Shown here: positions 1 through 64,000 of the stretch, one piece after another
Position numbering within the stretch: position 1 is the first letter of the stretch
How the letters are laid out: every line of letters starts with the position of its first letter
Source of the DNA: Roseivirga sp. BDSF3-8
GTDB lineage: Bacteria; Bacteroidota; Bacteroidia; Cytophagales; Cyclobacteriaceae
Length of the DNA: 64,000 nucleotides
Assembly (NCBI RefSeq): GCF_041449215.1
Contig: NZ_JBGNFV010000001.1
Coordinates: 3,799,001 to 3,863,000 of the forward strand
Reading direction: 5' to 3'
Notes under the pieces: generated by a model
Database searches by the model: none
What the model was told of the DNA's origin: nothing
What the model saw: only the letters and a program-made list of their open reading frames with translations
Translations under genes and position numbers: made by a program

Positions 1-1
1 T

Positions 2-3000
2 GCCCTGCTGCTGGGGCTGTCACGCCTTTGGGAAAGTACGTGTGGCAAGGCACCGGTTATCATAGCAGCAGGGGCGGGCAGAGTGGTAAGAACTGTCCTT
101 TCAGGAGAAAAGTCTGCCACCGAAGCCTTTACCATTCTTGATAACCCGGCCACCAATGTGAGTCCGGCCGATGAAAAGAAGGTACAGGCGGCAATCACCA
201 AGCTCTGCGAAAGTAAACAGCCCCTGTTCCTGGATATGGGAAGCAGTGGCGCCCTCGCTCATCTGGTAGAGCACATGACGATAGGCGAGACGGGTTCACC
301 GGTAGTAAAATACGGTATGGGACACTGTGGCCCGGAAGAAACAATGGCCGGTCTGTATGAAGCGGGACTTTCAATTAGCTGGAAAAATTATTATTCAGGC
401 AGAAACCACCGTGTGACGGATGCCCCGACGTATGCTTTTGACAGAGTGCGCTGCTGGCCGTTTGAAAAAGCAGACCCACTCACTGAAGAAGTGTCCCGGT
501 ATCTGTACGAGCTTAGTTATCAGGAAGGTGAAAAATCAGCAGTTGAGACCTTACCCGAAAGGAGCCTGCTGCTTACCTGGGATGGGCAACGCAAAGGGCA
601 GGCTTATGCAGAAGTTCCTGGTACCCATATGATAAGCCTGCAGTCAGGTAAAACGAACAATGAAAATAAGTCGCAGCTAATGAAGGGGCTGCAGCAGGCT
701 CCCGGAGTTATCCGGATCATGGTACCGGGTGCCGGTGACCTCGCCGGTCGGCTGCATGACACCGGCTCCTGCGTAAAAGCACTTATCGAAGGGGGGCTGG
801 ATAAGGCCACCCCTGTAGTCCTGCACACTACGGGTGCCATGGCAGCAGGTGATGAACTGCCAGACCCTGATCAGGCTGCCATTGCTGGGTACTGGAAGGG
901 GCTTATGTCGGATTATCCGGCTTATGACCTGAGATTAATCGACGAACCCTCATCCGACATAAGTACGGATGAAGTCGAAGCTATTACCCGCCACACAAAA
1001 GGCCGTGAACCTGCCCTTGCTGCGTGGCGCCGGGGAAAGATCTGTTTCCCTGTTATCAATCGTCTGAAAAGGGGTAACTATAATAAACTCCCACTGGCCG
1101 GAAGCACGACTGATGAGCTTTTCCTTATTACCGGCGGACTCAGCGGCATAGGCTTTCAAACGGCCCGCTACCTGGCCCGGCCTGGCAGGGAACTGATCAT
1201 TATAGGCAGGACTTTACTGCCTCATCGCAACAAGTGGTCTGACCATCAGGAGGTTAGGGAGATAAAAGATCGTATTGACCGGATCATAGAACTGGAAGCT
1301 GCCGGCGCTACAGTAAGCTATCTGGGCTTTAACCTGGGTCGCCAAACTGACTGGAACGAAGTAGCTGCACTCATAGCTGCATCCGCCAGGCCCTTTTCCG
1401 GCATCATTCACGCCGCAGGTGTAGCATGGATGGGAGAGGGGGCAGACCAGCATACAGAGGATATGCTGGAACCCAAGCAGACCGGCACTGCGTGGTTACT
1501 GGAGCAGCTTATGGCCACGGGCCCCCGTCTGTTTATTTGCTACAGTTCCATGAATGCGATAGTGCCTCAAAAGCTTAGCGCAGCTTATGCAGCCGCCAAT
1601 ACATGGCAGGATGCTGCCATGCAGACCGCTGAGGCAAAAGGTTGTCAGTTCATAAGCATTAACTGGCCCGGCTGGCAGTCTCAGGATGATATGGACAACG
1701 GAGCCTTAGCTATTAATAAAGGCCTCAGAGCACTGGAACTTGCCATTGCTTCAGGCCGGAGGCAGGTGCTCGTTTCCCATCAGGATATTGAAGCTTTCGG
1801 GGACAATCCTTTCTTCATTTTTGATAAAAAAGAAGGGCAGGAGTCCTCAATAACATCCGCCCCCGTCATAACGGCCAAAGCAGGCTGGACAACTACTGAA
1901 TCGGCTATACTTGGTGTATGGGCAGAGGTGTTAGGGACTACTGATTTCAGCAAATCAGACGATTTTTTCTCTGTAGGGGGACACTCGCTAAACGGTGCCC
2001 GGGTGGCAAATCGCCTGCAGCTACTGTTTGATAAAAAAATAGAGCTGGATGATCTCTTCGAGTACTGCACCATAGCTACCATGGCGGCATTTATCGATGG
2101 TGACCAGGCAGCAGAAGAGGTGACAGTTTCAGCACCAGGGAAAAAGACCCCTGAGATAACCCGGACTTCTCCGCAGACCTTTTACCCGGCCTCAAGTGCC
2201 CAGCAGCGCACCTGGTTCCTCAGTCAATTAGAAGGGGCTTCGGCCAGTTACAATATCCCTTTGGCATTTTTCATAAAGGGTAAACTGGATACAAAGGCTT
2301 TGGAGCAGTCTTTTGAGGCGCTCATTCAGCGGCACGAGGTGCTGCGAACCAGTTTTAGAATGGAAGGTCACACCCTGGTGCAGGTGATAGCGGAGGCCGT
2401 TTCTTTTTCCATAAAAGAAGAAGACAAAAGAGGGAGCGATAATACCGAAGAGATGCTAGCCAGCTACGTGCATGAGGCCTTTCACAAACCCTTTGACCTG
2501 AGCAACTCACCCTTGATCCGGGCCACACTGTGCCGGCTGGAAGAAGAAAAGTATCTGATGACGCTTGTTATGCACCATGTTATCAGCGATGGCTGGTCGC
2601 TGGATGTGCTGGTAAAAGACCTTTCGCATCTATATGAAGCCTATGCCACAGGTCAGAAGCCTGCTCTTGAGCCACTCCGCATCCATTACCGGGATTTTGC
2701 CACCTGGCAGCAGGAAAGGCTAAATACCGAGGCGATGCAACAGCATCGTACTTTCTGGCTCGAAAACCTAGCTGGGTTAAGCGTGCCTGAGCTACCGGCG
2801 GACTTCCCCCGTCCGGAAAGAAGAGCTAACCAGGGAGATGAGGTATGTGGCAGGTTTGACGAGGTCTTTACCCGCCGGTTATCACTGTTTGCAGACTCTA
2901 ATGGAGTTACCCGCTTTATGGTGCTGCTGGCCGGGCTGCATGCATTGGTAGCCCGCTATACCGGGCAGTGGGATTTTGCCATTGGTGTACCAGTCGCCGG

Positions 3001-5353
3001 ACGTAAGCACAAGGAGCTGGAGAACCAAATAGGTATGTACCTGAATACCGTAGCCGTACGTACGGACGCCCCGGCCGGACTCAGCTTTACCAAGCTGGTC
3101 CAGGTGGTTAAGAAAAATGTACTCCACGCTTTTAAGCATGACGAATATCCTTTTGACAGGCTGGTAGAAGAGCTGGATGTGGGCCGTAATATGAGTCGTT
3201 CACCCCTGTTCGATGTCATGCTGAATATACAGGATTATGACTGGACTGAAGCCAGCCGCGGGATGTTCCGTGGTCTGCAGGTGCAGGAGTTCCCCGTAAC
3301 ACTCGAAGCAAGCAAAACAGATATCAGCTTCGACCTCAGAAGGGATGGGGAGACCTTTTTAGTAACAGTAACGTATGATACCGCCTTGTATAGTGCTGAG
3401 CGGGTGGAGCGCATGCTGGAGCACTGGCAGGTACTGATGGTGAATCTCATCAATAAACCCTATGATGAAATAACTACTGTGAGCTACCTCACGGAGGCAG
3501 AAGAACAGCGCCTTGTGCCACGCGGATGGTCGGCCAGTGAATGGAAGAACGGGCAGGAAGATATTCTGAGTCTGCTGCATGCCTCCCGTATGTCACACCC
3601 GGACCGGGCGGCCGTTTGGTCAGGTGAGGAAAGCCTGAGCTATGAGCAACTTCATCACCTGGCGGATGGGCTGGCAGCCATTTTAGTTAACGAATACAAC
3701 GTAAAGCCAGGCGACCTGGTAGCCGTACTGGCTGACCGCAATGCACGGATGCCTGCAGCACTGCTGGGCATAATAAAATCCGGAGCGGCCTACCTTCCCC
3801 TTGATAGTAATATGCCTGCAGACCGCTTACGCTACATGCTGGAAGACAGCGGCACAAAGCTACTGGTTGCCCAGCAGGAGATGAGCTCCTGGCTAGAGCA
3901 GTCCGGCCTGGCAGAAGGGCTTGAGGTAATCATGCAGGAGGCAGCTACCGAAGGTGAATGGCCGGTCACTAATATCACAGCGGATAGAATGTATGCGATG
4001 TACACGTCCGGCTCTACCGGTCGACCCAAAGGTGTGGATGTGCCCCGGGCTGCTGTTTGCAACCTGCTTCAGAGCATGGCGGTATGTCCGGGTTTCGGAC
4101 CGGCGCAAACCCTGCTGGCTGTTACCACTTATGCCTTTGACATTTCCGTAGCTGAGTTATTCCTGCCCCTACTTCAGGGAGGGACCGTACACGTAGCCGG
4201 TCAAATGGATCTGCAGGATCCCACCCGCCTGGCCGGACTGATACAGCAAGTAGCCCCGCAAGCCATGCAGGCCACACCGAGCATGTGGCAGATACTGCTG
4301 GACAGTGGCTGGCAGGGGCAGCCGGGCATGCGCCTGTGGAGCGGTGGAGAGAAGCTACCGTTGGAGCTTGGTAAGCGAATCCTCGCCTTCGGTAGCCCAT
4401 TGTACAATATATATGGCCCTACTGAAACCACCATCTGGTCTATGGTGCAGCCCGTAACAGGTGAGGCAGACCTCCCCTGGCTGGGACAACCCATGAACCA
4501 TACGCAAGTGTATGTACTGGATCAAAATCTGCAACCTGTGGCCACAGGCATGACCGGTGAGATATGCATTGCCGGAGCAGGGGTAACGAATGGCTATCTG
4601 AACCGGGAAGAACTAACGGTAGAAAAATTTCCGCCCAACCCCTTTGGTGAGGGTAACCTTTACCGTACCGGTGACCTGGGCCGGTGGTCTGCCGATGGCC
4701 AGCTACAGTTCATCGGCCGGCTGGACCAGCAGGTAAAGCTGCGTGGCTTCCGTATAGAGCTGGGTGAGATTGAGCAGGTACTGCAGGCACAGCCTGGAAT
4801 AGAGCAGGCCGCGGTCGTATTGCAGGAGGATGCCGGTCATGAAAAGGAACTGGTGGCCTACATCATAGCACCCTCAGCTCCCGAACTAAATACCCTGTTG
4901 GATAATATGGCAGAGAAGCTACCTGCCTATATGCTACCCGCACGGGTGATAAAGGCAGAGCGCTTCCCCTATACGCACAATGCCAAGGTAGATAAAAAAG
5001 CCCTGGTCCATATGACGGGTGTGCCCCTGGGCGGAGCTTCGGATACCTCTGCCGCAACTGAGATAAAAGAACACAGATCGGACCTTGAAAAAGGTTTGCA
5101 CGCATACTTCGGTGAATTACTTCGCCGTGAGGCCATAGGCACGGATGACAACCTCTTCCGGGCCGGACTCAACTCCATGAAGGTGGTAAGCGCAGTGGCC
5201 GGGCTGAAGGCCACCTACGGCATACCGCTGGAGATACACGAGGTGTTCAGCCACCCTACACTCAAAAAACTGGCCGGACTCATGCAGTCACGCCTGGAAC
5301 CGGTCAATACCGGCAGTGAACCTCCTGAAGACTTCGAACTACTCGACTTTTAA
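2..5353 (+). CDS. Hybrid PKS-NRPS megasynthase, 5' end outside window (degenerate AT-KR-ACP-C-A-T)
   Basis: The frame is open from base 2, so the gene starts upstream; residue numbers below count from the Met at 83. Order: tail of an AT-like region (to ~135), structural and catalytic ketoreductase (NADP motif GGLSGIG ~351-357; Ser489/Tyr502 pair followed by Asn), carrier (Ser635 in GGHSL), condensation domain (HHVISDGW from His831), adenylation domain (YTSGSTGRPKG ~1307), final carrier (Ser1698 in the unusual AGLNS context). The AT tail has AAGAGR at 65-82 where GHSxGE is expected, so it should not load extender units. The adenylation pocket read by hand is D-I-A-Q-W-G-I-I-W, close to the published glycine code DILQLGLIW. 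The protein ends in an acidic, aromatic tail (EDFELLDF), shared in style with other enzymes here. A ketosynthase is expected upstream but not seen. It makes a beta-hydroxy polyketide unit and then adds one amino acid. Confidence 0.9.
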   Translation, partial: ALLLGLSRLWESTCGKAPVIIAAGAGRVVRTVLSGEKSATEAFTILDNPATNVSPADEKKVQAAITKLCESKQPLFLDMGSSGALAHLVEHMTIGETGSPVVKYGMGHCGPEETMAGLYEAGLSISWKNYYSGRNHRVTDAPTYAFDRVRCWPFEKADPLTEEVSRYLYELSYQEGEKSAVETLPERSLLLTWDGQRKGQAYAEVPGTHMISLQSGKTNNENKSQLMKGLQQAPGVIRIMVPGAGDLAGRLHDTGSCVKALIEGGLDKATPVVLHTTGAMAAGDELPDPDQAAIAGYWKGLMSDYPAYDLRLIDEPSSDISTDEVEAITRHTKGREPALAAWRRGKICFPVINRLKRGNYNKLPLAGSTTDELFLITGGLSGIGFQTARYLARPGRELIIIGRTLLPHRNKWSDHQEVREIKDRIDRIIELEAAGATVSYLGFNLGRQTDWNEVAALIAASARPFSGIIHAAGVAWMGEGADQHTEDMLEPKQTGTAWLLEQLMATGPRLFICYSSMNAIVPQKLSAAYAAANTWQDAAMQTAEAKGCQFISINWPGWQSQDDMDNGALAINKGLRALELAIASGRRQVLVSHQDIEAFGDNPFFIFDKKEGQESSITSAPVITAKAGWTTTESAILGVWAEVLGTTDFSKSDDFFSVGGHSLNGARVANRLQLLFDKKIELDDLFEYCTIATMAAFIDGDQAAEEVTVSAPGKKTPEITRTSPQTFYPASSAQQRTWFLSQLEGASASYNIPLAFFIKGKLDTKALEQSFEALIQRHEVLRTSFRMEGHTLVQVIAEAVSFSIKEEDKRGSDNTEEMLASYVHEAFHKPFDLSNSPLIRATLCRLEEEKYLMTLVMHHVISDGWSLDVLVKDLSHLYEAYATGQKPALEPLRIHYRDFATWQQERLNTEAMQQHRTFWLENLAGLSVPELPADFPRPERRANQGDEVCGRFDEVFTRRLSLFADSNGVTRFMVLLAGLHALVARYTGQWDFAIGVPVAGRKHKELENQIGMYLNTVAVRTDAPAGLSFTKLVQVVKKNVLHAFKHDEYPFDRLVEELDVGRNMSRSPLFDVMLNIQDYDWTEASRGMFRGLQVQEFPVTLEASKTDISFDLRRDGETFLVTVTYDTALYSAERVERMLEHWQVLMVNLINKPYDEITTVSYLTEAEEQRLVPRGWSASEWKNGQEDILSLLHASRMSHPDRAAVWSGEESLSYEQLHHLADGLAAILVNEYNVKPGDLVAVLADRNARMPAALLGIIKSGAAYLPLDSNMPADRLRYMLEDSGTKLLVAQQEMSSWLEQSGLAEGLEVIMQEAATEGEWPVTNITADRMYAMYTSGSTGRPKGVDVPRAAVCNLLQSMAVCPGFGPAQTLLAVTTYAFDISVAELFLPLLQGGTVHVAGQMDLQDPTRLAGLIQQVAPQAMQATPSMWQILLDSGWQGQPGMRLWSGGEKLPLELGKRILAFGSPLYNIYGPTETTIWSMVQPVTGEADLPWLGQPMNHTQVYVLDQNLQPVATGMTGEICIAGAGVTNGYLNREELTVEKFPPNPFGEGNLYRTGDLGRWSADGQLQFIGRLDQQVKLRGFRIELGEIEQVLQAQPGIEQAAVVLQEDAGHEKELVAYIIAPSAPELNTLLDNMAEKLPAYMLPARVIKAERFPYTHNAKVDKKALVHMTGVPLGGASDTSAATEIKEHRSDLEKGLHAYFGELLRREAIGTDDNLFRAGLNSMKVVSAVAGLKATYGIPLEIHEVFSHPTLKKLAGLMQSRLEPVNTGSEPPEDFELLDF

Positions 5354-5398
5354 TCAATCCGCCTCATTTTTTGGCGACACATTCAACTCCTGTTTACT

Positions 5399-7135
5399 AT
5401 GAAAATTTGCGGACTCAAGCTTACCCACGACGGTGCCGTGGCCCTTATCGAGGACAACAAGCTCATTTTTTGTGTGGAAATGGAAAAGCGGAATAATAAC
5501 CCCCGCTACTCCGGTATAGAAGACACCAATGCCATAGCCGATATACTGCAGGAGCATGGCTATGCCCCTTCTGATGTGGATGTGTGGGCTATCGATGGCT
5601 GGGGCGGCTATGATGAGGAAGCGCTGGCGCTGCAACCGCGTCTGGAAGTTGGGAGTGAAAGCAACAAGCTGTCAGTAGATCATGACGGCATGCCCGGGCA
5701 GATAAACATCGCACAGTACCAGGAGCGCACCCCGGCCCATGACATTATGGAAGAATGGCAGTACAAGGGGCTGCCTGTAAACGGGAAGGAATATGATTAC
5801 AGTAGCTACCTGCACGTAACAGGCCATGTAATGAGCGCCTATGCTACCAGCCCTTTTGCTGATAAAGGCGAGAGTAGCTACATACTTATCTGGGACGGAG
5901 GCATGTACCCCCGTTTATACTATTTCGATGCAGACACAAAAAAGGTAGAGAACCTGGGGCCGCTTTTTCTTCTCATTGGTAATATCTACACCATATTTTC
6001 ACAGCACTTTGGCCCCTTCAAGGTTGCCGGAGGCTTTGCTAAAGACAACCTGTCCACCGCCGGTAAGGTCATGGCCTACATTGCCAAAGGCAAATGCCGC
6101 AAAGAGCTTTTCCCTCTGTTTGATGAGATCTACCGCGAGCATTATGATAAGCCTATGGGCTTTGCCAATCTTTTTGCAAACGAGTTTAGCCGCAAAGTAC
6201 AGGGCAAAGGCTACACAGATGAAGACATTCTGGCCACCTTTCATGATTACATGGAGCAACTGCTGATAGAAAAGCTGCTCAAGAAAGTACAGCGGAAGCC
6301 AAAGCCTTCGAAAAACCTGTGCATGGCCGGGGGCTGTGCTCTCAATATCAAATGGAACAGTGCCATCCGAAATACGGGATATTTCAGTGATGTGTACGTA
6401 CCTCCCTTCCCCAATGATTCCGGTAGTGCCCTGGGCGCAGCCTGTGCCGCCATGCTGAACCATACCGGTCATGCGGCCCTGCAGTGGTCAGTGTATAGTG
6501 GACCAGCCATACAAGCTGGTACCGCGGCCACCGGATGGGAGGCAAAACCCTGCAGCCCCCGGCAACTGGCCGAGCTGCTGCATACCACCAATCTGCCCGT
6601 GGTATTTCTGAATGGCCGGGCAGAGCTGGGACCCCGTGCCTTAGGCAACCGCAGCATACTGGCTGCCCCTGTTACCTCATGGATGAAGGAAGAACTGAAC
6701 CGGGCCAAGCGCCGAGAGGCTTACCGGCCTGTATCGCCGATCTGCCTGGAAGATCAGGCAGAAGCCATATTTGATCCCGGTACCTCAGACCCATATATGC
6801 TTTTCGACCACATGGTAAGGCCAGGATGGGAAGAGAAAATACCTGCCGTGATCCATCTGGACGGTTCTGCAAGACTTCAAACTATGAGTGAAGCCTATAA
6901 CGAAGTGGTTACCAGCTTGCTCAAAGCGTACTACGAGATAAGCGGTATCCCCATGTTATGTAATACCAGTGCCAACTATAACGGGACCGGCTTTTTTCCT
7001 GACGTAGCCTCCGCCACTGCATGGGGAGCCGAAAATCAGGTACACTACGTGTGGTGTCAGGACACCCTCTATACCCATACCGAAGCTCTGGCAAACTCTG
7101 AAACCGGAGAAGCACGCCAAACAGCCCTAGTCTAA
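5399..7135 (+). CDS. Carbamoyltransferase, NodU/CmcH (TobZ-like) family
   Basis: The 578-residue protein has the two-part layout of O-carbamoyltransferases. The N-terminal Kae1-like domain shows LTHDGAVALIEDN, HVTGHVMSAYATSPF, WDGGMYPRLYY, MAGGCALN and PNDSGSALGAA; the C-terminal domain shows GRAELGPRALGNRSIL and CNTSANYNGTGF. These enzymes use carbamoyl phosphate and ATP to put a carbamoyl group on a hydroxyl of a natural product or sugar. It lies between two megasynthase genes (45 bp after one, 13 bp before the next), which ties it to the same product. A plausible acceptor is a hydroxyl made by the ketoreductase of the preceding enzyme or a sugar added by the downstream glycosyltransferase; this is inference. 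Length is usual and no key motif appears lost. Confidence 0.92.
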   Translation: MKICGLKLTHDGAVALIEDNKLIFCVEMEKRNNNPRYSGIEDTNAIADILQEHGYAPSDVDVWAIDGWGGYDEEALALQPRLEVGSESNKLSVDHDGMPGQINIAQYQERTPAHDIMEEWQYKGLPVNGKEYDYSSYLHVTGHVMSAYATSPFADKGESSYILIWDGGMYPRLYYFDADTKKVENLGPLFLLIGNIYTIFSQHFGPFKVAGGFAKDNLSTAGKVMAYIAKGKCRKELFPLFDEIYREHYDKPMGFANLFANEFSRKVQGKGYTDEDILATFHDYMEQLLIEKLLKKVQRKPKPSKNLCMAGGCALNIKWNSAIRNTGYFSDVYVPPFPNDSGSALGAACAAMLNHTGHAALQWSVYSGPAIQAGTAATGWEAKPCSPRQLAELLHTTNLPVVFLNGRAELGPRALGNRSILAAPVTSWMKEELNRAKRREAYRPVSPICLEDQAEAIFDPGTSDPYMLFDHMVRPGWEEKIPAVIHLDGSARLQTMSEAYNEVVTSLLKAYYEISGIPMLCNTSANYNGTGFFPDVASATAWGAENQVHYVWCQDTLYTHTEALANSETGEARQTALV

Positions 7136-7148
7136 GGCCATTTTTTCT

Positions 7149-10100
7149 ATGAGAAACGAAAGAAACAACAGGGAGATGGCAATCATCGGGATGGCCGGCC
7201 GGTTTCCGGATGCGCGTAACCTCGATGAGCTACATGATAACCTGAAAAACAGCGTATACAGCCTGAAGCCACTCTCTCCGGAGCGTATCAGGAAAACTAC
7301 GCTCCCGCCGGAGGGTGAGTACTGGCAGCGGGGTTATATGGAGGATATCGACCTCTTTGATCCGGCATTTTTTGATATTTCACCGGGTGAGGCGCAGACC
7401 ATGGACCCCGGCCAGCGCCTGATTCTGGAAGTTGTGCAGGAAACACTGGACAATGCGGCCATAAATCCTGCTACTTTGCAGGGCAGCCGTACCGGGGTAT
7501 TCGTAGGTGACGTAGTGCATGATTACTATAAACACGCCACTGACTACGACCCCACGCTGCTTACAGGTAATACCAAGGAGTTTCTGGCTGCCCGTATCAA
7601 CCGTACGTTTCGTCTGCATGGCATGGTATGCCTTACCGACACCTCCTGCTCTTCGTCACTGGTAGCGCTACACCAGGCTTGCAGTGAGCTGGCTCTTGGT
7701 CATATAGACTATGCGCTTGTGTGCGGTATCAATATCGAGCTTATGCCCTTCAAAGGAGGGTACGAGTTTGACGTAGCCAGTCCTGACGGTCACAGCAAGC
7801 CCTTTTCTGCCGAGGCCAATGGCATGGCCTATGGTGAGGTGGTTACCTGCGTTATGCTCCGCCGCCTGCAGGAAGCTGAAGAAAATGGTGACATCATTCA
7901 TGCCGTCATCAAAGGCTCAGCCGTCAATAATAACGCGGCCCGCTCGGCCAGCATGGTAGCACCCGACAGCCAGGCCCAGGCCGAGGCAATTATCACGGCC
8001 TGGGAGCGCGCCGGTATTCACCCCAGCCGGTTAGGCTTTATAGAGGCCCATGGATCAGCTACCCAGTTGGGTGATAATATCGAGATAGGCGGGCTCAATG
8101 CAGCCTTCGCGCATTATACCAATGAGCCCCGGCTGTGTCCTGTTTCGTCTATTAAGTCCAACATAGGTCATGGCCGTTCCGCAGCGGGAATAGCCGGCCT
8201 GGTCAAAGCAGTGTTGAGCCTCTCACACCGGCAGTTGTTTCCCAGCCTGAATGCGGCAAACCTTAGCCCGGTCATCGATTTTGAGAAGGCCGCTGTCTAT
8301 GTGCAGCAGAAAACTGAAGCCTGGGAGGTGCCGCAAGGCCATAAAAGGCTGGCTGGCGTAAGCTCCATGGGCATAAGCGGTACCAACGTACATGTGGTGC
8401 TGGAGGAGGCCCCCGGGCAAGCCCCCAGAAACGAAAGTGTACATCGACTGCTTTACTTCCCCCTCTCTGCTGCCTCTCCCGCCAGCTTTAAGGCAAACGG
8501 CAGGGTACTATCTGCCTGGCTGGATAGCCACCCCGAGGCCAGCCTCGAGGATGTAGCCTATACCATGTCACTGGGCCGGGGGCATTACCGCTACAGAAAG
8601 GTACTCGCCGCCAGTAGTATATCCGAGCTATGCCAGGCATTGCAGGATGCTGAACCTGAGGAGGTCATTCCATTCCGTGAGAAGCCAGGCCCTGTGATGG
8701 TCTTTAGCGGGAACAGTACGGTGCCGGCCGGTTTCGTTCGGTTTATGAAAGAACTGCACCCTGCCTTCCAGGCTGCATATGAGGAATGTGCTGCCGCCGG
8801 TTTTGCCGCCACTGAGGCCAAACCTTCTGCTTTCGTATGGCAGTATGCGCTCTACCGTACGATGGAAGCGCTGGGCCTTGCCTCTAAAAAACTTATAGGA
8901 ATAGGAGCCGGCCGCGTTGTGACTGAGGTACTCGCCGGTAAAAAAAGTCTGGCAGAAGCACTACGGGATACCCTTAGCCTGAATGGCTACCATAATGGGG
9001 TTTCGTTGAGCGATCGTGTAGAAGCCTTACTGAAAAGAGAAAGTGGCGAAGAGCCTACACCCTACATCGAGCTGGGACTGAATGGAGAAGTGGCTGAAAT
9101 TCTCCGTCAACATCCGCACAGCGGCATTGATTTCCATCTTTTTGAATTAAATGGTGCTGGTTTTGAAGCATTCGGAGCCATGCTTAGCTCGCTTTACGCT
9201 TTTGGTTATCAGCCTGAGTGGGACAGCTTATTTACTGAGACGGAGGCACGCCGCATTGTGCTGCCTGCTTACTGTTTCGATTTGCGCCGGATCTGGATCA
9301 GAGAAGAACCCCTGGAGCTGCATAAGGCACTGGGACATGCTCCTGTGAGCCAGAAGGAAGCCCTTCCGCTGGTAGCCGGTGAGGAGGTTACAGCTACACA
9401 AAAGCAGGTAGCTGCCTTATGGAAAAAGGAGCTTGAAGCGGATAGCTTCCACCCGGACGATGACTTTTTTGCCCTTGGTGGCGACTCACTGGCGGCCACG
9501 CGGGTGATTAACAGCCTTAATGACAAATTCGGTATCCGGCTGGATTTCGAGGACATGTTTGATTTCCCCACGCTTCGGGAAATAAGTGATTTTATTGATG
9601 AAAATGTCGGCGTAGCCCACCGCGTGATTATGTGCTGGAAGCAGGTACTGAAGGTGGAGCAGATCGTGCCGCGTGATAATTTCTTTGAACTCGGCGGGCA
9701 TTCCCTTCTTGCCAGCAAAGTATTGCAGTTACTGAATGAGTCTTTTGCGCTGAGTCTCAATTTTGAAGACTTTTTTCTTGACCCCACTGTAGAGGGGCTT
9801 ACGGCAGTCATTGAGGAGCGACTGGGTAAGGGAGCGGTTGCGTCTGAGGTGCCTGCCGGTGTGGCAGAAAGGACCTCCGCACCTGTGCAGACAGAGGCGC
9901 AGCACGTGTTTTCGCTCTCACACGCGCAAAAGAGAATGTGGGTAGTGAGCCAGGACCCCGAGGGTTCGGTTGCCTATAATAATGCCTTCTCATTTGAACT
10001 GAAAGGACCTCTTGACACCGAAGCGCTGGCCGGGGCATTTAACCTGCTTATAGAAAGGCATGAGAGCCTGCGCACCCTGTTCTTTGGTGAGGGTGAAGAA

Positions 10101-13100
10101 GCCATGCAGGAGATAAAGCCCGCAGGGGAGGTTAGCTTATCAATACAGCCCCACGATCTCAGGGGGAAAGAACAGGCCGAAGGGCTTGCCATAGAGATTG
10201 CCCGACAGGAGATCGCCCGGCCCTTTTCCCTTGATCAGGCGCCGCTTATGCGTGTGGTTTTGATACGGATGGAAGAGAACAGGTACTACCTTAGCCTCAT
10301 CATCCATCATATTATCAGCGATGAATGGTCGGTACAGGTACTTATGGGAGAGGTGGCAGCTCTTTACAATGCGGCACGCTCCGGGCAGCAGCCAGCTCTT
10401 GCTCCCGTACTGCGGCAGTATCAGGACTTTATCAGGTGGCAGGATCATCTGCTTACCCATAGCAATGACATGGAGGCTTACTGGGGCCAAAAATTATCCG
10501 GTGAACTTCCCGTACTGGATTTTCCTACCGACCGCAGCCGCCCCTCTGTGCAGGTTTTTGATGGCCATACGCTTTGGGACTACCTTCCTGCCGAAGCCGT
10601 TGTATCCCTGCGGGAGACAGCCCGTGATAAGGGGCTTTCCCTGTTCAGTATGGTATTGGCGGCCCTTTCGGCCTTACTATACCGGCACACCGGTCAGAGC
10701 GACTTCATCATAGGTACCACCGTGGCAGGCCGCGAGCAGCAGGACTTTGCCGGAACGGTAGGGATGTTTATGAATATGCTGCCCCTGCGTATGCAGCCTG
10801 CCGGAGACATGAGTCTTACCCACATGCTGGAGGAGGCTGGAAAAGCCACTGCCGGTATGCTTTCCCACCAGCAGTATCCGTTCGATCTGCTGGCAGAAAA
10901 ATTCGGCGGCAGAAGAGACCCCGGACGCAGCCCCCTCTTTGATGTGCTGCTGGATGTACTGGACACCGGCGCTGATGCCCGCGAGGCTGACGGCATGCAG
11001 GGCCTGGAGCTGGTTGAGTGGAATAACCAGCCCGCTATCAGCAAATATGATTTCACCGTATTCGTGAAACAGGAGGCCGATGGCCGCCTCAGACTGGGGC
11101 TGGAGTACAATACCTGCCTGTTTGACGAGTGGCGCATGCATAATTTCCTGCAGCACTTTAAAAGTATTCTCACGGTTGCAGGCAATCAGCCGGACCTGAT
11201 ACTGGATGACATTGATATCCTGACGCGGCAGGAAAAAGAAATTTGCAGAGAAAATGGCGGAGACATACACCCTGCCGTTTTTGAAGGCACCATACTGGAC
11301 CGTATTAAAGAATCAGTGGCGGCATACCCTGACAGGGTCGCCCTGCGCTTTGAAGGTGAGTGCCTCACTTATGCAGAAGTAGACGAACTCGCCACACGCA
11401 TAGCCGGGTACCTTCGTACCGAACTGGGTGTGGGTCGTGAAGAACTGGTAGGCGTGCTTGCCCGCCGCAGCCAATACATGGTGCCTATGCTGCTCGGCGT
11501 TATGTACGCCGGGGCCAGCTATCAGCCACTGGACCCTTCACTTCCTGCTGAGCGGCTTAACTACATGCTGGAAGATGGTCGCGTGCGGGTACTCATTACA
11601 GAAAAAGGCACCGGTGAGATACTGGATGCCATAAGGAGACCACGTCATGTGGTGTTCCGGGAGGAACTGGCCACCTTGCCGGCGCAAAGCCTGCCCCAGG
11701 TGGCTACCGGCCAGGACCGCGCCTACGTTCTGTATACTTCCGGCAGCACCGGCAAGCCCAAAGGGGTGGAAGTACTACACGGGGCCGTGCTTAATCTGCT
11801 GGAAAATATGGCACGCACGCCAGGTGCCACAGGCAGCGACCGCTGGCTGTCGGTAACGAATTATGCATTTGATGTATCCGTGGTGGAGCTGTTTCTGCCC
11901 CTGATGCTGGGATGTGAAAACCACCTGGTATCCGACTACCGGATCAAGACGCCTGAGAAGTTGCTGGAACTGATCCGGGAGGTGGATCCTGATATCATGC
12001 AGTGCACCCCCAGTCTGGCCCAGGTGCTTATGGACTCCGGCTGGCAGGGGCTGCCCCACCTCAGAATATGGTCAGTAGGGGAGAAACTTCCCCAGTGGAT
12101 CGGTATGGCTTTGCAGGACAAGTGTGCAGAGCTATGGAATAACTATGGCCCTACGGAGGCTACCATCTTTGCCATGACCAAAAAGGTGGAAACCGAAGCT
12201 GATGTACCTTCCATAGGCAGGCCGCTGGACAATTACGGAGTGCTTATCCTGGATCATAAACTGGCCAGTGTACCTGCCGGGGTCAGAGGAGAGATAGGCC
12301 TCACCGGTACCGGCGTAGCCCGCGGCTATCTAAACCGTGCGGACAAGACCGCTGCCGTATTTGTAGACCATCCGGTTACCGGCCAGCGCATCTACCGGAC
12401 GGGAGATATAGGTTTTTACAGGCCCGACGGCGAGGTGGAAATACTGGGACGTATCGACGATCAGATCAAGTTTAGCGGCTACCGTATTGAGACCGAAGAG
12501 ATAGAGAATACCATGGTGACCCACCCGGCAGTGGAGCAGGCTGCAGTAGTGCTTGTCACCAATGAAAAAGAAGCTTTTCTGGCAGGTTTTTACCTTGGTG
12601 ATGCCTCATCTGAATCACTTCGTACCCATATATCGGCATTTTTGCCCTCATACATGGTGCCGTCCCTTATTCGCAGACTGGAGGAGTTTCCCGTCACCCC
12701 CAACGGCAAGCTCAATCGTAAGGCGCTGAAAACCATGGTGGCGGAAGTGACCCTGCGCGAAATGGTGCTGCCTGCTAATGAAAAGGAGGAGAAGCTGCTG
12801 GCTATTTTCCGTGAGGTACTGGACACTGACCAGATAGGTACACGGCATAACTTTTTTGATAACGGAGGCCAGTCATTGAAAGGGCTCAAAATCGTGGCCC
12901 GGATCAAAAAGACCTTTGGCGATGAAATAACTATTCGCACCCTGTTTGAGAACCCAACCGTAGCCATGCTGGCGGGCAAAATCGGAGATTCTGGTGTGAA
13001 AGAAGAAGTGGTCATCCCTGCTGCAGGGACCAGGGACGGCTACCCGCTCTCCCCCGGCCAACGCAGATTATGGTTGCTGGAAAAAATGAAAGGTGGCGGC

Positions 13101-16100
13101 GAAGCCTACATTATACCTTTTACCTACCAGGTAGAGGGTGAAATAAACAGGAATGTCTTCGAGTTGGCCGTCGCTGATGTGATCCAAAGACATGACAGCC
13201 TGCGAGCCTGTTTTACCGGCCCCACCGAGGCGCCTTTAATGTATATCATGCCGGTAAACCAGTCAGATGACATGGTGGATTATCACCAGGCTGCCGATGC
13301 CGCTACCTGCCGGAAGGAAATGGAAGCATACTGCGGACTGCCTTTTGATATATCCCAGGCTCCCCTTTTCAGGGTGGGTCTATGGTATGCGACCACCGGA
13401 GAAACGTTTGTAGCCGGGGCCATGCACCATATTATTTCAGATGAGTGGTCACTGGAAATACTTCAGAGAGATATTTTTACTGCCTATAAGGCCAGGCAGG
13501 AGGGTGAACAGGCTTCTGTACTGCCTGCACTTGCCTTACAGTTTCAGGATTATACCACCTGGCTCAGTGAGTCTCAGAATCAGCAAACCGGGCAGCCCGG
13601 TAAATCTTACTGGATGGAGCGCCTGCAAGGTGAATTATCCGTGCTGGAGCTGCCTCTGGATAAGCCGCGCCCTCAGAAGCGCAGTTTTGCCGGTGACAAT
13701 GTGAGGGTTTCCCTGCCAAAAGCGCTATTCGCTGAGTTAAAAGATACCTGCAAGTCTGCCGGGGCAAGCTTATTTACCGGCTTACTGGCGGCTACTCATA
13801 CTTTCCTTAACCGATACACCGGCCAGGAAAGAATGATTATAGGTACCCCGGTGGCTAACCGCGCCTACAGTGAGCTTGAGGATCAGATAGGCTTTTTTGT
13901 CAATAGCCTGCCATTACTTACTTCGGGTACTGAGGGGGAAAGCTTTACCCGGATGATTACCCGCCTGCAACCGGAAGTACTGCAGGCCCTGGAGCACCAT
14001 CATTATCCCTTTGACAAGCTGGTAGAAGACCTGCAGGCAGGCACCGATAGCAGCCGTAATCCGCTGTTTGATGTGATGCTGGTACTGCATGAAGGCGAAG
14101 GAGGACAGGAAGAAAAAATGCTGCACGGCACCCGGTTTACCCCGGTGCATCAGCCAAATGCCGCCAGTAAGTTTGACATGACCTTTTTCTTTGGCGAAGA
14201 TACTGAAGAGGCCTACCTGCACATAGAGTACAGCACAGACCTTTTTTACAGAAAAACTATTGAGCGATTAGGCGAAGCCTTCCGAATATTATTGACGGCA
14301 CTGGCAAAAGGCCCCAATGAGCCTGTGGCAGGTATAAGTTTAGTGTCTCCTGCTGAAAGCCTGATGTTGAGTAATTGGGAAAGTGGTGCTGCCTGGCAGG
14401 AAGAGACTACACCATGGCTTACCCTGTTTGAGCAAAGTGTATCGCTTTATGGTGACAGAGAGGCTGTGACAGGTGATGGCATACGTCTCACATACAAGGA
14501 ACTGGATACGCTTTCCGGGAGGCTTGCCAGGGTGCTCAGGGAATATTATGGTGTAGGAGAGGGAGATATTGTAGCGCTGAACCTGCCTCGCTCCGTATAT
14601 GTACCCGCCCTGCTGCTTGCCCTTCACCGAATAGGCGCGGCGTACCTGCCCCTGGATAAAGGCCTGCCGTCTGCCAGGGTACAGGGCATTCTTACCGATG
14701 CCGGGGCCGCTCTATTAGTAAGCGACAGGGAGGAGCCTGCAGATGATAAAGGGAGGGTGGTACTTAATGAGCTGCTGGTGCGTGCTGAAGAAGTTGAACC
14801 CGCCTCGTCTTATCCCCCTGACCCGGCCTCTCTGGCTTATGTTATCTACACCAGTGGCAGTACAGGCACCCCCAAAGGTGTCTGTATCACCCACGCGAAC
14901 CTGAGTCATTATGTGCAGTGGGCCAATGCCACCTATTTTGCCTCTGGGCAGGCCGCGCCCTTCGCGTTTTGCACCTCACTCGGTTTTGACCTTACGGTCA
15001 CCAGTCTATTCACCACCCTGCTGCGGGGAGACAGCATCAGGGTTTTTGCTTCCGATGATACGGCAAGTGTGTTGAAAGAAGTGTTTATGCCTGGCTCCGG
15101 TGTTCGGGCTGTCAAACTAACTCCCTCGCACATTGCTATGCTCCGCCACCTGGAGCTTACGGCTACCGAAGTGGCGGTATGCATTGCCGGTGGGGAGCCG
15201 CTTACAGAAGGGCATATGCAAACGCTGAAGACGCTTAACCTGGCCATGGCAGTGTATAATGAATATGGCCCTACAGAAACCACGGTTGGGTGTACCTATG
15301 CAGAAGTTACGCCCGGCAGGATCACAATCGGCAAACCTGCCCCCGGGGTCACGGTCCGTATTGTGAATGAAAAAGGAGTAAGGCAACCCATTGCTGCTAC
15401 CGGAGAGCTATATGTAGGCGGTCCCGGCGTATGTAGCGGGTACCTGCACCAGCCTGGCCTGACAGCGAAGGCGATCATCCCTGATCCGGAAAGCCCCGGC
15501 CAAACTCTCTACAAAACCGGCGACCTGTGCCGCTGGCTGCCTGACGGGCAGCTCGAATACCTCGGGAGAATAGATACCCAGGTAAAGATGAATGGCTACA
15601 GGCTGGAAATCAGTGAAATAGAATCGGCGATGGAGCAGCATCCCCACGTAAGGCAGGCAGCCGCCTCCCTTATCGAAGATAGTGAAGGCAACCCCTTGCT
15701 GGCCGCCTGGCTGGTGGGAGATGAACAACTGACGCATGATGAGATGCGGCAGGCCCTGCTGACTACACTGCCACGCTATGCCGTACCGGGCAGATTCATC
15801 CGGGTACCGTACATCCCCATTTCTGTAAATGGTAAAGCAGACCGGGAGGCACTGCATAGCCTGCAAGGTGAGGTGCTGGCAAGAAAGGTATGCGAAAAGC
15901 CCCGTACGCCTGAAGAAAAAGTACTGGTATCTACCCTGGAAACAGTGTTTTCATGCGAGGTAAGCCTTTCCGACTACCTCTTTGATATGGGAATAGATTC
16001 CATTAAAGCACTGCGCCTGGTAGGGCTACTGTATGAGGCGGGCTATAACCTGCTCCTGATGGAAGTATTGCACATGAGGCCGGTGGCAGAACTTGCCACA

Positions 16101-16208
16101 TTACTGGAACCGGTAAACCAGCCAGGGCACAGCGCCCCGGAAGAGGATGCCGGCCATTTTACTTATGAGAACCTGAGCGAAGACGATCTCGACTCACTTT
16201 TCGACTAA
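7149..16208 (+). CDS. Hybrid PKS-NRPS (KS-degenerate AT-ACP-ACP-C-A-T-C-A-T)
   Basis: This 3019-residue protein starts with an intact ketosynthase (Cys167 in DTSCSSSL, His301 in EAHGSAT, His341 in KSNIGH). The next ~275 residues align to an acyltransferase but have GIGAGR (584-589) instead of GHSxGE and lack the middle part with the catalytic His, so it is judged inactive. Two carriers follow in tandem (Ser780 in GGDSL, Ser852 in GGHSL). Then come C (HHIISDEW from His1053), A (YTSGSTG ~1529), T (Ser1909), C (HHIISDEW from His2093), A (~2567) and T (Ser2951 in GIDSI). Both C motifs have Glu instead of Gly. The first A pocket reads D-V-V-Q-W-V-N-I-F (unassigned); the second reads D-L-T-K-I-G-E-V-G, matching the asparagine code. 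Extender loading would need an AT supplied in trans, not found here. The acidic tail is DLDSLFD. Confidence 0.93.
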   Translation: MRNERNNREMAIIGMAGRFPDARNLDELHDNLKNSVYSLKPLSPERIRKTTLPPEGEYWQRGYMEDIDLFDPAFFDISPGEAQTMDPGQRLILEVVQETLDNAAINPATLQGSRTGVFVGDVVHDYYKHATDYDPTLLTGNTKEFLAARINRTFRLHGMVCLTDTSCSSSLVALHQACSELALGHIDYALVCGINIELMPFKGGYEFDVASPDGHSKPFSAEANGMAYGEVVTCVMLRRLQEAEENGDIIHAVIKGSAVNNNAARSASMVAPDSQAQAEAIITAWERAGIHPSRLGFIEAHGSATQLGDNIEIGGLNAAFAHYTNEPRLCPVSSIKSNIGHGRSAAGIAGLVKAVLSLSHRQLFPSLNAANLSPVIDFEKAAVYVQQKTEAWEVPQGHKRLAGVSSMGISGTNVHVVLEEAPGQAPRNESVHRLLYFPLSAASPASFKANGRVLSAWLDSHPEASLEDVAYTMSLGRGHYRYRKVLAASSISELCQALQDAEPEEVIPFREKPGPVMVFSGNSTVPAGFVRFMKELHPAFQAAYEECAAAGFAATEAKPSAFVWQYALYRTMEALGLASKKLIGIGAGRVVTEVLAGKKSLAEALRDTLSLNGYHNGVSLSDRVEALLKRESGEEPTPYIELGLNGEVAEILRQHPHSGIDFHLFELNGAGFEAFGAMLSSLYAFGYQPEWDSLFTETEARRIVLPAYCFDLRRIWIREEPLELHKALGHAPVSQKEALPLVAGEEVTATQKQVAALWKKELEADSFHPDDDFFALGGDSLAATRVINSLNDKFGIRLDFEDMFDFPTLREISDFIDENVGVAHRVIMCWKQVLKVEQIVPRDNFFELGGHSLLASKVLQLLNESFALSLNFEDFFLDPTVEGLTAVIEERLGKGAVASEVPAGVAERTSAPVQTEAQHVFSLSHAQKRMWVVSQDPEGSVAYNNAFSFELKGPLDTEALAGAFNLLIERHESLRTLFFGEGEEAMQEIKPAGEVSLSIQPHDLRGKEQAEGLAIEIARQEIARPFSLDQAPLMRVVLIRMEENRYYLSLIIHHIISDEWSVQVLMGEVAALYNAARSGQQPALAPVLRQYQDFIRWQDHLLTHSNDMEAYWGQKLSGELPVLDFPTDRSRPSVQVFDGHTLWDYLPAEAVVSLRETARDKGLSLFSMVLAALSALLYRHTGQSDFIIGTTVAGREQQDFAGTVGMFMNMLPLRMQPAGDMSLTHMLEEAGKATAGMLSHQQYPFDLLAEKFGGRRDPGRSPLFDVLLDVLDTGADAREADGMQGLELVEWNNQPAISKYDFTVFVKQEADGRLRLGLEYNTCLFDEWRMHNFLQHFKSILTVAGNQPDLILDDIDILTRQEKEICRENGGDIHPAVFEGTILDRIKESVAAYPDRVALRFEGECLTYAEVDELATRIAGYLRTELGVGREELVGVLARRSQYMVPMLLGVMYAGASYQPLDPSLPAERLNYMLEDGRVRVLITEKGTGEILDAIRRPRHVVFREELATLPAQSLPQVATGQDRAYVLYTSGSTGKPKGVEVLHGAVLNLLENMARTPGATGSDRWLSVTNYAFDVSVVELFLPLMLGCENHLVSDYRIKTPEKLLELIREVDPDIMQCTPSLAQVLMDSGWQGLPHLRIWSVGEKLPQWIGMALQDKCAELWNNYGPTEATIFAMTKKVETEADVPSIGRPLDNYGVLILDHKLASVPAGVRGEIGLTGTGVARGYLNRADKTAAVFVDHPVTGQRIYRTGDIGFYRPDGEVEILGRIDDQIKFSGYRIETEEIENTMVTHPAVEQAAVVLVTNEKEAFLAGFYLGDASSESLRTHISAFLPSYMVPSLIRRLEEFPVTPNGKLNRKALKTMVAEVTLREMVLPANEKEEKLLAIFREVLDTDQIGTRHNFFDNGGQSLKGLKIVARIKKTFGDEITIRTLFENPTVAMLAGKIGDSGVKEEVVIPAAGTRDGYPLSPGQRRLWLLEKMKGGGEAYIIPFTYQVEGEINRNVFELAVADVIQRHDSLRACFTGPTEAPLMYIMPVNQSDDMVDYHQAADAATCRKEMEAYCGLPFDISQAPLFRVGLWYATTGETFVAGAMHHIISDEWSLEILQRDIFTAYKARQEGEQASVLPALALQFQDYTTWLSESQNQQTGQPGKSYWMERLQGELSVLELPLDKPRPQKRSFAGDNVRVSLPKALFAELKDTCKSAGASLFTGLLAATHTFLNRYTGQERMIIGTPVANRAYSELEDQIGFFVNSLPLLTSGTEGESFTRMITRLQPEVLQALEHHHYPFDKLVEDLQAGTDSSRNPLFDVMLVLHEGEGGQEEKMLHGTRFTPVHQPNAASKFDMTFFFGEDTEEAYLHIEYSTDLFYRKTIERLGEAFRILLTALAKGPNEPVAGISLVSPAESLMLSNWESGAAWQEETTPWLTLFEQSVSLYGDREAVTGDGIRLTYKELDTLSGRLARVLREYYGVGEGDIVALNLPRSVYVPALLLALHRIGAAYLPLDKGLPSARVQGILTDAGAALLVSDREEPADDKGRVVLNELLVRAEEVEPASSYPPDPASLAYVIYTSGSTGTPKGVCITHANLSHYVQWANATYFASGQAAPFAFCTSLGFDLTVTSLFTTLLRGDSIRVFASDDTASVLKEVFMPGSGVRAVKLTPSHIAMLRHLELTATEVAVCIAGGEPLTEGHMQTLKTLNLAMAVYNEYGPTETTVGCTYAEVTPGRITIGKPAPGVTVRIVNEKGVRQPIAATGELYVGGPGVCSGYLHQPGLTAKAIIPDPESPGQTLYKTGDLCRWLPDGQLEYLGRIDTQVKMNGYRLEISEIESAMEQHPHVRQAAASLIEDSEGNPLLAAWLVGDEQLTHDEMRQALLTTLPRYAVPGRFIRVPYIPISVNGKADREALHSLQGEVLARKVCEKPRTPEEKVLVSTLETVFSCEVSLSDYLFDMGIDSIKALRLVGLLYEAGYNLLLMEVLHMRPVAELATLLEPVNQPGHSAPEEDAGHFTYENLSEDDLDSLFD

Positions 16209-16235
16209 TTCTGATTCATCATAACCCAATTTGCT

Positions 16236-19200
16236 GTGAAGGAATTATCACGCGATAATATTCAGGACATATACGAACTGGCCCCCGCCCAGGAAGGCAT
16301 GTATGTACACCACACCACCGGCGGAGGGGCAGGAGATTACTTTCGCCAGATCCGCTACCGGGTGCATGGTGACCTTGATGCTGCTCTGGTACGGCAGTCC
16401 CTGGCCGTGGTAGTGGGCCGTCATGATGTGCTCAGAACCGTATTTAACAGCAAGAAAACTGACCGTAACCTGCAGGTAGTGCTGAAAAAGCGTGAGGCCG
16501 TCTTTCACTATGAGGACATAAGCCATATGACTGCGGACAGCCAGGTAAGCTACCTGAACAGAAAAAGTGAAGAACAGCTGTCCCGGGGGTATGACCTGGG
16601 CAGGGACATGCTGCTGCAGGTATCCCTGTACAAGGTAGGCGAAACTACCTATGAGTTCTTCTGGAACTATCACCACATTATCCTTGATGGCTGGAGTACG
16701 GCTGTGCTGTCTGAGGAATTCTGGTTTACCTACCAAAACCTGAAGGCAGGCAGGGAGGCTTCACTTCCTGCCGCCGTGCCATTTCGCCAGTACATCCTGT
16801 GGCTACTACGTACCAGGGACCATCCCAAAGCCCGTCAGTGGTGGAGCGATTACCTCTCCGGCTATCAGTTGACCCCGGTACTGCCTGTGAAGCATACCAC
16901 CAGCCGGAAGGCTGAGGAGTACATTAAGCTCCCGGTAACTTTTTCCGCAGCGCTTACGGCTCAGTTGGAGCAAGTGGCAAAAGAACATCATGTCACCACG
17001 GGCCTTTTACTACAGGCAATCTGGGCCGTATTAGTGGCAAAATATAATGGGACCTCTACCGCCCTCTTTGGTCTGGTAGTAAGCGGAAGGCCTACCGCCC
17101 TGCAGGGAATGGACAGAGCGGTAGGTAATTACATCAATGTGGTGCCTGTAAGGATCAGTGTGGAGGCCTCTCTACAGGATATTCTGAGCCGTCTGAAGCA
17201 GGAATTTATCCAAAGACAGGAGGTAGAATACCTTCCTTTAAATGAAATCAGTGGAAAACAGCCCAGCCAGGAGCCTTTGTTTGACCATGTACTGGCGTTT
17301 GACAACTTTCCCATCCAAAACCAGTCCCGTCCGGTGGAAGACGGCCTGCAGTTTGAAAATTACAGCTTTTACGGCCGCACCAACTTTGACCTGAATGTTA
17401 ATATCCGCATGGGTGAGCAGATCCGGCTTAGCCTGGATTTTAAAAGCGGTGTATTTGAAAAAGACATGGTGACCCTGGCCGGTAAGCACCTGCTGCATAT
17501 TGCGCAACAGTTGGCAGAGGGCGTAACCCCGGCGGGTATCCGGCTGACGGATGCAGAGGAGGAAGCCCGGGTGTTGGCCCTTGGCGCACCTCCCGCCTTT
17601 GCCTTACCGGAGTGCACTGTACTGGACACGTTCACCGGACAGGCCAGGAGAAATACAACGAAGGCAGCCATTACCGATGCGAGCGGCACGCTTACCTACG
17701 CCGGACTGAATAGCGAGAGTGACCTTCTGGCATCAGAGCTTATAGCCCGTGGAATAAGCCATGGCGACCGGGTAGGGGTTCATATAGATCGCGGTGTCCG
17801 GGTAGCCACCTGCCTGCTAGCCATTTGGAAGGCTGGTGCGGTGTACGTGCCCCTGGATATGTCCCTGCCCACTGAGCGTGTGGCCTACATTATTGACGAT
17901 GCAGGCATTAAGTTAATTTTGACAGGCCCAGAGGAAAATCAGGCCGGTTTCACCTGTAAGACCCTGAGCCTGCCAATGGAATACGGTACACCGGATCAGC
18001 CCCTGCCAGCACCTACTGCGCTGTATGATACGGCCTACATCATTTACACCTCAGGCACCACCGGCATGCCCAAAGGGGTGCCGATCCGGCATGAAAGTAT
18101 TGCCGACCGTATCGGGTACCATAATGCTTACCTGCCGGTATTGCACGACAGCAAGGTGTTGCAGTTTGCCTCACTTAGTTTCGATGCTTCACTGGTGGAA
18201 ATACTCATGCCCCTGTGCAGTGGCGGCACCTCGGTAGTGGCAGGGAGTGAGGTTAAGGCAAACCTGCACCTGCTCACAAACTTTATTTCAATCCATCAGG
18301 TGAGCCATGTCATACTGCCGCCTGCCATATTGCGGGCCCTGGAGCGCGATCCGCTGAAAAGTGTAACTACTATCATCAGCACCGGTGAGGCTGCCGCACT
18401 TGAAGAGAGCCTTTATTATGCCAGGCATAAGAAGTTTGTAAATGGCTATGGCCCCACCGAGACCTGCGTTGGCGGCGCGTTTTATGAAGTTAAGCCAAAC
18501 CCGGCACATGCATCTGCTCAATCGCGCAGCATACCTATCGGCCGGCCATTTGCTAATACCCGCATTTACATCCTGGATAAAGAGGGAAGCCTGGCGCCGG
18601 AGGGTCATCCGGGGGAAATCGTAATCAGTGGTATCGGGCTAAGCTCAGGGTACCTGAATCGCCCGGACCTAACCGGGCAGAAGTTCACCGGAAACCCCTT
18701 CACACAGGAAGAAACGTATGAGCAACTCTACCACACCGGCGACCTTGGCCGGTGGAATGAAGCAGGAGAGCTGGAATACCTCGGCCGCATTGACGATCAG
18801 GTACAGGTACGGGGCATCCGTGTGGAAATGAGCGAAATAGCGCATGCACTGCAAAGCATACAAGGTATAAAGGATGTAGCCATTATCCCTCATCAATCAG
18901 GGAGTGATACCCTGCTGATGGCCTGCTACAGCGGCTTGCCTCAGGACAGTCATGACCTGAGAAAACATTTGGTTACCGTACTGCCTGCCTACATGGTGCC
19001 TTCGCGGTTTATTTATTTGCCCGAACTACCTCTTACTCCCAATGGCAAGGTGGATAAGAAGGCCATACTGCAACATTTGCCCCAGGAAAAGTCATCTGAA
19101 GGGAAGCTCTGCCAGACAGAAACCGAAAGGCTGTTTGCCGGATTGTGGCAGGATATTCTCGGGGCAGACAACGTATCAGCCAGTGCTGACTTTTTCGAGC

Positions 19201-20726
19201 TTGGCGGCCATAGCCTCAAGGCGACTGTGTTTATCTCCAGGGTGTATAAAGAGACTGGTATACGGTTAAATCTCGAGGACATTTTCCTCTTTCCAGTGCT
19301 GGAAGAACTGGCCCGTCATCATGACACCATCGAAAGGGATGCCACCCCTGTGATAACGCCAGCCCCGCAATGTGATGATTACCCGCTGACCTCGTCCCAA
19401 TACCGGATATGGCTGGCCTGTCAGTTTTCGGCAAACCCGGTTTCTTACAATGTAGTTACGGCCTATACCCTGGAAGGCCGGTTTGATATCAATGCCCTCC
19501 GGCAGGCCTTTGAGGCTCTGCTTCAGCGGCATGAGAGTTTGCGCACGCGCTTCATCACCATAGCAGGCGAACCCCGCCAGTGCGTACGACCGGATGCCGA
19601 ACCGGAGTGGCTGGTGAAAGATATCAGCGCCCACCCTGAAGCAGCCGGGCTTACTGACCGGGAAGTGCGTCAAATGCAGGAAAAGCCCTTTGACCTTCGT
19701 GAGGGCAACCTGCTCAGAGTTACCGTGCTCAAGCATGCGGCTAATCGGCACGTAGTCATATTTGCGACCCATCACATTGTATGCGATGCCTGGTCAGTTA
19801 AGGTGATGACCCGTGAGCTATTCAGAGACTACAATGCACTTGCCGAAGGAAAAGCTCCGGAGCCGGTACAGCTACCTGTGCAGCAGAAAGATTTTGCCGT
19901 ATGGCAACAGCAGAACGGGCTCTCTGACAAAGACAGAAACTACTGGCATAAAACACTGAACGGCATAAGCCGCCTGCAATTACCCCTGGACTACCCCCGC
20001 CCCGAAGTAAGGAAAGGACTGGGTGACAGTTATCAGCGTACACTGCCCAAATCGATGGCCGACTCCCTTACCGGCTTGGCCGTGGAGCGAAAGATGAGCC
20101 GGTTTATTGTGTTGCTGGCAAGCGTGAAGGCCTTGCTTTTCAGGTTAAGCGGGCAGGCAGATATCGCTGTGGGTACCACCATCAATGGCAGAGACCTGCC
20201 CGAGTTGCAGGACCAGATTGGGTTTTACCTAAATACGTTGGTGCTGAGAACGCAAGTACATGAGGATGAAACCTTCCTCACCCTTTTGAATAAAGCGGCC
20301 GGTACTGCCACCAGTGCCTACCGCCACCAGGATTATCCCTTTGATAAACTGGTAGAGGAGCTTGAAGCCGGAAACCAGCGAAACCAGGGGGCATTTTTTG
20401 ATGTGCTGGTGGAATTAATCGACCTGAAGTCTGTAAGCCAGACCTCCGGCAGACTCAACGGCCTATCGCTTACAGAATGGCCATGGCAGAAAAATCATAG
20501 CAAGCACAGCCTGGCCTTTCGATTTATCGAAAAAGAAGATGGCCTGGATCTGAGCCTTGAATACGACACGGAACTATTTAGCGCAGACACCGTCTCCGGG
20601 TTGCAGGATATGTACCATAGCCTGCTACAGGAGCTTACCAGTGACCCTGCGTCACCCATTATTAACCCTTCACCGGAAGTTGTTACCAGCCGCTCTTCCG
20701 ACTCATCATTGGATTTTAATTTTTAA
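16236..20726 (+). CDS. NRPS, C-A-T-C
   Basis: The 1496-residue protein begins at a GTG codon 27 bp after the preceding gene; no ATG fits the conserved N-terminus (start of a C domain, PAQEGM motif near residue 16). Order: C (HHIILDGW from His146), A (YTSGTTGMPKG ~604), T (Ser993 in LGGHSL), C (HHIVCDAW from His1179, Ala replacing the Gly). The A pocket read by hand is D-A-V-I-I-T-G-V-G; I cannot assign a substrate, but it nearly equals the pocket of the A domain in the gene at 23369. The protein stops after its second C domain, so the amino acid for that C domain must come on a carrier in the next protein. It ends with the acidic tail SSLDFNF, a possible docking tail. Confidence 0.93.
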   Translation: MKELSRDNIQDIYELAPAQEGMYVHHTTGGGAGDYFRQIRYRVHGDLDAALVRQSLAVVVGRHDVLRTVFNSKKTDRNLQVVLKKREAVFHYEDISHMTADSQVSYLNRKSEEQLSRGYDLGRDMLLQVSLYKVGETTYEFFWNYHHIILDGWSTAVLSEEFWFTYQNLKAGREASLPAAVPFRQYILWLLRTRDHPKARQWWSDYLSGYQLTPVLPVKHTTSRKAEEYIKLPVTFSAALTAQLEQVAKEHHVTTGLLLQAIWAVLVAKYNGTSTALFGLVVSGRPTALQGMDRAVGNYINVVPVRISVEASLQDILSRLKQEFIQRQEVEYLPLNEISGKQPSQEPLFDHVLAFDNFPIQNQSRPVEDGLQFENYSFYGRTNFDLNVNIRMGEQIRLSLDFKSGVFEKDMVTLAGKHLLHIAQQLAEGVTPAGIRLTDAEEEARVLALGAPPAFALPECTVLDTFTGQARRNTTKAAITDASGTLTYAGLNSESDLLASELIARGISHGDRVGVHIDRGVRVATCLLAIWKAGAVYVPLDMSLPTERVAYIIDDAGIKLILTGPEENQAGFTCKTLSLPMEYGTPDQPLPAPTALYDTAYIIYTSGTTGMPKGVPIRHESIADRIGYHNAYLPVLHDSKVLQFASLSFDASLVEILMPLCSGGTSVVAGSEVKANLHLLTNFISIHQVSHVILPPAILRALERDPLKSVTTIISTGEAAALEESLYYARHKKFVNGYGPTETCVGGAFYEVKPNPAHASAQSRSIPIGRPFANTRIYILDKEGSLAPEGHPGEIVISGIGLSSGYLNRPDLTGQKFTGNPFTQEETYEQLYHTGDLGRWNEAGELEYLGRIDDQVQVRGIRVEMSEIAHALQSIQGIKDVAIIPHQSGSDTLLMACYSGLPQDSHDLRKHLVTVLPAYMVPSRFIYLPELPLTPNGKVDKKAILQHLPQEKSSEGKLCQTETERLFAGLWQDILGADNVSASADFFELGGHSLKATVFISRVYKETGIRLNLEDIFLFPVLEELARHHDTIERDATPVITPAPQCDDYPLTSSQYRIWLACQFSANPVSYNVVTAYTLEGRFDINALRQAFEALLQRHESLRTRFITIAGEPRQCVRPDAEPEWLVKDISAHPEAAGLTDREVRQMQEKPFDLREGNLLRVTVLKHAANRHVVIFATHHIVCDAWSVKVMTRELFRDYNALAEGKAPEPVQLPVQQKDFAVWQQQNGLSDKDRNYWHKTLNGISRLQLPLDYPRPEVRKGLGDSYQRTLPKSMADSLTGLAVERKMSRFIVLLASVKALLFRLSGQADIAVGTTINGRDLPELQDQIGFYLNTLVLRTQVHEDETFLTLLNKAAGTATSAYRHQDYPFDKLVEELEAGNQRNQGAFFDVLVELIDLKSVSQTSGRLNGLSLTEWPWQKNHSKHSLAFRFIEKEDGLDLSLEYDTELFSADTVSGLQDMYHSLLQELTSDPASPIINPSPEVVTSRSSDSSLDFNF

Positions 20727-20731
20727 GCAGA

Positions 20732-23350
20732 ATGAAAAGCACTGATCGTCTTGAACTGACAGGCCATGCATTCAGAGAGTTTTTACTTTTTTGGAAGAGC
20801 AAGCGGGCCGATTACCGGGAGGGTATCAATTTTTTGCCTGTAAACGATACTCCCCGGGGTACTTTTCAGACTGTGGAGCACGCGGTATCTGACCAGGCCA
20901 GCCAGGCCATTAATGAACTTACCGGCCAGCGTGGTCCTGTGGTTTGGGTCAGTGGCGTGGCGGCCATCTCCTGCCTGCTGCAGCGCATAGGCCTGGCGGG
21001 AGAGCATCTTATTGCCCACGCACCGCTGTATGGGGTAAGCGAGGAGGCAGAGGTACGCAGAACCCTGTACACCCCCTTATTGCTTGAAGTAAAAGAAGAG
21101 AAGGAGGGTACCCCTCTGCTGGTAAAAGACCACCTGGTGAGTATTCAGCAGCAGATAAAGGCTGGTGTACCCTACCAGAATTACCCTGTGGAGGTACTGG
21201 AAGCACCGGGCGGGAGCCCTGTTTTCCCCACCGGCCTGCTGCTAAGCTCTAATATTGTCCACCACTATGAGTTGCCGGAAGATGATGCCTACCCGCTCCA
21301 TATCCGGATACTACTGCAGGATGGCCGCCTCAACATACAGTATCGCTTTGAAGAGGCCTGTCTGGGGTACGAGGAGATAGCTATTTTTCATAAGAGACTG
21401 GAACAGGTGTGGGGCTTTATGAATAATAAACAGGCTCTTTTGGAAAACGCTCCCGTACTGCTGGAAGAGGAGTACGCTAGCCTTGAACAAGGACTGCTGA
21501 CCGAAGAAAAGAACTATGCAGAAAGTGTGAACATCCTCACCATGCCCGGCCTGTTTGCCGGGCAGGTAAGCCGCACGCCTGAGGCGCCCGCTCTGCGCTA
21601 TGGCAGTACCACACTGACTTACCGTCAGCTAGACCGCCTGGCCCACCGCCTGGCAGCAGAGCTGGTGGCAGTATATGATATAGGGCCCGACAAGGAGGTG
21701 GCCTTGCTTATGGACCGGCGGGACTGGACCGTCACCAGCATACTCGCCGTCTGGAAAACAGGCGCCTCCTATCTGCCCCTTGACCCCGGCTATCCTGCAG
21801 AACGGATACACCAGATCATGACCGAGGCAAAGCCGGCTATGTGCATAAGCCAGTCCGATTACCTGGACCGGCTGAGCGGGATAGAGACCGGGCTATTTGC
21901 CTATGACATTCAGGCCGATATGCTCGAAGACAGGCAGGATTACGCATTTGACAGCCATGCCCGCCCGGCAGATGTGGCCTACACCATTTACACCAGCGGG
22001 AGTACCGGTAAGCCCAAAGGGGTGGAAGTATCTCACGCAGCCATTTGCAACACGTTATTATGGAGAAAAGAGGCTTACCGGATGGGAGAGGATACCACCT
22101 GCCTTCAGATGTTCTCTTATGCGTTTGACGGCAGCCTTACCGACAGCTTCACCGCCCTGATAGCAGGTGGCTGCCTTGCGGTGCCGGAAGAGGACAAAAG
22201 GGAACGGCCCGAGGCGATGAAAGTCTTCCTGACAGAAGCCGGCATTACCCATTTCATCACCATACCCTCATACTACACCGCCTTGCTGGATGCATGGGAG
22301 GGAGCCATGGAGGGCCTGAAGGCGGTGACCCTGGCCGGAGAGCCTACCCGGAATGAACTGGTGGAAAAGCACTACCGTAAGCTGCCCCAAGTGAAGCTGA
22401 TAAATGAATATGGCCCCACGGAGAATGCCGTAGCCAGTACCTGGTCTGAACTGCACAGCGGACAGCCCGTCTCAATAGGCAGGCCGGTGACGAATGTACA
22501 GGCTTACGTGGTAGATGATAAATTGCGCCTGACAGCAACGGGTGCAGATGGTCAGCTGGCCCTGGCGGGGCCTCAACTGGCCCGCGGGTACCGCAACATG
22601 CCGGAGCTTACCAGCCGCAAGTTTATTCCCCATCCTTTGGGTAGGGGAGAGCGCCTTTACCTTACCGGGGACAGGGCGCGCCTGATGGCTGACGGTAACC
22701 TGTACCTGGAAGGCCGGATAGATGAGCAGGTCAAAATACGCGGCTACCTGGTAGAATTATACGAGGTGGAAAAAGCCCTGATGGCGCTGGATGGCGTGGC
22801 ACACGCTGTGGCTGCTGCACGCAAAGATGCTACAGACAAGCTGGTGCTTTGTGCCTGGGTGGTGGGAACTACCCCGCTTGATACGGATGGGCTGAAAAAT
22901 GCCCTCACCCTGCCCGCTTACATGGTGCCCGCTCATATACTGCAGACCGATAGCCTGCCCGCAGGGGCTTCCGGTAAAGTGGATAAGAAAAAGCTTCCCG
23001 ATCCCTTTGCCGGTACATCTGTTGCCGCCGTATTCGAACCACCACAGTCCGAGAATGAAATAGCCCTGGCCGAAGCCTTTCAGCAGGTATTACAAGCGGA
23101 GAATATCGGGCTGAACAGTAACTTCTTTGATATGGGCGGAGACTCCATCAAGGCGGTTCAGATTTCTGCCGAAATGTACAAAAAAGGGTTTCTCCTTGAT
23201 GTGAAAGACATGTTTAATCACGGCAGGCTGCGCGAGCTGGCTGCCCTTGCCACCAAAAGCACTGCAGAGAAAGACGAATCCTTGTCGGGTCACCGGATCG
23301 AACAGGACCACGAGGATATGGAGACCGTTAAAGCCATGTTCGGGCGTTGA
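20732..23350 (+). CDS. NRPS, truncated C-A-T (predicted tyrosine)
   Basis: The 872-residue protein begins 5 bp after the previous stop. Its first ~255 residues resemble only the C-terminal half of a condensation domain: the stretch ending QNYPVEVLEA matches the usual HQDYPFEKLVE region, but there is no HHxxxDG motif. A full C domain ends the preceding protein, so condensation is probably done there. An A domain follows (YTSGSTGKPKG ~420; NEYGPTEN) and a T domain (Ser805 in MGGDSI). The hand-read pocket D-G-T-T-T-A-E-V-A is one position from the tyrosine code DGTITAEVA. The C-terminus (QDHEDMETVKAMFGR) lacks the LDFDF-type tail seen on its neighbours. Confidence 0.92.
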   Translation: MKSTDRLELTGHAFREFLLFWKSKRADYREGINFLPVNDTPRGTFQTVEHAVSDQASQAINELTGQRGPVVWVSGVAAISCLLQRIGLAGEHLIAHAPLYGVSEEAEVRRTLYTPLLLEVKEEKEGTPLLVKDHLVSIQQQIKAGVPYQNYPVEVLEAPGGSPVFPTGLLLSSNIVHHYELPEDDAYPLHIRILLQDGRLNIQYRFEEACLGYEEIAIFHKRLEQVWGFMNNKQALLENAPVLLEEEYASLEQGLLTEEKNYAESVNILTMPGLFAGQVSRTPEAPALRYGSTTLTYRQLDRLAHRLAAELVAVYDIGPDKEVALLMDRRDWTVTSILAVWKTGASYLPLDPGYPAERIHQIMTEAKPAMCISQSDYLDRLSGIETGLFAYDIQADMLEDRQDYAFDSHARPADVAYTIYTSGSTGKPKGVEVSHAAICNTLLWRKEAYRMGEDTTCLQMFSYAFDGSLTDSFTALIAGGCLAVPEEDKRERPEAMKVFLTEAGITHFITIPSYYTALLDAWEGAMEGLKAVTLAGEPTRNELVEKHYRKLPQVKLINEYGPTENAVASTWSELHSGQPVSIGRPVTNVQAYVVDDKLRLTATGADGQLALAGPQLARGYRNMPELTSRKFIPHPLGRGERLYLTGDRARLMADGNLYLEGRIDEQVKIRGYLVELYEVEKALMALDGVAHAVAAARKDATDKLVLCAWVVGTTPLDTDGLKNALTLPAYMVPAHILQTDSLPAGASGKVDKKKLPDPFAGTSVAAVFEPPQSENEIALAEAFQQVLQAENIGLNSNFFDMGGDSIKAVQISAEMYKKGFLLDVKDMFNHGRLRELAALATKSTAEKDESLSGHRIEQDHEDMETVKAMFGR

Positions 23351-23368
23351 TTTCACCACTATTTTTTA

Positions 23369-26300
23369 ATGCACTCTCATTTTATGCACCAGATCGAAAA
23401 CACCTACCCACTTACCCCCCTCCAGGAGGGCATGTTTTACCATTACCTCAAGTCCAGCGAATCCAATACGTACATTACCCAGATAGATTATGAGCTAAAA
23501 GGGGCCGTAGATTCGGAGTTGGTACGCCGGGCTTTTGATACGATTGTGGAAAGGCATGATATACTGAGAACCTCCTTTCTGAACGAGGGACTCAACAACC
23601 TGACCCAGGTGGTATGGAAAGAGCGTACCTGTCCCTTTGACACTATGGACCTGTCCGGCAACGAAAACGCCGCTAAGCAGGAGGAGATACTGAAGCAGGT
23701 AAAGTCCGGGCAGTATGAGCAGGCATTTGATCTGGAGAAAGAGCCCCTCATGCGCCTGAACCTTATTCGTCTGGATAAGGACACCTGGCGCATGGTATGG
23801 ACCTATCACCACATCATACTCGATGGCTGGAGCTGCGGCATCCTCCATCAGGAGTTTTTTCACTGCTATTATGCCTATTATCAGGGTACTGAAGAGGCCC
23901 TGCCACCGGCTCCCCAGTTCAGTAAATACCTGAAATACCTGGAGGGTACGAATAAAAAGGAAGGAACTGCTTACTGGAAAAAATACCTCGAAGGGTACAA
24001 TACCATCGCCAGCCTGCCCGGCAAACATGTGCTTACCACTGAAGGGGTGGCCTATGATAATGAAGATATCTACCTGGAGCTGGGAAAAGACCTCAGCGAT
24101 TCGCTGAAGCATCTGGCCAGAGAGCGCCGTACCACGCTCAATACCATACTGCAAGCCGCATGGGGACTGCTATTGGCAGAGTACAACGAATCTGAAGACG
24201 TGGTTTTCGGTACGGTCGTTTCAGGCAGACCTGCCGGCCTGCACGGAGCAGAGTCTATCGCCGGGCTTTTTATCAATACCATTCCCGTGAGGCTGTCTTT
24301 TGATTCGGGGCAGAACTTCTGGGACCTTGTGGCAGCTCATCATACGCGTGCCCTTAAGGCAGAGCCTTACCACCATATTGCCCTGGCGGACATTCAGGCA
24401 AACTCTATACCCGGTCATGACCTGGTAAATCACATATTCGTGTTTGAAAATGCTCCTCTGGACAAATCCAGTGAGGAAAAAAGCGGCGATGCACCCTTTA
24501 CCATTCGCCAGGTAGATGGCTATGCAGAAACCAATTATGACTTTAATGTCAATATTCTGCCTGCTGACCGTATACTGTTCCGGTTTGACTTTAATCGTAA
24601 TGTCTTTCACCGCCATTCGCTGGAAGATTTCATTGCCCACTACCACCAGGTACTGCGACGCATAGCTACCGGTGAATCTTTCACCCTGGCCTCTCTCACC
24701 GCTCTTTCGGAGGAGCAGAAATCTGAGCTACTAAAACTGGGAACAGGACCGGAAGCAGACTATGGCAAAGGCCGTACGCTTAGCCAGGTGCTGCAGGAAG
24801 TTACAGCCCGGCAGTCTGACAAACCGGCGGTACGCTGCGGAGAAGAGACATTAAGCTACGGAGAACTTGACCAAAAGGCCACCCTGCTGGCCCGCCACAT
24901 GCAGGCTAAGGGCGTGCAGGCAGGTGAGGTAGTAGCCGTGATGGCTTACCCCTCTCAGTTGTCCATCATTGCCCTTTCGGCCATTATCAAGACAGGAGCC
25001 ATTTACCTGCCTGTAGATACCTACCTGCCGAAGGAGCGGGTGATCCATATGATCACTGATGCGGGGGCCAGGCTCATCCTTACTGAAATGATGATGCTGG
25101 CCGATGCACTTGAGCTGACCGGCTACGCTGATATGCTGATGTTGGATGACATAGAGGAGGTAAAAGACGCGGCACTCAGTGAAGTAGTAATCTCTCCGCA
25201 TGACATCGCCTACATCATTTATACCTCCGGCACCACGGGTACTCCCAAGGGCGTACAGATAAAGCAGGAAAGTATCATTGACCGGGCCATGGATCATATT
25301 GCCTACCTCCCTGTCAGTGAGGATGATACTGTGCTTCAGCTAGCCTCTCACAGTTTCGATGCCAGCCTTATGGAGGTATTTATGGCCCTTATGAGCGGAG
25401 CCACCCTGGAGATGGCCCCGCACGATATTCGCAAAAATGTACCAGCCCTAATCGACCTGATCGATAGCCGGAAGGTAAGCGTGTGTATCATGCCACCTGC
25501 CATCATCCGCCTGCTGGAGAGAAGCCCGCTTCCCGGCCTGCGTGTGATCATCAGTACCGGTGAGGCAGCTACCCTGGAGGATAGTTTGTACTATGCCCGT
25601 AGCAAGCGGGTGCTGAATGGCTATGGCCCTACTGAGACTTGCGTGGGGGCCTCCTTTGGGGAGGTGCATGCAGATAAAGCAGAGGCTTACCGCCATGTGA
25701 AGGCTATACCGATAGGCAAGCCTTTTGCCAATACGACCATCTACCTGCTGGGTAAGGGTGATAAGCTGGTGCCCAAGGGAATGACCGGGGAAATTTGCGT
25801 AGGAGGCATCGGCCTGGCCGAGGGGTACCTGAATCACCCGGAACTTACGGCAGAGAAGTTTATTCCCAGCCCCTTTGGCGAAGGGTGCCTGTACCGCACC
25901 GGTGACCTTGGCCGATGGAACGGCCAGGGGGAATTGGAATACCTGGGCAGAATAGATGAACAGGTACAGATAAACGGCATACGTGTGGAACTGGCCGAAA
26001 TAGAGAACCTGCTTATGAAGCAGGATGGCATTATCTCAGTGGCCGTAAAGGTTCAGGAAAATGAGAAAGGTGAGAAGGCACTCATCGCCTACTACACAGC
26101 ACGCGAAAGTCTGTCCCTGCTCGGTATACGTGAGTACCTGGGCGCACACCTGCCTCACTTTATGCTTCCTGCCTATGCCATGCAAATGGATGAGCTGCCC
26201 CTTACGTCTAATAATAAGACAGATAAGAAAAAACTACCCGAAATAGACCCCGCCCTCTTTCACGATACCGAAGCCTACCGGGCACCGGAGACAGAAACGG

Positions 26301-27931
26301 AAAGTAAAATGGCTGAGATATGGGAGACCATACTGGAGAAAGAGATGCTCGGCATAGATGACCATTTCTTTCATGTGGGAGGCCACAGCCTGAAAGGTAT
26401 TCAGATCATCAGTCGCATATACAAGGTATTTGACCGGCGCATCAGCCTGGCCGACCTGTTTGCCCACCCCACCATTGCCGGCCTGTCAGCCTACCTGGAC
26501 GGACAGGAGCATACCACCTATCAGGCAATAGCCCCTCTGCCCGCCCGGGATCACTACCCGCTCAGCTTTGCCCAGCTACGCCTCTGGTTACTGGGCCAGC
26601 GCAGCGAGACCGGCGGTGCCTATAATGTACCGGCAGCGTATGAGCTGGTGGGTGACGTGGAAACAGACAAGCTGGAGAGCTCGCTGGCGGCGGTAATCAA
26701 CAGGCATGAAATACTGCGGACTGTGTTTGTAGAAGTGCAGGGCGAGCCTGTGCAGAAGATACTGCCCGATGCTGCCTCCACCGGGTGGAGGCTCCATGTG
26801 GTTGACCTGAGTGACAATGACCAGGCAGAAGAAATACTGGAAGACCTGGCAGCCGAGAATTTCTCAGCCCCTTTCGACCTGTCCAGCGGACCCCTGCTAC
26901 GTACTACACTCGTGCACATGGCGCCCGGCAGGCACGTACTTCTGTTTACCATACACCATATCGCCAGTGATGGCTGGTCGGCCGGTCTGCTCTTCAGAGA
27001 CTTTAGCCAGTACTATAATGCGGCTGTAAGCAACGTAGCACCCGGCCTTGTACGGCTTACGGTTCACTATAAAGAGTTTGCCGACTGGCAACGCAGGCAG
27101 CTTTTGGAAGAAAATGCTGCCCCGCACCGGGCTTACTGGCTGCAAAAACTGGAGAACCCACCCCTCACTGTAGTAGCGGGTGATAAGGAGAGGCCACGGG
27201 TGAAGTCTTACACAGGGCAGACCATTGCGCACCCCTTCGACCAGGAGGTATACAAAGGCCTGAAAACGCTGGCGGAGGATGCTGGTGTAAGCAAATTTGT
27301 GCTGCTGACCGCATTAATAAAAACGCTGATAACCCGCATGACCGGCCGTACCGACCATGTGGTGGGCACGGTGATAAATGCCCGTGGTCACGAAGACTTT
27401 GAGCACCAGGTGGGGATGTTTACCAACACCCTCGCTCTGCGTACCCGGGTGGGTAGTGAGGCCACATTTGCCGACATGCTGCAGCAGGTCAGGCAAACGG
27501 TGGTGGAGGCCTTCAAGCATCAGAAGTACCCCTTTGAGCAGGTGCTGGATGACCTGCGCTACCAGACCCCTGAGGGCCATGCCCCATTGTTTGATATCAT
27601 GGTGGTGCACCAGGATGAGAACAGGCAGAAATCTTCCCGTCTCAAAGGCGTGGAACTGAAGCCTTATAAGCTGGATGTACCCATGAGCCGCTACGACCTT
27701 ATTTTTGCCTTCAGGGAAAATGAAGAAGGCCTGACCCTGGGTGTCGAGTTCAGCGAAGATCTCTATAAAGAATCTTTTATTTACGCCATGCTGGCGCGTC
27801 TGGATCTGATAATAGACCAGATACTTTTTGATAAAAACCAACCCCTTAACAGCATCAGAATCGATCTGGAAGAAGAAAGAGAAGTGGTGGCTTCGGCCAA
27901 TGCCATCGACCTTGACTTTGACTTCGATTAA
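23369..27931 (+). CDS. NRPS, C-A-T-C
   Basis: The 1520-residue protein has the same architecture as the gene at 16236: C (PLQEGMFYH near the start; HHIILDGW from His147), A (YTSGTTGTPKG ~618), T (Ser1007 in VGGHSL), C (HHIASDGW from His1196). The A pocket reads D-A-M-I-I-T-G-V-G, so its substrate is probably the same kind as that of the 16236 enzyme, but I cannot name it. Like that protein it ends on a complete C domain and a strongly acidic aromatic tail (AIDLDFDFD), and the next protein begins with half a C domain. This pattern suggests the pair C-A-T-C plus half-C-A-T was duplicated. Confidence 0.93.
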   Translation: MHSHFMHQIENTYPLTPLQEGMFYHYLKSSESNTYITQIDYELKGAVDSELVRRAFDTIVERHDILRTSFLNEGLNNLTQVVWKERTCPFDTMDLSGNENAAKQEEILKQVKSGQYEQAFDLEKEPLMRLNLIRLDKDTWRMVWTYHHIILDGWSCGILHQEFFHCYYAYYQGTEEALPPAPQFSKYLKYLEGTNKKEGTAYWKKYLEGYNTIASLPGKHVLTTEGVAYDNEDIYLELGKDLSDSLKHLARERRTTLNTILQAAWGLLLAEYNESEDVVFGTVVSGRPAGLHGAESIAGLFINTIPVRLSFDSGQNFWDLVAAHHTRALKAEPYHHIALADIQANSIPGHDLVNHIFVFENAPLDKSSEEKSGDAPFTIRQVDGYAETNYDFNVNILPADRILFRFDFNRNVFHRHSLEDFIAHYHQVLRRIATGESFTLASLTALSEEQKSELLKLGTGPEADYGKGRTLSQVLQEVTARQSDKPAVRCGEETLSYGELDQKATLLARHMQAKGVQAGEVVAVMAYPSQLSIIALSAIIKTGAIYLPVDTYLPKERVIHMITDAGARLILTEMMMLADALELTGYADMLMLDDIEEVKDAALSEVVISPHDIAYIIYTSGTTGTPKGVQIKQESIIDRAMDHIAYLPVSEDDTVLQLASHSFDASLMEVFMALMSGATLEMAPHDIRKNVPALIDLIDSRKVSVCIMPPAIIRLLERSPLPGLRVIISTGEAATLEDSLYYARSKRVLNGYGPTETCVGASFGEVHADKAEAYRHVKAIPIGKPFANTTIYLLGKGDKLVPKGMTGEICVGGIGLAEGYLNHPELTAEKFIPSPFGEGCLYRTGDLGRWNGQGELEYLGRIDEQVQINGIRVELAEIENLLMKQDGIISVAVKVQENEKGEKALIAYYTARESLSLLGIREYLGAHLPHFMLPAYAMQMDELPLTSNNKTDKKKLPEIDPALFHDTEAYRAPETETESKMAEIWETILEKEMLGIDDHFFHVGGHSLKGIQIISRIYKVFDRRISLADLFAHPTIAGLSAYLDGQEHTTYQAIAPLPARDHYPLSFAQLRLWLLGQRSETGGAYNVPAAYELVGDVETDKLESSLAAVINRHEILRTVFVEVQGEPVQKILPDAASTGWRLHVVDLSDNDQAEEILEDLAAENFSAPFDLSSGPLLRTTLVHMAPGRHVLLFTIHHIASDGWSAGLLFRDFSQYYNAAVSNVAPGLVRLTVHYKEFADWQRRQLLEENAAPHRAYWLQKLENPPLTVVAGDKERPRVKSYTGQTIAHPFDQEVYKGLKTLAEDAGVSKFVLLTALIKTLITRMTGRTDHVVGTVINARGHEDFEHQVGMFTNTLALRTRVGSEATFADMLQQVRQTVVEAFKHQKYPFEQVLDDLRYQTPEGHAPLFDIMVVHQDENRQKSSRLKGVELKPYKLDVPMSRYDLIFAFRENEEGLTLGVEFSEDLYKESFIYAMLARLDLIIDQILFDKNQPLNSIRIDLEEEREVVASANAIDLDFDFD

Positions 27932-27960
27932 CTCTCCCACAAGCAAGCTGTATTGACTTT

Positions 27961-30900
27961 ATGAGCAAGGAAAATATTCTTCGCAAGCGGTTTCTGTATC
28001 AGTACTGGATAGAGAAAATAAGCGCCGCACGCCGCACAGTATCACCCCTTACTGCCCTTGACCTACAGGAGGTAACCGGGGCAGATATGCCAACAGATGG
28101 TGCCTGTACCGGTAAGCTACCCGTATCAGTAAGCCAGGCTGTAACCCAAATGGCCAAGGGAAACCCCCTGGCCATATCGGCCCTGTGTATGGCTGCTACG
28201 CGGCTGCTTGTGGCCCGTTACTTTCCCGAAGATAAAGGGCTTTTGGCCAGTCCTCCGGCACTGAGTACGCCGGGAGAGGCACCGCTCTTTTACCAGATCG
28301 AGCTGCAAGAGCAGGGAACGGCCAGGGATTTGCTGATCGCTACCCGGCAGGAGATTAAAGAAGCCATGGGTAGTGGCGATTACGATTTTGAGACTTTGCT
28401 GACGGAGGCTGATTCGCTTGATCCTGTCACCTCCGGGGCTTTTACATTCACCTGCCGGCATGAAGGGGTTCATGCTGTGATGCCTTCGTATGCAGGCTGG
28501 CAGTTTACTACTGCCCTGGCAGAAGGTACGCTGGAGCTTTCCTTTTCCTGGCAGCATTCGCCTATGCATGAGGCCGTGGCAAATCAGATTCACCGGCATT
28601 TCATCAATCTGCTGGCCCAGATTGTGGCAGACCCTGCCGTACAGCTTTCGGCCATAGTCCTTGCCGATGAGATTGATGTGGCTGAGTTTGCCGAGCGTAG
28701 TCCCGAAGAGGAAACAGCTCTGGTGCACGCGCATGTAGCCGAATTATTTACCCATCAGGTAGAACAAACACCGGCTGCAAGGGCGCTGGTGTTTGGGGAG
28801 ACGGTCTTAACCTATGACCGGCTTGGTGCTGAGGTGGACAGGCTGGCCGCCTGCCTGGCTTCCAGGGATGTACACAAGCGCCCTGTAGGCGTATTGCTTT
28901 CCCGCAGCCACCGCTCGGTGATTGCTATGATGGCCATACTGAAAGCGGGAGGGGTGTATCTGCCGCTTGATACCGCCCTGCCGCAGGAGCGTCTCCGGAC
29001 CATTGTGGACATGGCCCAACCTGCTCTGATATTGACCGAAGAGGAAGTAGCCGGACTGCTGAATGGCTCTGCCTGCCCACGCATGGCCTGGGAAGCGCTT
29101 GAAGAAACTTATCCGGCAGTGAGCATGCCCGTAATATTGCCGGAAGACCCCGCTTATCTTATCTATACCTCAGGCTCTACCGGCGTGCCCAAGGGGGTGG
29201 AGCAAACGCACAAAACCCTGATCAACCTCATGGAGTGGCAACGGGCACAGAGCGGTATTGATACCGGCCTCAGCTACCTCCAGTATGTTAGCTTTGGGTT
29301 TGATGTGGCCCTGCAGGATGTGGCCTACGTACTCGGTTACGGTGGAGAGTTGCATGTATTGCCCCAGGCACTCAAGCTTGATTTTCCTGCCATCGCTAAG
29401 TATGTAGCTGACCATGATATTGCCACCCTTTCGCTTCCCTGCTCAGTGCTGACTAACATTTTTGCTGATAAGGAACACCTCTTTCAGCGTCATGCACTAC
29501 GGCACATCATTACCGCAGGAGAGCAATTAATGATCTCGCCTGCACTGGCAGATTTTCTAAAGAAAAATCCTGAGGTACAGTTACATAATCACTATGGCCC
29601 TACGGAATCTCATGTAGTTACTACGCATACCATGTGTGCCGGAACAGGCCCCCTGCCGGTAAAGGCTCCCATCGGAAAGCCGGTACAAAACACCCGCATT
29701 TACATCCTGGATGCAAGTGGCCGGCAGCAGCCCGCCATGCTGCCCGGCGAGCTGTTCATTACCGGCCATCACCTGGCTAATGGCTACCTGAATGAAGTGG
29801 AACGAACAGAAGAGAAGTTCAGGCACATGCCGCTGGCTATTGGTGAAACCGAAAGGGTATACGCCACTGGCGACCTGGCCCGCTGGCTGCCAGACGGAAC
29901 TATCGAATACCTTGGCCGGGTGGATAACCAGGTAAAGGTGCGTGGTAACCGTGTGGAACTGGGAGAAGTAGAGCGTGCCCTGCTCCGGATAGATTCTATT
30001 GCCGAAGCGGCCGTAGTACTCCGTCACCATGCAGATGGTAGCGGCTACCTGGCGGCCTTTTACACAGCAGGCAGCGAGGCACCGGGTGAAGATACCATAC
30101 AGGTCACCTTGTCTGCTTCCCTGCCGGATTATATGGTGCCTTCTGTATTTGAGATACTGACCTCCCTGCCCCTGAACCCGAATGGCAAGGTGGATAGAAA
30201 GCTGCTTTCGCGTATTGAAATCACCGAAAAGTCAGGCTTGGTAGAGCCCCGATCAGATATGGAGGTCATGCTGCTGGGTATATTCCGTAAGCTGCTGGAA
30301 AGAGACGATATAGGCATTACTGACAACTTCTTTACCCGGGGCGGGCACTCGCTAAAGGCCATGCGGGTCATCAGCCATGTGCTTAAGGAAACGGGCGTGG
30401 AAGTAAACCTGAAGGATTTCTTTGCTAACCCTACCGTCATCGGGCTATCAGAATTGCTGGCTGCAAAAGGGACTGATACGGTGTATAGCCACCTGCAGCC
30501 TCTGCCGGAAGCGGCTCACTATGCGCTGTCTCACAGCCAAAAGCGCCTTTGGTTACTACAGCAGGCAAACCCTGCGGACGTCGCTTACAACATGCCCTAT
30601 GCCTACCGGCTGGAGGGGGCTCTTGACCTGGACGCTTTCCGAAGCGCCTGGCAAACTATAGTGGAAAGGCACGAAGTACTACGGACGATTTTTCCTGAGG
30701 TCAAGGAAGGGCCTGTGCAAAAAGTAATTCCCGTCTCACATGTTATTACAGCCATCCCTTTAGAAGATGTGCAGTACAGCTCAGATCCAGAGGCCCTGGT
30801 GAGAGAGGCAAATCGTACACAGGCATCGAAGCCATTCGATCTTACCGGGGAACTGCCTTTCCGCATCAGCCTGTGGCAGACTGCTGAGGATACCCACATC

Positions 30901-33900
30901 TTACTGCTTACCCTTCACCACATTGTGTGTGACGGGTGGTCTATGGAGATATTACAAAGGGACTGGCTTAAGGTATATCACGCCCTTATTCAGGATGAAA
31001 GCCCCCTGCTTCCCGGGCTACCTATTCAGTACAAGGACTTCGCCCACTGGCAGAACAGCAACCTGGAAGACGACCGGGCAGAAGCTCACCTTGCCTACTG
31101 GCAGCGTGTGTTTAGTGAAGAGATTCCTTCGCTGGATCTTTTTTCCGACAATAACACAGATGCTCCTAAGGAAACAGGTACCACCGAAATAGCCCTGGAT
31201 GAGTCACTGGTGAGTGAGATAGAAGCCTGCGCCGCGGCCAGGGAGATAAGTCCCTTTACCGTGGTGTTCTCGGCTCTTAATGCCCTTCTTTATCGCTACA
31301 CCGGCCGCACGGATATCGTGATAGGCTCGCCGGTAGCAGGTCGCCAGCACCCCGACCTGGAGGACCTTATCGGGGTATTTATCAATACCATCCCTTTCCG
31401 CACCCGATTCAGTGAAGCAGAAGGGTTTGATAAGCTGATAGATGAGGCAAAAGAGGTCATGATGGGAGGGCTGGAACACCAGGTTTATCCTTATGATCTC
31501 CTGGTGGAAAAGGTCAGTTCAGCCGGTACCCGGGGATCAGGCCAGCTCTATGAAGTAGGGGTTTCCTGGCATGATACTTATACTGAAAAGCCTGTTGTAG
31601 AACAGGGTAGTCTGGGCATTTCACCCTTTGATGGGGACATACAGGTGGCGAAGGCCCCGGTATGGTGGCACGGATTTTATAACAGAGGTTCGCTTAGTCT
31701 TGGCCTTGAGTATGAAAAAGACCGGATTAGCGATCGTATGGCCGAAGGGCTGCTGGCTCACCTGGTGGCCTTACTCAGAGAGGCCATGCGGCAGCCTTCC
31801 GCACCCATTGCCAGTCTTTCATATTTCACATCCGGAGAAACAGAAGAATTACGCAGGCTGGGAGAGGGCCTTTCCGGCCATGACGCTGACCTTACGGTTA
31901 TAGATATCTGGAATAAAAACCTGCCCTGGTTTGCCGATCTTCCGGCTGTTTCAGACAGTGTACAGACACTTTCTTATGCCCGGCTCGAGGAGCTGTCTAA
32001 CCAGCTCGCCAGGCATATGAGAGAGGAGTGTGCCATCCGGCCCGGCGACCGGGTGGCACTCCTTTCCGGCAGGTCCTCACTATCGGTAGTGGCTATGCTG
32101 GCCATACTGAAAGCACAGGCAGCCTATGTGCCTTTCGAAACAGACCAGCCCGAAGCCCGCCTGCAGGCTATGACAGAGGATGCCAGCCCGGCTATGTTCA
32201 TGACCGATATGGATCACCTGGATGTGGCCATGGGTAACTTTCAGGGTCCCCTGTTCGCCCTGGATCTGCAACTGGACAGCCTGACGGACTCGCCGGATCC
32301 ACTCAAACTGACCGGGCACGGGGACCAGCTCGCCTACATCATGTATACCAGTGGCTCCACAGGTATGCCTAAGGGCGTCATGGTACCTCACCGTGCTATT
32401 GTGAGATTGGTAGAAGATCCCGGTTACGTGATGTTATCAGCCGGGGACCGCCTGCTGCAGACCGGCTCGATGGCATTTGATGCGGCTACATTTGAAATAT
32501 GGGGCATGCTGCTTAACGGTGGCTCCGTTCACCTGAGCGACAAGGAAGACCTGGTAGATACCGGCTCACTAAAGGAAATGATTACCTCCAAGGGTATCAC
32601 GACCATGTGGATGACCTCTGCCTGGTTCAACCAGGTATTGGATACGGATATCACGCTGTTCCAAAACCTGCAGCACCTCCTGGCCGGAGGGGATAAACTT
32701 AGTCCCTCACACATAGCCAGACTCAGAAACCAGTACCCGGACCTGAATATCATTAATGGCTACGGACCCACAGAGAATACTACTTTCTCCCTGTGCCATA
32801 GCATAGAAGAAAGCGATGGCGAAACTGCCATACCTATCGGCCGGCCTGTGCGGGGTACCTCCGTTCACCTGCTGGACCATCATATGCAGCCTGTACCGGC
32901 CGGCGTACCAGGGGAGATATGCTTTAGCGGTACCGGTCTGGCTACCGGGTATCTGAATAATCCCGAACTCACGGCTGAGAAATTCATTACCGATCAGGCT
33001 GCCGGCACCGTCTACTATAAGAGCGGTGACATTGGCCGTTGGAGAGAGGACGGCACCCTGGCATTTCTGGGAAGAAAAGACGACCAGGTAAAGATCAGAG
33101 GATTCCGGCTAGAAACAGGAGAAATTGAAAATGCCATCGAGGCACTGCCGGAGATAGAACAGGCAGTGGTGGTGAGGCGACACACCGACCAGGGTGAACT
33201 ATTCCTGGCCGCTTACTATACAGGAGCCTTTCCGGCAGAAGACCTACGTAAGAGCCTGCATAGCCGGCTACCCTCCTACATGATGCCTGCTCACCTGGAG
33301 CAAGTAGAGACCATACCCCTGACCCGCAACGGAAAGGCAGACCGGAAGGTGCTGGCCGAAAGGCCCCTGAGCCTTGCCGTGACCACGCTGGAAGAGGGGA
33401 ATGGGGTGACTGAAAAAGTCCTGCTGGACATCTTCCGGCAGGTGCTTAACAGGCAGGAGGTAGGTATCCACGATGACTTTTTTGATAAGGGAGGTCACAG
33501 CCTCAGGGCCATGCAGCTTGTGGCTGAGGTAAAGGAGAGGCTGGGAGTGGAAGCCCGGCTACGTCACGTATTTGAAATGACGGATGTGTACAGCCTGGCG
33601 CAATGGCTGGACACTCAGCTTGTGGCAGATCATAAGCAAGTATGTCCTGTAGAGGACCAGACCGATTACCCCCTGAGCCACTCGCAGCAGCGGCTCTGGA
33701 TGTATCAGCAGACGCACGCCGGGGACACCTCCTATCACATGCCCTTCCTGTTCAGGATAGAAGGTGCGCTGGATATCACGGCCTTCAAAGGAGCTTGGAA
33801 AGAACTGGTAAAACGCCACGAAAGCCTCAGGACCCTCTTCCGCTCAGTAAAAGGCGAGGCGAGGCAAATCGTACTGCCGCCTGCTGAGGCTACTGTGCCT

Positions 33901-36900
33901 GTGCACATCGGTGAATTGATTGACTGCAGCAGTGAAGCTTTCGAGGAAGAGGTGAAAAGCCTTATTGCAGACCCCTTCAGGCTGGACAAGGGTCCCCTGT
34001 TTCGCCTTCATTGCTGGCCCTCCGGTGTGGCAGAGCATACGGTACTGCTCGTAATCCATCATATCATCTGTGATGGCTGGTCGCTGGGGGTACTGCAGAG
34101 AGAGTTTCTGGCGCTTTACGAAAGTCAATTGACCCATGCTCCGGATTCGCTTCCTAAAATGGAGGTACAATACCGTGATTTTGCGGTATGGGAACAGAGC
34201 CGTCTGGCGGAAGGCAGCTATCAGATACAAAAGGAGTTTTGGAACAACCTCTTCTCCGGTGAACTACCGTCACTTAATCTGCCCCTGGTGCACCACAGGC
34301 AGGCAAATGGTGAGCGAAAAGCAGCCTCCACAGGGCTGCGTATAGAAAGCGCCGTGTACGAAGAGGCTATAAAAAATACCCGGGGAGCAGAAGCTTCGGC
34401 CTACTCCCTGGTTCTCACCGCAATCAAGAGTCTTCTCTACCACTATACTCATCAGACGGATATCGTGGTTGGCTCTCCGGTAGCAGGGCGTACCCAAAAG
34501 CCTTTGCACAATCAGATAGGCTTTTTTGTCAATACCCTGGCCCTGCGCAGTCAGATAGACCCTTCCCTGGGCTTTATCGACGTACTTAAAAAAGAGCACC
34601 AGGCATTCATGACGGCTTCCGATCACCAGGAGTACCCCTTTGACCTTCTGGTGAAGGACCTGGACGTAGAAATAGACCGTACCCGCCATCCCTTGTTTGA
34701 TGTGGGGTATTCATGGCATGAAGGTTACACAGATGGCAATGATAGCAGGGCAGGAATCACCCTGCATACGCTGCCTGCCGGGTTCGAATCAGCCCGGGCG
34801 GATCTCTGGTGGCATGCGCGCACTGATGATAACGGGGATCTGCTGATAGGAATGGACTATGATGCCTCCCTGTTTGACGAGGCATTTATCAGCCGCCTGC
34901 TCGGTCACTTCAAAAAAATTCTCAAAAGCATTGCCGATAAGCCGGGAGCACCCGTCTCATCCCTGTCTTATATGGATGAGGGGGAGAAAAACAGGCTAAT
35001 GGCATGGGCTCGCGGCAGTGTGGCCCCTGCAGCCAAAGAAACCGTGACCGGCCTGTTTGAAAAAGTACTGAAGGCCTACCCTGATCATGTGGCGGTAGAG
35101 CTGGGTGACGTCTCCCTGAATTACAGCTCGCTGAATGAGCGAGCCAACCGGGTAGCTGCCTGCCTGGTGAATGCTCATAACGTCAAACCCGGTGCCCATG
35201 TGGCCCTGCTGGTTAATCGTAGTCTGCAGGTGCCGGCTATTATTCTTGGTATACTGAAAGCAGGTGCCGCTTATGTACCTGTGGACGATGCCAGTCCGGT
35301 AGAGCGTATCGGACAGATCATATCGGACGCTGAGGCGGCTGCCGTTATTTACGATAAGGACCTTGCCGGCTCCCTCCCTGACTCATGTCCGCCTGCTATT
35401 AGCAGTGAGGAGCTTTTCCATTACTCATCCAAAGGCTTTACCCCGGTGACGAATGGGCCCGATGACCTGGCGTACATCATGTATACTTCCGGATCTACCG
35501 GTAAACCGAAAGGCGTAATGGTCCCTCACCGGGGCATTGCCCGGCTGGTACACGGTACCAATTTTGTCCCCCTGGGATCGTTTACGCGCTCGCTGCCTAC
35601 CAGCTCGCTCGCTTTTGACGGGGTCACCTTCGAGTTCTTCGGTCCGCTGCTGAATGGCGGAACTATCGTAATGGTGGCGAAAGAAGACTTGTTGAACCCC
35701 AGACGATTGGCCGAAATTATCGAGCAGAAGCGCATCACCCACATGTGGATGACCTCTTCATGGCTGAACCAGGTCATTGATGAAGACCCCGGTGTGTTTG
35801 CGTCGCTGGAATACTTACTGGCCGGAGGTGATAAGCTATCACCCAATCACCTTGGCAAGCTGCGGGAAGCGTGCCCGGACCTGCTGCTCATTAATGGCTA
35901 TGGCCCTACGGAAAATACGACCTTCTCCCTGTGCCATACGATAGAAGAAATTGATCCTGAGGGCATACCCCTGGGTAAACCGATCAGAGGGACCTCTGCC
36001 TACATTCTTGACTCTCACCTACAACCTGTGGGAGAGGGGATAGAAGGCCAGCTATACCTCGGGGGAGACGGTCTGGCCCTTGGCTACATGAATGACGCCC
36101 GGCAGACTGAAGAACGCTTTATTCCCAATCCTTTTGGAGAGGGCTGCCTCTATGCCTCCGGCGACCGCGGCAAGTGGTTGCCGGGTGGCATTGTGGCTTT
36201 CTGTGGCCGGATGGATGACCAGTTGAAAATTCGTGGATACCGGATAGAACCCGGTGAAATAGAGACCCTTATAGAAGCATGCGAAGGAGTAGACCAGGCG
36301 CTGGTATTGCCTAACCGCAAAACCAGCGAAATAACCCTGGCCGCTTTCTATTCAGGAACTGTCGAGGTGGAGACGCTCAAAGGCGAATTACTGAAAAAAC
36401 TGCCTGCCTATATGGTACCCGGCTGCATGGAACGCTTGGAAGCGCTGCCCCTGAACAGGAATGGCAAGGTGGATAGAAGCAAATTGCTGGAGATGATTCC
36501 CTCAGGCTCTGGCATAGCGGACTCATCACATTCGCTGCCTGTCAGTGACCCTGTGCTCAGCAGGGTGCTTGACCTGTTCAGGGAGATTCTCGCCAATCAT
36601 GCCATCGGACCTGATGATGATTTCTTTAACGCAGGGGGGCACTCACTGAAAGGACTCACCTTTACCAGCCGCATATACAAGGAATACGGAATAGACCTGA
36701 CGCTAACTGACCTTTTTGAGTACCCCACGGCGCTGACTATGGCGGAAAGGCTGAAGGAGGAAAACATAGGTAAGTTGTATACGCCCATTGAGCCTGTTCC
36801 TGAATCGGAGGATTATGTGCTGTCGCACAGCCAGAAGCGGGTGTGGATACTGCAGCATATGAACCCTGAGCTCACGGCTTATAATATGTCCTTTACCTAC

Positions 36901-39900
36901 CGGGTAGAAGGGGACTTTACAGACGGTGAGATAGCTTTAGCCCTGCGTACCATTGTGCAACGGCATGAAAGCTTCCGTACTGTATTTATTGAAAAGAATG
37001 GTGAGCCCCGCCAGCAGATCATTCCTTTTGAGGACATCACCCTTGCTATAGACATCGTGCAGGCTGCAGGAGAGGAAGAGGCGCTTGACCTGATGGAGCA
37101 AAAGCTACGTGAACAGAACATGAAGCCGTTTGACCTTTCTGCCGGCTTACTTCTGCGGATGGCCCTGGTACGTGTGGATGATCAGAACACAGGTCTTTGC
37201 CTTACCCTTCACCATATCATCGGAGATGGCTGGTCGCTGGAGATTTTCACCCGGGAGTTGCAGACTATTTTACTACATCAGCGTGGTGAAGGCCCGGCTC
37301 CGGAGGCACTGGCCATTCAGTACAAAGACTTTGCCGCCTGGCAGCAGCATCAACTGAGCGGTTCTGGCCTGGCGACACACCGTGCCTACTGGCATGAGCG
37401 CTTCTGTACGCCTATTCCCGTACTGGATATGCCTCTTACCTATGAGAGACCGGCTAGCCGGACCTACGCCGGTGAGACTATCCACCATACGCTGGATAAG
37501 GGCTACGCCCATAAGATGCTGGCCTTTGCCCGCAACGAAGGGGCCAGTGTTCATAGCCTTCAGCTTGCAGTGGTCAATGCCCTGCTGTATCGCTACACCG
37601 GGCAGAATGATATTGTATTAGGCCTGCCGGCTACGGGTAGGAGTCACCCGGACCTGGCCGGACAGATCGGGTTCTTTATGGATACTATTGCCCTGCGTAC
37701 GGTTTTTGATGGCGGGGATAAGGCAAGCGATCTGGTTCATAAGACCCATAAGCGCATGATGGAGGCCTTCACCCACCAGGCCTATCCTTTTGATAAGCTA
37801 GTGGAAGACATTCAACTGCCTTCACCAGCCAACCGTCATCCTCTCTTTGATGTAATGGTCATTAACCAGATCATTAGTGATAAGGAAGCGACAGGCGGCC
37901 ACCTACCCACTCAAAAGGCCCTTGTGAAGTCCTATCAGATGGCTCCTGTAAACAATGAGGCCAAGTTCGATATCACGGTAAGCTTTTTTGAGACCGATAC
38001 CGGTTTAGAGCTTACCATACAGTATAATAAGGCCTTGTTCAGCAAGCCCTTTGTACAGGATATGATGGGTCACCTGCTCCGGCTGCTAGACTGGATGCTG
38101 AGTGGTGAAGATTGCTCACTTGATGAGACCGCTATGCTCTCTGCGGCGCAGGTTGACAGTCTGCCGGTAACGGATAAAGAGGCAGCGGCCGTATCCGAAG
38201 AGGATTTTGTCACGAGGGTGCTTCGCCAGGCAAGCCTTACACTGGAAGCACCCGCCGTGCTATACGAGGGTCACCGGATGACGTATGACCAGCTTGTGAA
38301 AATGAGTGGCAGGCTGGCCAATTACCTTATGGAAACAGGGCTGAAGGGTAATGGAGAAACGGTGGCCTTATGCCTCAGACGCACTGATAAACTGCCCGTA
38401 GTACTCTTAGGAATTTTACGCGCCGGGGCTGCCTTCCTGCCGCTGGATCCCGAACACCCGGCCGAGAGCATCGCCTATAAGCTGCAGGATGCCGGGGCGG
38501 CTGTATTGCTTACGGATTCCGGGGCCGGACCGGATGCCTTCGAGGGGACCGCTCTTGCACTGGATGCGATCTGGGGCGAGCTGGAAAGCTACTCGCCGGA
38601 TGTGTTCATAAGTACCCGCCCTGAATCACTGGCATATGTCCTTTATACCTCCGGCTCCACCGGCCGGCCTAAAGGGGTGGCCATTACCCGGGCCAATTTC
38701 AGCTTCTACATAAACTGGGCGGACGGATACTACTTTAATGACCAGGGAGGCCACCACTTCCCCGTATTTACCAGCATCGCTTTTGACCTGACGTATACTA
38801 GCATCTTTTCACCCCTTTTGCGGGGTGATTTTATCCGGCTTTACGATCAGGCAGACGTGGCTGAAAGCCTGAAAGCTATTCTACTACCGGAATCCGGCCT
38901 TACCGCCATCAAGCTTACCCCTTCGCATGTGCAGATGATTGACATGCTGGGCCTTGAGCGTACGGGCATTGGTACAGCTATTATCGGTGGGGAGGCCCTG
39001 CGTGCCTGCCATGTGGCGATACTGAAAAAGCTTAACCCGGCCATGCGCGTATTTAATGAATACGGGCCTACAGAAACTACCGTAGGCTGTACGATCAAGG
39101 AAATAGAAGCGGATGCCGATATCACTATCGGTAAACCGATCAGCGGGGCGGGGGCCTATATCATGCGAAACGGCCATCTGCAACCGGTAGGGGTACCCGG
39201 GGAGCTGGCCATAAGCGGCAGGGGAGTGGGGCAGGGGTATGTGAACCGGCCGGACATGACTGCGGAAAGATTCATAGATAACCCCTTCGGTAGGGGCAAA
39301 TTATATCGCACCGGGGACTTGTGTAAGTACCTGCCCAACGGGGAGATCGCCTACCTGGGGCGAATAGACCACCAGGTGAAGATTCGTGGCTATCGGATAG
39401 AGCCGGGCGAAACTGAAGAGGCGATAAGCCAGTGCCCCGGAGTGGATGAGGCGATCGTGGTGGTACAAGGTACTGTTGCTGATCCTCTGCTGGCTGGCTA
39501 CTTCACCGGTACGTCCAAAGCAGAGGAAGTTATGGACATCCTGCGTCAGAAGCTGCCTGCCTATATGATCCCCTCACGCCTGGAGGCGCTGGAATCTCTG
39601 CCCCTTACGCCTAACGGAAAAGTCGATCGCGCCAGCCTGCAGGCACGGGAGGTAGCCGGGCCCGTACGGGAGATAAGGCAACTGCCTGTGGATGCTACGG
39701 AAGCCATGGTGGCCGAGGTTTTTGCGGCGGTGCTGGGCCTGGACAGCGTAGGTACAGACGAGGACTTCTTCTCACTGGGTGGCCACTCTTTAAAAGCCAT
39801 GCAGGCGATCAATAGCCTCACGGAAAAGACAAATAAAGACCTTAGCATCAGGTCGATATTTCAATTCCCTACGGCAAGCGGGCTGGCAGAGCATCTGAAA

Positions 39901-41355
39901 CAGAAGGACGTGGAGTGTCTGACAGATATGCCTCTGGCCGAAGAGAAGGACAAATATCCTGCGACCCACGGGCAGACAGGCCTGTACCTGAAACACCGGT
40001 TTAAGAAATCTGCCTTTGCCTTCAATATGATGGAGCAGGAAGTCATGCAGCATGCTGATATGCCTGCCCTGCGACAGGCCCTGGCAGCTATGATTTCGCG
40101 CCATGAGAGCCTGCGGACGCGATTCTCCGCAGATGATGAGGGCAAGGTATGGCAGCACGTCATTCCTGCCGCCGAAATGCCCGAGCTCCTGTGCGAATAT
40201 GACCTCAGGGAAAGGGAGGATGCCGCAGAGGTGTGCCATCAGGAGATAGGCAGGCATATAGCTCGCAGGTTTGACCATAAGACCGGACCGCTGATGATGG
40301 TGTATGCTTATCACCTGCCCGGGGATGAAACCAGGCTGTGCCTTGTCATAGACCACATCATATCCGATGCATGGTCTATGCAGACCTTCCGCAGTGAACT
40401 GCTTAGCTTTTACACCTACTTCAGTACGGGGGCGGCAGAACTGCCCGCCTCTTTGCCTGTTCAGCTAAAAGACTATGCCGTATGGCAGCAGGCCATGCTT
40501 GCCGGACCAGGGGCAGATACAATGAGGACCTACTGGCATGACCTTATGCGAACCAGACCGGAAGCCCTCAAGCTGCCCTATTCCTTTGAAAAGGCTGTGG
40601 TGACCTCGCACAGGGAGCGCCTGCAACGAGACATGGATGCTTACTTCCATCAGGTGCCGGTCCCTTTACAGGTAACGATGTACCGGACGCTTTTCAATGC
40701 AAAGCCTCTTGAAAATGGTGGTGCCTTTGCCCTTTTCTTGCACGGCGATACCTACCATAAGCTTACCGCGCTGGCAGATGGCCTTGGCATAAGCATGTTT
40801 GCGTTGCTTACTGCCAGCCTGTACATGCTGGCTGGGCGCCTTTCCGGTCAGAGGGATATCTGCCTGGGTTCACCGGTGACCATCCGTAACCGGCCGGAGC
40901 TTAATCTTCAACTGGGCTGGTTCCTGGACACTCTGCTGCTACGAACCACATTAGATCCACATCAGCCTACGCATGACTTTCTGAAGCAGGTAAATGAGGA
41001 AAATGCGCAGGCTATGGAAAACAGGCTCTATCCATTCGAATACATATTGGAAGACCTGGATGTAAGTACCGACCTGGTGGGTGCGTTGTTTATTCACCTG
41101 ATCGATTTTACGCGCCACGGGGCATTGCCGGAGAGTAAAAAGGAGGCAGTGCACCGTGATAAGGGCACGCCTACGTTCGATCTCAATTTCACTTTTCATC
41201 AATACACGGACGGCCTGCAACTGATCATAGACTACCGGCCAGAGCTATTCACTCCTTCACGGATAGAGGATATCTCCGGTATATACCTGAGTCTGCTAGG
41301 AAACATGGCTTCCGATACGCATAGATCTGTCATAACGCTATTGTCTGATGCCTGA
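27961..41355 (+). CDS. Four-module NRPS, truncated C-A-T-(C-A-T)x3-terminal C
   Basis: This 4464-residue protein is the last megasynthase. Residues ~1-235 resemble the C-terminal half of a C domain with no HHxxxDG motif. Then A1 (~402), T1 (Ser797), C2 (HHIVCDGW from His986), A2 (~1462), T2 (Ser1847), C3 (HHIICDGW from His2033), A3 (~2508), T3 (Ser2895), C4 (HHIIGDGW from His3084), A4 (~3562), T4 (Ser3943) and C5. Hand-read pockets: A1 D-V-Q-S-I-A-H-V-V (proline code), A2 D-A-F-W-L-G-G-T-F (valine), A3 D-G-F-W-L-G-G-T-F (valine-like/aliphatic), A4 D-L-T-K-I-G-E-V-G (asparagine). C5 has DHIISDAW from Asp4131: the first His is Asp and Gly is Ala, while the catalytic second His4132 and Asp4136 remain. 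C5 also carries an extra stretch of about 45-50 residues near 4210-4260. There is no thioesterase or reductase domain, so C5 may release or cyclise the chain. Confidence 0.94.
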   Translation: MSKENILRKRFLYQYWIEKISAARRTVSPLTALDLQEVTGADMPTDGACTGKLPVSVSQAVTQMAKGNPLAISALCMAATRLLVARYFPEDKGLLASPPALSTPGEAPLFYQIELQEQGTARDLLIATRQEIKEAMGSGDYDFETLLTEADSLDPVTSGAFTFTCRHEGVHAVMPSYAGWQFTTALAEGTLELSFSWQHSPMHEAVANQIHRHFINLLAQIVADPAVQLSAIVLADEIDVAEFAERSPEEETALVHAHVAELFTHQVEQTPAARALVFGETVLTYDRLGAEVDRLAACLASRDVHKRPVGVLLSRSHRSVIAMMAILKAGGVYLPLDTALPQERLRTIVDMAQPALILTEEEVAGLLNGSACPRMAWEALEETYPAVSMPVILPEDPAYLIYTSGSTGVPKGVEQTHKTLINLMEWQRAQSGIDTGLSYLQYVSFGFDVALQDVAYVLGYGGELHVLPQALKLDFPAIAKYVADHDIATLSLPCSVLTNIFADKEHLFQRHALRHIITAGEQLMISPALADFLKKNPEVQLHNHYGPTESHVVTTHTMCAGTGPLPVKAPIGKPVQNTRIYILDASGRQQPAMLPGELFITGHHLANGYLNEVERTEEKFRHMPLAIGETERVYATGDLARWLPDGTIEYLGRVDNQVKVRGNRVELGEVERALLRIDSIAEAAVVLRHHADGSGYLAAFYTAGSEAPGEDTIQVTLSASLPDYMVPSVFEILTSLPLNPNGKVDRKLLSRIEITEKSGLVEPRSDMEVMLLGIFRKLLERDDIGITDNFFTRGGHSLKAMRVISHVLKETGVEVNLKDFFANPTVIGLSELLAAKGTDTVYSHLQPLPEAAHYALSHSQKRLWLLQQANPADVAYNMPYAYRLEGALDLDAFRSAWQTIVERHEVLRTIFPEVKEGPVQKVIPVSHVITAIPLEDVQYSSDPEALVREANRTQASKPFDLTGELPFRISLWQTAEDTHILLLTLHHIVCDGWSMEILQRDWLKVYHALIQDESPLLPGLPIQYKDFAHWQNSNLEDDRAEAHLAYWQRVFSEEIPSLDLFSDNNTDAPKETGTTEIALDESLVSEIEACAAAREISPFTVVFSALNALLYRYTGRTDIVIGSPVAGRQHPDLEDLIGVFINTIPFRTRFSEAEGFDKLIDEAKEVMMGGLEHQVYPYDLLVEKVSSAGTRGSGQLYEVGVSWHDTYTEKPVVEQGSLGISPFDGDIQVAKAPVWWHGFYNRGSLSLGLEYEKDRISDRMAEGLLAHLVALLREAMRQPSAPIASLSYFTSGETEELRRLGEGLSGHDADLTVIDIWNKNLPWFADLPAVSDSVQTLSYARLEELSNQLARHMREECAIRPGDRVALLSGRSSLSVVAMLAILKAQAAYVPFETDQPEARLQAMTEDASPAMFMTDMDHLDVAMGNFQGPLFALDLQLDSLTDSPDPLKLTGHGDQLAYIMYTSGSTGMPKGVMVPHRAIVRLVEDPGYVMLSAGDRLLQTGSMAFDAATFEIWGMLLNGGSVHLSDKEDLVDTGSLKEMITSKGITTMWMTSAWFNQVLDTDITLFQNLQHLLAGGDKLSPSHIARLRNQYPDLNIINGYGPTENTTFSLCHSIEESDGETAIPIGRPVRGTSVHLLDHHMQPVPAGVPGEICFSGTGLATGYLNNPELTAEKFITDQAAGTVYYKSGDIGRWREDGTLAFLGRKDDQVKIRGFRLETGEIENAIEALPEIEQAVVVRRHTDQGELFLAAYYTGAFPAEDLRKSLHSRLPSYMMPAHLEQVETIPLTRNGKADRKVLAERPLSLAVTTLEEGNGVTEKVLLDIFRQVLNRQEVGIHDDFFDKGGHSLRAMQLVAEVKERLGVEARLRHVFEMTDVYSLAQWLDTQLVADHKQVCPVEDQTDYPLSHSQQRLWMYQQTHAGDTSYHMPFLFRIEGALDITAFKGAWKELVKRHESLRTLFRSVKGEARQIVLPPAEATVPVHIGELIDCSSEAFEEEVKSLIADPFRLDKGPLFRLHCWPSGVAEHTVLLVIHHIICDGWSLGVLQREFLALYESQLTHAPDSLPKMEVQYRDFAVWEQSRLAEGSYQIQKEFWNNLFSGELPSLNLPLVHHRQANGERKAASTGLRIESAVYEEAIKNTRGAEASAYSLVLTAIKSLLYHYTHQTDIVVGSPVAGRTQKPLHNQIGFFVNTLALRSQIDPSLGFIDVLKKEHQAFMTASDHQEYPFDLLVKDLDVEIDRTRHPLFDVGYSWHEGYTDGNDSRAGITLHTLPAGFESARADLWWHARTDDNGDLLIGMDYDASLFDEAFISRLLGHFKKILKSIADKPGAPVSSLSYMDEGEKNRLMAWARGSVAPAAKETVTGLFEKVLKAYPDHVAVELGDVSLNYSSLNERANRVAACLVNAHNVKPGAHVALLVNRSLQVPAIILGILKAGAAYVPVDDASPVERIGQIISDAEAAAVIYDKDLAGSLPDSCPPAISSEELFHYSSKGFTPVTNGPDDLAYIMYTSGSTGKPKGVMVPHRGIARLVHGTNFVPLGSFTRSLPTSSLAFDGVTFEFFGPLLNGGTIVMVAKEDLLNPRRLAEIIEQKRITHMWMTSSWLNQVIDEDPGVFASLEYLLAGGDKLSPNHLGKLREACPDLLLINGYGPTENTTFSLCHTIEEIDPEGIPLGKPIRGTSAYILDSHLQPVGEGIEGQLYLGGDGLALGYMNDARQTEERFIPNPFGEGCLYASGDRGKWLPGGIVAFCGRMDDQLKIRGYRIEPGEIETLIEACEGVDQALVLPNRKTSEITLAAFYSGTVEVETLKGELLKKLPAYMVPGCMERLEALPLNRNGKVDRSKLLEMIPSGSGIADSSHSLPVSDPVLSRVLDLFREILANHAIGPDDDFFNAGGHSLKGLTFTSRIYKEYGIDLTLTDLFEYPTALTMAERLKEENIGKLYTPIEPVPESEDYVLSHSQKRVWILQHMNPELTAYNMSFTYRVEGDFTDGEIALALRTIVQRHESFRTVFIEKNGEPRQQIIPFEDITLAIDIVQAAGEEEALDLMEQKLREQNMKPFDLSAGLLLRMALVRVDDQNTGLCLTLHHIIGDGWSLEIFTRELQTILLHQRGEGPAPEALAIQYKDFAAWQQHQLSGSGLATHRAYWHERFCTPIPVLDMPLTYERPASRTYAGETIHHTLDKGYAHKMLAFARNEGASVHSLQLAVVNALLYRYTGQNDIVLGLPATGRSHPDLAGQIGFFMDTIALRTVFDGGDKASDLVHKTHKRMMEAFTHQAYPFDKLVEDIQLPSPANRHPLFDVMVINQIISDKEATGGHLPTQKALVKSYQMAPVNNEAKFDITVSFFETDTGLELTIQYNKALFSKPFVQDMMGHLLRLLDWMLSGEDCSLDETAMLSAAQVDSLPVTDKEAAAVSEEDFVTRVLRQASLTLEAPAVLYEGHRMTYDQLVKMSGRLANYLMETGLKGNGETVALCLRRTDKLPVVLLGILRAGAAFLPLDPEHPAESIAYKLQDAGAAVLLTDSGAGPDAFEGTALALDAIWGELESYSPDVFISTRPESLAYVLYTSGSTGRPKGVAITRANFSFYINWADGYYFNDQGGHHFPVFTSIAFDLTYTSIFSPLLRGDFIRLYDQADVAESLKAILLPESGLTAIKLTPSHVQMIDMLGLERTGIGTAIIGGEALRACHVAILKKLNPAMRVFNEYGPTETTVGCTIKEIEADADITIGKPISGAGAYIMRNGHLQPVGVPGELAISGRGVGQGYVNRPDMTAERFIDNPFGRGKLYRTGDLCKYLPNGEIAYLGRIDHQVKIRGYRIEPGETEEAISQCPGVDEAIVVVQGTVADPLLAGYFTGTSKAEEVMDILRQKLPAYMIPSRLEALESLPLTPNGKVDRASLQAREVAGPVREIRQLPVDATEAMVAEVFAAVLGLDSVGTDEDFFSLGGHSLKAMQAINSLTEKTNKDLSIRSIFQFPTASGLAEHLKQKDVECLTDMPLAEEKDKYPATHGQTGLYLKHRFKKSAFAFNMMEQEVMQHADMPALRQALAAMISRHESLRTRFSADDEGKVWQHVIPAAEMPELLCEYDLREREDAAEVCHQEIGRHIARRFDHKTGPLMMVYAYHLPGDETRLCLVIDHIISDAWSMQTFRSELLSFYTYFSTGAAELPASLPVQLKDYAVWQQAMLAGPGADTMRTYWHDLMRTRPEALKLPYSFEKAVVTSHRERLQRDMDAYFHQVPVPLQVTMYRTLFNAKPLENGGAFALFLHGDTYHKLTALADGLGISMFALLTASLYMLAGRLSGQRDICLGSPVTIRNRPELNLQLGWFLDTLLLRTTLDPHQPTHDFLKQVNEENAQAMENRLYPFEYILEDLDVSTDLVGALFIHLIDFTRHGALPESKKEAVHRDKGTPTFDLNFTFHQYTDGLQLIIDYRPELFTPSRIEDISGIYLSLLGNMASDTHRSVITLLSDA

Positions 41356-41414
41356 AGAGGCTGCGGACAGGCATTTTACTTCAATCACAATACCATAGAA
41401 AAGCAACCCTATTT

Positions 41415-43289
41415 ATGAAACGTTTGTATTCCCTATTTCTAAGATGCGGCCTGTTAGCCCTTGCCGTTTTGATCTTACCCGCTGCGGGCAGCCTCGCGGT
41501 TGCCCAAGCTCCTGTCGACAACCCGGTAGCGGCACGCTACGACCTACAGGACCACTGGACTGATGAGATTTCCTGGCAGCAGGTGGTGGTGGCCAATGAA
41601 GTGGAAGGCCTGGTGGGCGAAGGTTCGGTAGTGGATTCTGCTATTATGAGACAGGCCATGCTTGATATCTCTGCCGATGGCGGGGGTGTTCTGTACTTTC
41701 CCGCAGGTACGTACCACTTTACTTCAGACCTGAGTATACCGACGGGTGTGGTACTCCGGGGCGAATCACCTGCCACGGAAACGGAGGCTAAAGGAGTGAT
41801 TTACATGCTCAACACTCTGTTTGATTTCCCTAAGTACAAGCCCACCATGTCCCGGCAGGAAATGGACACGGTGGTATTCGTGGATATACCGAACAGTACG
41901 GCGTTCAAGCTTATCACTGCAGATGAAGGAGCTGAGAAGATAGGGCTGGTAAACCTCGACATAAACCGTGGCATGATCGACTTTCATAACCGGGGTGTGA
42001 TGGCGGATACTTCGGCACAGGACTACCAGACAGGTACAACATCGCTGTATGATAAAGTGGTGATATATGGAAACAATCAAACGAATGTGGCTATGCCTGA
42101 CCCGCGCATTCCCAGTGTCAACATGAGACATATCGGTCAGCTATGGCAGAGATGGCCGCTGCATGAAGCGTCCAATATCAATATTATGGTAAAGAAGTAC
42201 GCCATTGTAGCCAATAACCGGCTCAATGATAAGGTAGAAGACACTTTCAGGCAGTTTGGCTACCTGGCTGATAACGGGATGAACTTTGACGGCGCCCGTG
42301 CCACTTTCGACTACGGCGACCACAACGGCATAACGGTGATCCAAAACCCTGATGCGGATGACAATGCAAGTGCTTCGGTGGAGAACACTGGCAGTGCACC
42401 GGCCGGGGAGGTGATGGTGAAGGATAACTATGTAAGGGTACTGAGCCAGAATGAGCCTATCGTGTACAAAGGTGACGTGGAGGTGGCGGATAACCGGACT
42501 ATGCTGTATGATAAGGAACACGAGAGCTACATAATGCGTGATGGTCGCTCTACGCTGTATAACGACTACCTGAGGCTCTTCCCTAATCCTGAGATAAGCA
42601 CCCCGCATGAGTTTTATACTGAAACAGATACGGTACGCTATCGCCTGATCAAGCCCCTGAACTACGATCCAGCTAAGGAATATCCGATGGTGGTCTACCT
42701 CCATGGCAGCGGTGAGAATGGCGATGATAATAAGCTTCAGCTCAGAAACTTTATATGGCAGTTTACTACCGATGAAGCCCGTGAGGAGTACCCCTGCTTC
42801 ATTTTTGTGCCTCAGTGCCCCTGGCATATGCAGACGTTCACTGAGTCGGTGGAAGAGGTGAGTTTTGATTACGTGGATGAGGTATTTATGGCCCTTGACG
42901 AGGTAAATACTACCTATAGCATTGATAAAAAAAGGCAATACCTGGTAGGCATATCCACCGGTGGCTGGTCTACCTGGGAGATCATTGCCAACTACCCGAA
43001 ACGTTTTGCTGCGGCTGTACCTATAGCTTCTTACAAGCGGTACAACGAATGGGATAAAAAGGAAAGAAAGAAGGAGCTTAGAAATGCCAGAAAAACAGCC
43101 GTATGGGCCTTTCATGGTGAAATAGATGAGTGGGTGCCTTCTGCCTTTGCCCGTCTGAGTATAGCCGAGCTAAGAGCCTCAGGAGGTAAGCCTAAATACA
43201 CCGAGTTCAAAGGAATAGGCCACCTCTGCTGGGATGAGCTGCAGCATATGGAGGAATTTATGCCCTGGCTATTTGCCCAGCGTAAGTAA
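41415..43289 (+). CDS. Secreted beta-helix (pectate-lyase-like) protein fused to a serine esterase/hydrolase
   Basis: The 624-residue protein starts with a signal peptide (hydrophobic core ~10-30, likely cut after AVA). Residues ~60-390 look like a right-handed beta-helix of the pectate-lyase superfamily (GGGVLYFPAGTYHFTSDLSIPTG is typical; shortened here to its hallmark FPAGTYHF). Residues ~395-624 are an alpha/beta hydrolase of the PHB-depolymerase/phospholipase-carboxylesterase type: oxyanion stretch HGSGENG (430-436), nucleophile Ser514 in GISTGG, Asp571 in HGEIDEW, His603 in GIGHL, a complete triad. It follows the last NRPS gene by 59 bp on the same strand, so it may be cotranscribed and act on the exported product or on a cell-surface or environmental polymer. 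The substrate is not predictable from sequence. Confidence 0.8.
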   Translation: MKRLYSLFLRCGLLALAVLILPAAGSLAVAQAPVDNPVAARYDLQDHWTDEISWQQVVVANEVEGLVGEGSVVDSAIMRQAMLDISADGGGVLYFPAGTYHFTSDLSIPTGVVLRGESPATETEAKGVIYMLNTLFDFPKYKPTMSRQEMDTVVFVDIPNSTAFKLITADEGAEKIGLVNLDINRGMIDFHNRGVMADTSAQDYQTGTTSLYDKVVIYGNNQTNVAMPDPRIPSVNMRHIGQLWQRWPLHEASNINIMVKKYAIVANNRLNDKVEDTFRQFGYLADNGMNFDGARATFDYGDHNGITVIQNPDADDNASASVENTGSAPAGEVMVKDNYVRVLSQNEPIVYKGDVEVADNRTMLYDKEHESYIMRDGRSTLYNDYLRLFPNPEISTPHEFYTETDTVRYRLIKPLNYDPAKEYPMVVYLHGSGENGDDNKLQLRNFIWQFTTDEAREEYPCFIFVPQCPWHMQTFTESVEEVSFDYVDEVFMALDEVNTTYSIDKKRQYLVGISTGGWSTWEIIANYPKRFAAAVPIASYKRYNEWDKKERKKELRNARKTAVWAFHGEIDEWVPSAFARLSIAELRASGGKPKYTEFKGIGHLCWDELQHMEEFMPWLFAQRK

Positions 43290-43357
43290 TTTACTCCATG
43301 GCACGCCCTTCTTCCTGAAGGGTCCTATTGTCAAGTATTCAACTAACCATTTCTTAA

Positions 43358-44314
43358 ATGATACCCCATCTCAGAATCACGATGCTGCTGGCATCAGGCG
43401 CATTCTTCTTATGCAGCCTGACTCTCTCCGGCGATGGGAGCACCGATCGCCCCATGCCTGCGAACCCAATTGAACTGGGCGAAGCCCTGTTTCATGATGT
43501 TATACTATCGGGTGACAGGACGGTAAGCTGTGCTTCCTGTCACAAGCCTGAGTTTGCTTTTGCTGACAATGCCTCCCTTAGCGAAGGGGTAGGAGGGCAG
43601 CTTACCAAGCGTAACACGCCTACCGCCATGTATCTCAACTACCGGAAGTTTTTCTTCTGGGACGGGCGTGCGGGTTCGCTGGAAGAGCAGGCGCTTATAC
43701 CCATTGCCAGCCCTGAGGAAATGGACCTTGCCATACCTGAGGCAGTCAGCCGCCTGAAGGAAAATCCGTTTTTTGCCCGGGCCTTCGAGCATGTGTATCA
43801 AACGGAACCTTCCTCTACCACCTTAGCGCATGCGCTGGCCTCATTCCAGAAGAATCTGACCACTTATACTGCTCCCTATGACCGGTATATGGAAGGGGAC
43901 TACAAAGCCATGAGCAAGTCTGCCCTGCGGGGGATGGAACTGTTCCTATACGATGCAGGGTGCGTATTCTGTCACAAAGAGCCGCACTTTGGTAATAATG
44001 ACTTCTTCAATATCGGATTGTATAACGGGGCCGATAAGACCGACGTGGGCCGCTTTAAAGTGACGGGCGACAGCCTGGACCTGGGTAGTTTTGAGACCCC
44101 GACACTACGTAATATTGCGGTGACAGCCCCCTACATGCATGATGGCTCTATGGCTACACTTATGGAAGTGCTGGAGTACTATAACGATCCCGATGCCATG
44201 GTAAGCAACAGCCTGAACCGGCACGAGAATATGATCAAGCTTAATCTTGATAAGAAGCAACTGAAGGACCTTGAAGCCTTTCTGCTTACTCTGACCGATG
44301 AGCGCTATGAATAA
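43358..44314 (+). CDS. Di-haem cytochrome c peroxidase family protein (CcpA/MauG-like)
   Basis: The 318-residue protein has an N-terminal hydrophobic export signal (start at 43358; a Met eight codons on is an alternative). Two haem c attachment motifs, CASCH and CVFCH, are present, together with the family hallmarks [24 protein letters not shown] and [19 protein letters not shown]. Family members either reduce hydrogen peroxide in the periplasm or, in the MauG branch, oxidatively modify a protein or peptide. It sits 68 bp after the esterase gene in the operon, which raises the possibility of oxidative tailoring or of protection during export. Sequence alone does not separate the two roles. 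Confidence 0.9.
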
Positions 44315-44349
44315 TAAAGGTCTTTCACATAACACTACTACTGAAGCTT

Positions 44350-45540
44350 ATGGCTACTATTGCTTTTCTATTTGATCATTTTCCGGGGCACATCATTCCA
44401 TCATTCACACTGGCCAATGATCTTATCAGGCAGGGGCATAAGGTCTGCTACCTGGCCATACCCGACATGGTACCTCTTATCACCAGGCAGGGCTTTGACT
44501 GTCAGGTGGTCATGCAGGAGTACTTCCCGGAGGGGTTTGTCCACGATGCCGAAGCAGCAAATGGATATCACTACGCAGGCATTATAGAGGGCTGCCTGGA
44601 TAGTGTTATGGACGAGCTGGCACCGGACCTTATGGTGTGTACCTACTTTGTCTCTCTCGATTCTTTGCTTATTAATCAGAAATATGGTATCCCTCAGGTG
44701 CTGTTCACTACGCATATCAGGGATGTGGCACTGGACCCGGCCTATTTTGCCCAGAGCATCGTGATGAAGCTCCATGCGGGTATGGCAGCGCGTGTCCTCA
44801 GCTTTCTACAGCAAGGTAACCCCTCGGCGGAGAGCACCTCGGCGCTGCTGGAGCCGCTTAAGGGCTTCCGGGAGCTGATAGCCGCTCCCCGTGACCTGCT
44901 CTTGCCGGATGAGGTGTTTCCCGATAATGTGAAGTTTATCACTACCGGCTTCAACCAGCGGGTTCAGGGAGAGGTACCAGAGCTGGCCCGGTTAAAGGAG
45001 GAGGGGAAGGTGATCATTTTTGCTTCTATGGGGTCACAGTCAGCGATGCACCAGGATAAGACCCGCTACTTTTTTCACCGTATGCTGCAGATGATGCGGC
45101 ATGAAGCCCCGTCTCACTGGCATATGGTCCTTGCGCACTCTAACATGGACATAGCCCCGCTGGGAAAACTCCCGGACAATGTGACTGCCACTCCGTGGAT
45201 AGACCAGGTGCAGGTGCTAAGCTACTCTTCTCTGGCTGTTTTCCATGGAGGCATAGGTACGATCAAAGAGTGCCTGGCAGCGGAGGTACCCATGGTTATC
45301 TGTCCTCGGAGCATAGAAACTTCCATTAATGTGCAACGCGTGGAAAGCTGTGAGATAGGCCGGGGGGCAGATTTGCTCAGGCTTACTTCGGCTGAGCTGG
45401 TTAGCCTCTGTAATGAGGTGATGCAGGACAAAACCCTTCAGCAATCAATTGCTGTGCTTAGCGACCGGTATGTGAAAGAGGAAGACGAAATGAAGGGGGC
45501 TTCCCTTGTTTTGCCCATGCTCGAAACCATGTCCATTTAA
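44350..45540 (+). CDS. UGT/MGT-type glycosyltransferase (GT1 family)
   Basis: The 396-residue protein has the GT-B layout of macrolide and UDP-sugar glycosyltransferases. The N-terminus (FLFDHFPGHIIPSFTLAN) is the acceptor side and starts with the usual His-containing loop. The C-terminal sugar-nucleotide side has ASMGSQSAM, the signature FHGGIGTIKECLAAEVPMV, and an Asn-Val-x-Arg-Val-Glu helix as in MGT enzymes. No signal peptide or membrane segment is seen, so it acts in the cytoplasm. Its place in the biosynthetic operon, 35 bp after the peroxidase, suggests it glycosylates the peptide-polyketide before export; the sugar could carry the carbamoyl group added by the enzyme at 5399. Confidence 0.9.
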   Translation: MATIAFLFDHFPGHIIPSFTLANDLIRQGHKVCYLAIPDMVPLITRQGFDCQVVMQEYFPEGFVHDAEAANGYHYAGIIEGCLDSVMDELAPDLMVCTYFVSLDSLLINQKYGIPQVLFTTHIRDVALDPAYFAQSIVMKLHAGMAARVLSFLQQGNPSAESTSALLEPLKGFRELIAAPRDLLLPDEVFPDNVKFITTGFNQRVQGEVPELARLKEEGKVIIFASMGSQSAMHQDKTRYFFHRMLQMMRHEAPSHWHMVLAHSNMDIAPLGKLPDNVTATPWIDQVQVLSYSSLAVFHGGIGTIKECLAAEVPMVICPRSIETSINVQRVESCEIGRGADLLRLTSAELVSLCNEVMQDKTLQQSIAVLSDRYVKEEDEMKGASLVLPMLETMSI

Positions 45541-45580
45541 TATTCATCAGACCAACCTTATTTTTTTAAACAGACCTGAA

Positions 45581-46483
45581 ATGAAATTTTTAAGCGTACT
45601 CATCCTTTTTACCTGCTTTTCCTGCACCCTGTTGTATGCCTCTGGTGGTGACGGCAAACTTCAGGACACGAAAACCTTCGATCAGGCAGCAATAGCCGGT
45701 ATCACTAAGTTGCAGGTAGATATTAAAGGGACTAATGGCGGTATCCTGATCGAACAGCACGATGAACCAGGAATCCGCGCGGAAGTGTACGGCTCATCCA
45801 TTTACTGGAACAAGGAGTTAAGCGCAGGAGAGGTATCTGACCGCATAAAGCAGTATGACATACAAATGGAGGCCCGTAAAGACCGGGGTGACTTCCTTAT
45901 CACTGTAAACCAGGTAAGCGGAGGGTACCAGGACGGCCTGAAGGTTTCTATAAAGCTTTATGTGCCTGAGGCTTACAATACGGACATCAATACCTCCGGC
46001 GGAGATGTGCAATTCAGGAACTACACCGGTGGAGAGCATACGGTCAAAAGTAGCGGTGGTGAGATAGCTCTCAACGGATTTAAAGGCACTATGGACGGCG
46101 ACACCAATGGAGGAGAGACTAATGTATTGATGGCAGAAGGGGATATTACACTCCGAACCTCGGGGGGTAATGCCTGGTTGGCCGGACTGGATGCTACTCT
46201 GGACCTCGATACGGATGGCGGAAACATCAATGCCGATATGAGTGCTCTGCGCGACTTTGTCCGGATAAATACGGGAGGGGGTAGCATACAGATAGCGTTT
46301 CCGGAAGAAGCGAGTATGGCGCTTGATGTAATGGCCTCAACGGTGTATGTGACCGGTAATACAGGCAGTTCTTACCCTTCAAAGGGCAACTTTAAGAAGA
46401 AGTACGGGGCAGGCAATACGCCTGTTACGATTAATGCCGGTCCTAAAGGAATTGTGAGACTCCTGACTACTTCTGCTGAATAA
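45581..46483 (+). CDS. Secreted DUF4097-like beta-strand repeat protein
   Basis: I chose the ATG at 45581 (300 residues) because it begins a clean signal peptide (MKFLSVLILFTCFSCTLLYA) and lies 40 bp after the glycosyltransferase; the same frame is open further upstream inside that gene. The mature part is made of repeated short beta strands with GG turns (NTSGGDVQFRNYTGG, KSSGGEIALNGFKG, RTSGGNAWLAG, NTGGGSIQIAF), as in DUF4097/adhesin-like beta-helix proteins found often in Bacteroidota. Function is unknown. It lies between the glycosyltransferase and the exporter, but it may simply be a passenger of the transcript. Confidence 0.8.
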   Translation: MKFLSVLILFTCFSCTLLYASGGDGKLQDTKTFDQAAIAGITKLQVDIKGTNGGILIEQHDEPGIRAEVYGSSIYWNKELSAGEVSDRIKQYDIQMEARKDRGDFLITVNQVSGGYQDGLKVSIKLYVPEAYNTDINTSGGDVQFRNYTGGEHTVKSSGGEIALNGFKGTMDGDTNGGETNVLMAEGDITLRTSGGNAWLAGLDATLDLDTDGGNINADMSALRDFVRINTGGGSIQIAFPEEASMALDVMASTVYVTGNTGSSYPSKGNFKKKYGAGNTPVTINAGPKGIVRLLTTSAE

Positions 46484-46537
46484 GAACGGTATTACTGCCT
46501 TCTTACCCGTACTATTTCCTACCATTTTCCCCCACCT

Positions 46538-47896
46538 ATGAAAAAGAACGCTGCCCCTCACCAGGCAGACGGACAGAATAACGTACTCAAGAACCGGAAT
46601 TTCATGATTTTCCTTGCGGGGCAGGGAATCAGCAATTTTGGAGACAGGCTGTCCGAAGCCGCTCTCGCCGTCCTGTTAGTCAAGCTTGTTGGCGAGCAGG
46701 GTTTATATAAGTTTCAGACTATCCCCTGGCTCATTACCCTACTCAGTGGCCTGCCGCTGTTAATAGGGGCTGTGGTGGAGCGTAAGCCCAGCCGCAAGGT
46801 CATGATCAGAACCAACTGGGGGCTTTTTGCCATCACCCTGCTCTTTTTACTTAGCTCTAACCTGTACTGGTTCATTGCTTTGCAGATTGCCCGCCAGTTT
46901 CTGGATAATGCATTCGGGGCAGCCTACGGCAGGTATTTCCCCGGGCTGGTACCGCCTCAGCAGCTTTCCAGGGCCCAGGGTTTGCAGAGTATCGTCGGCC
47001 GCTTTAGTACCATAGGTGGGCAACTGGCCGGGGTGGCCGGTGCTCTTGCCCTGGGGTATAATGTTCTGTGGCTGGACGCCATTACCTTTCTTCTCGCCAT
47101 TGCTGCCTTTCGCATGATCCCCTTTGAGGTACAGGGAGAGAAAGCTGAGGGGGACGAAGCCGAAATTAAAGGGCAGGAGGATGAAGAAAGCTACCTGAAG
47201 AAAGCAGGTGAGGCATTTAAGACCCGCATGAAACAAATAGGAAATGACGTGGGAGCCGGCCTGCGCTTTGCCCTTAAGAACCGTACGTTTGTCTCTATTA
47301 TCCTGGTCTATGCAGCGGCTCACCTGTGCTGGGGAGCAGGCAGCATTGCTATGTACAAACTGGTGATAAGCTGGGGCGGTGAGCTTGGTGATATAGGCAA
47401 ATACCAGGCTGTGCAGACGGTGGCCGAGCTGGTGGCAGGCTTTTTTATCTTCAGCGGACGAATTACCGAACGTGCCCTGCCCTTCAGCCTTATGCTGCTT
47501 TCGCTCTCCTTCATAGGAGCCGGAGCAGCCTCTTATCTGCCGGTAAGTAGTCAGTTGAAGACATTTCTGGGGGGGCGCCTGTTTAAAGGCACCGAGGGCA
47601 TAGGGTCTAATTTTGTGGGTAATCTGTCAGAGGTGCGCCTGATCCAGATTAGTCCTAAGCACATGCTTGCGCGCCTTCGCGGATTTATAGGGCTTTCCAC
47701 CCTGTTATTTAACCTGATAGGCAAGACGGCGGCTCTGCAAATGCTTCAAAACAGCTATGGAGCGTACGATGTGTATATATCTGTCGGCTGCGTATCGCTG
47801 GTATTACTGGTGGTGGCAGTGGCCCTGGATCGCAAAGGAAAAAGCTCACAATCTCAGGCAGTGGAAGAGGTCATATACCCGGCCAAAGCAGCCTAA
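46538..47896 (+). CDS. MFS transporter (MFS_3 / enterobactin-exporter-like)
   Basis: The 452-residue integral membrane protein opens with NFMIFLAGQGISNFGDRLSE, typical of MFS_3 exporters, and shows about 10-12 hydrophobic segments with a basic cytoplasmic loop after the second (ERKPSRKVM) and a charged mid-protein linker (~205-235, rich in Glu and Lys). As the last gene of the plus-strand operon it is the best candidate exporter or self-resistance pump for the product. Its stop codon overlaps the stop of the convergent TetR gene by a few bases. Confidence 0.88.
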   Translation: MKKNAAPHQADGQNNVLKNRNFMIFLAGQGISNFGDRLSEAALAVLLVKLVGEQGLYKFQTIPWLITLLSGLPLLIGAVVERKPSRKVMIRTNWGLFAITLLFLLSSNLYWFIALQIARQFLDNAFGAAYGRYFPGLVPPQQLSRAQGLQSIVGRFSTIGGQLAGVAGALALGYNVLWLDAITFLLAIAAFRMIPFEVQGEKAEGDEAEIKGQEDEESYLKKAGEAFKTRMKQIGNDVGAGLRFALKNRTFVSIILVYAAAHLCWGAGSIAMYKLVISWGGELGDIGKYQAVQTVAELVAGFFIFSGRITERALPFSLMLLSLSFIGAGAASYLPVSSQLKTFLGGRLFKGTEGIGSNFVGNLSEVRLIQISPKHMLARLRGFIGLSTLLFNLIGKTAALQMLQNSYGAYDVYISVGCVSLVLLVVAVALDRKGKSSQSQAVEEVIYPAKAA

Positions 47897-48486
47897 TTAC
47901 CTCCCTTAAGAATGGTTTGGAGCGTCACTTCCCGAATGTTTTCCAGCACGTGGCGCGGCGGATTGGTGCGGCCCAGTACCCGCATGCCTGATATGGTGTT
48001 ATAAAGAAACTGCGCCATCTTTTCCGTATCTGTATGTGGGGCTATTTCCTTATCTTCCTTTGCCACATTCATCAGGTGGCTGAAGGTGTCTGTGAATTCA
48101 CGCAGGTTATGCTGCAGTTCTGAGCAGGCCTGAGGGTCTTCTGCCGCCCTGTCTACCGAAGCATTTACGATAAAACAGCCCTTGCGGTCAGGATCGGTCA
48201 GTATTTCTTCTATGGTGTCTTTCAAAAAACTGTCGAGAAAGCTTCTGAAAGAGGCCTTTTTCCCGATGGTTTCCTTCATCACTTCCTTTTGCCGGCTGCG
48301 GTAGTACTTCAGAGAGTCCAGGAACAGCTGGTTTTTGTCTCCGAAACTGGCATACATGGTAGACCGGTTAATGCCCAGATGGTCCACCAGGTCCTGTACA
48401 GAAGTGCCATGAAACCCCTTTTGCCAAAAGAGCCTCATGGCTTTTTCCAGAATATCCTCTCTATCGAATGCTTTAGGTCTGGGCAT
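47893..48486 (-). CDS. TetR/AcrR family transcriptional regulator
   Basis: The 197-residue protein has the N-terminal TetR helix-turn-helix (DILEKAMRLFWQKGFHGTSVQDLVDHLGINRSTMYASFGDK) with the usual GFHGTSV and STMYASFGDK hallmarks; only these are quoted as evidence. The C-terminal ligand domain resembles the AcrR/NemR type. It lies 27 bp downstream of the SDR gene on the same strand and converges on the MFS gene. Pairs of TetR regulator and reductase are usually autoregulated; a palindrome at 49293-49302, just upstream of the SDR gene, is a possible operator. Whether it also controls the biosynthetic operon cannot be told. Confidence 0.92.
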   Translation of the reverse strand: MPRPKAFDREDILEKAMRLFWQKGFHGTSVQDLVDHLGINRSTMYASFGDKNQLFLDSLKYYRSRQKEVMKETIGKKASFRSFLDSFLKDTIEEILTDPDRKGCFIVNASVDRAAEDPQACSELQHNLREFTDTFSHLMNVAKEDKEIAPHTDTEKMAQFLYNTISGMRVLGRTNPPRHVLENIREVTLQTILKGGN

Positions 48487-48513
48487 AGGCCCAAATGTAC
48501 AGAGATTTTCCCA

Positions 48514-49260
48514 TTAAAGGGCCGACATGCCTCCGTCTACGACAAATTCCTGTCCTGTTATGTAGTCATTTGTTGAAAGTTCCAATGCCAGTGAGGCTAC
48601 CTCATGAGGCTTGCCAAACCGGCCTACCGGTACCCGTGCCTGTATGGAAGCGGCGGTTTCCTTGAGTGTCTCTTCAGGCATACCCATCTTGCTGAATATG
48701 GGCGTTTCTATAGGTCCCGGTGCAATGGCGTTAACCCGAATCCCTCTATCTACAAGTTCTCCCGCCAGTACCAGAGAGATTGACCGCGCAGCTGCCTTTG
48801 TGGCTGCATAGATGGTGCTGCCAGGCATGGCTATGCGGCCGTTTATAGAGGTGTTTATGAGAATGGACGAGCCCTTAGTCAGATAGGGGAGTGCAGCCTT
48901 TACGGAAAATAAGAGGCTCTTCACATTCAGGTTAAACTGAGCATCATATAGCTCATCGGTGATCTGGTCTATGGGGGCAAGGTAGGCTACACCTGCATTA
49001 AGAAACAGCGTATCGATACGGCCATATGCTTTGCCTACCTCATCAAAGAACTTTGATGTTTCCTCTGTTTTAGTGAGGTCTGCTACCAGTACCTTGTCAA
49101 ATATTTCCCCATACTCAGCTTCGGTTTCCTTGAGCCTTTGGGCGTTTCTGGCGTTAGTAATCACCCTGGCCCCTTTTTTCCGGAATACCCTGGCGGTCTC
49201 AAGCCCTATGCCACTATTGCCACCGGTGATTACGACTACCTTGTTTTCTAAATTTATCAT
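48514..49260 (-). CDS. SDR family NAD(P)-dependent oxidoreductase
   Basis: The 248-residue classical short-chain dehydrogenase has the cofactor motif TGGNSGIG, the NAG motif (LFLNAGV), the catalytic Ser in NTSINGR, YAATK as the Tyr-x3-Lys pair, and NAIAPGPIETP and FVVDGGMSAL at the end. It is the first gene of a two-gene minus-strand operon with the TetR regulator. Its substrate is unknown; a general reductase induced by an electrophile or drug is the commonest role in this arrangement. Confidence 0.92.
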   Translation of the reverse strand: MINLENKVVVITGGNSGIGLETARVFRKKGARVITNARNAQRLKETEAEYGEIFDKVLVADLTKTEETSKFFDEVGKAYGRIDTLFLNAGVAYLAPIDQITDELYDAQFNLNVKSLLFSVKAALPYLTKGSSILINTSINGRIAMPGSTIYAATKAAARSISLVLAGELVDRGIRVNAIAPGPIETPIFSKMGMPEETLKETAASIQARVPVGRFGKPHEVASLALELSTNDYITGQEFVVDGGMSAL

Positions 49261-49292
49261 AATGAATTAATGAATGGTTTTGAGTAATGAAA

Positions 49293-49302
49293 CGAACGTT
49301 CC
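49293..49302. promoter_or_regulatory. Palindrome, candidate TetR operator
   Basis: The sequence CGAACGTTCC contains the perfect 8-bp palindrome GAACGTTC about 35 bp upstream of the SDR start codon. A second GGAAC lies about 35 bp away. TetR repressors bind short palindromes in this position, but nothing else supports the call. Confidence 0.3.
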
Positions 49303-49611
49303 ATAATCAGGTTGCTTGTTTTGGAACAATTATTTCAAAATAAACCTGAGTAATGCGTTAGTTTATTTTAGGTAAACCTGTTGGAGGTGGTTAGATGAAG
49401 TTTCAATGTGAGAATTTAGCCTTGGGTTATGTAAATAATTAAACATCAGGAGCTTGTTAAACAGCTGATTTTGGCAGACTTGGTCTATTCAAATTAGTCT
49501 TTTAGGGTGGATAGGGGGTGTGACGACAGGGCTGAAGAGATTGGAAATCAAGACTTTGTTAAGGAAATATTACTATGCCTTAACATTAGGTGTTTCAACG
49601 TATAAAATACC

Positions 49612-49619
49612 TAGTTTTG
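49612..49619 (+). promoter_or_regulatory. Bacteroidota-type -7 element for the nuclease gene
   Basis: TAGTTTTG matches the Bacteroidota -7 consensus TAnnTTTG exactly and lies 53 bp upstream of the nuclease ATG. No good TTTG -33 box is visible at the usual spacing, so the promoter call is tentative. Confidence 0.4.
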
Positions 49620-49671
49620 GTACGTATTCATTTTAAAATCGACCAAAAATTATTTCTAATTCTATCTATCA

Positions 49672-50634
49672 ATGAAAAAGAGCTACCTGCTATGTCTGCT
49701 GGCCACTGTATTCCTGGCCGTTTCCTGTTCGCGTGAGGAGATCCGCCCGGGTACTGATACTGAGTCTGCCAACGAAATTCCTTTCCATGACCGCTACACA
49801 CCTGAAGAGGAGGCTTTTCTTGGCGAAGACCCCAGCTTCAAATATGAGGGCATGCAAAACATGGCGACTGTCTACAAAGACAATAACCTGGCTATGGGTA
49901 ACCCAAGCGGCGCCAGTAGCAATTCCTACTACCATTGGAACTATCGTGTTACGAAGCCTGAGTATACCATGTCTTACCACCGTGACCGGGGCACGCCGAA
50001 CTGGGTAAGCTGGCACCTGAACAAGGCCTGGCTCGGAAGCGCCTCACGCTCCAGCGGCTTTTACCAGGACTATGCCCTGCCTTCGGGCTGGTACCGTGTG
50101 AGCAGTGGTGATTATACGAACTCGGGCTTCGACCGGGGTCATAACTGCCCGTCTGCTGACCGTACCTTGAGTTCGTCAGAAAACCAGTCTACCTTTTACA
50201 TGACCAATGTTATTCCCCAGTCTCCTGATGTGAATCAGCGTGCATGGGCCTCCCTGGAAAACTACTGCCGTGACCTCGTGCGCTATCAGAACAAGGAGCT
50301 GTATGTGATAATGGGAAGCTACGGTACGGGTGGTTCCGGCCGTAATGGCTATAAAAGCAAAATTGCGAACAATAAGGTGACTGTACCTAACCGGGTATGG
50401 AAGGTGATACTGGTATTGCCGGAAGGCTCCAGTGATCTGTCCCGTGTGACCACTTCTACTCGGGTGATTGCGGTGGACATGCCTAACAGCATGAATGTAA
50501 GCACCAACTGGGCGAGTTACCGTACTACGGTTGACTACATTGAGCAGGTAAGGGGCTATAATCTCTTCTCTCAACTACCCTCTTACGTCCAGTCGGCTAT
50601 AGAGAGCAAGGTGGATAACGGACCTACTTCCTAA
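49672..50634 (+). CDS. Secreted DNA/RNA non-specific endonuclease lipoprotein (NucA family)
   Basis: The 320-residue protein begins with a lipoprotein signal (lipobox LAVSC, Cys19), so it should be anchored to a membrane or the cell surface. The nuclease domain (~75-305) has the active-site motif DRGH (Asp154-His157) with the downstream Asn-rich helix (FYMTNVIPQSPDVNQRAWASLE; the Asn in NQRAW is the metal ligand). NucA-type enzymes cut DNA and RNA with a beta-beta-alpha metal fold and serve in nutrient scavenging or defence. The gene is monocistronic, with its own promoter candidate and terminator. Confidence 0.93.
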   Translation: MKKSYLLCLLATVFLAVSCSREEIRPGTDTESANEIPFHDRYTPEEEAFLGEDPSFKYEGMQNMATVYKDNNLAMGNPSGASSNSYYHWNYRVTKPEYTMSYHRDRGTPNWVSWHLNKAWLGSASRSSGFYQDYALPSGWYRVSSGDYTNSGFDRGHNCPSADRTLSSSENQSTFYMTNVIPQSPDVNQRAWASLENYCRDLVRYQNKELYVIMGSYGTGGSGRNGYKSKIANNKVTVPNRVWKVILVLPEGSSDLSRVTTSTRVIAVDMPNSMNVSTNWASYRTTVDYIEQVRGYNLFSQLPSYVQSAIESKVDNGPTS

Positions 50635-50658
50635 ATTTATCTTTGGTTAAAAAAATAG

Positions 50659-50690
50659 CCCGGCCTGATTATCAGGCCGGGTTTTTTTGT
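50659..50690 (+). terminator. Rho-independent terminator of the nuclease gene
   Basis: A perfect 11-bp stem (CCCGGCCTGAT / ATCAGGCCGGG) is followed by a run of seven T, 25 bp after the nuclease stop codon. Confidence 0.92.
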
Positions 50691-50753
50691 TTTTCGAGGG
50701 GGGAGTAAAGCCTGGAATTATCATCTTTTTAAAAAAATTTACCCCCTCACGTA

Positions 50754-50784
50754 TTGCATTGTACCGGGTACACCGTTTTATTTG
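50754..50784 (+). promoter_or_regulatory. Candidate promoter of the metZ leader
   Basis: TTG at 50754-50756 and TTTATTTG at 50777-50784 are spaced by 20 bp, near the Bacteroidota pattern TTG-N19-21-TAnnTTTG (one mismatch in the -7 box). Transcription would begin around 50790, about 20 bases before the riboswitch. Confidence 0.4.
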
Positions 50785-50809
50785 TGATATCGATTATGAA
50801 AATAGTCGG

Positions 50810-50905
50810 TTTATAGCGAAGAGGTGAGAGACAGGCTCTGTGACCCTCTGGCAACCTGGATTTACAAGGTGCCAAATCCTGCCCGTGTTTTTTGGGAGAT
50901 ATAAA
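50810..50905 (+). promoter_or_regulatory. SAM-I (S-box) type riboswitch upstream of metZ
   Basis: The stretch shows the S-box landmarks in order: GAGGTGAGAGACAGGC, CTCTGTGACCC, TCTGGCAACC, AAGGTGCCAAATCCTGCCC. A closing helix P1 can form between TTTATA at 50810-50815 and TATAAA at 50900-50905. SAM-I riboswitches sense S-adenosylmethionine and turn off methionine and cysteine genes, which fits the downstream metZ. No classic terminator follows directly; instead a small Cys-rich frame begins 10 bases downstream. Confidence 0.88.
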
Positions 50906-50915
50906 TTGACAAACA

Positions 50916-51017
50916 ATGACTATCAGAATTATCAACAACCAGGCTATCATACCATCTGCTACTTTCCGGCCCACTTCCCACTTGGCCGGTACCTGTTGTT
51001 GTTGCTGTTACTGTTAA
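50916..51017 (+). CDS. Putative cysteine-sensing leader peptide upstream of metZ
   Basis: An ATG frame of 33 codons follows the riboswitch and ends in five Cys codons, Tyr, Cys and TAA (residues 27-33 CCCCCYC). A run like this directly upstream of a sulfur-amino-acid gene is typical of ribosome-mediated attenuation. Inside the frame CCGGCC (50966-50971) can pair with GGCCGG (50984-50989), and GCCGG at 50985-50989 could pair instead with CCGGC at 51041-51045, giving alternative structures. Caution: the same bases read as a Leu run in the +2 frame from 50840, and there is no clear T-run terminator before metZ. Confidence 0.5.
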   Translation: MTIRIINNQAIIPSATFRPTSHLAGTCCCCCYC

Positions 51018-51139
51018 TCCCAGACGCTTTTTAGCATAACCCGGCTACTGACCGGCATTCGCCCCAGCGGCATTCCCCTGTTTTATCATTTTTCATTTAT
51101 TCCCGGCATTGCCGTGAGCTTTCAGGCTTACCATAGCAT

Positions 51140-52345
51140 ATGAAAAAATCCTTCGAGCATTTTGAAACAAAGGCTGTACGCACTCAGTCCGAAAGAAGCC
51201 CGCACCGTGAGCATTCTGCACCGATATACATGACTTCCAGTTTTGTATTTGACGGGGCCGAGCATGCCCGGGCCATGTTCAATGATGAGGTGGAAGGGAA
51301 TATTTACACCCGCTTTTCTAATCCGAACAATACCGAATTTATCGAAAAGCTGTGCCTGCTGGAGGGCACGGAGGATGGTATTGCCACAGCCTCGGGTATG
51401 GCAGCGATGTTTTCCAGTATGGCTGCGCTGTTGCAATCCGGCGACCATATCCTTGCTTCTCGGTCCCTTTTCGGATCTACTCACCAGATACTCACGGGTA
51501 TTTTCCCTAAATGGGGTATTAGTCATACGTATGCTGATCTGAGTGATCCTGACTCGTGGGAGGGGCTAATTCAGAAAAATACGAAAATGATCTTTGTGGA
51601 AACGCCGAGTAACCCTGGGCTGGACCTGGTAGACCTGGAGTGGCTGGGTAAGCTGGCGAAAGCACACGATCTGATCCTGAATGTAGATAATTGCTTTGCA
51701 ACGCCTTACCTGCAAAACCCGGCCAGCTTTGGGGCTGACCTGGTTACGCACTCGGCGACTAAGTTTCTGGACGGACAGGGCCGCACGATAGCGGGTGCGG
51801 TACTGGGCAGAAAAGACCTGATACAGCAGGTGCGCTTCTTTGCACGCCATACGGGGCCTGCTTTGTCGCCCTTTAACGGGTGGACGCTGAGCAAAAGCCT
51901 GGAGACGCTGGCGGTGCGTATGGAAAAGCACTGTGACAATGCTCACCGCCTGGCGGAATACCTGGAGGGGCATAAGGAGCTGGAGTTTGTGAAATATCCG
52001 TTTCTAGCGAGCCACCCGCAGCAGGCTCTTGCCAAAAAACAGATGCGCTATGGGGGTGGGCTCATTACCTTCAATGTAAAGGGTGGGTATGACCGTGCCA
52101 GGCAGTTTTTGGATAATCTGTCTATGATCTCTCTTACGGCTAACCTGGGTGATACGCGTACCACGGCTACGCACCCGGCCAGCACCACTCACAGCAAATT
52201 AAGCCAGGAGGAGCAGGAGCGGGTGAATATTCTGCCAGGTCTGATCCGCATCAGTGTGGGGCTGGAAAATGTAAATGATATACTGGAAGATATTGAAAAT
52301 GCGCTGCGTGCTTCTAAGGTACACCTGGCCGCTAATCACACATGA
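51140..52345 (+). CDS. metZ: O-succinyl/O-acetylhomoserine sulfhydrylase (Cys/Met metabolism PLP enzyme)
   Basis: The 401-residue protein is a fold-type I PLP enzyme of the trans-sulfuration family. Landmarks: YTRFSNPN, ATASGMAAM, the phosphate-binding and Schiff-base region HSATKFLDGQG with Lys208 as PLP lysine, and ATHPASTTHSKLSQEE, which is typical of gamma-replacing enzymes. In the family MetZ makes homocysteine from acyl-homoserine and sulfide, so it uses the sulfide made by the sulfite reductase encoded next. It is preceded by the SAM riboswitch and the Cys-rich frame. MetZ, MetY and MetB are close relatives; the sulfhydrylase role is favoured by the context. Confidence 0.88.
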   Translation: MKKSFEHFETKAVRTQSERSPHREHSAPIYMTSSFVFDGAEHARAMFNDEVEGNIYTRFSNPNNTEFIEKLCLLEGTEDGIATASGMAAMFSSMAALLQSGDHILASRSLFGSTHQILTGIFPKWGISHTYADLSDPDSWEGLIQKNTKMIFVETPSNPGLDLVDLEWLGKLAKAHDLILNVDNCFATPYLQNPASFGADLVTHSATKFLDGQGRTIAGAVLGRKDLIQQVRFFARHTGPALSPFNGWTLSKSLETLAVRMEKHCDNAHRLAEYLEGHKELEFVKYPFLASHPQQALAKKQMRYGGGLITFNVKGGYDRARQFLDNLSMISLTANLGDTRTTATHPASTTHSKLSQEEQERVNILPGLIRISVGLENVNDILEDIENALRASKVHLAANHT

Positions 52346-52404
52346 TATTGATAACTAACACATACCGCCCTTTTACTTTATCTACAGTAGTAACCTGTAC
52401 TACA

Positions 52405-52470
52405 ATGGCTATGTTATGCTGTATCTGCTGCTGTATGAATGACTCCGGTCCGCCTGGTTGTAGTATGTAA
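52405..52470 (+). CDS. Cys-rich leader peptide of the sulfite reductase operon
   Basis: A 21-codon frame starts at ATG 52405 and stops at TAA 52468. It begins MAMLCCICCC and has six Cys codons (positions 5, 6, 8, 9, 10, 19). It ends 17 bases before a terminator hairpin that precedes the sulfite reductase gene. Bases 52447-52453 (GGTCCGC, inside the last third of the frame) are exactly complementary to 52494-52500 (GCGGACC) in the terminator, so a ribosome stalled at the Cys codons would leave an antiterminator pairing free. This is the logic of a cysteine attenuator. No Shine-Dalgarno site is seen, as is usual in this phylum. Confidence 0.65.
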   Translation: MAMLCCICCCMNDSGPPGCSM

Positions 52471-52487
52471 TCATTATACCCTGCTCA

Positions 52488-52519
52488 GCCTCCGCGGACC
52501 TTTCCCGGAGGCTTTTTTT
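52488..52519 (+). terminator. Attenuator terminator before sulfite reductase
   Basis: The stem GCCTCCG (52488-52494) / CGGAGGC (52506-52512) is followed by seven T. Its loop and arm overlap GCGGACC (52494-52500), which can pair instead with 52447-52453 in the leader frame; CTCCGG at 52443-52448 can also pair with CCGGAG at 52505-52510 in the 3' arm. It lies 23 bases before the sulfite reductase start, so it would work as a regulated stop, and it may also end metZ transcripts. Confidence 0.8.
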
Positions 52520-52541
52520 ATGCTTAATCCCGAATTAGACC

Positions 52542-54689
52542 ATGACACTTCAGAACATATCCTTAGAAAAAGATCTCTCTCGCGAAGCCAGAGAAGATAT
52601 TATAGAACTCGAAGAAAAGATCGCCCGCTTTAAACGTGGCGAGATTCCCGAGGAACGTTTCAAGGCCTTTCGTCTTACCCGTGGTGTTTACGGGCAGCGG
52701 CAGACGGGGGTGCAGATGTTTCGCATTAAATTCCCGTACGGTAAGGTAACGGCGGAACAGCTTATACGCGTGGCGGATATAAGCGACGAGTATACGAATG
52801 GAAACCTTCACCTGACGACGCGGCAAAACATCCAGCTCCATTATGTGCATGTGGAGGATACCCCTGCGATGTGGGCTAAACTGGAGGAAAAGGGTGTGAC
52901 TACCAGGGAAGCCTGTGGTAATACGGTACGCAATATTACAGGATCGCCCAGGGCGGGTATAGATCCGGATGAGCCGTTTAATGTGGCTCCTTACGTAGAG
53001 GCTGTATTTCAATACTTTCTTCGTAATGCTATTTGCCAGGACATGGGCCGTAAGATCAAGATGGCGTTCAGCGCGAGTGATAGGGACAGTGCTTATACGT
53101 ACTTCCATGATTTTGGCTTTATTCCGAAGGAGGACGGATCGGGGAACAGGGGGTTCAAGGTTGTGGTAGGAGGGGGCCTTGGTGCCCAGCCTTTTGTAGC
53201 GGCTACGGCGTATGAGTTTCTGCCTGCTGATGAGCTGATACCTTTCCTTGAAGCGGCCATTCGTGTATTCGATCGCTACGGGGAGCGTGAAAAGCGTATG
53301 AAGGCGCGGATGAAGTTTATGCTGGATGAGCGTAAGGGCTTAGGGCTGGAGCGTTTTCTGGAGTTGGTAGCGGAGGAAAGGAATGGCCTGCTGCATAAGG
53401 GTATTGCTATTGAGGGGGAGGAGGAGGTGCCTCCTCACAGGGACTTTAGGGCCACACCGGAGGATGGGGATGTTGGCGGCCGCCCTGACTTTTTAAGGTG
53501 GAAGGCTACTAACACTTTTGCCCAAAAGCAGGCGGGCTACTTTGGTGTACAGATCAAGCTGTTGCTGGGTAATCTCTCTTCTGGGGTGGCGCGGGAGCTG
53601 GCGGCCCTGGTGGGCACTGGGGTTGCGGCTGATGATATCCGCTTTACCATCAACCAGGGCATTCTGCTGAAGTACGTACGGGAGGAGAACCTGCCGTTTC
53701 TTTATGAGAAATTAAAGGCGCTGGGACTGGGTGATGACGGTTTTGGCGCGCTGCCGGACATCACTGCCTGCCCGGGCACGGACACGTGTAACCTGGGGGT
53801 TACGAACAGTACGGGGGTGGCGGTGGAGCTGGAAAAGGTGATCCGCGAGGAGTACCCGGACCTTATCAGCAATACGGATATTGACATTAAGATCAGTGGC
53901 TGTATGAACTCCTGCGGCCAGCATATGGCGGCTTCTATTGGCTTTCATGGTAGCTCTATAAAGGACGGTGCCCAAGTGATTCCAGCTCTGCAGGTGGTGC
54001 TTGGGGGTGGTGTGGCTCCGGATGGGAAGGGGTATATAGCGGAGAAAATAGTGAAGCTGCCGACGAAAAAGATCACGTATGCGCTGCGTGCGCTACTGGA
54101 TGATTATGAGGCGAATGGAAATGAGGGGGAGTACTTTAATGACTATGTGAGCCGCCAGGGCAAGAAGTACTTCTACTCTCTGCTGAAGCCGCTGGCGGAT
54201 GTGGCGAGCCTGCAGCCGTCTGACTATATCGACTGGGGGCATAATGAGGCTTTTATCCCTGAAATAGGTACGGGTGAGTGTGCGGGCATCAGTTATGATA
54301 TGGTGGCGACCATTATCAATGATGCACAGGAGCGTTATGACCTTGCGCTGAAGGCATTGAGCCGCGACCGCCTGCCGGATGCTGTCTACCAGGCGTACAG
54401 CGCCTTCGTAATCGGCGCCAAAGCGCTGTTACTCAGCAGGGATGTGCACTGCAACACGCATGATAAGATCATCAGTGACTTTGAAGAGCACTTTGATAGC
54501 GCTCAGTTTGGTCTGGCGGATGGCTTTGCGAGCCACGTGCTGCAGATCAGGTCACAGACCCCTACTGAAACGTTTGCGGCTAGGTATATCGACAGTGCCT
54601 CGCACTTTCTGAAAAAGGTGCGGGACTACCGCCAAAGCCAGCAAAATGAACAGGACAAAGAAGTTGTACAACACTATTATAAAGCCTAG
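52542..54689 (+). CDS. Siroheme [4Fe-4S] nitrite/sulfite reductase with C-terminal extension
   Basis: The 715-residue protein reduces sulfite to sulfide in assimilation. Two ferredoxin-like half-domains (GQRQTGVQMFRIKFPYG and YTNGNLHLTTRQNIQLH; KQAGYFGVQIKL) flank siroheme-binding repeats. The cluster ligands are Cys410-x5-Cys416 and Cys454-x3-Cys458 (GCMNSCGQH). Residues ~570-715, after the reductase core, form a helical HEPN-like extension (RYDLALKAL...; HDKIISDFEEHF) seen in Bacteroidota homologues. It is the first gene of a tight operon with siroheme-synthesis genes and cysH (spacing 2 bp, then overlaps). The electron donor is not encoded here. Confidence 0.93.
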   Translation: MTLQNISLEKDLSREAREDIIELEEKIARFKRGEIPEERFKAFRLTRGVYGQRQTGVQMFRIKFPYGKVTAEQLIRVADISDEYTNGNLHLTTRQNIQLHYVHVEDTPAMWAKLEEKGVTTREACGNTVRNITGSPRAGIDPDEPFNVAPYVEAVFQYFLRNAICQDMGRKIKMAFSASDRDSAYTYFHDFGFIPKEDGSGNRGFKVVVGGGLGAQPFVAATAYEFLPADELIPFLEAAIRVFDRYGEREKRMKARMKFMLDERKGLGLERFLELVAEERNGLLHKGIAIEGEEEVPPHRDFRATPEDGDVGGRPDFLRWKATNTFAQKQAGYFGVQIKLLLGNLSSGVARELAALVGTGVAADDIRFTINQGILLKYVREENLPFLYEKLKALGLGDDGFGALPDITACPGTDTCNLGVTNSTGVAVELEKVIREEYPDLISNTDIDIKISGCMNSCGQHMAASIGFHGSSIKDGAQVIPALQVVLGGGVAPDGKGYIAEKIVKLPTKKITYALRALLDDYEANGNEGEYFNDYVSRQGKKYFYSLLKPLADVASLQPSDYIDWGHNEAFIPEIGTGECAGISYDMVATIINDAQERYDLALKALSRDRLPDAVYQAYSAFVIGAKALLLSRDVHCNTHDKIISDFEEHFDSAQFGLADGFASHVLQIRSQTPTETFAARYIDSASHFLKKVRDYRQSQQNEQDKEVVQHYYKA

Positions 54690-54691
54690 AT

Positions 54692-55468
54692 ATGAAAGGA
54701 AGACTAACACTGGTAGGCGCGGGGCCGGGAGACCCTGAACTACTGACTATCAAGGGGGCTAAAGCCTTGGCCGATGCGGATGTGGTGTTGTACGACGCCC
54801 TGGTACAGCCTGAAATGCTTGCCTATACGAAATCCCGCGCGCTGAAGATTTTTGTGGGTAAGCGGGCGGGTGCTCATAGCGCGAGCCAGGATGATATAAA
54901 CCGCCTGATAGTGGACCACGCCTCACGGGGCAGGCATGTGGTAAGGCTGAAGGGGGGTGACCCTTTCGTGTTTGCCCGGGGCAAGGAGGAAATGGATTAC
55001 GCGGCGGCGTTTGGCATTGAGACGGATGTGGTGATAGGTATATCAAGCATTAATCTGCCGGGCCACTATGGCATACCTCTGACGTGCCGTGGCATCAATG
55101 AGAGCTTTTGGGTGGTGACTGCGACTACCCGCAGCGGGGAACTATCTAAGGATGTGTCACTGGCGGCGCAGTCTTCGGCGACGGCTGTATTCTTTATGGG
55201 GCTGCGTAAGGTGGAGGAGATAGCGGACTTGTATGCCCGCTACCAGCAGGAGGACTTGCCTGCGGCCATTATCAGCAGGGGTAGCCTGGCTGAGGGCCGG
55301 GTTTACACTGGGCTTGCGAGTAAGCTGGTGAGCCTGCGTGATGAAAACAGGATAGCGGCTCCGGCGCTGGTGATTGTGGGCAAGGCGGTGGGCTCGGCCT
55401 CTATCTGGCAGGAGGCGTCACAGCCGACTGAGTTGAAAAATGCGATTAAACGTATCAGTTATGCATAA
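54692..55468 (+). CDS. cobA: Uroporphyrinogen-III C-methyltransferase
   Basis: The 258-residue SAM-dependent methyltransferase has the SUMT hallmarks GAGPGDPELLTIKG at the N-terminus, VRLKGGDPFVFARGKEE, GIPLTCRG and FMGLRK. It converts uroporphyrinogen III to precorrin-2, the first step to siroheme, the cofactor of the sulfite reductase encoded 2 bp upstream. It overlaps the start of the next gene, indicating translational coupling. Confidence 0.95.
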   Translation: MKGRLTLVGAGPGDPELLTIKGAKALADADVVLYDALVQPEMLAYTKSRALKIFVGKRAGAHSASQDDINRLIVDHASRGRHVVRLKGGDPFVFARGKEEMDYAAAFGIETDVVIGISSINLPGHYGIPLTCRGINESFWVVTATTRSGELSKDVSLAAQSSATAVFFMGLRKVEEIADLYARYQQEDLPAAIISRGSLAEGRVYTGLASKLVSLRDENRIAAPALVIVGKAVGSASIWQEASQPTELKNAIKRISYA

Positions 55469-56072
55469 TCCGGGTAATACGTTGTTTCCTATCTTCTGTA
55501 AGATCGACCGCCTGAGGGTGCTGGTGGTAGGGGGAGGGCCTGTGGGGCTGGAAAAGGTGCAGGCTCTGCTGAAAAATAACCCGGAGGCACGTATCACTCT
55601 GGTGGCGATAGATATATGTGATGAGCTTTATGAGCTAGGGAAGGGCCATCCGACTATTGAATTACATAAACGGGCGTTTGTGCCTGAAGACCTGGAAGGG
55701 GCGGATCTGCTGATCCTTGCTACAGGCAGCCGGGAGACGAGTGAGGAGATAAGGGAAATGGCGTGGGAGCGTCATTTGCTTACGAATGTGGCGGATACGC
55801 CTGATCTGTGTGATTTTTACCTGGGGTCTACAGTGAAAAAGGGCGACCTTAAAATAGGTATCAGTACGAATGGAAAGTCTCCGACCTTTGCCAAGCGCTT
55901 TCGCGAGCTACTGGAAGAATCATTGCCTGAGGACATTGATGCGTTGCTGCAGAATCTGCACGAGGTGCGTAACATGATGACGGGAGACTTTCAGGAGAAG
56001 GTAGAAAAGCTGAATGCACTCACTGCTGACCTTACTGCTAACCGTTCTCAACCTAAAGCTTACGAAAGATGA
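55461..56072 (+). CDS. Precorrin-2 dehydrogenase / sirohydrochlorin ferrochelatase (CysG N-terminal/Met8-like)
   Basis: About 203 residues with an NAD-binding Rossmann motif VLVVGGGPVGLEKVQALL and NVADTPDLCDFYLGS and GISTNGKSPTFAKRFRELLE as in the CysG N-terminal and Met8 families. It oxidises precorrin-2 and may insert iron, completing siroheme. I prefer the ATG at 55461, which overlaps the preceding stop by 8 bases; the ATG at 55440 in the same frame would add seven residues. Confidence 0.92.
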   Translation: MHNPGNTLFPIFCKIDRLRVLVVGGGPVGLEKVQALLKNNPEARITLVAIDICDELYELGKGHPTIELHKRAFVPEDLEGADLLILATGSRETSEEIREMAWERHLLTNVADTPDLCDFYLGSTVKKGDLKIGISTNGKSPTFAKRFRELLEESLPEDIDALLQNLHEVRNMMTGDFQEKVEKLNALTADLTANRSQPKAYER

Positions 56073-56728
56073 TTGGTAGTCTTGAAAAATTAAATGAGCA
56101 GTATGGCTCATTAGAACCGGGGCAGCGTATAGAGAGGCTGTTTAATGATTTTGGTGAGGAGGATGTATTCTATACCTCTTCTTTTGGTACGACCTCGGTG
56201 GTGCTTTTACATATGCTGAACAAGGTGCGTCCCGGTTTTCCTGTGCACTTCATAGATACTGGCTATCTCTTCAGGGAAACAGCGCAGTACCGGGATGAGC
56301 TTACGGATAAACTGGGGTTGAATATCGTAAATGTTACTGCTGATCCGGTAAAGCACACCTTTACCCGGAAGAATAAGACTTATAAGCGTAATCATGATCT
56401 GTGCTGCTATATCAATAAGGTCTACCCTGTGGAGATGCTCAAGAGCAAGTATAAGATTTGGATTGCGGGACTATTGCAGTACCAGAACCCTCACCGTAAG
56501 GACCGTAAGGTGTTTGAGTGGCAGGATGGCATCGTTAAGTTTCACCCTGTCCTTGATCTGTCTGAGGAGGATATCTCCACTTACCGTTTTCTTTACGATC
56601 TGCCGGCTCACCCGCTGGAAGCGAGAGGGTATGGCTCTGTGGGGTGTATCCATTGCACTAAGAAAGGTAAGGGGCGCTCCGGCAGGTGGTCCGATATACC
56701 CAAGACGGAGTGTGGCCTGCATATTTGA
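56069..56728 (+). CDS. cysH: Phosphoadenylyl-sulfate / adenylyl-sulfate reductase
   Basis: The 219-residue protein has the PAPS-reductase PP-loop-like N-terminus (TSSFGTTSVVLLHML), FIDTGYLF, the Cys112-Cys113 pair and Cys193-x2-Cys196 that bind a [4Fe-4S] cluster in the APS-reducing branch, and catalytic Cys215 in the C-terminal ECGLHI. The four extra cysteines favour adenylyl sulfate over PAPS as substrate. It makes sulfite for the sulfite reductase. The start overlaps the preceding stop by 4 bases (ATGA). Confidence 0.94.
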   Translation: MIGSLEKLNEQYGSLEPGQRIERLFNDFGEEDVFYTSSFGTTSVVLLHMLNKVRPGFPVHFIDTGYLFRETAQYRDELTDKLGLNIVNVTADPVKHTFTRKNKTYKRNHDLCCYINKVYPVEMLKSKYKIWIAGLLQYQNPHRKDRKVFEWQDGIVKFHPVLDLSEEDISTYRFLYDLPAHPLEARGYGSVGCIHCTKKGKGRSGRWSDIPKTECGLHI

Positions 56729-56746
56729 GTGCCTGCCGTATAAAAC

Positions 56747-56774
56747 AAACAGGCCGTTACAAGCCGGCCTGTTT
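56747..56774 (+). terminator. Terminator of the sulfur-assimilation operon
   Basis: A perfect 10-bp stem AAACAGGCCG / CGGCCTGTTT with an 8-base loop lies 18 bp after the cysH stop; the AAA/TTT base gives a weak T tract and makes it possibly bidirectional. Confidence 0.85.
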
Positions 56775-57063
56775 ATTCGCTCACCCGGCCGATGCCGGGC
56801 ATGGTTTGTTTTTGGTTTTCTGTTTATAAATGGTAAGGATCTCTTAGGTCCAATTGTCAGTGCAACCCGCACAGCTTTGGCCTGCCATCTGAGTCCAGGG
56901 TACATTTCCACCGGTAAGGCGGTTCTCTTGTTTGGTGATGAAGCTAAATACGCTAAGGTTTGATAGTTTGAGTTTTTTGCGTTTCATGAAATAAAAAAAT
57001 TAAGGTGGTACATAGTGACTAAAACTCCACCTGAAAAGAGGAGTACTTTTCCCTGTAAGAGGG

Positions 57064-57425
57064 TATAGCCGTCAAGCTAGGGATGTAAATAGCTAACAAT
57101 AGCCCATGAGCAATTCCCGGTCAGTCAGCTGACTGACGGGGATGGTTCGCTAACTAGCGAATAAGGGGCGGGACTGGCATTAGAATTGGCTGAAACCGGC
57201 TGCTTTAAATAGCATTCTGCCAGGACCTCCCGGATGCGGGCCCAGCGAAAGTCGGACCACCGAAAGTCGGACCACCGAAAGTCGGGCCACCGAAAGTCGG
57301 GCCACCGAAAGTCGGACCTCTCCTATGAGGAGGGGAATTATTCGTGCCTACCGCTGCAGAGCACCACATTTTTATAAGCAAATCATTCAAAATTAGCAAA
57401 ATAGAGCCTTAGCTTGAGGGCTATG
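57064..57425 (+). mobile_element. MITE-like element, copy 1
   Basis: A 362-bp unit is bounded by inverted repeats TATAGCCGTCAAGCTAGGG (57064-57082) and CCTTAGCTTGAGGGCTATG (57407-57425). Inside are the conserved blocks GCATTCTGCCAGGACCTCC, the 15-bp tandem array, GGGGAATTATTCGTGCCTA and ATTTTTATAAGCAAAT, all repeated in other copies downstream. It encodes no transposase. The same blocks recur at least five more times in this window, so it is a mobile or formerly mobile non-coding family. Confidence 0.75.
57247..57321 (+). repeat. 15-bp tandem repeat array in copy 1
   Basis: GAAAGTCGG recurs at 57247, 57262, 57277, 57292 and 57307 with an exact 15-bp period (unit GAAAGTCGGACCACC with A/G changes). 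Read on the minus strand the unit spells Gly-Gly-Pro-Thr-Phe, but I see no evidence that it is translated. Confidence 0.9.
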
Positions 57426-57739
57426 CTCCTGTGGCAGGAGAGAGACCCGACTATCGGGGGAAATAAAAACGCGAAGGCATTTCCTGCTTCGGTTGAATCA
57501 TACTGATAGTAACGTGGCCCGACCAGCTTGGCCCGACCAATTTTGAGGTACTGGCAGAATGTTTCTTTTGAGCAGAGTTAGTTAGTACTGATTTCAACAC
57601 TAGCCAAGCCCCGCCGGAATGCCGGATTCAATCCTGGCTCAAAAAGTGCTGTTGCCTTTTTAAACCGTCCCGCCGGAAGGGCGGGGAATTACTAATTTGC
57701 TATGCTTAAGTTAGTTACATCCTTAACTTGATGGCTATA
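57407..57739 (-). mobile_element. MITE-like element, inverted copy abutting copy 1
   Basis: On the minus strand the same element blocks occur in order: the left inverted repeat at 57739-57721, AAAAAGGCAACAGCACTTTTT, ACATTCTGCCAGTACCTC near 57555, and diverged GGTCGGGCC repeats near 57520. Its right inverted repeat appears shared with copy 1 (57407-57425). The internal tandem array is short and degenerate. Confidence 0.6.
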
Positions 57740-57775
57740 CCGTAAATGGGGGTACAGGTATAGAATGGGGTTTGC

Positions 57776-57940
57776 TTAACCCCTATTACATTCAATTGAG
57801 CACTGACCGTTAATAAGGGTGGAGTCAGGATCTAACTCCTTGAATTCTTCGAGACCACCGTAAATACGGCTTGTCTGCTGGCCTTCAATTACAAAGCTTT
57901 TAACAGATAGTTCGGAAAGGGATAATTTGCTGGTTTTCAT
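57776..57940 (-). CDS. Pinensin/class I lanthipeptide-like RiPP precursor (54 aa)
   Basis: A small minus-strand frame encodes 54 residues. The N-terminus MKTSKLSLSELSVKSFV matches the leader pattern of Bacteroidota lanthipeptide precursors such as pinensins (alternating KLxLxxLxVxSF). The C-terminal part (DPDSTLINGQCSIECNRG) holds Ser/Thr and two Cys that could form lanthionine rings. Such precursors are normally modified by a LanB-type dehydratase and a LanC cyclase; none is encoded in this window, so it is an orphan or acts with enzymes elsewhere. It lies 36 bp from the inverted MITE copy. It could also be a decayed copy of a larger precursor family. Confidence 0.65.
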   Translation of the reverse strand: MKTSKLSLSELSVKSFVIEGQQTSRIYGGLEEFKELDPDSTLINGQCSIECNRG

Positions 57941-58370
57941 AGCTATAGGTTTTTAATGGTTGAAAATCAAAAATCTCATATGTGAATATAGCATAATTTT
58001 ACTTCAAATTAGTGCTAAAAAGCCATATATAATGATTGTCATACCAACGGTTTAGTTTTATTAAATGCTAGTTACAGGGCTATTGGAATTTAAATTGATT
58101 AAGTTATAACCTTCAATGACCCGGGTGGTCTTGGTGCTCTAAAGTTTAATTAAATTAGTCATATCGATTTTTTCTATGTCAGATTCACCCATGGGGTTTT
58201 GCCTGAGTAAGAAGTAGTGATTATAGCGCGCTTTTTTTAACCTGCTACAAAAATCTCTGCTATTGAGCCTTGACTTTCGGGCTGAATCCTGAGTACAGTC
58301 AATGATGGATCTATCCGGGTTTTTTGAGGCTGGCTAGGTTTTCAGTAATGATAATCGCCCGGGAGGGAGG
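57941..58370. other. Intergenic stretch upstream of the RiPP precursor
   Basis: This 430-bp A/T-rich stretch should contain the promoter of the minus-strand precursor, but no exact TAnnTTTG box was found. A minus-strand open frame without a start codon (about 58140-58340) gives a short basic sequence that I do not recognise. Nothing else is supported. Confidence 0.4.
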
Positions 58371-58817
58371 CATAGCTGTCAAGTTAAGGATGTAAATGGC
58401 TTGAAAATAGCACATTATTATTTCAAAAAGGCAATAGCACTTTTTGGGCCGGGGTCGGGTACAGCATTAGAAGTATCCGTAACTGGCTGCTTTAAATAGC
58501 ATTCTGCCAGTACCTCCCGGATGCGGGCCCAGCGAAAGTCGGACCTCCCGGATGCGGGCCCAGCGAGAGTCGGACCTCCGAAAGTCGGACCACCGAAAGT
58601 CGGACCTCCCGGATGCGGGCCCAGCGAAAGTCGGACCACCGAAAGTCGGACCTCCGAGAGTCGGACCTCCCTGATTAGAAATACGCATTCGCGTTTTCTA
58701 ATCGGTCCCCTTGCCTAATAGGAGGTGAATTATTCGTGCCTAACGCTGCAGGGTGCCATATTTTTAAAAGCAAATTATTCATAATTAGGAAAATAGAGCC
58801 TTAGCTTGACGGCTATG
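58371..58817 (+). mobile_element. MITE-like element, copy 2
   Basis: A 447-bp copy is bounded by CATAGCTGTCAAGTTAAGG (58371-58389) and CCTTAGCTTGACGGCTATG (58799-58817). It shares with copy 1 the blocks GGATGTAAAT, GCATTCTGCCAGTACCTCC, the GAAAGTCGG array, GGTGAATTATTCGTGCCTA and TTTTTAAAAGCAAATTATTC. It is longer because its internal array is expanded and partly built of a larger unit, and it has an extra palindromic ATACGCATTCGCG segment. Confidence 0.78.
58533..58670 (+). repeat. Compound tandem repeat array in copy 2
   Basis: About seven GA(A/G)AGTCGG units occur, with 15-bp spacing in places and about 30-bp spacing where the unit is extended by CTCCCGGATGCGGGCCCAGC. The larger unit occurs three times. 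The array differs from that of copy 1, so array length varies between copies. Confidence 0.85.
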
Positions 58818-58899
58818 GGGAGGGAGGGGCTCTCTTTGTAGGATGTCTGTCTTATTGTAAGCGGTTGATAGATATGAAACCAAAAAGTACTTGCGCAAA

Positions 58900-59258
58900 A
58901 TGGTTATCACACATTGGTATTTATTACTGTACCGGATATTAATAAGGTTGTGTCCTTTTACTCAGAGGTGATGGGCTGGCATATCATTATGGAGCCTTCA
59001 ACGGTCAAAAAAGAGCGTGACACGGCCATGGGGCAAATGTGCATCGATGTGTTTGGGGATGATTGGGAGACCTTTGAGATAGCCCAGCTGGCTACCTCTG
59101 GTGGGATAGGTATTGAGCTGTTTTCTTTTCCGCACGGAAGAAAGGAAGCCCCCGCCTTTAGGCATTTCCATACGGGCCTTTCCACTTTTGCGTGCAGCCA
59201 GGCGATCAATTCTGCACAGGTTAAATTATATGCTGATGACTCTCTCTGTATTGAATGA
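58900..59258 (+). pseudogene. Decayed VOC (glyoxalase-like) family gene
   Basis: The main frame encodes FITVPDINKVVSFYSEVMGWHI and GIGIELFSFPHG, typical of vicinal-oxygen-chelate proteins. Only a TTG at 58914 can start it; the ATG at 58900 (MVITH) is one base out of frame and would join perfectly if one T were present at 58914. Near 59178 the frame again shifts: one extra T in CTTTCC would restore GLFHFCVQ, a common family sequence. The C-terminal third is also missing. It overlaps the 3' end of the convergent phosphoesterase. Two single-base losses in T runs could be sequencing errors, but the missing end supports decay. Confidence 0.7.
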
Positions 59259-59978
59259 AAGGTGCTCACCTATCCTTACGTAGCCTAACTGGTTTGTTAC
59301 CAGGGTGGTGTCGCTTATGATGAGGTCAGGCATATTTCTATGGCTGTGACCGTAAACCCAGTAGGCTATAGAGTTGCTTCTGATGAAGTCTGTGAGGTCT
59401 ACACAAAAGGCGTCATTGAGGGGGCTGCCTATAAATTCCTGATGTGTACAGAGTGCACTGGGCAGGTGGTGGGACACGACTATCTTTTTGCCAGGCTTTG
59501 CGGCCTCTGTGGCTATAAAATCGAGCGCTTTGCTATGGAGTTGGTTTACATGGCTTGCTGTCAGTTTTTGGTCGCCGAAGCGTATTCTGCGAAAGTCTAC
59601 GACACCGCTTTCTATTATCTCTTTATTTTCTGCAATGACTGTCCAGAGAGTTGAGAATATGAGGTTTACACCTCCGATAGTAACGGTGGTATTGTTGAGT
59701 AAAGATACATTATCCATAACTGGTATGTTGACTGGCTCTAATGCGGTGGCGAGGTCATACCCTTCGTAGTACTCATGGTTGCCGGGTAATATATAGACTT
59801 GTTTAAAGTCTCGTGCTACCTGCTTTATGAGGTCGAGCTTAGCGAGGGTTCTGTTCAGATAGTAGGTGTCTCCGGCAATGAGCAGTATCTCAGCCTGTGG
59901 CGTTAGGGGGTGGTTCTTTATCCACTTCCTGTTTTCACTAAACTCCAGGTGCAGGTCGGAACAGATTTGAAACTCCAT
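59226..59978 (-). CDS. Calcineurin-like metallophosphoesterase
   Basis: The 250-residue protein has all metallophosphoesterase blocks in order: SDLHLEF (Asp-x-His), LIAGDTYY (Gly-Asp), LPGNHEYYEG (Gly-Asn-His-Glu), VVSHHLPS (His-His) and WVYGHSHRNMP (Gly-His-x-His). It should be a cytoplasmic two-metal phosphohydrolase; the substrate is unknown. It is a single gene with no clear partner. Confidence 0.92.
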   Translation of the reverse strand: MEFQICSDLHLEFSENRKWIKNHPLTPQAEILLIAGDTYYLNRTLAKLDLIKQVARDFKQVYILPGNHEYYEGYDLATALEPVNIPVMDNVSLLNNTTVTIGGVNLIFSTLWTVIAENKEIIESGVVDFRRIRFGDQKLTASHVNQLHSKALDFIATEAAKPGKKIVVSHHLPSALCTHQEFIGSPLNDAFCVDLTDFIRSNSIAYWVYGHSHRNMPDLIISDTTLVTNQLGYVRIGEHLSFNTERVISI

Positions 59979-60305
59979 AGGCTCTTATATTCTTTTTAAC
60001 AGGGGTGTTGGGGTATGTCAAAGGTAAAGGTTATCTCAATGAGTGAAAATCGATAAGCGTATTATCCTCCTGGACGCCAGGTCATGGTGCGGGATTAGGG
60101 CCAATGTTTTCTTAATATGCCTTTGAGGGCAGAGGTGGTTAACGGTATTTTTTAAAGGCTGTAGTGCTCCGCCAGTAGAGTTAAAATGCCTTTTATCCTG
60201 TATTTGTCGTATGTGTCGAAACAGATTGATGGCTATTCTCTTATTACATTCTGTAGGGAGAAAAGAGAAAATATACGGCTCCCAATAAATTTATCAGTTC
60301 AGGAA
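59979..60305. other. Divergent intergenic region
   Basis: This 327-bp region lies between the divergent phosphoesterase and outer-membrane genes. It must hold both promoters; only a weak TGCCTTTG match to a -7 box was noticed. No gene or repeat is supported; the frame upstream of 60306 lacks coding character and I treat it as untranslated. Confidence 0.4.
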
Positions 60306-61469
60306 ATGATAAAAAGACTTTTACTGCTAGCCAGCTTTATTTTTCTTACGGCGACCTCCGGGTCTGCTCAGTTTTTGGAGAAAACAATTGAGTTCTTTAC
60401 GATACATCCTAATAAGAAAAAGGCTGCACAGGACAGTACGCTTTACCCTTCTAAGATTGTGCTTGCGCCGGTGGTGATCTACTCCCCTGAGACGAGTGTA
60501 GGCCTGGGGGTGGGGGCCAAGTACCTGTTTAAAATGCCGGGATCGGGTGACGAGACGCGTACTTCTAATATGCCGGTGTCTCTGATCTATACGCTGGAGA
60601 ATCAGATTGTCCTTTACTCGGGGTTTGAGATATTCTCCCCGCAGGAGCAGTGGATGCTGACGGGTAACCTGCAGTTTCAGATATTTCCGCGCTTTTATTA
60701 TGGTATAGGGCGCAATACGCCGGAAAGTAATGAGGAGAAATATAACTATACGCAGATATTGGTGGAGCCGATCCTGCTGAAGCGGGTGGCTGAGCCGCCG
60801 TTATTTTTAGGAGCTGGTGTACGGTATAACCGGATTTCTAATGTGGAGCCGGAACCGGATGGCCTGCTCTTAAGCGATGACTTCCCAGGTGCAACGGGCA
60901 GCACGTCGGTAGGGGCTGAGCTGGCTGCTGTGTATGATAGCCGGGATAACCTGCTGAATGCGCATACGGGGTGGTACCTGGAGCTAACTCATGGCTTTTA
61001 CGGAGAGGTGCTGGGGGGTACGCACGAGTTTCAGTTGACGCGCCTGGACTTCCGGTATTATAAGTCATTGAGGGACTTTTCCTTCTATAAGGACCACTCG
61101 GATGTGCTGGCTTTTCAAGTGGTTACTAAATTTACGTATGGTGGGCCGCCTTTGAGTGAGCTGGCGGCGCTGGGCAGTGACCAGATCATGCGGGGCTATT
61201 ATAATGGGCGTTACCTGGACCGTAACCTGATCAGCACTCAAGTGGAATACAGGGCGCAGCTTACGAAGCGCCTGGGGGCGGTGGTTTTTGCCGGAGTGGG
61301 AGACGTGGCGGAAGATATCAGCGACTTTAAGTTTACGAACCTGCGGGGATCTGTGGGCTTTGGTCTGCGCCTGCTGATCGATGAAAGGGAGGACCTTAAC
61401 ATCCGTGGAGACTGGGGCTTTGGTAATCGTACCAATAACTACTACCTGAATATTGCGGAGGCTTTTTGA
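60306..61469 (+). CDS. BamA/TamA (surface antigen D15) family outer-membrane barrel
   Basis: I start at ATG 60306 because it begins a clear signal peptide (MIKRLLLLASFIFLTATSGSA, cut before QF); the frame is open 120 bp further upstream without such a signal. The 387-residue protein is rich in alternating beta strands and carries the family L6 motif as QIMRGYYNGRYLDRN (R-G-Y/F). It ends in a strand with an aromatic terminal residue (EAF). There is no POTRA region, so it resembles stand-alone BamA/TamA-like Bacteroidota proteins rather than the essential assembly factor. Function unknown beyond the outer-membrane location. Confidence 0.85.
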   Translation: MIKRLLLLASFIFLTATSGSAQFLEKTIEFFTIHPNKKKAAQDSTLYPSKIVLAPVVIYSPETSVGLGVGAKYLFKMPGSGDETRTSNMPVSLIYTLENQIVLYSGFEIFSPQEQWMLTGNLQFQIFPRFYYGIGRNTPESNEEKYNYTQILVEPILLKRVAEPPLFLGAGVRYNRISNVEPEPDGLLLSDDFPGATGSTSVGAELAAVYDSRDNLLNAHTGWYLELTHGFYGEVLGGTHEFQLTRLDFRYYKSLRDFSFYKDHSDVLAFQVVTKFTYGGPPLSELAALGSDQIMRGYYNGRYLDRNLISTQVEYRAQLTKRLGAVVFAGVGDVAEDISDFKFTNLRGSVGFGLRLLIDEREDLNIRGDWGFGNRTNNYYLNIAEAF

Positions 61470-61598
61470 TCTGGTTGCTTAGGTGGTATGCCAGGTAGTA
61501 GTGGGGGCAGCGTGCCTACGGGACTTGGTGTTATGTTGGCTTTCCGGAGCTACAAAGGCTAGGTCCCGATGGGACTGCATGGACTGTGCTCTGATGAG

Positions 61599-61989
61599 GA
61601 GGGCCGTGAAGCTAAGGAGGTAAAGAGTTTAAAAATAGCATATTAGCCGATCTTAGCCCTCTGGGTGGGAACGGTTCAAAAAGTACGTAGTGCTTTATGG
61701 GTCAGGATTGGGCCAGCATTTCGGCGTGACCGCATATAGAAGTAGCTGGTATTAGAATTTGCTAAAAATGAGTGCTTGAAGAAGCATTCTGCAAGGACCT
61801 CCGAGAGTCGGACCACCACGACCATAAACACGCCTTCGCTTTTTTTGATCGCCCGAAAGTCGGACCTCCGGAATGCCGGGCCACTCCTATTGGGAGGGGA
61901 ATTATTTGTACCTATAGCCGCAGAGTGCCACATTTTAAAAAGCAAATTATCCATAATCAGCAAAATAAAGCCTTAGCTTGACGGCTATG
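61599..61989 (+). mobile_element. MITE-like element, copy 3
   Basis: A ~391-bp copy has a degenerate left end (GGCCGTGAAGCTAAGGA near 61601-61617) and a good right end CCTTAGCTTGACGGCTATG (61971-61989). It keeps GCATTCTGCAAGGACCTCC, two GAAAGTCGG-type units, GGGGAATTATTTGTACCTA and AAAAAGCAAATTATCC. The array is broken by a short ACGCCTTCGC insert. Confidence 0.7.
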
Positions 61990-62834
61990 GCTGATGAGGG
62001 GGGCCGGGGCAATTTTTCTGAATTATGCAATTTATGCAGAAGGTGAGACCTCTGATGGTGGTAAATTTCAGATAAATTCGTTCTAACGAACACTACACAA
62101 AAGGGCCTGGTGAATACAATTTACTGAGTGCCAGCCGTGAAAGAACCTCTTCTGTCTGCTTATCATCTTTAGCTAGAGCCTAGAAAATATATCTTTCACA
62201 TTAGCTTCTTATATAGCTTTTACCTCTTGAAATCGGATACCATAGGCCGAAGGCAGAAAATTGAAGCTAGTAGTAAGGTAGATTTACAGGTAGAATAACA
62301 GGAAACATTAAAAGGTGCTGAGCTACCGGAAGGGAATTGGTTTGTGCCGGTCGCTACAGGGTGCCACATTTTTAAAAGCAACTTATTCTTAATTACCAAA
62401 ATAAGGGGCATAGCTTGACGGCTATGCTTCGGTAGGAGGCTTTAGTGCTCAGTTGGGTAAGGGGAGCGCACAGGTGGGGCAGGTGGAAACGGTTGGCTAT
62501 GAGGGGGCTTGAGGCATTTCTTTATATTTGGATGAAAGCTGACGTGCGGGCAGGGTGGTTTGTGTGGGCGTTCATTTTTTTTCACTTCCCGGAATAATAT
62601 AAAAATCGGAAAAAGAGGGTTATCCACACTTGGTTATAGAAATCCTATACTCACCCTACACAGACGCTATATACATGTTAAGGAACTAGTAGTATTATAA
62701 TGCAATTAACTTATGATTTCATTAATTGTAATCCATTGGCAATAAGTATGATTGTCTTACCTGAACGCTGAATGTGGCCTTATCTGATTTATATTTGCTG
62801 GTGGAATGAACATGAAAAGGACCTGCTTTATAAT
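61990..62834. other. Gene-poor stretch with a MITE fragment
   Basis: About 845 bp separate copy 3 from the next gene. It contains the 3' half of another MITE copy (62310-62426, listed separately). The remainder is A/T-rich with no frame I can support; the last 60 bp should hold the leader of the gene at 62835. Confidence 0.4.
62310..62426 (+). mobile_element. MITE-like element, 3' fragment (copy 4)
   Basis: The blocks GGGAATTGGTTTGTGCC, GTGCCACATTTTTAAAAGCAA and the right inverted repeat CATAGCTTGACGGCTATG (62409-62426) match the right halves of copies 1-3; the left half and the tandem array are absent. Confidence 0.65.
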
Positions 62835-63590
62835 ATGGCTATCATAGAAAATAACCCATGGATAGAGGGTGCGCGTGGTATGGTGCGTGGTGCGGTGGTG
62901 TATCGCCAACTGAATGGTAAAACTGTGGTCTCGAGCCGGCCAAAGCGTTCTTGTAAGCCCCGGACGGATAAGCAAATAGCATATAAGGAGCGGTTCAGGG
63001 CAGCATCTGTGTATGGAAATAGGGTAAAGGAGTGCCCGGCGCTGAGTGAGGTATACAGGGTGGGTGTGAAGCCGGGGGTGGGTGTATATAGTGTTGCTCT
63101 TAAGGATTATATCAAAGCACCTGTGATAGAGGATGTGTTGGTGATAAACTTTAATGGCAGGGCAGGGGAGACGTTAGGTATTTATGCTTATGATGACTTT
63201 GCTATTACTTCGCTTAGGGTTACTCTATTGGATGCTAATGGAGATAGGATAGAGGGGGGCGAGGGCCGTGTAGTGGTGGAAAATGCCTTATATGAGTATG
63301 AGCTGGTAACAAATCTGGCTACGGATGCCCCTACGTATATACGTATTACGGCGAGGGACCGCCCGGGTAATGCTACGGTGATGGTGAAGGCCTGGCTTGG
63401 GGGTGAGAAGAAGCTGGTGGATGCTGAACTGCCTGTCATGACTGAGCCTGAGAAGGAGGCTGGAGAAGCGCCGCATTTAAGGGAGGCGGAAGACAGGAAA
63501 ATACCTGCAACAAGGGGGACGAAGGAAAAAGGTGGGCGGACGGTTAAACCGGTTGTGAACCCTTACCGGGTGATGGACAGGGGTGGGTAA
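62835..63590 (+). CDS. DUF6266-like hypothetical protein
   Basis: I start at ATG 62835 (251 residues; MAIIENNPWIEGARG), because the frame upstream of it lacks coding character. The N-terminal part (GMVRGAVVYRQLNGKTVVSSRP, here only noted for its GxxGxxVYRxxNGK pattern, and KPRTDKQIAYKERFRAAS) resembles DUF6266 proteins, a Bacteroidota family of unknown function. The middle is beta-rich and Ig-like (~95-210), with a basic, low-complexity C-terminal tail. No signal peptide is seen. The assignment is by pattern only. Confidence 0.6.
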   Translation: MAIIENNPWIEGARGMVRGAVVYRQLNGKTVVSSRPKRSCKPRTDKQIAYKERFRAASVYGNRVKECPALSEVYRVGVKPGVGVYSVALKDYIKAPVIEDVLVINFNGRAGETLGIYAYDDFAITSLRVTLLDANGDRIEGGEGRVVVENALYEYELVTNLATDAPTYIRITARDRPGNATVMVKAWLGGEKKLVDAELPVMTEPEKEAGEAPHLREAEDRKIPATRGTKEKGGRTVKPVVNPYRVMDRGG

Positions 63591-63699
63591 TCAGGGAGCG
63601 GCTGCCTATATAGCGAACCTGCAGGAGGGTGATCTGGTAGTATTAATATAGGATCTGAACGGTAAGGGGCAATTGATCCGAAAGGATGAAAGGATAGAA

Positions 63700-63768
63700 A
63701 TGATGCCGGGGTGGGTACAGCATTCCGTTGTGTCCATGCTACTGCCAAACCCACCCCGGAGGCATCAT
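63700..63768. repeat. Long imperfect inverted repeat
   Basis: ATGATGCCGGGGTGGGT (63700-63716) is complementary to ACCCACCCCGGAGGCATCAT (63749-63768) apart from a 3-base bulge, with a ~32-base loop. There is no T run, so it is not a classic terminator; it may be a structured RNA or a remnant repeat. Confidence 0.7.
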
Positions 63769-63804
63769 TTCAAAGTTAATGAACATTACCAGCCGACCTC
63801 GTAT

Positions 63805-63880
63805 GCCGAAAGTCGGACCAGACCCAAGCTCGAAGGAGGGTATTTAGGGTGTGCCTTTATTAGCTTGAGGGTTAAGGTGT
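63805..63880 (+). mobile_element. Degenerate MITE fragment
   Basis: One CCGAAAGTCGGACC unit (near 63809) is followed ~50 bp later by TAGCTTGAGGGTTA (63861-63874), a diverged right inverted repeat. Internal blocks are lost. Confidence 0.4.
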
Positions 63881-63975
63881 GGTCGCAGAGTGCGCGCTTT
63901 CATAAAGCATCCTGCCTGCACCGCCCTGGTATAAAAAGGTATTGGCACCTTTTTATGCCGTCCCCGCCTTGAAGG

Positions 63976-64000
63976 CATAGCCGTCAAGTTAAAAGTAGAA
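63976..64000 (+). mobile_element. Left end of a further MITE-like copy, cut by window end
   Basis: CATAGCCGTCAAGTTAAAA matches the left inverted repeat of copies 1 and 2; the rest of the element would lie beyond base 64000. Confidence 0.55.

What the first reader, a model, noticed from the sequence alone, without database searches (positions are those of the whole stretch)
52405..52519. Cysteine attenuator: Cys-codon leader peptide plus switchable terminator before sulfite reductase
A 21-codon frame with six Cys codons precedes a terminator with seven T. GGTCCGC inside the frame exactly complements GCGGACC in the terminator, giving mutually exclusive structures that depend on where the ribosome stalls. 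Cys leader peptides are reported in Actinobacteria; I know of no described Bacteroidota case.
Basis: partly seen in the sequence, partly recalled or inferred. Interest (0 to 1): 0.8.

Follow-up and report, generated by a model that had tools for sequence, protein, structure and literature searches.

The report
Cysteine-sensing leader switch before sulfite reductase
Just before its sulfite reductase gene this Bacteroidota bacterium carries a tiny cysteine-rich reading frame and a switchable stop signal, found again in many relatives, that very probably lets it make cysteine-building enzymes only when cysteine runs short; a second such frame sits right behind a methionine-pathway RNA switch in the same operon.

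Summary
Confirmed and extended. The Cys frame, terminator, seven T and GGTCCGC/GCGGACC match are present. With a ribosome on Cys codons 5-8 the RNA folds best as an antiterminator; at the stop codon only the terminator forms. A short ORF with clustered Cys precedes sir in 74 of 102 nonredundant loci (shuffled 1.5%), 63 of 74 with a terminator. Spacer-terminator pairing beats shuffles in 40 of 71 units, true partners beat re-paired ones in all 20000 permutations, and Cys codons are kept in phase 131 times and lost 10. Best reading: a ribosome-mediated cysteine attenuator. Corrections: the leader probably starts at 52342, overlapping the stop of a metZ-like gene, so it lies inside an operon. The genome also has tandem Cys attenuators before a cysteine synthase. 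My searches showed no Bacteroidota precedent. No expression data.

The parts
50808..50907 (+). SAM-I riboswitch aptamer (RF00162)
   Evidence: 72.4 bits, gathering 44.4. 18 of 18 relative loci scanned have one at the corresponding place; those loci were picked because one search had shown a Cys frame there
50916..51017 (+). leader 1: poly-Cys uORF MTIRIINNQAIIPSATFRPTSHLAGTCCCCCYC*, ATG 8 nt after the aptamer, Cys run abutting the stop codon
   Evidence: same arrangement in 42 of 121 SAM riboswitches of this and related genomes
51140..52345 (+). metZ-like O-succinylhomoserine sulfhydrylase family gene (PF01053)
   Evidence: best NCBIfam model scores below its equivalog cut-off
   Evidence: such an overlap in 7 of 27 loci with metZ upstream, the window included
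52417..52434 (+). regulatory Cys codons CCICCC (a further Cys codon at 52459-52461)
52447..52453 (+). antiterminator 5' arm GGTCCGC (with CTCC just before it pairing GGAG of the terminator 3' arm)
52487..52519 (+). intrinsic terminator: stem 52487-52513, T7; GCGGACC 52494-52500 is the antiterminator 3' partner
52542..54689 (+). sir, nitrite/sulfite reductase family hemoprotein (PF01077, PF03460)
   Evidence: NCBIfam models below their cut-offs
54692..55468 (+). cobA, uroporphyrinogen-III C-methyltransferase (siroheme)
   Evidence: above cut-off
55440..56072 (+). CysG N-terminal-type siroheme synthase domain
   Evidence: above cut-off of TIGR01470
56069..56728 (+). cysH, phosphoadenylyl-sulfate reductase
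   Evidence: above cut-off of NF002537

Best explanation
A ribosome-mediated (classical) transcription attenuator that senses Cys-tRNA charging, placed inside a sulfur operon between metZ and sir. The leader is translated, probably by coupling to metZ through the ATGA overlap. If cysteine is plentiful the ribosome reaches the stop codon, covers GGTCCGC, and the terminator at 52487-52519 forms, so sir-cobA-cysG-cysH are not transcribed. If charged Cys-tRNA is scarce the ribosome halts on the CCICCC codons, leaving GGTCCGC outside its footprint. GGTCCGC then pairs with GCGGACC (and CTCC with GGAG), the terminator cannot form, and the sulfate assimilation genes are made. Shown here: the sequence parts, their conservation, the competing folds and their spacing. 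Inferred: translation of the leader, stalling, and the response to cysteine.
For: Exclusive folds: with the assumed ribosome edge at 52441 or before (Cys codons 5, 6, 8) the complete-transcript minimum is the antiterminator (-27.2 kcal/mol); with a ribosome at the stop codon only the terminator forms, -18.9. Conservation: leaders in 74 of 102 loci, 63 of 74 with terminator, terminators in 0.6% of 870 shuffled regions, stop-to-terminator distance median 26 nt. Antiterminator complementarity p<0.05 in 40 of 71 units, mean z -1.9; true partners better than re-paired in all of 20000 permutations, also after thinning to 53 units, of which 29 have p<0.05. The 5' arm starts a median of 14 nt after the last Cys codon of the run. 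Cys codons kept in phase. The same device, in tandem, precedes a cysM-like cysteine synthase in this genome; it is present in 7 of 8 close orthologs (own included) and 0 of 22 distant homologs, and 7 of 9 of those units have p<0.05. The downstream genes reduce sulfate/sulfite.
Against: 31 of 71 units show no significant antiterminator by my test (listed). In 38% of the 65 stronger units the 5' arm begins less than 12 nt after the last Cys codon, so only stalls earlier in the run would free it whole. 28 of 102 loci lack a leader by the >=4-Cys rule and 11 of 74 leader loci lack a detected terminator. In the wider class sample 8 of 29 loci have it. For stalls at Cys codons 9 and 10 the finished transcript slightly prefers the terminator, so the switch there must rely on the antiterminator forming first. 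The lone Cys codon at 52459 lies past the antiterminator arm. No promoter, transcript, translation or cysteine-response data.
Confidence: 0.86

Rival explanations
1. The leader ORF stalls ribosomes for another reason (for example an arrest peptide, or a cysteine-oxidation or metal signal sensed by the nascent peptide), and the terminator switch follows that signal rather than Cys-tRNA charging.
For: A variant leader with a conserved CWFWCC motif exists before sir in L096, L097, L100 and L106, 4 of 348 loci held; it looks more sequence-specific than a codon counter.
Against: In the window's type the peptide drifts around the Cys codons; number and spacing of Cys vary widely while Cys is kept. 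The genes behind such leaders are for sulfite reduction and cysteine synthesis.
Confidence: 0.08
2. The frame encodes a small Cys-rich protein with a job of its own (metal or redox binding), unrelated to control.
For: Many Cys in a short ORF.
Against: Length, start and non-Cys residues vary between relatives; clusters range from 4 to 10 Cys in 10 codons; the 3' part of the ORF often carries the antiterminator arm; 71 of 87 leader ORFs are followed by a terminator, at 20-38 nt from the stop in the 10th-90th percentile.
Confidence: 0.03
3. An ordinary terminator of metZ with a chance Cys frame beside it.
For: The terminator does follow metZ in the window.
Against: Leaders with terminators occur before sir also where the listed upstream neighbour is not metZ (for example L033, L036, L048, with two units in tandem) and before cysteine synthase; chance rates 1.5% and 0.6%.
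Confidence: 0.01

Closest known systems
Classical amino-acid attenuators (trp/his/leu type of Proteobacteria; recalled)
   Same: Short ORF with a run of codons for the pathway's end product, antiterminator arm just beyond the stalled ribosome, intrinsic terminator before the structural genes.
   Different: Senses Cys; sits inside an operon and is probably coupled to the upstream gene; in 8 of 74 leader loci two complete units in tandem.
Cys leader peptides of Actinobacteria (Seliverstov et al. 2005, PMC1262725, passages read; Canestrari et al. 2020, seen only as a cited reference)
   Same: Poly-Cys short ORF upstream of cys genes.
   Different: Those have Cys runs near the stop codon and, in Mycobacterium, no conserved terminator hairpin; leader 2 here has both a terminator and an antiterminator. 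Leader 1 here (Cys run at the stop, no intrinsic terminator found) is the closer match.
uORFC-8-2 motif before cysS in Rhodobacterales (PMC8632094, passages read)
   Same: uORF with tandem Cys codons plus a terminator-like stem, proposed Cys-tRNA attenuation.
   Different: Two conserved Cys codons, cysS only, Alphaproteobacteria; here longer Cys clusters before sir and cysM-like genes in Bacteroidota.
SAM-I riboswitch (RF00162), and the dual-input SAM-I of Xanthomonas that binds uncharged initiator tRNA (PMC7270179, abstract read)
   Same: SAM aptamer combined with a second amino-acid supply signal.
   Different: Here the proposed second signal is read by a translated poly-Cys ORF starting 5-15 nt after the aptamer, not by direct tRNA binding.

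Membership tests
Ribosome-mediated transcription attenuator (leader 2) | Short ORF with clustered codons of the regulated amino acid | tested here: met
Ribosome-mediated transcription attenuator (leader 2) | Intrinsic terminator between leader and structural genes | tested here: met
   window; relatives: 63 of 74 leader loci
Ribosome-mediated transcription attenuator (leader 2) | Mutually exclusive antiterminator, freed by stalling at the regulatory codons and masked at the stop codon | tested here: met
   window; relatives: 40 of 71 units significant
Ribosome-mediated transcription attenuator (leader 2) | Downstream genes belong to the pathway of that amino acid | tested here: met
Ribosome-mediated transcription attenuator (leader 2) | Leader is translated and read-through rises on cysteine limitation | not testable with these tools
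   needs experiment
Actinobacterial Cys leader | Cys run next to the stop codon and no terminator hairpin | tested here: not met
   leader 2 has a terminator, and 11 codons lie between its Cys run and the stop, one of them Cys; leader 1 fits both
uORFC-8-2 | Located before cysS with two tandem Cys codons | tested here: not met
   gene is sir and Cys pattern is CCICCC
T-box | T-box aptamer | tested here: not met
   the only Rfam match at gathering score in the window is SAM
SAM-I riboswitch (50808-50907) | Covariance model match over cut-off, full length | tested here: met
   model 1-108 of 108
SAM-I riboswitch with intrinsic-terminator platform | Terminator after the aptamer | tested here: inconclusive
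   my scan found none after the window's aptamer (row L141), but it found one in only 5 of 52 riboswitches of the other class too, so it is a weak test

The most novel reading that the evidence does not exclude
In Cytophagales a class of SAM-I riboswitches has a translated poly-Cys ORF as its output stage: SAM binding to a weak A/U-rich P1 stem controls initiation at an ATG mostly 6-11 nt downstream, and charged Cys-tRNA then decides whether the ribosome stalls on the Cys run that abuts the stop codon, probably shielding a Rho entry region. The homocysteine synthase genes metY and metZ would thus be switched by SAM and cysteine together in one leader. In the metZ-sir operon this two-input switch is followed in series by an internal cysteine attenuator.
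Probability: 0.6. Interest if true: 0.82.

Novelty: new variant of a known kind. Interest (0 to 1): 0.66.

Why it matters
If true, it gives Bacteroidota a cysteine control system with testable parts: classical attenuators before sir and a cysteine synthase, and SAM riboswitches that feed a poly-Cys leader before homocysteine synthases. The second arrangement would be a natural two-signal RNA switch joining a riboswitch to ribosome stalling. Both can be tested with simple reporters, and the poly-Cys signature lets the regulon be read from genomes. It would also show internal, translation-coupled attenuation within an operon in a phylum where translation mostly starts without Shine-Dalgarno pairing (recalled).

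Tried and rejected
T-box, other riboswitch or other Rfam element at 52405-52519: none at gathering score. Chance Cys frame: rejected by shuffles and reverse complements (an earlier version with other 300-nt windows of the same loci, 2.3%, is). A genome-wide look for further Cys runs (four Cys codons in a row, 28 hits): 25 lie in ORFs of 100 codons or more on one strand or the other; the other 3 are leader 1 (two overlapping hits) and the cysteine synthase leader. Intrinsic terminator after leader 1: my scan reports one for 3 of 65 class-A frames (two of them inside the frame), but also for only 5 of 52 class-B riboswitches, so the scan does not separate the classes. Rho or translational coupling is proposed for leader 1; the excess of C over G in the 90 nt after the uORF stop is larger than in the 90 nt after class-B aptamers (40 vs 52 loci, p 0.003), which compares unlike positions and is weak support only. 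Substitutions by codon position in the leaders are near even (51, 65, 76 at positions 1, 2, 3), so only the Cys codons, not the peptide, argue for translation.

Errors of mine: searches had nine whole-genome loci in the wrong orientation; one search corrected this and is the count used. In one search the codon labelled Cys18 is codon 19. The >=4-Cys threshold was chosen; one search gives other thresholds. Class A and B riboswitches were defined after looking at the aptamer ends; the shuffle control does not depend on that.

Rows dropped before counts: 7 duplicate loci and L065 (3 nt of upstream sequence); L009. L009 is still in the 74, 87 and 11.

Full report
Observation. The stretch 52405-52470 encodes MAMLCCICCCMNDSGPPGCSM*. 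It is followed by a terminator stem at 52487-52513 with seven T. GGTCCGC at 52447-52453 is the exact complement of GCGGACC at 52494-52500. None of 200 shuffles of 52396-52520 folds as well, z -3.79.

Setting. The genes around it are a metZ-like O-succinylhomoserine sulfhydrylase family gene (51140-52345, below its equivalog cut-off), sir (52542-54689), cobA, a CysG N-terminal domain gene and cysH. The best named match to sir is Nafulsella turpanensis, Bacteroidota, Cytophagales (67% identity), from which I infer the genome's place. The leader frame runs on upstream in phase to an ATG at 52342 that overlaps the metZ stop as ATGA. In 27 loci with metZ just upstream (the window included), 7 show the same 4-base overlap and 23 have the first in-frame start codon within -4 to +30 nt of the metZ stop. 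The leader is therefore most likely 42 codons with 7 Cys, coupled to metZ, and the attenuator lies inside an operon.

Competing folds in the window. I assumed the ribosome's leading edge 15 nt past the start of the A-site codon. Stalls at Cys codons 5, 6 and 8 give a complete-transcript minimum of -27.2 kcal/mol that is the antiterminator: GGTCCGC with GCGGACC plus an inner stem, and CTCC with GGAG of the terminator's 3' arm. At codons 9 and 10 the antiterminator (-23.6 and -23.4) forms before the terminator's 3' arm exists, but the finished transcript slightly prefers the terminator. With the ribosome at the late Cys codon or the stop codon only the terminator forms (-18.9). With no ribosome the terminator also forms, beside a leader hairpin.

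Conservation. I took the 80 best loci of 130 found with the sir protein and 30 loci from a search of 59 genomes, own included, 33 of which have a sir match. After merging 7 duplicates and leaving out one locus without upstream sequence, 102 remained. A short ORF with at least 4 Cys in 10 codons lies within 450 nt upstream of sir in 74 of 102, against 1.5% of 3060 shuffles and 1 of 102 reverse complements. One of the 74, L009, is a false hit (a ferredoxin gene piece and a GTG frame without terminator). Of the 74, 63 have a terminator after a leader; shuffled regions have one in 0.6% of 870. The distance from leader stop to terminator is narrow, median 26 nt. Eight loci carry two complete leader-terminator units in tandem. 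In a wider sample of the class, 198 genomes of which 52 have a match, I examined the 29 new loci returned: 8 qualify and several more have 3 Cys with a terminator. So the device is common near the window's lineage, from which the first set is drawn, and patchy beyond it.

Pairing. For 71 leader-terminator units I asked whether the RNA between the stalled ribosome and the terminator pairs with the terminator's 5' arm and loop. It does so beyond shuffles in 40 of 71 (p<0.05), mean z -1.9; 31 of 71 do not reach significance. Swapping partners among loci never reached the mean energy of the true partners in 20000 permutations, with all 71 units or after thinning to 53 dissimilar ones, 29 of which have p<0.05. 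The pairing has therefore co-evolved within loci. The 5' arm begins a median of 14 nt after the last Cys codon. Among the 65 stronger units, 62% begin at least 12 nt after it and 85% overlap the stretch covered by a ribosome at the stop codon. In 22 alignments of related leaders (overlapping pairs, not independent), Cys codons were kept in phase 131 times, 19 of them with a synonymous change, and lost 10 times; other codons drift without clear constraint. That is what a codon-counting leader predicts.

The same genome uses the device elsewhere. A scan for four Cys codons in a row led to a place outside the window, G000:C1 near 4,987,500, with two leader-terminator units in tandem before a cysM-like cysteine synthase (below its equivalog cut-off). 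Among 30 homologs fetched, the 8 with 54-100% identity, own included, carry such leaders with terminators in 7 cases; the 22 with 35-39% identity carry none. Seven of the 9 units there have p<0.05 for antiterminator pairing, one of them only just.

A second Cys leader in the window. The window's SAM riboswitch (50808-50907) is followed after 8 nt by an ATG opening a 33-codon frame that ends CCCCCYC* at 51017, upstream of metZ. I picked 20 relative loci in which one search had shown a Cys frame upstream of metZ and scanned 18 of them: all 18 have a SAM riboswitch before that frame. In at least 11 of the 18 a 4Fe-4S ferredoxin gene sits between this frame and metZ. A less selected survey took all 121 SAM riboswitches reported for 52 of 59 genomes, own included. 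Of these, 42 are followed by an ATG 4-16 nt after the aptamer that opens a frame of at most 60 codons with at least 4 Cys and the last Cys within 5 codons of its stop; shuffles give 0.23% of 3450 for class A and 0 of 2600 for class B. Class A means an aptamer end TATAAATT or similar: 65 of 69 have an ATG in that place and 40 of 69 the Cys frame; in class B it is 5 of 52 and 2 of 52; shuffles have such an ATG in about 21%. By a crude gene recogniser and a slightly different rule, one search also gives 42 riboswitches with a Cys frame: 24 before metY, 7 before the ferredoxin, 2 before metZ/B-type genes and 9 before unrecognised genes. Those without include 8 before metY, 12 before metZ/B-type genes, 11 of 11 before metH-type genes, and 38 unrecognised; 6 before metY have 3 Cys. 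In the window's own genome 2 of 3 SAM riboswitches have the frame. In the wider class sample 2 of 29 riboswitches examined have the class-A end, by eye. My scan reports an intrinsic terminator for 3 of 65 class-A frames, but also for only 5 of 52 class-B riboswitches. The median distance from the Cys frame to the next gene is 131 nt (39 of 40 frames with a gene found).

Mechanism. Leader 2 (the finding): ribosome-mediated attenuation by Cys-tRNA supply, as set out above. Leader 1: I infer that SAM binding closes a weak stem just upstream of the ATG and hinders its use, and that ribosomes stalled on the Cys run at the stop codon keep Rho or a fold from blocking expression; the result would be expression when both SAM and cysteine are low. 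The first step is suggested by the fixed spacing; the second is conjecture, with only weak base-composition support.

What is known. Poly-Cys leaders without terminators are described in Actinobacteria (PMC1262725, passages; Canestrari 2020 seen only as a cited title, and not held). A Cys uORF with terminator is described before cysS in Rhodobacterales (PMC8632094, passages). A transcriptome paper on Flavobacterium psychrophilum reports clues for leader-peptide attenuation before amino-acid operons; the passages I saw do not name cysteine for these (PMC9723704). sORFs reminiscent of leader peptides are mentioned for B. thetaiotaomicron (PMC7366714, passages). My ten literature searches listed no paper that I recognised as describing a Bacteroidota cysteine attenuator or a SAM riboswitch joined to a poly-Cys frame. 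The library lacks most subscription journals, supplements were not searched, and a likely survey (Lopatovskaya 2010) was seen only in a reference list. So 'first in Bacteroidota' is unrefuted, not proven.

Verdict. Leader 2 is a new member of a known kind, apparently in a new phylum, with tandem and operon-internal forms. Leader 1 joined to a SAM riboswitch is a new variant. Everything rests on sequence; no expression data were available.

Noticed in passing
   Followed up: yes
L132 about 1350-1790 (own genome C1 near 4987500) and L319: Two Cys leader-terminator units in tandem before a cysM-like cysteine synthase, which is followed by a gene with a weak (below cut-off) match to a desampylase family.
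   Followed up: yes
L096 1292, L097 1289, L100 1299, L106 1367: A different Cys leader before sir with a conserved CWFWCC motif, perhaps a sequence-specific stalling peptide; found in 4 of 348 loci held.
   Followed up: partly
L148, L191, L198, L214, L215, L223 and others: SAM riboswitches with the same aptamer end and ATG spacing but uORFs with few or no Cys (24 of 65 have fewer than 4); what these frames sense is unknown.
   Followed up: no
window 57242-57318 and 58512-58675: Arrays of 15-base repeats (unit like CCACCGAAAGTCGGA) downstream of the sulfur genes.
   Followed up: no
window 49672-50634: ORF with a DRGH motif, which recalls non-specific DNA/RNA endonucleases (recalled); no NCBIfam family matched; Pfam was not tried.
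   Followed up: no
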